Shown here: in pieces, positions 1 through 39,438 of the stretch
Numbering within the stretch: position 1 is the stretch's first letter
Layout of the letters: each line of letters starts with the position of its first letter
Assembly: GCA_000415505.1 (NCBI GenBank)
Contig: KE354335.1
Coordinates: 1 to 39,438, forward strand
Length of the DNA stretch: 39,438 nucleotides
Direction of reading: 5' to 3'
Source: Streptomyces afghaniensis 772
Lineage (GTDB): Bacteria; Actinomycetota; Actinomycetes; Streptomycetales; Streptomycetaceae
The notes under the pieces: generated by a model
Told to the model about the DNA's origin: nothing
Database searches by the model: none
Seen by the model: the letters and a program-made list of their open reading frames with translations, nothing else
Position numbers and translations under genes: made by a program

Positions 1-1380
1 CTCCCGCTCTTCGCGGTGCACGAGTCGGTGGCCTTCGCGACGATCACCGAGCACGTCGTACGGCAGGTCTCCGGCGAGCGTGCCGGAGACCTCGCGGCCG
101 TGGTCGACCGCCACCGCCGGATGATGACGTCGGGCCCGGCGGGCGGCGGCCCGGACGTGGTCCTGGACCTCCTGGGCTCGGACCTGGACCTGCGCGCCTG
201 GGTCCTCTCCCCGACCGGCCGCCTGATCGCGGGCCCGAAGACGTCGGGTCCCGCCCTCACCGCGGAGGCCTGCGGCCGGCTGGCGGCGGAACACCTGACC
301 GCCACCCGCACGGGCCGCCGCGCCCCGCACCGCGTCCTCCTGGGCGGCACGACCTACTCCCTCTTCCCCATCCGCTCGACGGGCCGCGCCCCGCAGACCG
401 CGCGGGACGCCCGCGAGACCGTCCTGTCCGACTGGCTGCTGGCCGTAGAGGCGGACGCCGGGGACTGGGCGGAGGAGCGCCTCGACCTGCTGTACGGCGT
501 CACTCAGCTGATCGCGGTCGAGCGGGACCGCCGCGACGCCGCCCGCACGGTCCGCCGCCGGCTCGCCCAGGAGGTCCTGGAACTCGTCCAGACGGGCGCG
601 GCCCCTGCGGAGATCGCCGCCCGCCTCCGGGTGGCCGCCCCGGTCCTGCTGCCCGGCCTCGGCGCCGCGCCGCACTGGCAGGTGATCGTGGCCCGCGTCG
701 ACTGGGACGGCGCCGAGATCGAGCAGGGCCCGGTCGCCCAGGCCCTGCTGGAGGAGATCCTGGTGGACCCCCTGTCGGCCGGCCCGGAGCACTCCGACCG
801 CATCGCCGTGGCCCACACGGGCGACGAGGCCGTCGCCCTCGTCCCGCTCCCCGCCGTCTCGACGGAGCACGACGGCTCCGAGACCGGCGTCCTCGCGGAC
901 GCGCTCCTGGAGTCCGTACGGGACCCCCTGACGGCCGGTCTGGACGACGACGGCCGTCTCACACTGGGCGTCAGCGCGGCCGTGCACTCGGCGGAGGGCC
1001 TGCGCGGCGCACTGGAGGAGGCCCGCCACGCCCGCCGGGTGGCGGCGGCCCGCCCGGGCCGGGTCTGCGCGGCGGGCCACCAGGAACTGGCCTCCCACGT
1101 CCTCCTCCTCCCCTTCGTCCCGGACGACGTCCGCCGCGCCTTCACAGCCCGCCTGCTGGACCCCCTGCGCGACTACGACCGCCGCCACCGCGCCGAGCTG
1201 ATCCCCACGCTGGAGGCGTTCCTGGACTGCGACGGCTCGTGGACGCGCTGCGCCACCCGGCTGCACCTCCACGTCAACACCCTGCGCTACCGGGTAGGAC
1301 GAATCGAGCAGTTGACGAGCCGTGACCTGTCCCGCCTCGAAGACAAGCTGGACTTCTTCCTGGCGCTGCGGATGAGCTGA
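1..1380 (+). CDS. PucR/CdaR-family transcriptional regulator, 5' truncated by window edge
   Basis: The frame is open from the first base (residues LPLFAVHESVAF precede the first internal GTG at 16), so the true start lies upstream and 459 residues are visible. The N-terminal part looks like the end of a PucR purine-catabolism-type sensory domain. The middle carries a GGDEF-like CdaR segment (around HWQVIVARVDWDG). The C-terminus is the PucR helix-turn-helix: LEAFLDCDGSWTRCATRLHL followed by HVNTLRYRVGRIEQL, the family's most conserved stretch. Such proteins are DNA-binding, usually metabolite-responsive activators. The ligand cannot be told from sequence. A hairpin follows at 1385-1417. Confidence 0.9.
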   Translation, partial: LPLFAVHESVAFATITEHVVRQVSGERAGDLAAVVDRHRRMMTSGPAGGGPDVVLDLLGSDLDLRAWVLSPTGRLIAGPKTSGPALTAEACGRLAAEHLTATRTGRRAPHRVLLGGTTYSLFPIRSTGRAPQTARDARETVLSDWLLAVEADAGDWAEERLDLLYGVTQLIAVERDRRDAARTVRRRLAQEVLELVQTGAAPAEIAARLRVAAPVLLPGLGAAPHWQVIVARVDWDGAEIEQGPVAQALLEEILVDPLSAGPEHSDRIAVAHTGDEAVALVPLPAVSTEHDGSETGVLADALLESVRDPLTAGLDDDGRLTLGVSAAVHSAEGLRGALEEARHARRVAAARPGRVCAAGHQELASHVLLLPFVPDDVRRAFTARLLDPLRDYDRRHRAELIPTLEAFLDCDGSWTRCATRLHLHVNTLRYRVGRIEQLTSRDLSRLEDKLDFFLALRMS

Positions 1381-1384
1381 GACA

Positions 1385-1417
1385 CGGGGCGTCCCGGCCC
1401 AAACACGAGACGCCCCG
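1385..1417 (+). terminator. Hairpin downstream of the PucR-family gene
   Basis: Perfect 9-bp inverted repeat CGGGGCGTC / GACGCCCCG with a 15-base loop, starting 4 bases after the TGA. There is no T-run, which is common for Streptomyces terminators. Confidence 0.6.
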
Positions 1418-1529
1418 GAGTCCCACGACTTTGTGAAATCCTTCACCCACCCTCTTGGCCCGGCCCCGCGATTCGTGCTGAGATGCCGCCACCACTCAAC
1501 AGCTCGATGGCGTGCTCGGGGAGGGCAAC

Positions 1530-2309
1530 GTGGCGCATTCCGCCATGTCTGGTAACGGAACGACCGCCGGTGACGATCCCCTCCAGACCGCGGTATGGCG
1601 GCTGCGCTCACGCGCGTGCTGGGCCGACGCGGCCGCCCTGCTCCTGCCGGACACCCCCGCGGCGGCGCTGCAACGCGCGTCGCTGCTGGTGGAACGGTGT
1701 CTGTACACGGAGCAGGGCTGGGAGGAGGCCGAGGACGCCCTGCGCACGGCGGAGGCGCTGGCCCACAGCGACGACGAGCGGGGCGCGGCCGCTTGTGAAC
1801 GCGGGTACTTGGCCTACGCCGCGACGGTGCTCACGGTGCGCGACCGGGCCGACGAGGCGCGGGCGGCGCTGGGGCGGGCCGCGGCGCTGATCCCTCCGGG
1901 GGCTCCGCAGCGGGCCCTGCTGGACTTCCGTCGCGGGTTGCTCGCGGAGAACCTGACACGTTCCCCGCAGGCGGCGCGGGCCGCGTATCGCCGTGCGCAC
2001 GCGGGGGCGACGGCGCAGTCCGACCCGTTGCTGCTGTCGTTCACGTGGCGGCACCTGGCCGGACTCGCGTTGTGGGACGGGGAGTTGGCGGAGGCGCGGC
2101 ACGGTTTCGCGGAGTCGCTGCGGATCCGTGAGGAGCTGGGTTATCTCGTCGGCACGGCACCGGCGCTGGTGTCGCTCGCCGACACGGAGACGGAGCCGGA
2201 GGCGTCGCGACTGCGGGAGGAGGCACGGCGGTTGTTCCGGTTGCTCGGGGGTGTGCCGACGTGGCTGGCCCGGCAGCTGGCCCCGGCCCCTCCAGCGGCG
2301 ACAGCTTGA
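1530..2309 (+). CDS. TPR-like helical-repeat protein
   Basis: Soluble, alanine- and leucine-rich, about 259 residues. It consists of helix pairs resembling tetratricopeptide repeats, for example TEQGWEEAEDALRTAEALA, RADEARAALGRAAALI and GELAEARHGFAESLRIREEL. I chose GTG at 1530 because GGGGAGGG lies 4 bases upstream; an in-frame GTG at 1512 would add six residues and leave that signal inside the gene. No enzymatic motif is visible. TPR proteins of this kind are protein-interaction scaffolds, but the partner is unknown. It is a single-gene unit facing the GntR-family gene. Confidence 0.8.
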   Translation: MAHSAMSGNGTTAGDDPLQTAVWRLRSRACWADAAALLLPDTPAAALQRASLLVERCLYTEQGWEEAEDALRTAEALAHSDDERGAAACERGYLAYAATVLTVRDRADEARAALGRAAALIPPGAPQRALLDFRRGLLAENLTRSPQAARAAYRRAHAGATAQSDPLLLSFTWRHLAGLALWDGELAEARHGFAESLRIREELGYLVGTAPALVSLADTETEPEASRLREEARRLFRLLGGVPTWLARQLAPAPPAATA

Positions 2310-2356
2310 CGGCGTTCGAAGGTACCCGGCGTTGTCACTGAGGCCGGGTGGGGCCG

Positions 2357-2456
2357 CAGCCCCGCGGAGCGGGGTGCCGCTGCGCCCACCCGTGCCGCCT
2401 GGGGGCACCTCCCAGGCCCTTAAGGCACTGGGGGAGGCACGACTGCCCGCAGCTAA
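2357..2456. repeat. Intergenic GC-rich palindromic element between convergent genes
   Basis: The 340-base gap between two convergent genes holds several short inverted repeats: CCCCGC-GGA-GCGGGG (2360-2374), GCCTGGG-7nt-CCCAGGC (2397-2417) and the palindrome CCTTAAGG (2418-2425), followed by GGGGGAGGCAC. It resembles, from memory, intergenic elements common in Streptomyces. It could act as a bidirectional terminator or be a small dispersed repeat. The rest of the gap (2457-2649) shows nothing else I can name. Confidence 0.5.
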
Positions 2457-2649
2457 GCCGAGACGCGCCCGCACCCGCCGACGCACGGAAGGGGACGTGT
2501 CGGGGGGTGTCCGCCCGCAGCGGTCGGCGCGTCAACGGAGAGTCAGTCGGTACGCAACCCCATCGTGCCGCTCCGAGGACGGACACCCCCCCGGCGCGGC
2601 CCCGACCCACCACCCGGCGTCAGGCGCAAACGGCGCGCGCGGACACCAC

Positions 2650-3486
2650 TCACCCCGCGCCCGCGAAGTGCTCCCCCACCAGCGCCCGCACCACATCCAG
2701 ATCCCGGGCGATCAACGCGTCCAGCAACGCCGTGTGTTCGTGCGCGTCCGCCACCAGATCGGCCCGGCCCCGCATCCCCGGCCCGCTCCCCACCAGCGGC
2801 CACTGCGCCCGCCGGTGCAGGTCCTCCGCGATCTGGACCAGCTGCTCGTTCCCGGAGAGGGACAGCACCGCCCGGTGGAACCCCCGGTCGGACTCCGCGT
2901 AGGTCGCGCGGCAGCCGGAGGACGCCGCGCGGACCGTCGCCTCGGCGAGGGGACGCAGCTCGGCCCAGCGCTCCGCCGGCACGGTACGGGCCAGCCGCAG
3001 CATCACCGGCACCTCGATCAGCGCCCGCACCTCGGCCAGCTCCGCCAGCTCGCGCGCTCCCCGCTCCACCACCCGGAACCCACGGTTCGGCACGACCTCG
3101 ACGGCACCCTCCAGGGCCAGCTGCTGCATGGCCTCCCGCACCGGCGTCGCCGAAACCCCGAACCGCTCCCCCAGCACCGGCGCCGAGTACACCTCCCCGG
3201 GCCTCAGATCCCCGGCCACCAGCGCGGCCCGCAGCGCATCGACGATCTGCCCACGCACCGAGGACCGCTGAACGACAGGCCGCCCCCGCGGAACGGCCGG
3301 CAGGACCGGCTCACTGTGCGTGTGCTCACCCCGCACCACCTCGACACCGGCTCCAGGCCTCACCCGACCCGCATCAGCAGCCCCAGCCTGCTGTGGCACC
3401 CGGACCTGCCCACCCGGCACGTCTCCCCTCGGCACCTCTCCCCCAGGCACCTCCGCCCCGGCGGAACCCTGCGCGCCCTGCTTCAC
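2650..3486 (-). CDS. GntR-family (FadR/FCD) transcriptional regulator
   Basis: An N-terminal extension of about 65 disordered Gly/Pro/Val-rich residues precedes a classic GntR winged helix: VRGQIVDALRAALVAGDLRP, then VLGERFGVSATPVREAMQQL. An all-helical FCD ligand-binding domain follows, with the metal-site-like pattern around ESDRGFHRAVLSLSGN and AHEHTALLDALIARD. The GTG at 3486 is preceded by GGAGGAG seven bases upstream, so I prefer it to the ATG at 3561. FCD regulators bind small carboxylates or sugar acids and usually repress adjacent genes. No obvious target lies next to it, so its regulon is unknown. Confidence 0.88.
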   Translation of the reverse strand: MKQGAQGSAGAEVPGGEVPRGDVPGGQVRVPQQAGAADAGRVRPGAGVEVVRGEHTHSEPVLPAVPRGRPVVQRSSVRGQIVDALRAALVAGDLRPGEVYSAPVLGERFGVSATPVREAMQQLALEGAVEVVPNRGFRVVERGARELAELAEVRALIEVPVMLRLARTVPAERWAELRPLAEATVRAASSGCRATYAESDRGFHRAVLSLSGNEQLVQIAEDLHRRAQWPLVGSGPGMRGRADLVADAHEHTALLDALIARDLDVVRALVGEHFAGAG

Positions 3487-3602
3487 GGCTCGGCTCCTCC
3501 TCCGGACGTATCGGTACTTGGGGTCATTACGGCGGGTTGTTACTCGTCCGTCAAGCACCATAAGCGCACCGGCCGCCAGTTCAAATCCCAGCGATCTTGG
3601 GT

Positions 3603-3619
3603 AAGGTAAGCCTTACCTT
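3603..3619. promoter_or_regulatory. Iron box (DmdR/IdeR-type operator)
   Basis: AAGGTAAG-C-CTTACCTT, a perfect 8-bp inverted repeat about a 1-base centre. It matches the DtxR/IdeR/DmdR consensus TTAGGTTAGGCTAACCTAA at most positions. It lies 28 bases upstream of the start of the FhuF-like gene, where a bound repressor would block transcription when iron is plentiful. Confidence 0.85.
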
Positions 3620-3647
3620 CAAACGCCTCACGCGGACCGGTGATCAC

Positions 3648-4499
3648 ATGCCCCTGCCCCCTTCGGCCCTCTCCGGCGCGTACGCCCGGCTGACCGAGGT
3701 CCTCCCGGGGCTGGCCATCACCGAACTGACCGCCGAGGACGAGACCCCCCAGGGCGGCAACTGGACCACCGCCGCCGCGCTCGCGGAAGCCGGCCCCGGC
3801 CTCGACGCCTACCTGTCCTGGGACGACGCCCAGATACACCGGGACTACGGCCGGCAGGCGCGGCCCGACGTGATCGCCAGCTTCGGCCTGCACCGGTACG
3901 CCTGGCCCGCCTGCCTCCTGATCACCGTCCCCTGGTTCCTGCACCGCCGCGTGCCCCGCTACCCGGTGACGCACGTCTCGTACGACCGCACCGCCCCCGC
4001 CCACCCCGTCGGCCACCTGGCCGTCCGCCCGGCCGGCTTCGCCTGTCTGCCCGGCGACGAGGCGGCCGCACTGCCCGGCGCCCGGGTCGTCCCGGACGAG
4101 GAGGCACTGCGGGCCGAGGTGCGGTCGGCGGTCGCGGAGCACCTGGAGCCGGTCCTGGCCGGTTTCGGCCCCCGGATGCGGCGCCGCGGCCGGGCGCTGT
4201 GGGGTATGGCGACGGACGAGATCGTCGAGGGACTCTGGTACGTCGCCCAGCTGCTCGGCGAGATCGAGGAGCGGCGTGCGATGCGCGAGCTGGAGCTGCT
4301 CCTGCCGGGCGCGACCAAGCCGTACGTGGGCACTGCGGCCTTCCGCGAACTGACCGGCCCCGACGGCGAGCCGCTGCGCACCCGGGACCGCGCGAGCTGC
4401 TGCATGTTCTACACCCTGCGCCCCGAGGACACCTGCGCCACCTGCCCGCGCACCTGTGACGCCGACCGGGTCACCAAGCTGCTGGCCACGGCCAGTTGA
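3648..4499 (+). CDS. FhuF-like ferric-siderophore reductase / (2Fe-2S)-binding protein
   Basis: The protein has 283 residues. The diagnostic feature is the C-terminal iron-sulfur motif: RASCCMFYTLRP followed by CATCPRTC, the CCxxY...CxxC arrangement of FhuF-type proteins that reductively release iron from imported siderophores in the cytoplasm. The upstream body (LHRYAWPACLLITVPWFL) fits the FhuF fold. ATG 3648 is chosen because an earlier in-frame GTG/ATG region (from 3597) would run through the iron box. There are no siderophore transport genes beside it, so it probably serves uptake systems elsewhere in the genome. Repression by an iron-dependent DtxR-family regulator is inferred from the box. 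Confidence 0.85.
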   Translation: MPLPPSALSGAYARLTEVLPGLAITELTAEDETPQGGNWTTAAALAEAGPGLDAYLSWDDAQIHRDYGRQARPDVIASFGLHRYAWPACLLITVPWFLHRRVPRYPVTHVSYDRTAPAHPVGHLAVRPAGFACLPGDEAAALPGARVVPDEEALRAEVRSAVAEHLEPVLAGFGPRMRRRGRALWGMATDEIVEGLWYVAQLLGEIEERRAMRELELLLPGATKPYVGTAAFRELTGPDGEPLRTRDRASCCMFYTLRPEDTCATCPRTCDADRVTKLLATAS

Positions 4500-4759
4500 G
4501 GCAACCCCGGGCAGACCGGGACAGAGCAGTCCCACCACCCCGGTAGGATCATCGCCGAACCGGCCACCCACTCGCGCGCAGCCGATTCACTCCCTCCTCA
4601 CGGGTCACGGAAACTTTCCGGGGAACCACCCGTACGGGTACTCTTCTTCGAACTCAACTCCTGCCCCTCAAGCGGCAGTTCGAGCAGAATGCCGCCCTGG
4701 GCAATCCCTTGCACTTCCTTGGCGGCCTCTTGCCCCGAAACCCCCTGAGGGCCGGTGGG

Positions 4760-4797
4760 ATTGGGCCACTATGGCGGGCGTTACGCCCTATCCCAAT
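4760..4797 (+). promoter_or_regulatory. Nested inverted repeats in the leader of the DUF2637 gene
   Basis: GGGCGT-T-ACGCCC (4776-4788) sits inside flanking arms ATTGGG (4760-4765) and CCCAAT (4792-4797), ending 16 bases before the ATG at 4814. It may be a stem-loop in the 5' leader or an operator. The rest of the 4500-4813 gap shows no ORF with a credible start and no clear promoter that I can support. Confidence 0.4.
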
Positions 4798-4813
4798 GCA
4801 AGGGACCACCCAG

Positions 4814-5854
4814 ATGAGACTGACCGACATATCGCTGAACTGGCTGCTTCCGGGCGCCGTGCTTCTCCTGGGCATGCTGGCGGCGGTGGCGGTGCTCGCG
4901 CGCGGCAAGCGCTCCTCGGTCAAGGACACGAGCGCGGACGATTCCTGGGAGCGCAGCGAGGAACGCCGCAGACGCAAAGAGGCCCTTTACGGCACCGTCT
5001 CCTACGTCCTCCTGTTCTGCTGCGCGGCCGTCGCCGCCGCGCTTTCCTTCCACGGCCTGGTCGGCTTCGGCGAGCAGAACCTCGGCCTGTCCAACGGCTG
5101 GCAGTACCTCGTCCCGTTCGGCCTGGACGGCGCGGCGATGTTCTGCTCCGTACTCGCGGTGCGCGAGGCCAGCCACGGTGACGCGGCGCTCGGCTCGCGG
5201 ATACTGGTATGGACGTTCGCGCTCGCCGCGGCCTGGTTCAACTGGGTGCACGCGCCCAGGGGCGTCGGCCACGACGGCGCTCCCCACTTCTTCGCCGGCA
5301 TGTCCCTCTCGGCGGCGGTGCTCTTCGACCGCGCGCTGAAGCAGACCCGCCGGGCCGCCCTGCGCGAGCAGGGCCTGGTGCCGCGCCCGCTGCCGCAGAT
5401 CCGTATCGTGCGCTGGCTGCGGGCCCCCCGGGAGACGTACAAGGCCTGGTCGCTGATGCTTCTGGAGGGTGTGCGCAGCCTGGACGAGGCCGTCGACGAG
5501 GTGCGCGACGACAAGCGCAAGAAGGACGAGGCCCGGCAGCGGCGGCGCGACCAGCAGCGCGTGGAGCGCGCCCAGTTGAAGGCGATCAGCCGCGGGCACC
5601 GCGGCCACCTCGGCCGTGGTGGCGGCCGGCAGCTGGAGGTGCAGGTGGAGCGCGGCTCCTCGCAGGTCTCCGCGGAGCCTGCCATATCCGCGCCGGAACA
5701 ACTGCCCGTCCGCTCGCGTCCCTCCCTTCAGCCCGTCCGCCATGGAGCTGACCCGGTGACCGTCGACCTCACCGCGGAGGACGACACGCAGGCGCTGCCG
5801 CGCCTCGACTCGCTGGAGCGCAAGCTCAAGGACCTGGAGCAGCAGTTCGGCTGA
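4814..5854 (+). CDS. DUF2637-family membrane protein
   Basis: About 346 residues. A first transmembrane helix (LNWLLPGAVLLLGMLAAVAV) is followed by a basic cytoplasmic loop rich in Arg/Glu and a set of three or four helices (VSYVLLFCCAAVAAAL, WQYLVPFGLDGAAMFCSVLA, ILVWTFALAAAWFNWV, FFAGMSLSAAVLFDRAL), the signature block of DUF2637/Spd-like proteins of Streptomyces. The C-terminal third is charged and includes a basic coiled stretch (RDDKRKKDEARQRRRDQQR) and a final LDSLERKLKDLEQQFG coil. ATG 4814 has AAGGGA eight bases upstream. Some relatives are encoded on conjugative elements, but nothing plasmid-like surrounds this one. The function is unknown. Confidence 0.8.
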   Translation: MRLTDISLNWLLPGAVLLLGMLAAVAVLARGKRSSVKDTSADDSWERSEERRRRKEALYGTVSYVLLFCCAAVAAALSFHGLVGFGEQNLGLSNGWQYLVPFGLDGAAMFCSVLAVREASHGDAALGSRILVWTFALAAAWFNWVHAPRGVGHDGAPHFFAGMSLSAAVLFDRALKQTRRAALREQGLVPRPLPQIRIVRWLRAPRETYKAWSLMLLEGVRSLDEAVDEVRDDKRKKDEARQRRRDQQRVERAQLKAISRGHRGHLGRGGGRQLEVQVERGSSQVSAEPAISAPEQLPVRSRPSLQPVRHGADPVTVDLTAEDDTQALPRLDSLERKLKDLEQQFG

Positions 5855-5880
5855 CCTGGCCGCACTCGGACAGAGCCGGG

Positions 5881-5910
5881 AAGGGGCGTGGCCTGCGGGC
5901 CGCGCCCCTT
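5881..5910 (+). terminator. Rho-independent-type terminator hairpin after the DUF2637 gene
   Basis: A stem of about 13 bp, AAGGGGCGTGGCC pairing with GGCCGCGCCCCTT (one G-U pair), closed by a TGCG loop and followed by TTCTC. It starts 26 bases after the TGA and also faces the end of the convergent ATPase gene. Confidence 0.75.
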
Positions 5911-5944
5911 TCTCCGTTCCTCATCCTCCGTGCCGCTCCGTTGT

Positions 5945-6427
5945 TCACGCCGCCTCGGCCTCCAGCTCGAACCAGACGGCTTTGCCCACTCCGTGCGGCC
6001 TGACGCCCCAGGCGTCCGCGAGGGACTGCACCAGGAACAGGCCTCTGCCGTTCGTACCGTCGTCGGCGACCGGTACGCGCAGCCGGGGTCTGCGGGCCAC
6101 GAAGTCCCGTACCTCCACCCGTAGTCCACGGGGTCCGACGGTGGCCGTCAGGACCGCGTCGTGGTCGGTGTGGACGATCGCGTTGGTGACGAGTTCACTG
6201 GTGAGCAGTTCCGCCACGTCCGCTCGTGCGGTCCTCCCCCACTGCCCGAGCAGTTCTCGCAGGGCCCTGCGGGCTTCCGGCACGGCCCGTAGGTCCGCCC
6301 GCCCGAGCCTGCGCCTCAACTGAGGCGCCGCCACCTGCTCCGTGACGTCTTCGGTCTGGTCCTCCGCCGTCTTCGCCGAGAAGGCCCCGATCGTTATGGG
6401 ACCGCCTCCTCGTGCCTGCCTCTCCAT
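5945..6427 (-). CDS. ATP-binding protein of the anti-sigma (RsbW/SpoIIAB-like) HATPase family
   Basis: The protein has 160 residues. It shows the GHKL/HATPase_c_2 signatures: the N box ELVTNAIVHT, then VEVRDF, and the G box NGRGLFLVQSLADAWGV ending in GKAVWFELEAE. Streptomyces encodes dozens of these short stand-alone ATPases. Some are serine kinases that hold sigma factors or phosphorylate STAS-domain antagonists. No sigma or STAS gene is adjacent; the nearest STAS protein is 17 kb away. The ATG at 6427 has only a GGGGG run close upstream. A stronger GAGGAGG lies inside the ORF, but it is followed by ATA rather than a usual start codon, so the start is uncertain. Confidence 0.82.
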   Translation of the reverse strand: MERQARGGGPITIGAFSAKTAEDQTEDVTEQVAAPQLRRRLGRADLRAVPEARRALRELLGQWGRTARADVAELLTSELVTNAIVHTDHDAVLTATVGPRGLRVEVRDFVARRPRLRVPVADDGTNGRGLFLVQSLADAWGVRPHGVGKAVWFELEAEAA

Positions 6428-6792
6428 GACCCCCGCCCGCGCGCCGATGTCGGTTCCCCTCCTGCTCGAACACGTTCACGGGGATCCATGCCCCGTCGGG
6501 CACGCGGCAGTCATCTCGAATCGTCAACGACCGGGTGTTCGGCCATCCGGCCGGGACCGGCTGGCCGGACGGACCGGCCCTGAGCGGTGCGGCGGCGCGG
6601 AAAGGGGAGACAAGAGGGCAGCCGGTGGTCGTCCCGCGGCGGATCCTGACCGCCGGAGATCGGACGAACTGCCGACGGCCGGCTGCCGTTCCTTCCGTAC
6701 GCGGCGAAGCCGCGGGGCGACTGGTCCCCGTGCGCCGCGGTCCGGTGAAGTTGGCCGAAGTACGACGGTCTTCCCGGGGTTCCCGGCCGGTA

Positions 6793-6833
6793 CGGGGCCG
6801 TCCTCCCCACCCCCGTGGCGGAGGACGGCCCCG
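6793..6833 (-). terminator. Long perfect hairpin downstream of the secreted-protein gene
   Basis: A 14-bp perfect inverted repeat (6793-6806 with 6820-6833; arm CGGGGCCGTCCTCC) with a 13-base loop, 23 bases past the stop of the minus-strand gene at 6857. The 6428-6792 gap otherwise holds only a small hairpin (TGCCC-CGTC-GGGCA, 6490-6503). No credible gene was seen there. Confidence 0.75.
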
Positions 6834-6856
6834 GTCCTTCTCGGGTGGCCGCGCGG

Positions 6857-7480
6857 TCAGTACAGCTTGTTGACGGCGGTGGTCGTCGTCTTCTTGAAGG
6901 CGGCCACGGGCGCGTCGTCGAAGTCGCCCATCTGTCCCCACTGCACGACGGTGACGGTCCTGCCGTCCCGCCCGACGGACAGCAGCGAGATGTCCGTGGC
7001 GCCCCAGGACGTCTCGGTGTGCAGGCCGCGGACGCGGGCGCCCTCCTCGACCGGCAGTGAACCGTAGTCCCGGCCCTCGGCCTCGACGTCCGGAGAGGTC
7101 TCCTCGATGCGGTCGGCGCAGGTGCGGATCAGGTCGTCGTAGTGCTTCGCCAGGGCCTTGGCCTGGGCGGCTGTGCCCGTCACGACGGTCAACTGCACGG
7201 CGCTGGTTTCCAGGTCGGTCCGGAACTCCCGGTGCCGGTAGTCGTAGTCGAGCACGCCCTCCGTGCTCACGCAGGAGCCGAGTCCCTCCGGGAACCCGTC
7301 GGTGACCGGGCCGGCCGTCCAGGCCGAGCTCGGGTGCGGCGGCAGCTGGGACGCCGACAGGAACTTCGGTGCGGCGGCCTTCGGCGCGGCACCGGCGGCC
7401 GGTGCCGTGAGGACCGTGCCCGCCGCGAGGGCGGCGACGGTCAGGGCGGTGAGAGCGCTTGCTCGGATGCGCATGGGCAT
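6857..7480 (-). CDS. Secreted protein of unknown function
   Basis: The protein has 207 residues. It begins with a Sec-type signal peptide: basic MPMRIR, a hydrophobic core ALTALTVAALAAGTVL, and a likely cleavage site after APAAGA. The mature part has two cysteines (GLGSCVSTEG and LIRTCADRI) that could form a disulfide, and mixed alpha/beta character ending in AAFKKTTTTAVNKLY. ATG 7480 follows GGGGGAA by a few bases. It resembles small extracellular domains found as sensor-like secreted proteins in actinomycetes, but I do not recognise the family firmly. It is divergent from the HTH-transmembrane gene, and the two may share the 230-base control region. Confidence 0.75.
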   Translation of the reverse strand: MPMRIRASALTALTVAALAAGTVLTAPAAGAAPKAAAPKFLSASQLPPHPSSAWTAGPVTDGFPEGLGSCVSTEGVLDYDYRHREFRTDLETSAVQLTVVTGTAAQAKALAKHYDDLIRTCADRIEETSPDVEAEGRDYGSLPVEEGARVRGLHTETSWGATDISLLSVGRDGRTVTVVQWGQMGDFDDAPVAAFKKTTTTAVNKLY

Positions 7481-7711
7481 GGGTGTTCCCCCGTGGACGA
7501 GTGCGTGGATGTGGATGCCGCGGCGAGGCCGGCTGGTCGGCCCGGGCCTGGTCGGTGCGACACCAAGAGCATCAGCGGTCCCACCGCCCGGATGCAACAG
7601 CTCGCATCCGATCCGGCACGGTGGAACCATCCCAGCCCGTCTGACGTGCAGGTACATGGGGTGCCTGGGATGCCGTTCCGGGCCGGGCCGAGCCGAAAGG
7701 ACGGGGGAACG

Positions 7712-9035
7712 GTGTCGGTACAGGACGGCGTCGACGACGTCGGGGAGTTCGCGGCGCTGCTGAGGACGCTGAAGGAGCGCACGGACCGCAGTTACGGTTC
7801 ACTGGCCCGCCGCCTGAACATGAACACCTCGACCCTGCACCGCTACTGCGCGGGCGAGGCGGTCCCGCTCGACTTCGCGCCCGTGGAGCGCTTCGCCGCC
7901 CTGTGCGGGGCGTCAGCGGAGGAACGTCTGGAGCTGCACCGCCGCTGGCTCCTCGCGGTGGCGGCGCGGCAGCGTCCTCGGCCGGCGAGCGCTGCCGGTC
8001 CGGCGGAGACGGGCACGGACACGGATACGGATACGGACACCGACACCGACACCGACACGGCGGACGGCCCTGTCGAAAGCCCTGCGGAAGCGGACTCGCT
8101 CCCCGGCCTCCCCTGGTACCGCCGCGGACGCGTCGCGGTCGGACTGGCCGCCGCCTGCGCGGTGTTGGCGGCGCTCGGGAGCCTCGCCGCGCTGCCGGAC
8201 GGGCGACGTGCGTCCGCCGGCGACCGGCCCGGCACTGCCGCTCCGGCCCGTCCGGTACGGCGAAGACGGAAGCCCCGGACGGGAAGAGCCCTCCCCTGCC
8301 CCGAGCGGCACCTCCCCCGCTCCGCGGCGGTCTTCACCCTCCGCCACCCCGAAGCGGCTGAAGCCCTCCCCGTCCCCCTCCGTCCGCACCACCCCGCCCG
8401 CCGGCAAGACCGCCTCCGCCCCACCCCTCACCTGGTCCGCCGACTCCCAGGCGTGGAAGCTCGGCTGTGGTCACGACTACGTCGTCGCCAAGCCGCCCGC
8501 GCAGGTGCCCCCGCCGCCCGTCCCGCAGGACGCCGGGGTCTGGGCCGCGTCGCAGAACGCGGTGCACGGCGGCGAGACGCTCGTGCGGCTGTCCGTGCAG
8601 GGGCGGACCGACACGGCCGTCGTGTTGGAGGCGCTGCGCGTACGCGTGGTGGGACGCTCGGCACCCGCGCCGGGCAACGCCTATGCCATGGACCAGGGCT
8701 GCGGCGGTTCGATCACCCCGCGCTCCTTCGACGTGAACCTGGACAAGGACCGCCCCATCGCCCGCGCGGTGGCCGGGAGCGACGCGGGTACGCCGATCCC
8801 GGCGGTGCGCATGCCCTACCGGGTCTCCGCCCGCGACCCCGAGGTGCTGCTGGTCAACGCCAGGACCCAGGGGTGCGACTGCCGCTGGTTCCTGGAGCTC
8901 GACTGGTCCTCCCAGGGCCGCACGGGCACGGTCCGGATCGACGACGCCGGCCGCCCGTTCCGGACCAGCGGCATCAAGGGCCTGCCCCGCTACACGTACG
9001 ACACCTCCGAACGCCGGTGGGCGCCCTACGGCTAG
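7712..9035 (+). CDS. HTH-domain transmembrane protein, frameshifted
   Basis: The N-terminal 75 residues form an XRE-like helix-turn-helix (LKERTDRSYGSLARRLNMNT, TLHRYCAGEAVPLDF). An Asp-Thr repeat linker, one transmembrane helix (VAVGLAAACAVLAALGSLAAL), a Ser/Pro-rich linker and a C-terminal extracellular domain with paired cysteines (WKLGCGHDYVV, DQGCGG, TQGCDCRWFLELDW) follow. This layout is common in Streptomyces. The frame changes twice in the linker, near 8250 and 8290. Two single-base losses restore an open frame of about 441 codons. GTG 7712 follows GGGGGA; ATG 7670 is an alternative. The stop overlaps that of the convergent poxB by two bases. Confidence 0.75.
8011..8058 (+). repeat. 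Asp-Thr coding tandem hexamer repeat
   Basis: Six-base units of the GACACG / GATACG / GACACC type, repeated about eight times, encode an alternating Asp-Thr run between the HTH and transmembrane parts of the host gene. Such runs can change length by slippage. Confidence 0.8.
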
Positions 9036-10774
9036 AGCCGGGGCACGTTGCGCAGGTTGGAGCGGGCCATCTGCACCATCCGGCCGACCCCGCCGTCCAG
9101 CACCATCTTGGATGCGGACAGGGCGAACCCGGTCACCATCTCGGCCTTGATCTTCGGCGGGATGGACAGGGCGTTGGGGTCGGTGACGACGTCGACGAGG
9201 GCCGGGCCCTTGTGCTTGAAGGCGTCCTTCAGTGCCCCGGCGAGGTCCTTGGGCTTCTCGACGCGTACCCCGTAGGCACCGCAGGCGCGGGCGACGGCGG
9301 CGAAGTCGGGGTTCTTGTTGGTGGTGCCGTAGGACGGGAGTCCGGCGACCAGCATCTCCAACTCGACCATGCCGAGGGAGGAGTTGTTGAAGAGGACGAC
9401 CTTGACCGGGAGGTCGTACTGCACCAGCGTCAGGAAGTCGCCCATCAGCATGGAGAACCCGCCGTCGCCGGACATCGACACGACCTGCCGCCCCCGGTCG
9501 GTGAACTGCGCGCCGATCGCCATGGGCAGCGCGTTGGCCATCGAGCCGTGGGAGAAGGAACCGATGACGCGACGGCGGCCGTTGGGTGAGATGTAGCGGG
9601 CGGCCCAGACGTTGCACATGCCGGTGTCGACGGTGAACACGGCGTCGTCGGAGGCGACTTCGTCGAGCACGGACGCCACGTACTCGGGGTGGATCGGCAC
9701 GTGCTTGTCGACCTTGCGGGTGTACGCCTTCACCACCCCCTCCAGCGCGTCCGCGTGCTTCTTCAGCATCCGTTCGAGGAAGCGCCGGTTCTTCTTCTCC
9801 CGCACCCTCGGGATGAGGCAGCGCAGCGTCTCCCGCACGTCCCCCCACACCGCGAGGTCCAGTTTCGAGCGGCGGCCGAGGTGTTCGGGCCGGACGTCGA
9901 CCTGGGCGATCTCCACGTCGTCGGGGAGGAAGGCGTTGTACGGGAAGTCCGTGCCGAGCAGGATCAGCAGGTCGCACTCGTGGGTGGCCTCGTAGGCGGC
10001 GCCGTACCCGAGCAGCCCGCTCATCCCGACGTCGAACGGATTGTCGTACTGGATCCACTCCTTGCCGCGCAGCGCGTGCCCCACCGGAGACTTGATCTTC
10101 CCGGCGAACTCCATGACCTCGGCGTGCGCGCCGGCCGTGCCGCTGCCGCAGAACAGGGTGACCTTGTCGGCGTCGTCGATCATCTCGACGAGCCGGTCGA
10201 TCTCGGCGTCGCCGGGGCGGACGGTCGGCCGGGCGGTGACGAGGGCGGTCTCGGCGGCCTTCTCCGGGGCGGGCTCGGCGGCGATGTCGCCGGGCAGGGA
10301 GACGACGCTGACGCCGGAGCGGCCGACGGCGTTCTGGATGGCGGTCTGGAGGAGCCGGGGCATCTGCTTCGGGCTGGAGATCAGCTCGCTGTAGTGGCTG
10401 CACTCGCGGAACAGCTGGTCGGGGTGGGTTTCCTGGAAGTAGCCGAGGCCGATCTCGCTGGACGGGATGTGCGAGGCGAGGGCGAGGACCGGGGCCATGG
10501 AGCGGTGGGCGTCGTAGAGGCCGTTGATGAGATGGAGGTTGCCGGGCCCGCAGGAGCCGGCGCAGGCGGCGAGCTTGCCGGTGATCTGCGCTTCCGCCCC
10601 GGCGGCGAAGGCGGCGGTCTCCTCGTGCCGCACGTGGATCCAGTCGATGGCGGAGTTGCGGCGGACGGCGTCCACGACCGGGTTGAGGCTGTCGCCGACG
10701 ACTCCGTAGAGGCGTTTGACTCCGGCACGCGTCAGGATGTCGACGAACTGTTCCGCGACGTTCTGTTTGGCCAT
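9032..10774 (-). CDS. poxB: Thiamine-pyrophosphate-dependent pyruvate dehydrogenase (quinone) / pyruvate oxidase
   Basis: 580 residues, full length for the PoxB family. The N-terminal PYR domain has the catalytic glutamate in VRHEETAAFAAGAEAQ and the AGSCGPGNLHLINGLYDA motif. The central domain resembles the FAD-binding region, and the C-terminal PP domain has the ThDP/Mg site GDGGFSMLMGDF followed by VLFNNSSLGMVE. PoxB-type enzymes decarboxylate pyruvate to acetate and CO2 and pass electrons to membrane quinone. The last residues (GGVGRMVQMARSNLRN) are basic and could aid membrane contact. It lies downstream of the PP2C gene on the same strand with a 66-base gap. Confidence 0.9.
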   Translation of the reverse strand: MAKQNVAEQFVDILTRAGVKRLYGVVGDSLNPVVDAVRRNSAIDWIHVRHEETAAFAAGAEAQITGKLAACAGSCGPGNLHLINGLYDAHRSMAPVLALASHIPSSEIGLGYFQETHPDQLFRECSHYSELISSPKQMPRLLQTAIQNAVGRSGVSVVSLPGDIAAEPAPEKAAETALVTARPTVRPGDAEIDRLVEMIDDADKVTLFCGSGTAGAHAEVMEFAGKIKSPVGHALRGKEWIQYDNPFDVGMSGLLGYGAAYEATHECDLLILLGTDFPYNAFLPDDVEIAQVDVRPEHLGRRSKLDLAVWGDVRETLRCLIPRVREKKNRRFLERMLKKHADALEGVVKAYTRKVDKHVPIHPEYVASVLDEVASDDAVFTVDTGMCNVWAARYISPNGRRRVIGSFSHGSMANALPMAIGAQFTDRGRQVVSMSGDGGFSMLMGDFLTLVQYDLPVKVVLFNNSSLGMVELEMLVAGLPSYGTTNKNPDFAAVARACGAYGVRVEKPKDLAGALKDAFKHKGPALVDVVTDPNALSIPPKIKAEMVTGFALSASKMVLDGGVGRMVQMARSNLRNVPRL

Positions 10775-10794
10775 GTCTCTCGTCTGCCCCTTCG

Positions 10795-10836
10795 GTCTCC
10801 TGGGATCCCTCCGGGTTCCATCAAGTCACAGGAGAC
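10795..10836 (-). promoter_or_regulatory. Inverted repeat upstream of poxB
   Basis: GTCTCCTG (10795-10802) and CAGGAGAC (10829-10836), perfect 8-bp arms 26 bases apart in the gap between the PP2C stop and the poxB start. It could be an operator for poxB or a weak terminator for the PP2C gene. Confidence 0.4.
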
Positions 10837-10840
10837 GTCC

Positions 10841-12642
10841 TCACGCCTCCCAAACGGCCGCGGCCGTACGGTCGTCCGCATAACCCTTGACCCGTACTTG
10901 GGAGTCCGCGAGGAACGCGGCGAGGCCGGGCGGCTCGGGGCGGGACCACCGCTCGGCGAGGTACTCGCCCAGTTCGGGTTCGCCGCGCAGCGGCTCGGCG
11001 AGGCCGGCGCTGCACACGAGGAGCGTGTCACCCGGGCGGGCGACGGAGGTGCGGAAGCGGAAGGGTTCGCGGGGTGGTTCCGGCGCCGGTTCGTAGGGGC
11101 TGGGCGGGGTCGGGATGCCCAGGTCCATGGTGAGCCGGTCGCCGTCGGGCGTCTCGGAGGGCGGCGATCCGAAGCCCACGACGGGTTCGCCCTTGATCTC
11201 GGCGACCTGCGGTTCGATGTCCTGCCACTCGCCGTCCCGCAGCCGGAACAGCCCGCCGGGCCCGACGCCGAAGAAGACGCGCGTACGGCACTCGGGGTCG
11301 GCGGGCAGCAGCAGACAGCGCAGGCCGGCCGCGTACTCCTCCGGGTCGACGCCCTGTTCGGCGGCGCTGGCGCGGAGCTTGCCGAGGCTGCGGTCGGTGA
11401 GGCGGTGCAGTCCGGACTTCAGGTCGCCGCGCCGCCCCGCCCTTATGTCCTCCACGAGCCGCGCGTGGCTGCGTCCGACGGCCCGCCCGATCCAGTGACA
11501 GGCCTCGGCGGCGGCCCGGTGCGCCCCCGGCGTGGCCCGCGCCCCGGTCGCCATCGCCACCAGCAGCAGCGCCTGCTCGCCCGTGCCGAACCGCGCGGTC
11601 AGCAGCGAGTCCCGCCGCGGCTCGCCCCGGTACCGCGCGGAGTCCCCCCGCACGGACACGGCCCGCACCGTGCAGGCCCCGTACCGGGCCCCGTCGAGCA
11701 CGGTGTCCGCGACGAGGTCGTCCAGATCATCGGGATCGGCGAGCGGGAGCGCCGTGGGTTCGGCGTCGTAGGTGGGCGGCCGAGAGCCGACGTGGCCACG
11801 GGGCCGGGGGGAGGACGCGGGGCGCTCGAACCGCGGTTCGGGCTGGTCGGGCGGGAGGTCGGCGGGCGGTGAGGGCGTGGGGGGCGAACCGGCCGGCCGG
11901 GGTGGCGTGGGCGGGGAGTCGGCGAGCGGTGGTGGCGTCGGCGGAGGGTCTGCCGGGCGAGGTGGTGCGGGCGGCGGATCTGCCGGGCGAGGTGGTGCGG
12001 GCGGCGGATCTGCGGGGCGAGGCGGTGCGGGCGGCGGTCCGGCTGGGGCGGGGATGCGGCCCCGCCGGGCCGGGGAGTGCGGAGCGCGGCCCCATCGGGC
12101 CCGGCCCCGGAAGACTCAGCGCCGCCCGGCTCGGCGGCGGGGATTTCGGCCCCGCCTCGGCCGGACTCGGCTGTCGGTCCTGTGGGGCCCCTGGGCGGGG
12201 CATCCGCCGTGGTCGAGCGGGCCTCGGGCCCCGGCCAGACGGGAGGCGCCGGGGGCGGCGGAGGGACCGTCGGTGGGTCGGGGGACGTCCCCGATGCGGG
12301 GATCGTCGTCCCTGTCGCCGCAGTCGGGAACGTCACCGGCCCCGTCGGACGGGCGGGTGGTGGCTCCCAGGGGGCGCGGTGGGGTGACCGGTCGGAACGT
12401 GGGGTGTCCATGACGTCGTCGGCGCCGGAGCGAGGCGCCGGAACCACCGGCTCGGAGCCGGTCCTCTTCCCTGCCCCCGTTCCCGGAACGTCCCGGTCGC
12501 CCACCGCCCCCGCCGCCGAGGCGAAGCGGTCGTCGAGGGAATCGGGTGCGGGTGCGGGGCCCGTGTCGCCGGTGGAGTCGTCGTACAACTGCCCCCACCA
12601 GTCGTCCTCGGGACCGGTGGGCCTTCCCCCCTGCTGGCTCAT
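10841..12642 (-). CDS. PP2C-like phosphatase with long proline-rich N-terminal region, frameshifted
   Basis: The N-terminal 200 residues begin MSQQGGRPTGPEDDWWGQLY and become a disordered Pro/Ala/Gly-rich region. After a frame change near 12045 the reading continues through repeats of the type PPPAPPRPAD into a PP2C-like domain (LDGARYGACTVRAVSVRGDS, then LVAMATGAR, and ARPGDTLLVCSAGLAEPL). One lost base in the C runs at 12035-12055 restores a 600-residue protein. The classic metal-binding aspartate motif RGDS is visible; other PP2C aspartates are weakly conserved, so activity is uncertain. In Streptomyces such proteins act opposite Ser/Thr kinases, but none is adjacent. Confidence 0.78.
11900..12040 (-). 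repeat. Proline-rich coding repeats in the PP2C gene
   Basis: Imperfect 30-base units encoding PPPAPPRPAD, repeated about three times with two or three further diverged copies (PPPTPPPLAD, SPPTPPRPAG, SPPTPSPPAD). The unit boundaries are eye-estimated. Confidence 0.7.
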
Positions 12643-12852
12643 GCCCCTAATTGTCCACCGCAGGGGCCGGATGAAACGGGGCTTGTGGAAAAACCGGCCT
12701 CTCACGGCGCCGTGAACCACGCGTCGAGTGAGCCGTAGAACGGTCATGCGATATGACCATGTCCCGGCGGCCGCGCGCGGCTGACCTGCGGGTCTGAACC
12801 GCGACTACGCTTCTGACCTGCGTCTTCTCCCCTATTCCGGCAGGCTGGTCAG

Positions 12853-13335
12853 ATGGGAGTGTGGGACCTCCTGCTGGTCGGGCTGGTCATCCTGCTCGGT
12901 CTGTGCGGAGTGCTGCTGCCCGCGGTGCCCGGTTCGTTGCTGGTGTGGGCCGCGGTCATGTGGTGGGCGCTGAAGGACCCGCAGCCCGTCGCCTGGTGGA
13001 TCCTGGTGGGAGCCACGGTTTTGATGTTCGTCTCCCAGGGAGTGCGCTGGGCCCTGCCTCCCCGGCGGCTGCGGGCGAGCGGCGCCACCCAGCGCATGCT
13101 GGCCTACGCCGGAGCGGGATCCACCCTCGGCTTCGTCCTGCTCCCCGTCATCGGCGCGATCCCCGGTTTCCTGGCCGGCATCTACCTCGCCGAACGCCTC
13201 CGCCTCGGCCGCCACGCCGAGGCCGTCGCGGCCGTGCGCACGGCGATGCGCTCGGGCGGCTCCAGCGTGCTGGCGGAGCTGTTCACCTGCCAGCTGATCG
13301 CGGCGGCCTGGCTGGGGGCCGTTTTCGGGGCGTGA
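12853..13335 (+). CDS. DUF456-family membrane protein
   Basis: 160 residues with four or five transmembrane segments: VWDLLLVGLVILLGLCGVLL, LLVWAAVMWWAL, WWILVGATVLMFVSQGV and a Gly-rich pair around STLGFVLLPVIGAIPGFLAG. The sequence VLLPAVPGSLLVWAA and the GFVLLPVIGAIPGFLAGIYL block match DUF456, a widespread bacterial family of unknown role. It is divergent from the PP2C gene with a 210-base shared upstream region in which I see no convincing promoter elements. It ends 10 bases before the convergent ogt stop. Confidence 0.88.
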   Translation: MGVWDLLLVGLVILLGLCGVLLPAVPGSLLVWAAVMWWALKDPQPVAWWILVGATVLMFVSQGVRWALPPRRLRASGATQRMLAYAGAGSTLGFVLLPVIGAIPGFLAGIYLAERLRLGRHAEAVAAVRTAMRSGGSSVLAELFTCQLIAAAWLGAVFGA

Positions 13336-13345
13336 GAACACGCTC

Positions 13346-13825
13346 CTACAGCACCCCCTCGTGCGTCAGCAGCCGTACCTTGCGCTCCAGGCCGCCCGCA
13401 TAGCCGGTCAGCGTCCCGTCGGCCCCGATCACCCGGTGGCACGGCCGGACGACCAGCAGCGGATTGGCGCCGATCGCCCCGCCCACGGCACGTACGGCGG
13501 CCCTGGGCGCCCCGATGCGCGCGGCGATCTCGCCGTAGGTCACGGTCGAGCCGTACGGGATGTCGTCCAGCGCGGCCCAGACCTTCTCCCGGAAGACGGA
13601 GCCGTCGGTGCGCCGGGCCAGCCGGAACTCCTTCAGGTCCCCGGCGAAGTAGGCGGCGAGCTGCTCCTCGGCCTCGCGGAACGGCCCCGGGTCCTGCCGC
13701 CAGTCGTCCTCCACCACGCGTCCGCCCTTCTGCCCGGGCACGGACAGCGAGGTCAGCGCACCGTCCGGGGCGGCGGTGAGGAGCAGCGGCCCGAGCGGGG
13801 AGGCCACGTTCGTCCAGTAGGTCAT
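13346..13825 (-). CDS. ogt: Methylated-DNA--protein-cysteine S-methyltransferase
   Basis: 159 residues. The C-terminal domain carries the suicide cysteine motif VVRPCHRVIGADGTLTGYAG preceded by the wing helix TYGEIAARIGAPRAAVRAVG. It repairs O6-methylguanine and O4-methylthymine by irreversible transfer to its own cysteine. The ATG overlaps the TGA of the upstream Ada/AlkA-type gene (TGATG), so the pair is very probably translationally coupled. Together the two proteins supply the activities that E. coli splits between Ada and AlkA. Confidence 0.95.
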   Translation of the reverse strand: MTYWTNVASPLGPLLLTAAPDGALTSLSVPGQKGGRVVEDDWRQDPGPFREAEEQLAAYFAGDLKEFRLARRTDGSVFREKVWAALDDIPYGSTVTYGEIAARIGAPRAAVRAVGGAIGANPLLVVRPCHRVIGADGTLTGYAGGLERKVRLLTHEGVL

Positions 13826-15240
13826 CACAACTCCCACTTCCCTGCTGCGCGCAGGTGGTTCAGGGCGTACGAGCGCCAGGGGCGCCAGCTGCCGGGGACG
13901 TCGGCGCCGGGTGGGGCCACGTCGGGGTCGCCGAGGGCGCGGGTGCGGATCTCGGCGATGGTGCGGGCGTCCAGGCCGGGCACGGCCCGCAGGGCGTCCT
14001 GCGCGTCGTCCCGGTCGGCGCCCGGGTCCAGGCGTACGGCATGGTCGGCGAGGGCGGCGGTGAGCGCGCCGAGGGCGCCGCCGGGTTCGGCACCGGCGAG
14101 GACGGCGGGCTCGGGGAAGAGATGCGTGAGGCTGCCGCAGGGGGCGTCGAGGGCCTTGCCGTACCGCCGTACGAGCCGTTCGGCCTCCGCCCGGCCGACC
14201 AGTGCGCGTACCGCGAGTTCCTCCGGGTCGGCGGTGCCGGGCGAGCGCAGGCCGGGCCGGGCGGCGACCAGGGGTGCGAGCCCCGGGTCGGCGCCGAGGC
14301 GCTCGTCGACGGCGTAGGGGTCGGCGTCGAGGTCGAACTGCCGCCGCAGCCGCTGCACGGCGGTGGTGAGGTCGCGGGGGTCGGTGAGGTGCAGCCGGGC
14401 GTCGAGCCAGCCGCCCGGGTGGGCGCCGGACCCGGTCCGGGCGGTGCGGGGGCGTTCGTCGACGGCGACGATGCCGGTGCCGTACGGGAGGCGGAGCGTG
14501 CGCCGGTAGGTGCGCGCTCCTGGCGGGCCGCAGACCTCTTCGATGCCGGGCACGGCCTCGCGTTCCAGCAGGTCGAAGACGGGGCCGGCCTGGTAGGGGC
14601 CGCGGTGGGCGAGCCGCAGCGGGATGCCGGCGTCCGGGGTGGCCGTACGACCGGACCGGCCGCTCTTCGGCGCGGCGGCGGCGCGCAGTTCGCTCGGGGT
14701 CGACGCGTACACGGCCCGGATGGTGTCGTTGAACTGCCGCACGCTGGCGAAGCCCGACGCGAACGCGATCTCGGTGATCGGCAGGTCGGTGGTCTGCACC
14801 AGGACTCGGGCGGTGTGGGCCCGCTGGGCCCGGGCGAGGGCGACGGGTCCGGCGCCGAGTTCCGCGGTGAGCTGCCGCTGCACCTGCCGCGCGCTGTAGC
14901 CGAGCCGTCCGGCGAGCCCGGCGACGCCCTCGCGGTCGACCACGCCGTCGGCGATCAGCCGCATGGCCCGGCCCACCACGTCCGCGCGGACGTTCCACTC
15001 GGCGGAGCCGGGCACGGCGTCGGGGCGGCACCGCCGGCAGGCCCGGAAACCCGAGCCCTGCGCGGCGGCGGCCGTGGCGAAGAACCGTACGTTGGCCCGC
15101 TTCGGGGTGACCGCGGGGCAGCTCGGCCGGCAGTAGATGCCGGTCGTCTCGACGGCGAAGAAGAAGGCGCCGTCGAAACGCCCGTCACGACTGCGTACGG
15201 CTTCGTACCTGGGGTCTTCCCTCGTGTCTTCGTCCCTCAC
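13825..15240 (-). CDS. Ada-like / AlkA-type 3-methyladenine DNA glycosylase fusion
   Basis: 471 residues with three parts. The N-terminal Ada zinc domain has four cysteines (YCRPSCPA and CRRCRPD) that bind zinc and accept methyl from phosphotriesters. An AraC helix-turn-helix pair follows (VAGLAGRLGYSARQVQRQLT, TEIAFASGFASVRQFNDTIR). The C-terminal part is an AlkA N-domain plus HhH-GPD glycosylase with AVPGLDARTIAEIRTRALGD. It probably senses methylation damage, activates its own operon and excises alkylated purines. GTG 15240 has GGAG ten bases upstream; an upstream in-frame start at 15291 adds 17 Arg-rich residues and is less likely. It is followed directly by ogt. Confidence 0.92.
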   Translation of the reverse strand: MRDEDTREDPRYEAVRSRDGRFDGAFFFAVETTGIYCRPSCPAVTPKRANVRFFATAAAAQGSGFRACRRCRPDAVPGSAEWNVRADVVGRAMRLIADGVVDREGVAGLAGRLGYSARQVQRQLTAELGAGPVALARAQRAHTARVLVQTTDLPITEIAFASGFASVRQFNDTIRAVYASTPSELRAAAAPKSGRSGRTATPDAGIPLRLAHRGPYQAGPVFDLLEREAVPGIEEVCGPPGARTYRRTLRLPYGTGIVAVDERPRTARTGSGAHPGGWLDARLHLTDPRDLTTAVQRLRRQFDLDADPYAVDERLGADPGLAPLVAARPGLRSPGTADPEELAVRALVGRAEAERLVRRYGKALDAPCGSLTHLFPEPAVLAGAEPGGALGALTAALADHAVRLDPGADRDDAQDALRAVPGLDARTIAEIRTRALGDPDVAPPGADVPGSWRPWRSYALNHLRAAGKWEL

Positions 15241-15336
15241 GGTGTCCAGTCTCCGCCGTCGGCGGGGCTGCCGCTGGCGGAAATCGGACACGGCGCTCCG
15301 GACGCCGCTCCCTCCCCCGGTCCGGACACCGGGCGG

Positions 15337-16443
15337 CTACGAACGCCAGTGCGGTCCGCGCTTGGCCTCCATCGCGGCCCTTCCGATGGCGCCCTTGCGC
15401 TTCCAGTCCTTGCGGATCTCCGCCCGGAGCCGGGCGTCCGTCTTGGCGACGATGCGCTGGTTCTCCCGCAGGAGCTTGCGGTAGCTGTGCAGCCGCCGCT
15501 CCGGCAGGTCGCCCTCCTCGACGGCGGCCAGCACGGCACAGCCCGGCTCGGCCTCGTGGGCGCAGTCGTGGAAGCGGCACCGCTCGGCCAGTTCCTCGAT
15601 CTCGGAGAACACCTGCCCGACGCCGGTCTCGGCGTCCCAGAGTCCCACGCCCCGCAGTCCGGGGGTGTCGATCAGGACGCCCCCGCCGGGCAGCGCGAGC
15701 AGGTTGCGGGTCGTCGTGGTGTGCCGGCCCTTGCCGTCGACATCCCGGGTGGCCTGGACGGCCATGACGTCCTCGCCGAGCAGCGCGTTGGCGAGGGTCG
15801 ACTTGCCCGCGCCGGACTGCCCGAGCAGCACGGACGTCCCCCCGCCGACGATCGCCGCGACCACGTCGAGACCGGCCCCGTCCACAGCGCTGACCGGCAC
15901 CACCGGCACGCCGGGCGCGCTGGTCTCCACGTCCTGGACGAGGTGGGCGAGGGTGACGGCGTCCGGTACGAGGTCGGCCTTGGTGAGGACGACGAGGGGC
16001 TGCGCCCCGGATTCCCAGGCGAGCGCGAGGAACCGTTCGATACGGCCGAGGTCGAGTTCGACGGAAAGGGGCACGGCGACGATGGCGTGGTCGACGTTGG
16101 CCGCGAGGATCTGCCCCTCGGACCGCTTGGAGGAGGTGGAGCGGACGAACGCGGTGCGGCGCGGCAGATACGCGCGGACGTAGCGCGGGTTCCCGCCGGG
16201 TTCGACGGCGACCCAGTCGCCGGTGCAGACGACCCGCAGGGGATCGTGCGGGGTGACGAACGCCGTGTCGGCGCGCAGCACCCCGTCGGCGGTGACGACG
16301 TCGCACTGTCCCCGGTCGACCCGGATCACACGTCCGGGCAGCAGTCCTTCGGTGTCGTACGGGGCGAACTCGTCCGCCCATGCGTCGTCCCAGCCGTAGG
16401 GAGCGAGCGCGGAGGAAACGGATGAAGCGGAGCTGGAAGTCAA
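15337..16443 (-). CDS. rsgA: Ribosome small-subunit-dependent GTPase A (RsgA/YjeQ-like)
   Basis: 368 residues with the circularly permuted GTPase order typical of RsgA: an N-terminal OB-like region, G4-like VLTKADL, G1 GQSGAGKSTLANAL, G3 DTPGLRG, then the zinc finger CRFHDCAHEAEPGCAV. RsgA proteins help mature the 30S subunit. The start is TTG at 16443 with GGAAAGGG upstream. A 13-base palindrome covers that region, and a 22-codon ORF with a strong ribosome binding site lies 46 bases upstream, so translational control is possible. Streptomyces usually carry another RsgA near aroA, so this may be a paralogue; that is from memory, not shown here. Confidence 0.92.
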   Translation of the reverse strand: MTSSSASSVSSALAPYGWDDAWADEFAPYDTEGLLPGRVIRVDRGQCDVVTADGVLRADTAFVTPHDPLRVVCTGDWVAVEPGGNPRYVRAYLPRRTAFVRSTSSKRSEGQILAANVDHAIVAVPLSVELDLGRIERFLALAWESGAQPLVVLTKADLVPDAVTLAHLVQDVETSAPGVPVVPVSAVDGAGLDVVAAIVGGGTSVLLGQSGAGKSTLANALLGEDVMAVQATRDVDGKGRHTTTTRNLLALPGGGVLIDTPGLRGVGLWDAETGVGQVFSEIEELAERCRFHDCAHEAEPGCAVLAAVEEGDLPERRLHSYRKLLRENQRIVAKTDARLRAEIRKDWKRKGAIGRAAMEAKRGPHWRS

Positions 16444-16454
16444 GGGTGACCCTT
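16442..16454 (-). promoter_or_regulatory. Palindrome over the rsgA ribosome binding site and start
   Basis: AAGGGTGACCCTT on the plus strand is a perfect 13-base palindrome (AAGGGT-G-ACCCTT). On the minus strand it spans the GGAAAGGG ribosome binding site and the first two bases of the TTG start codon. It could fold weakly or bind a protein. Confidence 0.4.
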
Positions 16455-16488
16455 TCCAGGTCGGCCCCCGGCCCGACAGTCGGTCGGA

Positions 16489-16557
16489 TCAGCCGGCGGC
16501 CACGGAGGTGGACTTGATGAACTGGATGCGGGCAGCGCCCATCGCAATGACAGCCAT
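16489..16557 (-). CDS. 22-residue upstream ORF (possible leader peptide)
   Basis: ATG 16557 is preceded by GAGGAGG nine bases upstream, one of the best ribosome binding sites in the window. The ORF encodes MAVIAMGAARIQFIKSTSVA-AG and stops 45 bases before the rsgA start. It does not overlap any other gene. The strong initiation signal in front of such a short frame suggests it is translated. Options are a leader peptide controlling rsgA, or a small secreted or membrane-active peptide. It has no run of a single amino acid that would suggest classic attenuation. Confidence 0.5.
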   Translation of the reverse strand: MAVIAMGAARIQFIKSTSVAAG

Positions 16558-16646
16558 CGGTCAACACCTCCTCGGTCCTCGACTCTTCGTGAAATCCGGC
16601 TCCTCGTGGAACCGCCGTCACGCTATCCCGTCACGGGCCGGCCGCG

Positions 16647-18155
16647 TCAACTGCTTTTCGCGCAGTCGTGGCCGTTCAGCGTGAAGCCGTACGGCGGGGA
16701 GTTCTTCCCGTGCCAGGAGGCGAGGAAGCCGAAGGCCAGGTCGCCGCCCGCGGGGACCGACTTGTTGTAGTCGGCGGCGGTGGCGGTGACGCGGGAGCCG
16801 TCCTGGGAGACGGAGGCGTCCCACATCTGGCCGACCTGCTGGCCGTCGCGGAAGGACCAGGACACGCGCCAGGAGTCGAGGGGCTTGCTGCTGGTGACCG
16901 TGACCGTGGCCTGGAAGCCGTCGGGCCACTGGTTGACCAGGTCGTACTCGACCCGGCAGGTGGGGTTCTCGCCCTCGCCGCCCTCGCCGCTCTCGCCGCT
17001 CTTGGTGGGAGAGGACGTGCCCTGCGGTTCGGTGTGGCGGTTCGTGCCCTCCGGTTTGGCGGGCTTCTCCGACTTGCCCGTGTTCTCGGTGGCGTCGTCG
17101 GCGGGCTTCGAGGTCGCGGGCGGCAGGTCGGGGGCGGACGGCAGGGGCGGTTCGGGGTTGGGGTCGGCCACCGGCTGACGGCCGGCGTCGCCGCGTGCTC
17201 CGAGGTCGTCGCCGGAGCCGCCGAAGGGCATCATCGAGACGCCGAGCGCGAGGACGGAGACCAGGACGGCGGCGACGAGGAGTCCGTTGCGGGCGACGCG
17301 CGCCTTCTGCTCCCCGTCCTCCGGATCCCCCGGCGCCTTGTCCGCCCCGTCGGGCCGGCCGGCGCCGAGCCGTACCTCGGCGGCGCGACGGCGGCGCTCC
17401 AGGTAGGCGAGGCCGCCCCAGCCGATCACCCCGCCGGCCAGTGCCCCGGGCAGCCCGCCGCCGTGCAGCCGCAGACAGGCGGCGGCCTCGGCGCACTGGA
17501 CGCAGGTGGCGAGGTGCCGGGAGAGGTCACCCGGGGCGTCGGCGGCGGAGGAGCGGGTGACGGCGTCCAGCAGCCGGGCGTAGCTGCGGCACTGGGCGTC
17601 CATCGGGGTGTCGAGGTGGTTGCGGTGGCATCGGTCCCGGAACAGGGTGCGCACCTGCTGGAGTTCGTCGGCGGCGGTGGCCGGGTCGAGGCCCAGGCGG
17701 CGGGCGACCACGGACAGCGGCAGCGCCTCCACCTCGGCCAGCCACAGCAGTTCGGCGTCGGCCTGCTGCAGGTCGCGCAGTCCGCGCAGCGCGAGCGGGC
17801 GCTGCAGGGGCGGGCCGGTGTAGCGGACGGCCTTGTCCGAGTTGAGCCACAGGCGCAGGTCGGGGTCGAGCTTGTGGCCCTGCCCCTCCTCTTCCCAGGC
17901 CGCGGCCGTGGTGCGTACGGCGGTCAGCAGCAGGGGTATCCGGGGCAGCCGGGCCGCGCGGCGGCCGGCGCTTCTGGCCTGGCCGGTTTCGGCCGCGCGG
18001 GCCTCACGCGTGCCGTGTGCGAACGCCTCGCGGCCCAGCTGTGCGGCGGCGGTGGAGCCGGACGTGCACAGATCGGCGTAGGCGAGGACCGCGTCCCAGC
18101 ACTCCGAGAACAGCGCGGCCTCGGCGGCGTCCTGAGGGGTCGGCAGGTCGGGCAT
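16647..18155 (-). CDS. Sigma-factor-like / zinc-finger / transmembrane protein with extracellular CBM2 cellulose-binding domain
   Basis: 502 residues. Residues 1-165 resemble a divergent sigma factor, with a region-4-like segment (LRGLRDLQQADAELLWLAEV, PLSVVARRLGLDPATAADEL). Next is an anti-sigma-type zinc motif, RHLATCVQCAEAAACL (HxxxCxxC). One transmembrane helix (NGLLVAAVLVSVLALGVSMM) precedes a Pro/Ser/Thr/Glu linker of about 75 residues. The C-terminal 100 residues are a family 2 carbohydrate-binding module bounded by cysteines, with the conserved tryptophans (VNQWPDGFQATVTVTSS, SWRVSWSF, GQMWDA, GFLASWHG). A GCAGGAG site precedes ATG 18155. The likely role is sensing or anchoring to polysaccharide outside the cell. 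Confidence 0.85.
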   Translation of the reverse strand: MPDLPTPQDAAEAALFSECWDAVLAYADLCTSGSTAAAQLGREAFAHGTREARAAETGQARSAGRRAARLPRIPLLLTAVRTTAAAWEEEGQGHKLDPDLRLWLNSDKAVRYTGPPLQRPLALRGLRDLQQADAELLWLAEVEALPLSVVARRLGLDPATAADELQQVRTLFRDRCHRNHLDTPMDAQCRSYARLLDAVTRSSAADAPGDLSRHLATCVQCAEAAACLRLHGGGLPGALAGGVIGWGGLAYLERRRRAAEVRLGAGRPDGADKAPGDPEDGEQKARVARNGLLVAAVLVSVLALGVSMMPFGGSGDDLGARGDAGRQPVADPNPEPPLPSAPDLPPATSKPADDATENTGKSEKPAKPEGTNRHTEPQGTSSPTKSGESGEGGEGENPTCRVEYDLVNQWPDGFQATVTVTSSKPLDSWRVSWSFRDGQQVGQMWDASVSQDGSRVTATAADYNKSVPAGGDLAFGFLASWHGKNSPPYGFTLNGHDCAKSS

Positions 18156-18263
18156 GGGTCTCCTGCATCCACAAGCGAGGTCAACTCACCACTTCGGCAA
18201 TGGAGTTGGGGGAAACCTCGCGGCAGGGCCAGAGCTTTTCACGCCACCCACACAACTGACAAG

Positions 18264-18291
18264 CGCCCTGTTCAGATGTCAGCACAGGGCG
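18264..18291 (-). terminator. Hairpin downstream of the radical SAM gene
   Basis: CGCCCTGT / ACAGGGCG, perfect 8-bp arms with a 12-base loop. A second copy of CGCCCTGT lies at 18337-18344 inside the neighbouring inverted repeat. It could be a second terminator or an operator for the CBM2 gene downstream. Confidence 0.45.
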
Positions 18292-18320
18292 GCGGGCCCC
18301 CACGGCTCCGGCCTTTGTAT

Positions 18321-18362
18321 GCGGTACGGACACGGCCGCCCTGTGACTCAACGCCGTACCGC
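18321..18362 (-). terminator. Inverted repeat immediately after the radical SAM gene
   Basis: GCGGTACGG (18321-18329) and CCGTACCGC (18354-18362), perfect 9-bp arms with a 24-base loop, 28 bases beyond the stop codon at 18391. It is likely a terminator stem. Confidence 0.5.
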
Positions 18363-18390
18363 AATGATGGACGACGTCATCGAAGCGTTA

Positions 18391-19716
18391 TCAAACAGCG
18401 GTGGGTTCGTCCGCCGGGAGGCTGTCCATGAAGGAGCTGACGGAGAAGACCGCGTTGCCGGCGCCGGGGGGACCGTAGCCGGGGGGCGAGGAGAGGCCGA
18501 AGTCCTCCATGGTCTGCCGGTACGCCTGGAGCAGGCGGATGTGGTACTCCAGCGGCGCGCCCTGGGGGTTGGCCTTGCCGAGGGGCGTCGTGGGCTCCGG
18601 GCACCAGGTGGTGAAGCGGGGCGTGATGCCGTGCGACATGAAGAAGCGCAGGCCCTCGGTGGTGGAGGCGATGGCCTCGTCGACCGAGGTGAAGCCGAAC
18701 GGCTCGGCCATCTCCACGCCCGCCACGAAGTTGGGGATGACGTTGCGCGCGCCGAAGATCTCCGCCGAGTCGAGGATGCGCTTGTGCCACTCGTCGCGGC
18801 CGACGTAGCGCTCCTTGCCCGGGCAGTACATCTTGAACAGGTACTCGTCCCACACCTCGTAGTTGGGGTGGTAGATCTGCACGCCGTAGTCCTTGAAGCG
18901 CTGGACGTCGTCACGCGGCAGCGCCTGGGCGACGACCTTGCCGATCCAGCGGCCGGGGAAGCGCTCCTCGATGGCCTTGGCGTAGTGGCCGTAGAAGTCG
19001 GCCTCGTCGCGGCCGGAGACGGTCTTCGTGATGGCGCCGCCGGTGAGGGTGTAGGCGGTGGAGGTCTTCGCCGTGTCGTAACGGTCGATGATCTCCAGGG
19101 CCTCCAGGACCTCCTCGACGTCCTTCACCCCGGTGTAGGGGCGCCCGGCGGCCTTGTGCTGGCGCCAGTTGTGGTTGATGTCGCAGTACTGGCACTCCTC
19201 CTTGGCGCCGAAGTACTGGCAGACCCGGAAGACGGTCAGGTAGATCAGGTAGCCCCACTGGATGGTCGGGGCCACCTCCATGACCGACTTCCCGCTGGCG
19301 AGGGTGTGCCGGTAGTACTCGGGCATCGGCGGCACGCCGACGTCGGAGATGCGCTTGCCGTCGAGGTAGAGGCCGAGCACGCCGTCCTCGTTGGCGGCGA
19401 CGCGGTAGGGCGAGGACGGGTTCACCCGCACCGAGACGACGGTCCGGCGCAGGTCGTAGGGGCCGCCGGTGAGGATGATCTCCTCGGGCGGCCGGCGCAG
19501 CGCGGCCTCGCCCAGCTCGGGCAGGGTGCCGTGGTCGAAGGAGAAGATGAAGTACGACTTCGGCTTGACCTCGCCGCCCTCGTTGTCGCTGAGCGCGGAC
19601 GGGTCGAAGGCCACGCCGCCCCGGAGCAGGTCCTCCTTGAAGACGGCCTCCCGCGGGACGTGCGGGAACCGCTCCATCAGATCCTCGACCAGCGCGGTAC
19701 GGCTGCCGCTGCCCAT
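18391..19716 (-). CDS. Radical SAM protein with non-canonical cysteine spacing
   Basis: 441 residues. The putative iron-sulfur site is CQYFGAKEECQYCD at about residues 170-183, giving C-x8-C-x2-C instead of the usual C-x3-C-x2-C. After it come TLTGGAITKTVSGRDE, a GGE-like SAM-binding strand, and TIM-barrel-like segments (VVAQALP, YGVQIYHPNYEVWDEYLF, NVIPNFVAGVEMAEPFG, TTWCPEPTTPLG), which support a radical SAM fold resembling biotin synthase/Elp3-type barrels. ATG 19716 has GGGAGGAG seven bases upstream. There is no obvious substrate gene beside it. The reaction is unknown. Confidence 0.82.
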   Translation of the reverse strand: MGSGSRTALVEDLMERFPHVPREAVFKEDLLRGGVAFDPSALSDNEGGEVKPKSYFIFSFDHGTLPELGEAALRRPPEEIILTGGPYDLRRTVVSVRVNPSSPYRVAANEDGVLGLYLDGKRISDVGVPPMPEYYRHTLASGKSVMEVAPTIQWGYLIYLTVFRVCQYFGAKEECQYCDINHNWRQHKAAGRPYTGVKDVEEVLEALEIIDRYDTAKTSTAYTLTGGAITKTVSGRDEADFYGHYAKAIEERFPGRWIGKVVAQALPRDDVQRFKDYGVQIYHPNYEVWDEYLFKMYCPGKERYVGRDEWHKRILDSAEIFGARNVIPNFVAGVEMAEPFGFTSVDEAIASTTEGLRFFMSHGITPRFTTWCPEPTTPLGKANPQGAPLEYHIRLLQAYRQTMEDFGLSSPPGYGPPGAGNAVFSVSSFMDSLPADEPTAV

Positions 19717-19879
19717 GCCGTGTCTCCTCCCGGTTCGAACGTACGACTCCTCACGGTATGCCCATGGGTGTGCGAGGCCGGTACCGGGCCCCCCTGACTC
19801 GGGCGAATGTCCCTTTTGGGTACGCCTGGGTTGCAAGTTCGCGACGACCCGGGTGGAGGGGTGGGTTCCGCACGACGAT

Positions 19880-20224
19880 ATGGACATGCCAGAACACGCC
19901 GACAAGCAGCCCGCCGCCGGGACTGATGCGCTCACCGCAGGATGCCTCCTGCTGCTCGTGCTGGTGGCGGACGCGGCAGCCGGTTTTCTGGTCGTGCTCC
20001 TGCTCGCGGTACGGGGGCTGGGCCGGATGGACGCCTGCGCCGGGCAGACGGCCCCCTGCGCACCACCGACGGACTGGGCACCACTGCTGTGCTTCGGCGC
20101 CCTGGCCCTGGCAGTGGGAGTGACGGGCATCCTGCTGCTGCGGCTCGGCCACCCTTTCATCGGAGCGGTCCAACTGGTGCTGTGCATCGTCCTCGCAGGC
20201 CACGCCCTGGGGTCATGGCCCTGA
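19880..20224 (+). CDS. Small integral membrane protein of unknown function
   Basis: 114 residues with three predicted transmembrane helices: ALTAGCLLLLVLVADAAAGF continuing to LVVLLLAVRGLG, then PLLCFGALALAVGVTGILLL, and FIGAVQLVLCIVLAGHALG. A short loop with two cysteines (MDACAGQTAPCAPP) is probably outside the membrane. ATG 19880 (or 19886) is the best start, but no strong ribosome binding site is close. It is divergent from the radical SAM gene (163-base gap) and convergent with the hydroxyacid dehydrogenase. I do not recognise a family. Confidence 0.65.
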   Translation: MDMPEHADKQPAAGTDALTAGCLLLLVLVADAAAGFLVVLLLAVRGLGRMDACAGQTAPCAPPTDWAPLLCFGALALAVGVTGILLLRLGHPFIGAVQLVLCIVLAGHALGSWP

Positions 20225-20245
20225 CCCAGGAACAGTCCACGCGTC

Positions 20246-22721
<2,476 letters not shown>

Positions 22722-22733
22722 CGGGTCCGCGGG

Positions 22734-23084
22734 TCAGGTCGTGGCGTGCGGCCGGCTGTGGTCGCCGGGGGTCGTGGCGCGGTCGGCCTCGTCCTTGACG
22801 AGCAGGGAGAGCAGCGACGCCACGGTCAGACCGGCCTCGGCGGGGTGACGGAGCACCTTGCCGGGGTCGATCCGGTACGTGTTGGTGCGGCCCTCCCGGG
22901 TGTGCGAGAGGTAACCGTCCTGCTCCAGATCGGCGATGATCTTCTGGACGGCGCGTTCGGTGAGCCGGCAGTGGGCCGCGATGTCCCGGATACGGGCGCT
23001 GTGGTTGTCGGCGATTGCTGCCAGCACCCGGGCATGGTTGGTGAGAAACGTCCATCCGGTGTGTGGCTCGGGCACTCCATCCAT
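22734..23084 (-). CDS. Winged-helix (MarR-like) transcriptional regulator
   Basis: 116 residues. It is almost entirely a winged helix: WTFLTNHARVLAAIADN, IRDIAAHCRLTERAVQKIIA (the helix-turn-helix) and DLEQDGYLSHTREGRTNTYR (the wing). The C-terminal tail has a short helix (VASLLSLLVKDEAD) that could dimerise. The fold is found in MarR-like and other stand-alone regulators of Streptomyces. It is divergent from the STAS-ANTAR gene with a 135-base AT-richer gap and convergent with aldO, so either could be its target. The inducer is unknown. Confidence 0.85.
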   Translation of the reverse strand: MDGVPEPHTGWTFLTNHARVLAAIADNHSARIRDIAAHCRLTERAVQKIIADLEQDGYLSHTREGRTNTYRIDPGKVLRHPAEAGLTVASLLSLLVKDEADRATTPGDHSRPHATT

Positions 23085-23219
23085 GCCCCAACTCTACCGA
23101 CCAGACGTACACGCATTCAAAAACACGTACTTCGTTTCATGTATTGGTTGACGGGTGTGGGGTAGAGGGGCAACGCTGGAACACGGAGGCACGGCGAACT
23201 AACAAGGGAGAACGCGGCC

Positions 23220-23984
23220 ATGCCGGACGCTGCGCACTCTGCGCGGTCTCACACCCAGGAGGGCGCCGTATCCGCGGCGGGCGCCGGCGCGCCGGCGGAG
23301 ATCCCGCCGTGCATGGCGACCATGGACGTCGCACCGGACGGCGACCGGATGACCGTCACCGTGTGGGGTGAACTCGACCTGGGCAGCCGGCGGCTGCTGC
23401 CGGAGCTGCACGACATCCTCACACTGTCGGGCAGCGGCATCGACCTGCGGCTGGACGCGATCGGGTTCTGCGACTGCTCCGGCCTCAACATGTTGCTGGA
23501 CCTGCGCATGCGCGCTCTCGACCAGGGCAAGACGGTCGCCGTCCGCTCCAGCGGCCGCGCGGTGGAGCGCCTGCTCGACCTGACCGGCACCCGGGAGCTG
23601 TTCACGGCGCCGGGCTCGCACCAGGTATCCCCCGCCGACGACGACGAGCCCGCCCCGGGGGCGGCCGACGACGAGGACCTCCGCGCCGAAGTCGCCCAGC
23701 TGCGGCGGGCCATGCAGACCCGGCCGACCATCGACCTGGCCCGCGGCATCCTCATGGCCTCCTTCAGCCTGAGCCCCGAGGCGGCCTGGAGCGTGCTGGT
23801 CAGGACCTCCCAGAACACCAACACCAAGCTGCACCAGCTGGCCCGGGACCTGGTGGACACGGTGCACGGCAGCACGCTGCCCGAGCCGGTGCAGCAGCAG
23901 CTCGCGGCTGCCGTCGCGAGCACGGCACCCCGGAGCGAGGCGGCGGCGTGCCCCGCGAGCGGGGCCGTGGAGGACCGGCATTGA
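23220..23984 (+). CDS. STAS (anti-sigma antagonist-like) and ANTAR (RNA-binding) two-domain protein
   Basis: 254 residues. Residues 38-135 form a STAS domain (VTVWGELDLGSRRLLPELHD, then IDLRLDAIGFCDCSGLNMLL), where the DCSG motif holds the serine usually phosphorylated by an RsbW-like kinase. An acidic linker follows. Residues 158-215 form an ANTAR domain (LRRAMQTRPTIDLARGILMA, then SPEAAWSVLVRTSQNTNTKL), which binds paired RNA hairpins to prevent termination. This suggests phosphorylation-controlled antitermination. ATG 23220 follows AAGGGAG at nine bases. A target RNA is not visible nearby. Confidence 0.88.
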   Translation: MPDAAHSARSHTQEGAVSAAGAGAPAEIPPCMATMDVAPDGDRMTVTVWGELDLGSRRLLPELHDILTLSGSGIDLRLDAIGFCDCSGLNMLLDLRMRALDQGKTVAVRSSGRAVERLLDLTGTRELFTAPGSHQVSPADDDEPAPGAADDEDLRAEVAQLRRAMQTRPTIDLARGILMASFSLSPEAAWSVLVRTSQNTNTKLHQLARDLVDTVHGSTLPEPVQQQLAAAVASTAPRSEAAACPASGAVEDRH

Positions 23985-24067
23985 CGTCCCCGGCCACCCG
24001 CTGAGGCATGATGAGCGGGCCGCCGTCGGGCGCCAACCGGCCATGACCGGCCCTTACCAGGCCCGCA

Positions 24068-24103
24068 CTTTATAAAGCCCCTTTCCTAACCCCTTGTCGA
24101 AAG
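24068..24103 (+). promoter_or_regulatory. Palindrome and TTGTCGAA motif upstream of the ROK regulator
   Basis: CTTTATAAAG (24068-24077) is a 10-base perfect palindrome. CCCTTGTCGAAAG (24091-24103) resembles CTTGTTCGAAA at 25480-25490 and CCCTTGCCGAAG near 25532, both ahead of the binding-protein gene. These may be autoregulatory operator sites for the ROK protein. Confidence 0.45.
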
Positions 24104-24185
24104 TCCCGGCAGCCCATAGCCTTGCGCCGCGCCGGTGCCGACGTCGACCCGGCCCGAGCCGGCCTGGGAAGGGATGGGCACCCCG

Positions 24186-25450
24186 GTGAAGCGCACGTCA
24201 CGTGACATCCGCACCGCGAACCGCTACGAGGTGCTGCGCCAGATCATCGCCGAGTCACCGACCTCCCGGCAGGAGCTGGCGGCCGCCACCGGCCTCAGTC
24301 TGGCCACGGTCGCCACACTCGTCGGCGAGCTGCTCGACCTCCGCATGATCACGGAGGTCGGCTTCGAGGACTCGGCCGGCGGCGCCCCCGGGGCCTGGTG
24401 GCGGTCAACTCCTCGGGGGGCGCGCTGATCGGCGTCGACATCGCCGAGACCTACGTCCACGTCGAGCTGTTCGACCTGGGGCTGAACGTCCTCGCCCGCG
24501 CCGAGGAGGACGTCCGTGCCGGCGAGAGCCTGCCGGAGCAGGTGGTCGGCCACGTGGCGACCGCCGTCGGCTCGGTGGTCATGCAGGCCGGTATCGAGGG
24601 CGCCCGGGTGCTCGGAGTCGGGGTGAGCGTGCCGGGGCAGGTGGACCGCGCCACCGGCACCTCGGAGTACGCGCCCAACTGGGACTGGCACGACGTACCG
24701 CTGCTCGACCTGCTCACCGAACACATCGCCTATCCCCTGTACCTGGACAACCCGCTGCGCGCCAGCGCGGTGGCCGAGCTGTGGTTCGGGGCGGCGCGCG
24801 GGCGGGGGAACGCCGTGGTCGTCAACCTCGGGACCGGGGTCGGCGCCGGACTGGTCCTGGGCGGCGGGCTGCACCGCGGCGTGAGCAACAGCGCCGGAGA
24901 GTGGGGCCACACCACGATGGTGCTGGACGGGCGCCTGTGCCGCTGCGGCAACCACGGCTGCGTGGAGACCTACGTCGGCGCGCGCGGCATCATGCTGAAC
25001 CTGCGCGAGGTCGGCCCCGACAGCGCGCTGCTGCACCCGGACGACCAGACGGCGACCATCGACGCGCTGGCCCGCGGGGTCGCGGCGGACGACCCGGTGG
25101 CCCGCCGGGCCGTTCACGAGACCGCGCGCTATCTGGGCGCCGGCGTCGCCGACCTGGTGAACCTGTTCAACCCCGAGATCGTCGTGCTGAGCAGCTGGGT
25201 CGCCCGCACCCTGGGCGAGCCGCTGCTGCACGAGGTGCGCGAGGCCGTCGCCCGGCACGCGCTGCCGCGGCCGCTGGCCGCCACCGAGATCGTCCTCTCC
25301 CCGATCCCCACCGACCCGGTGTGCCTGGGCGCGGCGACGTTCGCGCTCGAAGGGGCGCTCCAGGCCGTCGGGCAGCGGAACGGCAAACGCACCACCCCGG
25401 CGAAGAGCACCCCCCGCGCACGGAGCCGCACCACCGCTCCACCCTCATAG
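24186..25450 (+). CDS. ROK-family transcriptional regulator, frameshifted
   Basis: An N-terminal winged helix (RYEVLRQIIAESPTSRQELA, AATGLSLATVATLVGELLDL) is followed by a ROK sugar-kinase-like domain (GVDIAETYVHVELFDLG, GTGVGAGLVLGG, and the zinc motif CRCGNHGCVETY). The frame changes near 24388: GGCGGCGCCCCC lacks one C relative to the expected Gly-Gly-Arg-Pro-Arg-Gly-Leu-Val reading, and restoring it gives about 421 residues. GTG 24186 has AAGGGATGGG upstream; ATG 24174 is an alternative. It precedes the galactoside transport operon and probably represses it, being relieved by a sugar ligand. Confidence 0.82.
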
Positions 25451-25481
25451 CGGCGGAACCAACTCCTCCGCCATCCCCGCT

Positions 25482-25518
25482 TGTTCGAAATCGCGAACCG
25501 GACACAACGCTTCGAACA
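25482..25518 (+). promoter_or_regulatory. TGTTCGAA inverted repeat upstream of the sugar-binding protein gene
   Basis: TGTTCGAA (25482-25489) and TTCGAACA (25511-25518) are perfect 8-base inverted arms 21 bases apart, about 155 bases upstream of the lipoprotein ATG. They are the best operator candidate for the neighbouring ROK regulator. Confidence 0.55.
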
Positions 25519-25670
25519 GACTTCGTCCAACCCCTTGCCGAAGCCTTAGCCGAAGCTCTAGCGTCCCGCACCGCACCTCTCTTTGAGCCATCTGGCGCGA
25601 GCCCCCGGGCCGTGAGCCATCAGGCAGTGAGCCGCAGAGCCGCAGCCGCACTCGAGACAAGGACGTCAGC

Positions 25671-26933
25671 ATGTCGGCATCGAGCAACATGAACTGGGAC
25701 CGCCGCAACGTACTGCGGGCCGCGATGGGCCTGGCCGCCGCCGGCGGACTCGCCGCGTGCGGCAGCAACACCGGCCGGGGCAGCGGAGGTTCGGGCGACG
25801 GTCTCGTCCAGTACTTCCACGCGTACGGCGAGGCAGGCGTCGAGCAGGCCGTCAAGCGGTACGCGAAGGCCTACAAGGGCGCCAACGTGACCACGCAGTG
25901 GATCACCGGCAACAACTTCGAGCAGAAGCTCTTCGCCGCGCTGCTCACCAAGAACGCGCCCGACGTCTTCGAGTTCCACCCGCAGATCCAGATGGTCAAG
26001 AGCGGGCAGGTGGCCGACCTGACCGACATCATCGAGCCGGTCAAGGACGACTTCAACCAGGCCGACATCAAGTCGCACACGGTCGACGGCAAGATATACG
26101 GCGTCCGGATGATCGACGACCCGCAGTTCCTCTTCTACCGGCCCTCGATGTTCGAGAAGGCGAAGATCGAGGTGCCGACCACGCTGGAGGAGCTGATCGA
26201 GGCTGCCGACAAGCTGACCACCAGCAAGGTCAAGGGCATCTTCCTCGGCAACGACCTGACCTCGGTGGACCGCCCGCTGATCTGGTCGGCCGGCGCCGAC
26301 ACGCTCACCGCGGACAACAAGCCCGCCTTCAACACCGACGCGGTCGCCGAGGGCCTCAAGCAGCTGCGCGGTCTGTTCACCAGCGGCAACCTGCTCCTCG
26401 ACGCCCCCGCCGACTCCTGGGACCCGTCGGCCTTCATCCAGGGCCTCACCGCGATCCAGTGGTGCGGCATGTGGGCCATGCCGGCCATGCAGAAGGCGCT
26501 CGGCGACGACATCGGCATCTTCCCCTTCCCGAAGGTCGGCTCGGCCGGCAAGCAGTCGGTCTACAACGGCGGCTGGTCGATGTTCGTCAACGCCAAGAGC
26601 AAGAACGTCGAGGCGGCCAAGGAATACGTCAAGTGGCTGTGGATCGACCAGAAGCAGTACCAGGAGGACTTCGCCACCTCCTACGGCTTCCACATCCCGC
26701 CGCGCACCTCGCTCGCCGCGTCCGCGACCAAGCTGAAGTCCGGCCTGCCGGCCGAGGGCGTGAAGCTCTTCAACGAGTTCGGTCACTTCGACAACATCGG
26801 CTGGACGCAGGCCATGATCGCCTCGTTCTGGGACGTGATCGCCAACACCGTCCGCAAGAACGGCGACCCGAAGGCCGCGCTCGACGCCTGCGAGAAGAAG
26901 GTCGACGCCGAACTCAAGAAGCTCTTCGGATAG
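25671..26933 (+). CDS. Sugar ABC transporter substrate-binding lipoprotein
   Basis: 420 residues of a type-1 extracellular solute-binding family. The N-terminus has a twin-arginine signal (WDRRNVLRAAMGLAAAGGL) ending in lipobox LAAC at residue 23, so it is exported and anchored by lipid on the outer face of the membrane. Segments ITGNNFEQKLFAALLTKNAP, YGVRMIDDPQFLFY and WSAGADTL are typical of oligosaccharide binders. It is the first gene of a unit with two permeases and a GH2 enzyme. The likely ligand is a beta-galactoside, inferred from that enzyme. Confidence 0.92.
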   Translation: MSASSNMNWDRRNVLRAAMGLAAAGGLAACGSNTGRGSGGSGDGLVQYFHAYGEAGVEQAVKRYAKAYKGANVTTQWITGNNFEQKLFAALLTKNAPDVFEFHPQIQMVKSGQVADLTDIIEPVKDDFNQADIKSHTVDGKIYGVRMIDDPQFLFYRPSMFEKAKIEVPTTLEELIEAADKLTTSKVKGIFLGNDLTSVDRPLIWSAGADTLTADNKPAFNTDAVAEGLKQLRGLFTSGNLLLDAPADSWDPSAFIQGLTAIQWCGMWAMPAMQKALGDDIGIFPFPKVGSAGKQSVYNGGWSMFVNAKSKNVEAAKEYVKWLWIDQKQYQEDFATSYGFHIPPRTSLAASATKLKSGLPAEGVKLFNEFGHFDNIGWTQAMIASFWDVIANTVRKNGDPKAALDACEKKVDAELKKLFG

Positions 26934-26953
26934 ACCACCGGACGGATCTCGAC

Positions 26954-27919
26954 ATGTCGACCACCACCACGCGCGGGGTCGCCCAGCCCGCCCCGGCCAA
27001 GGTCTCCAAGACCCGGCCGCGGCGGGGCCTGAGGGCGAACAGCACGTTCAACTTCTGGCTCTTCACCGGCCCGTTCCTCATCGGCCTGGTGATCTTCGTC
27101 TTCGTGCCCATCGGCTGGAGCATCTGGCTCAGCTTCTTCGAGGCACGCTTCACCGTCACGCCGAGCGAGTTCGTCGGCTTCGACAACTACAAGCAGATCC
27201 TGACGGACGCGAACTTCCGGAACTCCCTCGTCACGTTCACCGTCTTCGCCGCGTTCATCGTGCCCGCCACCTGGGCCCTGTCGCTGGGACTCGCCCTGCT
27301 GGTGAACCGGCTGCGGTTCATGCGGGCGTTCTTCCGTTCGGTGTTCTTCCTGCCGACCGCGGTCAGCTATGTGGCGGCCTCACTGATCTGGAAGATGTCC
27401 ATCTTCAACGGCGTCCGCTTCGGCTTGGCGAACACCGTGCTCGGCTGGTTCGGCGTCGAGAACATCGCCTGGCTGGCCAACCCCGATCCGCCCTGGTACT
27501 GGCTGGTCATCGTGACCGTCCGCCTGTGGCTCCAGTCGGGCTTCTTCATGATCCTTTTCCTGGCGGCACTCCAGAACATTCCGCAGGAGCTGTACGAGGC
27601 CGCCGCCATCGACGGCGCCAAGCGGGGCTGGCAGACCTTCCGGCACATCACACTGCCCCAGCTGCGGGCCACGTCCACCGCGGTGATCCTGCTCCTGCTG
27701 ATCGCCGCCTACCAGGCCTTCGACGAGTTCTTCAACCTGCTCGCCAAGGCCACCTGGGGCCAGCCCCCGCTGGTGGAGCTGTACAAGATGGCCCTCGGCC
27801 AGAACCAGAACTACGGCGCGGGCAGCGCGGGCGCGGTCGTCCTGACCCTGCTCATCTGCGTCGTGACCCTGTTCCAGGGCAAGATCATGGGCTTCGGAAG
27901 GGGTGAGGAGTCCAAGTGA
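26954..27919 (+). CDS. Sugar ABC transporter permease (MalF type)
   Basis: 321 residues with six transmembrane helices (for example FWLFTGPFLIGLVIFVFVPI and VILLLLIAAYQAFDEFF). The ATPase-docking EAA loop is EAAAIDGAKRGWQTFRHITL. A basic N-terminal tail rich in Thr and Arg is cytoplasmic. ATG 26954 follows the binding-protein stop by 20 bases. The next gene starts within its last codons (GTGA overlap at 27916). No ATPase gene is present in the unit; in Streptomyces such transporters often share the MsiK ATPase encoded elsewhere (established knowledge, not seen here). Confidence 0.93.
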   Translation: MSTTTTRGVAQPAPAKVSKTRPRRGLRANSTFNFWLFTGPFLIGLVIFVFVPIGWSIWLSFFEARFTVTPSEFVGFDNYKQILTDANFRNSLVTFTVFAAFIVPATWALSLGLALLVNRLRFMRAFFRSVFFLPTAVSYVAASLIWKMSIFNGVRFGLANTVLGWFGVENIAWLANPDPPWYWLVIVTVRLWLQSGFFMILFLAALQNIPQELYEAAAIDGAKRGWQTFRHITLPQLRATSTAVILLLLIAAYQAFDEFFNLLAKATWGQPPLVELYKMALGQNQNYGAGSAGAVVLTLLICVVTLFQGKIMGFGRGEESK

Positions 27920-28797
27920 CCACCACAGCACCCGACGTCACGAAGGCCGCGAAGCCGGTCAAGGCCAAGCGCGGCGGCGTCATGGGCAACACCGGTCTGT
28001 ACATCGCGACCGGCGTCGCCACGATCCTCTTCCTGGTCCCCTTCTACCTGATCGTCCGCAACTCGCTGATGACGGACCCGGAGATCACGGGCGAGGAGTG
28101 GAAGTGGTTCCCCACCACCATCCAGTGGGGCAACTTCACCGAACCCTTCAACGACGTCACCGTGGATTTCGCTCAGTCCATGTGGAACTCCGTGGTCGTC
28201 GCCGTCCTGCACACCGCCGGCATCCTGCTGATCTGCTCGCTCGCCGGCTACGGCCTCGCCCGGATCCCGTACAAGCACGCCAACAAGGTGTTCTACGCCG
28301 TTCTGGTCACCCTGATGGTCCCCACGGCCGTCACGTTCGTGCCGAGCTTCGTTCTCGTCTCGTCCCTCGGCTGGGTGGACAGTTACCGGGGTCTCATCAT
28401 CCCGGGCCTCTTCAGTGGTTTCACGTGCTTCCTGTTCCGGCAGTACTTCCTGGGGTTCCCGAAGGAGCTTGAGGAGGCGGCGCGCGTGGACGGGCTCGGC
28501 TACTGGGGCGCGTACTGGCGTGTCGTCGTGCCGAACTCGCTGAACTTCTTCGCGGCCATCGCGACGATCACCTTCATCAACGGCTGGAACGCCTTCCTGT
28601 GGCCCCTGGTCATCGGCCAGGATCCGAGCGCCTGGACGGTCCAGGTGGCACTGTCGTCGTACATGACGAACCAGACCGTCAACTACCACCTGATCTTCAT
28701 GGCCACGGCCATTTCCATCCTGCCCCTGGTGTTCGTCTTCCTCTTCCTCCAGCGCTGGCTGGTGCAGGGGATCGCCCAGACCGGCATCAAGGGCTGA
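27916..28797 (+). CDS. Sugar ABC transporter permease (MalG type)
   Basis: 293 residues, six transmembrane helices, with the EAA loop EEAARVDGLGYWGAYWRVVV and the typical MalG-type opening VATILFLVPFYLIVRNSLM. The GTG start overlaps the preceding permease's stop by four bases (GTGA), with GAGGAG upstream, so the two permeases are translated together and form the heterodimeric pore. It ends 12 bases before the beta-galactosidase gene. Confidence 0.93.
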   Translation: MTTTAPDVTKAAKPVKAKRGGVMGNTGLYIATGVATILFLVPFYLIVRNSLMTDPEITGEEWKWFPTTIQWGNFTEPFNDVTVDFAQSMWNSVVVAVLHTAGILLICSLAGYGLARIPYKHANKVFYAVLVTLMVPTAVTFVPSFVLVSSLGWVDSYRGLIIPGLFSGFTCFLFRQYFLGFPKELEEAARVDGLGYWGAYWRVVVPNSLNFFAAIATITFINGWNAFLWPLVIGQDPSAWTVQVALSSYMTNQTVNYHLIFMATAISILPLVFVFLFLQRWLVQGIAQTGIKG

Positions 28798-31676
<2,879 letters not shown>

Positions 31677-31722
31677 GAAATCGAGGTAAGAACTCGATTA
31701 ATCGATTGACCAATTGATCGAC
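31677..31722. promoter_or_regulatory. AT-rich palindrome cluster between two operons
   Basis: A patch much richer in A+T than the rest of the window. It contains TCGATTAATCGA (31694-31705), CAATTG (31711-31716) and TTGACC (31706-31711), which could be a -35 element for the ABC-2 operon, although no good -10 follows. It may be an operator region. Confidence 0.4.
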
Positions 31723-31748
31723 ATTCCGACAGGGTCGGGGCGTCATCC

Positions 31749-31781
31749 GCGGCCGGTCGGCCCTCGAAGCCGACCGGCCGC
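31749..31781 (+). terminator. Strong hairpin ending the galactoside operon
   Basis: A 13-bp perfect stem (GCGGCCGGTCGGC with GCCGACCGGCCGC, 31749-31761 and 31769-31781) with a 7-base loop, followed by ACCTGCTTTCC. It separates the GH2 gene from the ABC-2 exporter genes. Confidence 0.8.
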
Positions 31782-31806
31782 ACCTGCTTTCCCCGCAAGG
31801 AAGTTG

Positions 31807-32811
31807 GTGAGCCGGTTGAGTGCCGCCATCGAGGTCCGGGGGCTGTCCCGCACCTTCCACACCACCGTCCGCCGCCCCGGTTTCCTGGGCGCCGTCAGAT
31901 CCCTGGTCAACCCCGAGCGCGTGGCCAAGCACGCCGTCACCGACATCACCTTCGACGTGGCCCCGGGCGAACTCCTCGCCCTGCTCGGCCCGAACGGCGC
32001 CGGCAAGTCCACCACCATCAAGATGCTGACCGGCATCCTCACGCCCACGTCCGGCGAGGCCCGGGTCGCGGGCGTGGTGCCGTACCTGGAGCGGGAGCGC
32101 AACGCCCGCAACGTCGGGGCGGTGTTCGGGCAGCGCACCCAGCTGTGGTGGGACCTGCCGGTGCGCGAGTCGTTCGCGATCCTGCGGGACATCTACGAAG
32201 TACCGAAGGCCGAACACGCCGCCCGGCTGAAGGAGTTCGACGAGATCCTGGACCTGTCGTCCTTCTGGGACACCCGGGTCCGCCATCTCTCCCTCGGCCA
32301 GCGGGTGCGCAGCGATCTGGCCGCCGCCCTGCTGCACGACCCGCCGGTGGTGTTCCTGGACGAGCCGACGATCGGCATGGACGTGGTGGTCAAGGAGCAG
32401 GTGCGGGAGTTCCTGCGCCACCAGGTCGAACAGCGCGGCCGTACGGTGCTGCTGACCACGCACGACATGACGGAGGTCGAGCGGCTCGCCGAGCGGGTGG
32501 TGCTGGTCAACCACGGACGGCTGGTCCTGGACGGCACCCTCGACGAGATCCGCCGCAAGTTCGGCTCGACCTGGCAGGTGCGGGCCACGCTCGCCGACGC
32601 GCAGGCCGAGGTCGTGCCGCCGCCCGGCATCACCGTGCTGAGGCGGGGCGGCGCGCAGGTCGTCTTCGGCCCCGACGGGGCGGAGGCGCCCACCGTCCAG
32701 CAGGCGTTGAAGGCCGTGATCGAGCGGTTCGAGGTGACGGACATCGCCCTGGACGAGGCGGACCTCGAGGACGTGATGCGGGCCGCGTACGTGCACGTCG
32801 GGGAGGTCTGA
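31807..32811 (+). CDS. ABC exporter ATP-binding protein
   Basis: 334 residues. It has the nucleotide-binding motifs in order: Walker A GPNGAGKST, signature LSLGQRVRSDLAAALL, Walker B VVFLDEPTIGMD and H-loop LLTTHDMTE. The C-terminal extension (LADAQAEVVPPPGITVL) is typical of DrrA/NodI-type exporter ATPases. The preceding RTFHTTVRRPGFLGAVRSL insert matches the subgroup paired with PF06182-type permeases. GTG 31807 has AAGGAA a few bases upstream. It forms an operon with the two following permeases. The exported compound is unknown. Confidence 0.92.
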   Translation: MSRLSAAIEVRGLSRTFHTTVRRPGFLGAVRSLVNPERVAKHAVTDITFDVAPGELLALLGPNGAGKSTTIKMLTGILTPTSGEARVAGVVPYLERERNARNVGAVFGQRTQLWWDLPVRESFAILRDIYEVPKAEHAARLKEFDEILDLSSFWDTRVRHLSLGQRVRSDLAAALLHDPPVVFLDEPTIGMDVVVKEQVREFLRHQVEQRGRTVLLTTHDMTEVERLAERVVLVNHGRLVLDGTLDEIRRKFGSTWQVRATLADAQAEVVPPPGITVLRRGGAQVVFGPDGAEAPTVQQALKAVIERFEVTDIALDEADLEDVMRAAYVHVGEV

Positions 32812-32812
32812 C

Positions 32813-33616
32813 ATGGCCGTGCTGCACGCCTGGCGCGCCGCCCGTGTCACCCCGCTCGGCGAGTTGAACGCCCCGCCCCGGATGACCGCCGTCGCGCTCC
32901 GGCTGGCCGTCCAGGTGGTGCTGGTGTGGTCGCTGTGGCGCGGCCTGTACGCGCAGACCGGCACGACGGCCGGCCTGAGCCGCGCCCAGGCGGTGACCTA
33001 CGCCGTGCTGGCCGTCCTGGCGTCCCGGCTGCGGGAGCTGGACCAGTACGCGGGCCGGGACACGGTCCTCCAGCACATGCACTTCGGCACCATCGTCTAC
33101 TGGTACCTGCGGCCGCTGCCGCCGCAGCGCTACTACGCCCTGCGGGCCGCCGGCGAGCAGCTGTACGGGCTCGCATGGGCGCTGACGGGATACGTGATCT
33201 GCCTGGCCGCGGGGGTCGTCGAGCCGCCCCGCTCGGCCTCGGTGGCCGGGGTGTTCGTGCTGAGCATGCTGCTGGGCCAGTGGGTCCTCTACTACGTCAT
33301 GCTCGTGCTCGACCAGTTGTGCTTCTGGACGGTCCGCAACACCGCCGCGATGCTCATCCTGCTGTTCGCGCAGAACCTGCTGTCCGGGGTGTACGCGCCG
33401 CTGTGGTTCTTCCCGGACTGGTTCGTGACGATGAGCGCCTTCCTGCCCTTCCAGGCCACGCTGAGCGTGCCGCTGTCGCTGTACGTGGGGCGGATCCCGC
33501 TGTCCGACGCGGCGTTCCAGCTGTCCGTGCAGGCGGCCTGGGTGGTCGTGCTGGCATTGTTCACCCGGCTGCTGTGGCGGCGGGCCGCCCGGCGCGTGAT
33601 CTCGCAGGGAGGCTGA
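32813..33616 (+). CDS. ABC-2 type exporter permease, first subunit
   Basis: 267 residues with about six transmembrane helices, including VALRLAVQVVLVWSLWRGLY, LYGLAWALTGYVICLAAGVV and VFVLSMLLGQWVLYYVMLVL. It resembles the PF06182 ABC-2 subgroup (HMHFGTIVYWYLRPLPPQRY). The ATG follows the ATPase stop by one base, with GGGGAGG upstream, so it is coupled. It would pair with the next gene's product to form the pore. Confidence 0.88.
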   Translation: MAVLHAWRAARVTPLGELNAPPRMTAVALRLAVQVVLVWSLWRGLYAQTGTTAGLSRAQAVTYAVLAVLASRLRELDQYAGRDTVLQHMHFGTIVYWYLRPLPPQRYYALRAAGEQLYGLAWALTGYVICLAAGVVEPPRSASVAGVFVLSMLLGQWVLYYVMLVLDQLCFWTVRNTAAMLILLFAQNLLSGVYAPLWFFPDWFVTMSAFLPFQATLSVPLSLYVGRIPLSDAAFQLSVQAAWVVVLALFTRLLWRRAARRVISQGG

Positions 33617-33617
33617 G

Positions 33618-34424
33618 ATGTCGGTGAAGGCTCTGCGGATCGTGTGGCGCGTCACCGCGCTCAACTTCCGCGCGCAGATGGAGTACCGCACCGAGTTCCT
33701 GCTGATGATCGCCATCGGCGCGATCTGGCAGGTGTCGGTGATCGTGTTCGCCACGGTGCTGTTGTCCCGGTTCGCCGGGATGGGCGGCTGGGACAGCTCC
33801 GACGTGCTGCTGATCCCGGCGACGCGCATGCTGGCGCACGGTCTGTTCGTACTGTTCCTCGGGCGGATGCACTGGGCCGGCCGGCAGATCCAGGAAGGCC
33901 GGGTCGACATCTACCTGATGCGCCCGATGCCGGTCCACCGGCAGATCCAGCTGGCCTTCTTCCCCACCAACGCCATCGGGGACCTCACGGTCGCAGCCGG
34001 TCTGATGGTGGGGGCGCTGTCCCGCAGCGACCTGGACTGGACGGCGGGCCGGATCACGTACCTGGTCGCGGCCGTGCTCGGCGGCATGCTGCTGGAGGCG
34101 GCCCTGTTCACGGTCGTGGCCAGCGCTGCCCTGCGCTTCCCGGCCGCCGACCAATGGGGCCGCTGGCTCGAGGAACTCCTCGGCACCTTCGGCAGTTACC
34201 CGCTGAACGTCCTGCCCAAGGCGGTGGGCGGTTTCCTGACCTACGGGCTCCCGCTCGCGTTCGTCGCCTACTTCCCGGCGGCGGTCCTGACCGGCCACGG
34301 CCACACGACGGGCGTGCCGTTCTGGCTGGCGGCGGCGTCACCGCTGCTCGGGCTGCTGGCGTACCTGGGATCCCGGCTGCTGTGGCGGTGGAGTCTGCGG
34401 CACTACAGCGGGGTCAACGGGTGA
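33618..34424 (+). CDS. ABC-2 type exporter permease, second subunit
   Basis: 268 residues with six transmembrane helices (FLLMIAIGAIWQVSVIVFAT, MLLEAALFTVVASAALRF, FLTYGLPLAFVAYFPAAVL). It shares the ABC-2 subgroup look of the preceding gene (HWAGRQIQEGRVDIYLMRPM). ATG 33618 follows the preceding stop by one base, with GGGAGG upstream. Its last 87 bases overlap the nominal end of the convergent MFS gene, but a single base change in the MFS gene would remove most of that overlap. Confidence 0.88.
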   Translation: MSVKALRIVWRVTALNFRAQMEYRTEFLLMIAIGAIWQVSVIVFATVLLSRFAGMGGWDSSDVLLIPATRMLAHGLFVLFLGRMHWAGRQIQEGRVDIYLMRPMPVHRQIQLAFFPTNAIGDLTVAAGLMVGALSRSDLDWTAGRITYLVAAVLGGMLLEAALFTVVASAALRFPAADQWGRWLEELLGTFGSYPLNVLPKAVGGFLTYGLPLAFVAYFPAAVLTGHGHTTGVPFWLAAASPLLGLLAYLGSRLLWRWSLRHYSGVNG

Positions 34425-35678
34425 CCGGCCGGCCCCGCGGATCGGGGTGAACAGGGCCGTCACGGCGAGCAGGACGCAGGTCGCTCCGGCGGCCACGGCC
34501 ACCGGGGTCGTGCCCTGCTCCTCGGCGGCCCAGGTCAGCAAGGCCGCGCCGATCGGTGCCGCCGCGTACTGAAGCGTCCAGAAGGCGGACGTGACGCGGC
34601 CCAGGAGGTGCTCGGGAGTGACCTCCTGGCGCAGCGACATCGAGCAGGTGCCCGCCATGCCGACGCAGGCGAGGAACGCGGCGCTCAGGGCCGCCACGAC
34701 CGGCACGTCCCGGGCCCAGCCGAGACCGGCGAAGGCCAGCCCGCACACCGCGACCGAACCGGTCCACGTCGGTCCGAAGCCGAGGCGGCGGCGGATGCGG
34801 GCCACCAGCAGGGCGCCGGTGATGGTGCCGAGCGCGCCGACCGCCATGACCGTGCCGACCGTTTGGTCGTCATGGCCGAGGTCGTGCTTGAGGTGGTAGA
34901 TGACCAGGTCGTTCAGGCCGAGGGTGAGGAAGCTGAAGACGAACAGGAGGGCGGTGAGCGAGCGCAGCACCGGGTGGCCGTGGAGGAAGGCGACGCCGGT
35001 GCGCAGGTCCTGCCACAGGCCGGTGCTGCCGTCCGTGCGCTCGTCCGGGGCGCGCTTGCGGAACCGTACGAAGAACAGGCACGCGGCCGACACCCCGAAG
35101 CTGGCCGCGTCCACACCGATCGCCGCGGCCGGACCGGACCAGGCGGCGACCAGTCCCGCGCACAGCGGACCGAGGACCCCTGCGGCGGCGGCCGTCGCGT
35201 TCAACCGGCCGTTGGCCTCGGTGAGTTGCCCGGTGCCGACCAGGCCGCGCACAACCGTGACGTAGCCGACCGCGAACAGCATCCCCACGGCCTCGCACAG
35301 CGGCAGCACCGCGTACAGCAGCCAGATCCGCGGGCCGAACAGCCACACCAGCGGGATCACCCCGTACAGGACCATGCGCACGAGGTCGCAGGCGATGAGC
35401 AGCCGGCGCCGGTCCACCCGGTCCACCACGGCCCCGGCGAACACCGCCGCCACGACCGCGGCCGCACCGCCCACCGCCGTCAGCAGCCCCATCCGCGCGA
35501 CCGATCCCGTGGCCTGAAGCACCAACAGGGGCAGGGCGATCAGCGCCAAGGAGTCGCCCAGCACGGAGAGGGTCTGCGCGGCCCAGAAGATGCCGAAGTC
35601 CCGCTGCCGCCACAGGGGACGGGTGCCGTGTAAGCCCTCGTCGGCGGCGTCCTCGCGCCGCGCCGCCCCGTGCGTCAT
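34338..35678 (-). CDS. MFS transporter
   Basis: 446 residues with about 12 transmembrane helices. The start of the major facilitator core is FGIFWAAQTLSVLGDSLALI, with the conserved loop AGAVVDRVDRRRLLIACDLV. Resembles the MFS_3 (enterobactin-exporter-like) efflux family. The nominal end overlaps the convergent ABC-2 permease by 87 bases; near 34430 one extra C would make it end RPVTR at 34414, which looks more natural (another candidate base-calling deletion). It is divergent from the nucleotidyltransferase-like gene. The substrate is unknown. Confidence 0.87.
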   Translation of the reverse strand: MTHGAARREDAADEGLHGTRPLWRQRDFGIFWAAQTLSVLGDSLALIALPLLVLQATGSVARMGLLTAVGGAAAVVAAVFAGAVVDRVDRRRLLIACDLVRMVLYGVIPLVWLFGPRIWLLYAVLPLCEAVGMLFAVGYVTVVRGLVGTGQLTEANGRLNATAAAAGVLGPLCAGLVAAWSGPAAAIGVDAASFGVSAACLFFVRFRKRAPDERTDGSTGLWQDLRTGVAFLHGHPVLRSLTALLFVFSFLTLGLNDLVIYHLKHDLGHDDQTVGTVMAVGALGTITGALLVARIRRRLGFGPTWTGSVAVCGLAFAGLGWARDVPVVAALSAAFLACVGMAGTCSMSLRQEVTPEHLLGRVTSAFWTLQYAAAPIGAALLTWAAEEQGTTPVAVAAGATCVLLAVTALFTPIRGAGRSPVDPAVVPQTPPPQQPGSQVRQQPEQR

Positions 35679-35789
35679 GCCGCCTCCCCCGTGTCCCCGC
35701 TTCCTGGCCGCCCGGCAACTTTACGGCTCCCCCGTCGACCGAGGGGTGTCGCACCCGCACCCGCATCCGTCCCCGCGCGGGCGTAAGAA

Positions 35790-35805
35790 ACCGATACCGG
35801 TCGGT
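35790..35805. promoter_or_regulatory. ACCGA-N6-TCGGT inverted repeat between MFS and nucleotidyltransferase-like genes
   Basis: A 5-base inverted repeat with a 6-base centre in the 238-base divergent gap; could be a small regulator's operator. The rest of the gap shows no ORF with a credible start. Confidence 0.35.
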
Positions 35806-35916
35806 GGTGCGGACGGGGTAGCGTCCGAAGCGTGAGGTGATCTCTCCCGTGGTGTCCCGGACACCGCAGACGCGAACCCGACCCGTACCCCTGACGCTCC
35901 GCGGGGAGACATCACC

Positions 35917-36684
35917 ATGCACATCACCTTGGGCAACACTCCTGAAGACACACTGGCCGCTTTCACCGCACGGGCGGCCGCCGATCCCGGCGTGGCCGGG
36001 CTGGTCCTCAGTGGCTCCCGGGTCCACGAGGGCATGCCGACGGTCCACTCCGACTACGACCTGCATGTGATCCTCAGGGACCAGCACGCCTCGCCGATCG
36101 CCGAGTTGGACTGGTTCCGCTCGGCCCACCTGGACCTCGTGGTCATCGAGCTGGCCGAGTTCCGCACCCGCGGCATGCCCGGCCGGCCCGACCACTTCGC
36201 GCGCTACTCCTACGTCCACGCCCAGGTCCTGCTCGACCGGCTCGACGGGACCATCGCCCGGATCCTCGACGAGAAGCGGACGCTGGGCGCCACCGAGGCC
36301 CGGGCCGCCGTCGACGGCTGGCTCGACGCGTACGTCAACCAGACCTACCGCTCCCTGAAGAGCTACCGCGACGGCCGCCCCGCCATGGGCCACCTGGACG
36401 CCGCCGAGTCCGTCTCCCACGCGCTGGAGGTGCTCTTCGCCCTGCACCGCCGCGTCCGGCCCTACAACAAGTACCTGCAGTGGGAGCTGGAGCGGCAGCC
36501 GCTGGGCGAGCCCCGGTGGGACGCGGGCCTGCTCCTGCCGGTCGTCCGCCGCATCCTGGCCGACGGCGACCCGCCCACCCAGCGCACCCTCTTCGCCGAC
36601 ATCGAGGAGGCGGCACGGCGGGCGGGCCACGATCCTGTGCTCGACGCCTGGGGCACGGAACTGGAACTGCTGCGGCACCCCTGA
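35917..36684 (+). CDS. Nucleotidyltransferase-fold protein (aminoglycoside adenylyltransferase-like)
   Basis: 255 residues. The N-terminal motif VLSGSRVHEGMPTVHSDYDL matches the nucleotidyltransferase signature GS...SDxD, whose aspartates bind metal and nucleotide. The C-terminal half is helical (DGWLDAYVNQTYRSLKSYRD, ESVSHALEVLFALHRRVRPY), as in AadA/KNTase-like enzymes with a helical substrate domain. ATG 35917 has GGGGAGA upstream. It could adenylylate a small molecule or be a non-catalytic relative; the target is unknown. It sits beside a divergent MFS transporter, a pairing sometimes seen in resistance islands, but that link is inference. Confidence 0.8.
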   Translation: MHITLGNTPEDTLAAFTARAAADPGVAGLVLSGSRVHEGMPTVHSDYDLHVILRDQHASPIAELDWFRSAHLDLVVIELAEFRTRGMPGRPDHFARYSYVHAQVLLDRLDGTIARILDEKRTLGATEARAAVDGWLDAYVNQTYRSLKSYRDGRPAMGHLDAAESVSHALEVLFALHRRVRPYNKYLQWELERQPLGEPRWDAGLLLPVVRRILADGDPPTQRTLFADIEEAARRAGHDPVLDAWGTELELLRHP

Positions 36685-36696
36685 CTCACCCGGACC

Positions 36697-37077
36697 TCAA
36701 CGCCGGGCCAGCGCCAGCACGCTGAGACCGAACATCAGGACCCCCAGGGGCAGATGGACCGATGGGACGTGCGCGATGCCCAGCACGACCTGGACCGAGG
36801 CGAGGACGAGGAAACCCGACGCGTGCCAGACCGGCCGGGCGGAGCCACCGCCCGGCTTCCACGCCAGTACCGCCGCGAGCAGGTACAGCATCGACGCCCC
36901 GTACATCACGCGGGCTCCGGCACTGTGCAGCGTCTCTCCGTAGGACGAGGTCAGCAGCAACCCTGCGCAGACCGCCTGGAGGAAGATGGTCAGGGTCTGC
37001 AGGGCGATCGCGATCCGCAGGACCGAGGAGCCGCCGCGCCGTGCGTCCGCCGTCGTCGCCGTCATCTGAGTGGCCAT
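36697..37077 (-). CDS. Small four-helix membrane protein
   Basis: 126 residues with four transmembrane helices: LRIAIALQTLTIFLQAVCAG, VMYGASMLYLLAAVLAWK, ASGFLVLASVQVVLGIAHV and LPLGVLMFGLSVLALAR. ATG 37077 follows AAGGGGA by about six bases; the longer ORF from 37128 lacks a better signal. It is divergent from the ECF sigma gene with 101 bases between, so it is a candidate target or partner of that sigma factor. The family is not recognised. Confidence 0.75.
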   Translation of the reverse strand: MATQMTATTADARRGGSSVLRIAIALQTLTIFLQAVCAGLLLTSSYGETLHSAGARVMYGASMLYLLAAVLAWKPGGGSARPVWHASGFLVLASVQVVLGIAHVPSVHLPLGVLMFGLSVLALARR

Positions 37078-37178
37078 GTCAGTTCCCCTTGTCCGCCCTC
37101 GGGCAGTCGATCGATAAGGTCTCACCAACTCGACGAGGCAGGCCTGCGAAAGGTAAGGCGAGGGGGACGGCCGGAAGC

Positions 37179-38083
37179 ATGGGGACTGTCGGGAGCAGCA
37201 CGGACGGGACGGCCGGCGAGCGACGCCGACTGATCAATGTCGCCTACCGGTTGCTCGGTTCGGTGACCGAGGCCGAGGACGCGGTGCAGGATGCCTACGC
37301 CCGCTGGTACGGGCTGCCCCGCAGCCGGCAGGAGGAGATCCTGTCCCCCGGCGCCTGGCTGACGACGGTGACCGGCCGCATCTGCCTGGACCTGCTCGGC
37401 TCGGCGCGGGCCCGCCGGGAACGCTATGTCGGCGCGTGGCTGCCCGAGCCGCTGCCCGACGGACCGAGTGGGACGGCGCGGGCGGCACCGGCCTGCCGGA
37501 CCCCGCCGACCAGATCGTCCTGGACGAGTCGGTGTCCATGGCCTTCCTCGTCGTCCTGGAGTCGATGACGCCCGCCGAGCGGGTGGCGTTCGTCCTGCAC
37601 GACGTCTTCCGCTATCCGTTCGCCGAGATCGCCGGCGTCCTCGGCCGGACCCCCGCGGCCTGCAAGCAGCTGGCGGCCTCCGCCCGGCGGCGGGTGGGCG
37701 CCGCGCGTACTCCGGTGCCGGCGTCCGGCCGGGCCGACGTGGTGCGGCACGTCAAAGAGGCCTGGGAGAGCAAGGACATCGCGGCCCTCGTCGGGCTCCT
37801 GGACCCGGCCGCCGTGATGACCGCCGACGGCGGCGGCATGGTCGGCACCGTCCTGCGCCCGGTGGAGGGCGGCGCGCGCATCGCCCAGTACATGGTCGCC
37901 ATCGCCGACAAGGCTCCGGGGCTCGAACTCCTGGAGCGGACGGTCAACGGCGTGCCGGGCCTGGTGGCCCAGCGGGACGGCGTCGTCATGACGGTGGCCG
38001 CGTTCGACGTCTCCGACGGGCGCGTCACCCGGATCTGGGCGGTCCGCAATCCGGAGAAGCTGCGGCCATGGGCGCGGTCCTAG
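37179..38083 (+). CDS. sigJ: ECF sigma factor of the SigJ/ECF41 type with SnoaL-like C-terminal domain, frameshifted
   Basis: The N-terminal half is sigma region 2 (LINVAYRLLGSVTEAEDAVQ, then DAYARWYGLP), and region 4 is SMTPAERVAFVLHDVFRYPF with EIAGVLGRTPAACKQLAASA. The C-terminal 110 residues form the SnoaL-like extension that marks ECF41, including ADGGGMVGTVLRPVEGG. The frame changes near 37460, where one missing C (CCCGACGGACC for CCCGACCGGACC) explains it and gives a 301-residue protein. ECF41 sigmas are regulated by their own C-terminal domain rather than by an anti-sigma factor. It is divergent from a small membrane protein that may be its target. Confidence 0.85.
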
Positions 38084-38205
38084 CCCGGTCCGCCGTTTCA
38101 TCTTCAACTGTTTCCCCCGAGTCCCTTGCGCACCACCCGAGTTGGCGTCGAACCTGAACATCGTTCATGTCCCGCTCCGCCTCCCCGACCGGAGACACCC
38201 CCACC

Positions 38206-39438
38206 ATGAGACGACTTCTCGGCACCCTCGCCGCTGCCGCTCTGACCCTCACCGGACTGACCGCGACCTCCGCGACGCCCGCCGCCGCAGCGGACTCCGG
38301 TTCGTTCAACGTGCTGACGTACAACATCGCGGGCCTCCCCCTCGGGCTCGGCGACAGCGACCCCGAGACCAACACCCCGCTGATCGGGCAGCGGCTCGGG
38401 CCGTACGACATCGTGAACGTGCAGGAGGACTTCAACTACCACGCCTCGCTGTACGCCAACGACAAGCACCCGTACCGCACGGCGACCAGCGGTGGCGCGG
38501 CCTTCGGCGACGGGCTCAACACCCTGTCGGACCACCCCTTCGAGGACTTCCAGCGGGTGAAGTGGAAGGACTGCACCGGCACCAACTGCCTGACCCCCAA
38601 GGGATTTTCGCTGGCGCGACTGAGACTGGCGGAGGGCGCCTTCGTCGACCTGTACAACGTCCACACCAACGCCGACTCGACCGACGACGCGCTGGCCGCA
38701 CGCCGGGCCAACGTCGAGCAGCTCTCGGACTTCATCCAGGCGAACTCGGCGGGCAACGCGGTGATCGTCATGGGCGACACGAACACCCGGTACACCCGCA
38801 CCGGCGACAACATCCGCACCCTGCTGTCCGAGAACGGCCTGACGGACGCGTGGGTGAAGCTGGTGAAGGGCGGCACGCCCCCGGCCAGGGCAGTGACGCG
38901 CTGGTCTGCGACGCGGCGGCACCGGCGAACGACTGCGAGGTCGTGGACAAGGTCCTGTACCGGGGCAGCAAGCTGCTGACCCTCACCGCGACCCGCTACG
39001 CCAACGACTCGGAAAGCCTTCTCCGCTCCGACGGCAAGCACCTCTCCGACCACTTCCCGCACGCGGTCGACTTCTCCTACACGCTCAACTCGCCCTTCGC
39101 GCGAGCGACTTCATCGGCGGTCCGCACGGCACGGCCTTCAACGACGCGGACGACCTGCCGGCGAACCCGCCCCCCGCACCCTCACCCTGCGCGGTAGCAG
39201 CCGCCTGGACGCGGTGTCGTTGACCCCATGACGGCGGTACGGCCCTGACCCACGGCGGCACGGGCGGCACGCCGGCCTCGCTGACGCTGGCCCCGGGCGA
39301 GCACCTGACCTCGGTGAAGCTGACACAGGGCCAGAAGGACGGCCGCACCCGGATCTTCTCGGCGTCCTTCGCGACGGACCAAAGCCGCACCCTGCCGCCG
39401 GCACGGCCACGTCCGACGCGAAGACCTTCACGGCCCCC
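38206..39438 (+). CDS. Secreted EEP-family (sphingomyelinase-like) phosphodiesterase with C-terminal jacalin-like region; frameshifted, 3' truncated
   Basis: A signal peptide (MRRLLGTLAAAALTLTGL, cut after TPAAAA) precedes an endonuclease/exonuclease/phosphatase domain: NVLTYNIAGLPLG, DIVNVQEDFNYH (metal-binding Glu), VDLYNVHTNADS, VIVMGDTNTRYT and HLSDHFPHAVDFSY (catalytic His). A jacalin-like lectin region follows, with FIGGPHGTAFNDADD. Single-base shifts occur near 38884, 39099, 39175, 39221 and 39395; correcting them reads on to the window edge. It probably cleaves phospholipid or nucleic-acid phosphodiesters outside the cell. ATG 38206 has GGAGA about ten bases upstream. Confidence 0.82.

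What the first reader, a model, noticed from the sequence alone, without database searches (positions are those of the whole stretch)
16647..18155. One polypeptide joins a sigma-like domain, a zinc-finger motif, a membrane helix and an extracellular cellulose-binding module
Clostridium cellulose sensing uses RsgI-type anti-sigma proteins with outside carbohydrate-binding modules acting on separate sigma factors. Here the sigma-like part, the HxxxCxxC motif and the CBM2 lie in one chain, so polysaccharide binding could be linked directly to a cytoplasmic DNA- or polymerase-binding domain. Alternatively the sigma-like part has become only a docking domain.
Basis: partly seen in the sequence, partly recalled or inferred. 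Interest (0 to 1): 0.75.

Follow-up and report, generated by a model that had tools for sequence, protein, structure and literature searches.

The report
Membrane sigma-like receptor with cellulose-binding domain
This Streptomyces gene makes one protein that reaches from a gene-control-type domain inside the cell, through the membrane, to a cellulose-gripping domain outside; the overall design is already published for related bacterial sigma factors, but the inside domain here has lost several of their usual signature features.

Summary
The 502-aa ORF (16647-18155, minus strand) has a sigma-fold N-terminus, a C-H-C-C zinc site, one membrane helix, a Pro-rich linker and a C-terminal CBM2. The zinc ligands, the CBM cysteines and its W/W/Y face are invariant in 81 of 81 sequences (window plus 80 loci). 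The arrangement is not new in kind: actinobacterial ECF52 sigma factors (SCO4117) fuse sigma, zinc finger, membrane region, Pro-rich stretch and carbohydrate-binding domain; ECF53 is described likewise. What differs: the window clade lies outside the ECF52-like branch, with lectin- and LamG-tailed paralogs; its sigma part is missed by Pfam Sigma70_r2 (0 of 70), has lost the region-2.2 Asp (kept in 1 of 81), and its region-2.4 segment averages net charge -1.1 instead of +4. Yet this cytoplasmic part is better conserved than the CBM2. Most likely it is a fused sigma/anti-sigma glycan receptor whose sigma-derived module has diverged towards protein docking or unusual promoter use. Co-occurrence with GH48 cellulase is largely clade inheritance and does not show cellulose sensing.

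The parts
16647..18155 (-). whole gene, 502 aa fused sigma-like / zinc finger / membrane / CBM2 protein
   Evidence: 80 Streptomyces loci matching residues 1 to 495-502
17613..18155 (-). sigma-like part, residues 1-181 (sigma2-like about 8-97, conserved linker about 96-120, sigma4-like about 118-181)
   Evidence: hhalign; AF2; Foldseek/VIA; alignment
17460..17606 (-). zinc-finger anti-sigma (ZAS-like) segment, residues 184-232, ligands C189 H214 C218 C221
   Evidence: 81 of 81 keep all four; aligned with the zf-HC2 region of ECF52-like proteins; no Pfam zf-HC2 hit in the window clade itself
17370..17459 (-). residues 233-262, GVIGWGGLAYLERRRR block, the best conserved stretch of the regions measured
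   Evidence: mean column identity 96.5%, 60% of columns invariant in 81; kept in L028, which lacks the zinc finger
17220..17291 (-). single membrane helix, about residues 289-312
   Evidence: hydropathy
16959..17219 (-). Pro-rich, weakly conserved linker, residues 313-399 (15 Pro in 87)
16650..16958 (-). CBM2, residues 400-502; cysteines C400/C498; aromatic positions W410, W445, Y463
   Evidence: Pfam 1e-28; Cex CBM2 6qfs 2e-24 and EngD 3ndy 1.8e-16; all five residues 81 of 81
18237..18263 (-). conserved upstream block CTTGTCAGTTGTG-N7-CGTGAAA, promoter or operator candidate
   Evidence: each fixed position the same in at least 79 of 81 loci; no second copy in the own genome with up to 3 mismatches
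18175..18221 (-). conserved leader hairpin or dyad GCGAGGT..CAACTC / GAGTTG..ACCTCGC just before the ribosome site
   Evidence: 30 of the 81 loci, 13 pairs, 97.4% of cells paired, 3 pairs with a compensatory change (each in one sequence); slid controls 26-52%; single-sequence fold z only -1.27

Best explanation
A membrane receptor of the fused sigma/anti-sigma kind. Shown by sequence: sigma-fold unit, intact zinc site, one membrane helix, CBM2 with conserved aromatic positions. Inferred: the N-terminus is inside and the CBM2 outside; the CBM2 grips beta-1,4-glucan or chitin; binding or pulling alters the zinc unit or triggers cleavage in or near the membrane helix, as proposed for ECF52; the sigma-derived unit is thereby freed or exposed. 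Because its region 2.2 and 2.4 signatures are changed in nearly all members while its fold, its linker and its zinc unit are tightly conserved, I think it acts mainly by binding a protein partner (core RNA polymerase, or another sigma/anti-sigma) rather than by reading ordinary ECF promoters.
For: Homology through sigma2, sigma4 and ZAS to ECF52-like proteins and sigma fold in the model. Tree of 28 rows: a 100/99 branch separates ten rows that keep the usual sigma signatures from the eighteen CBM2-, ricin- and LamG-tailed rows. Region-2.2 Asp: Q 69, E 7, R 4, D 1 of 81; E43 and F45 each 80 of 81. Region-2.4 segment net charge: ECF52-like +4 (5 of 5), five-sequence-independent second canonical group +1.7 (3 rows), ricin +0.1 (7), LamG 0 (1), window clade mean -1.1, range -4 to +1 (81). 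Pfam Sigma70_r2 0 of 70, against 5.7e-13 and 5.2e-10 for the two ECF52-like proteins scanned. Column identity: sigma part 87%, ZAS 91%, residues 233-262 96.5%, linker 55%, CBM2 79%, which speaks against decay. Different ectodomains on one chassis: NPCBM, Ricin_B_lectin, LamG, CBM2.
Against: The sigma4-like part keeps basic residues (R175 and R178 81/81, R173 80/81, R169 78/81), and its recognition-helix charge differs less (+0.8 against +2.2; LamG +2.0), so DNA contact is not excluded. Pfam's region-4 model is also weak on canonical members (below cut-off in L011, absent in L033), so its failure says little. The model is weak (pLDDT 62.5). One relative (L028) has lost the zinc finger. Ligand, cleavage and partner are all untested. 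SCO4117, the studied relative, does affect transcription (PMC5826349, passages).
Confidence: 0.55

Rival explanations
1. It is a working ECF52/ECF53-type sigma factor with shifted promoter preference: polysaccharide binding leads to release of the sigma part, which directs RNA polymerase to its own regulon.
For: Published model for ECF52 and SCO4117 phenotype, with autoregulation seen in a strain with truncated SCO4117 (passages); sigma fold; conserved Arg residues in sigma4 and E43/F45 in region 2.2; strongly conserved own upstream region.
Against: Loss of the region-2.2 Asp in 80 of 81 and of the basic region 2.4; Sigma70_r2 fails; the conserved upstream block has no second copy in the genome at up to 3 mismatches, though a sigma site would be shorter than that block.
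Confidence: 0.3
2. A question of ligand, not exclusive of the other readings: the ligand is not environmental cellulose but the bacterium's own tip glucan (CslA/GlxA product) or chitin, and the protein is an envelope or development sensor, as SCO4117 is by phenotype.
For: Streptomyces make a glucan at hyphal tips that depends on CslA and GlxA (PMC11022532, title and abstract start in listing); none of the eight window neighbours scanned is a cellulase; GH48 association is largely clade-bound.
Against: Gene present in only 56 of 151 Streptomyces genomes, although the tip glucan machinery is thought to be general in the genus (recalled); 50 of the 56 carry GH48.
Confidence: 0.35
3. The sigma part is a relic and the protein is only a surface adhesin that anchors cellulose to the hypha.
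For: Pfam sees no sigma domain in the window protein; CBM2 and membrane helix are intact. In one relative (L028) the zinc finger is gone but, by eye, membrane part and CBM2 remain.
Against: The cytoplasmic part is better conserved than the CBM2 (87-96% against 79%); all zinc ligands 81 of 81.
Confidence: 0.1

Closest known systems
ECF52 sigma factors (SCO4117 of Streptomyces coelicolor)
   Same: One chain: sigma part, zinc finger, membrane region, Pro-rich stretch, carbohydrate-binding domain; Actinobacteria (PMC5826349 passages). The window protein is homologous over sigma-ZAS to ECF52-like proteins.
   Different: ECF52-like proteins have a Pfam-recognisable sigma region 2 and, in L033, an NPCBM; the window protein has CBM2, a diverged sigma part, and lies outside their branch (98/99). 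SCO4117 itself was not on hand: the ECF52-like label rests on domain content.
Ricin_B_lectin-tailed and LamG-tailed sigma-like paralogs in Streptomyces
   Same: Same diverged sigma-ZAS chassis; hhalign probability 99.9 (ricin) and 97.7 (LamG).
   Different: Different ectodomain; the CBM2 rows form one group at 100/99.
ECF53 sigma factors
   Same: Described as fused sigma / zinc finger / membrane proteins, some with carbohydrate-related domains (PMC8999054, PMC10766802 passages).
   Different: Cannot be compared: no ECF53 reference sequence or model was on hand.
RsgI/SigI of Clostridium thermocellum
   Same: RsgI factors sense substrates and are cleaved by RseP in the membrane helix (PMC12203970, abstract start in listing).
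   Different: Two proteins instead of one; SigI is not an ECF52-like sigma and RsgI has no ZAS zinc finger (recalled, not tested).

Membership tests
ECF52 | Sigma2/sigma4 domain recognisable as ECF sigma | tested here: inconclusive
   Pfam Sigma70_r2 0 of 70, Sigma70_r4_2 10 of 70; profile-profile E 4e-16 to ECF52-like proteins
ECF52 | Zinc finger after the sigma part | tested here: met
   C189 H214 C218 C221 in 81 of 81; no Pfam zf-HC2 hit though
ECF52 | Membrane helix then Pro-rich extension | tested here: met
   one helix by hydropathy; linker 15 Pro in 87, mean 17.7% Pro over 81
ECF52 | C-terminal carbohydrate-binding domain | tested here: met
   CBM2 1e-28; the ECF52-like protein L033 carries NPCBM instead
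ECF52 | Falls inside the SCO4117-like branch | tested here: not met
   five ECF52-like rows form their own branch 98/99; window clade outside (28 rows; SCO4117 itself not included)
ECF53 | Match to ECF53 reference model | not testable with these tools
   no ECF group models or ECF53 sequences held
CBM2 | Family match, cysteine pair and aromatic positions | tested here: met
   6qfs/1exg and 3ndy; C400, C498, W410, W445, Y463 81 of 81; third position is Tyr in EngD 3ndy too
Functional ECF sigma factor | Promoter-dependent transcription with core RNA polymerase | not testable with these tools
   needs in vitro transcription

The most novel reading that the evidence does not exclude
Streptomyces has turned a fused sigma/anti-sigma unit into a general glycan-receptor chassis whose ectodomain is exchanged (CBM2, ricin-type lectin, LamG), and in this branch the sigma fold no longer reads promoters but serves as a regulated protein-docking domain, so that polymer touch outside is passed on by a sigma-shaped adaptor.
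Probability: 0.35. Interest if true: 0.75.

Novelty: new variant of a known kind. Interest (0 to 1): 0.45.

Why it matters
How Streptomyces senses insoluble polymers at its surface is, as far as I know, little understood. A single-chain protein linking a cellulose-type CBM to a sigma-derived domain gives a direct test, and the clade is easy to overlook: Pfam's sigma region 2 model misses it, and a plasmid-borne relative is annotated only as 'cellulose binding domain-containing protein'. If the sigma fold has become an adaptor, it would be an instance of a transcription-factor fold re-used for signalling.

Tried and rejected
Cellulase co-occurrence as evidence of cellulose sensing: of 151 Streptomyces genomes, GH48 (E <= 1e-30, two partial matches, G162 and G165, counted as present) is in 50 of 56 with the gene (E <= 1e-100) and 41 of 95 without (Fisher 7e-9). 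On a FastTree rpoB tree of 150 of these genomes the gene needs only 7 parsimony changes; a dependent-evolution test of my own gives p 0.016, but the neighbouring radical SAM gene, used as control, gives p 0.023, and a gas-vesicle control 0.28. Within the 95 genomes with the radical SAM gene the table is 49 of 55 against 24 of 40 (Fisher 0.001), without tree correction. I read this as mostly clade inheritance and did not use it as support. G003, whose relative lacks the zinc finger, counts as 'absent' at that threshold.

Known RNA element near the gene: no Rfam match up to E 1 in 16300-18500. Shared regulon through the conserved upstream block: no second copy in the genome. One search used a wrong spacing (N8 for N7) and found nothing, not even the own site; it is discarded. 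ORFs around the paralogs were only listed and not interpreted.

PDB by sequence profile for residues 1-258: no match up to E 10; a canonical ECF52-like sequence finds SigE at 1.6e-4 in the same library. One search ended in a script error and read minus-strand loci in the wrong orientation; one search replaced it. In the listings of paper searches (titles, abstract starts, and passages of three papers) I saw no paper on a CBM2-bearing member; papers I did not open could hold one. The ECF classification paper (10.1093/nar/gkaa1229) is not held; Huang et al. 2015 and Pinto et al. 2019 were not read.

Full report
What is there. The ORF at 16647-18155 (minus strand) encodes 502 residues. Pfam up to E 1 shows the CBM2 at 400-498 (E 1e-28) and a chance-level membrane model, and NCBIfam only the CBM part of a cellulase. 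The zinc motif and sigma-like part are therefore missed by single-sequence libraries, and had to be tested through relatives.

Relatives. A pattern scan of the GTDB species collection kept 80 loci, all Streptomyces by title, matching residues 1 to 495-502 at 67-91% identity in the best segment (the best 80 of 246 matching stretches, some of which may share only the CBM2). In 151 Streptomyces genomes the gene is present in 56 at E <= 1e-100. The own genome holds four more relatives of the cytoplasmic part: C445, with Sigma70_r2 above the cut-off and Sigma70_r4_2 and zf-HC2 below it; and C547, C543 and C775, of which C547 and C775 carry Ricin_B_lectin C-termini, while C543 was grouped with them by its cytoplasmic part only and its C-terminus was not scanned. 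A relative in another genome carries a LamG domain (L035). A divergent relative on a Streptomyces cadmiisoli plasmid has HxxxCxxC and, by motif and eye, the W, W, Y positions of the CBM2; it is annotated only as a cellulose binding domain-containing protein.

Divergence. In the ungapped stretch VRRVAAAWTRSARREQL (ECF52-like) / VRTTAAAWEEEGQGHKL (window), the region-2.4 basic residues are gone. Over residues 80-97 the net charge is +4 in 5 of 5 ECF52-like proteins, +1.7 on average in three rows of another canonical-looking group, and averages -1.1 (-4 to +1) in 81 window-clade sequences. The region-2.2 Asp of the ECF52-like proteins is Q in 69, E in 7, R in 4 and D in 1 of 81; E43 and F45 are each kept in 80 of 81. 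That region 2.2 meets the RNA polymerase clamp and region 2.4 the -10 element is recalled, not tested. Against a dead domain: column identity is 87% in the sigma part, 91% in ZAS and 96.5% in residues 233-262, against 55% in the linker and 79% in the CBM2, and R173, R175 and R178 of the sigma4-like part are kept in 80, 81 and 81 of 81. The recognition-helix charge differs less (+0.8 against +2.2), so DNA contact there is not excluded. In the tree of 28 rows, a 100/99 branch separates ten canonical-looking rows (two of them, L011 and L033, confirmed by Pfam) from eighteen diverged ones, and the CBM2 rows form one group at 100/99 (some long branches, so the places of L032, L035 and the plasmid protein are unsure).

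Outside part. The CBM2 aligns with Cex (6qfs, 2e-24) and EngD (3ndy, 1.8e-16). The cysteines and W410, W445 and Y463 are invariant in 81 of 81; the third position is Trp in Cex but Tyr in EngD. That these aromatics form the binding face is recalled. One membrane helix puts the CBM outside if the N-terminus is inside (inferred).

What is known. SCO4117 of S. coelicolor is an ECF52 sigma factor with zinc finger, membrane region, Pro-rich stretch and carbohydrate-binding domain; its knockout delays development, a strain with the sigma domain alone is less affected, and release by proteolysis is proposed (PMC5826349, passages). A review expects ECF48, ECF52 and ECF53 proteins to work this way (PMC8999054, passages), and another states that glycosyl hydrolase and carbohydrate-binding domains are predicted in some ECF52/53 proteins without experimental validation (PMC10766802, passages).

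Context. A radical SAM gene lies upstream on the same strand in 80 of 80 loci (next to the gene in the window, further away in some); rsgA follows in 51 of 80 within the flank held. The 5' region is strikingly conserved, with a promoter-like block and a hairpin. GH48 co-occurrence does not stand as specific evidence once a neighbouring gene is used as control.

Verdict. A real, conserved, fused receptor; a new variant of the ECF52/53 kind with a CBM2 and a diverged sigma part. Binding, signalling and output are all untested.

Noticed in passing
window 18175-18263 (minus strand): Highly conserved leader of the gene: block CTTGTCAGTTGTG-N7-CGTGAAA and a two-part hairpin with a C-rich bulge before the ribosome site; 97.4% of cells paired in 30 loci, three pairs with one compensatory change each.
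   Followed up: partly
window 16489-16557 (minus strand): 22-codon ORF (MAVIAMGAARIQFIKSTSVAAG) between this gene and rsgA; tblastn match at E < 0.01 in 43 of 80 loci; possible leader peptide.
   Followed up: partly
L028 (G003:C1:698100-701648): Relative 62% identical over residues 1-183 in which the zinc-finger segment is missing while the GVIGWGG block and, by eye, membrane part and CBM2 remain.
   Followed up: partly
L279 4629-6122 (Streptomyces cadmiisoli plasmid): Divergent plasmid-borne copy of the sigma-like + CBM2 protein, annotated only as cellulose binding domain-containing protein.
   Followed up: partly
window 18394-19716 (minus strand): Radical SAM protein (NCBIfam NF045502) of unknown role, upstream on the same strand in 80 of 80 loci.
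   Followed up: partly
L011 / G000:C445:3409-4161: The own genome's ECF52-like gene has an open frame of about 400 codons without an NPCBM; frameshift, assembly fault or true truncation not decided.
   Followed up: no
G000:C462:16780-23355: GH48 cellulase (19634-21517) with three CBM2 hits around it, one probably in the GH48 protein itself; an apparent cellulase cluster on another contig than the window.
   Followed up: no
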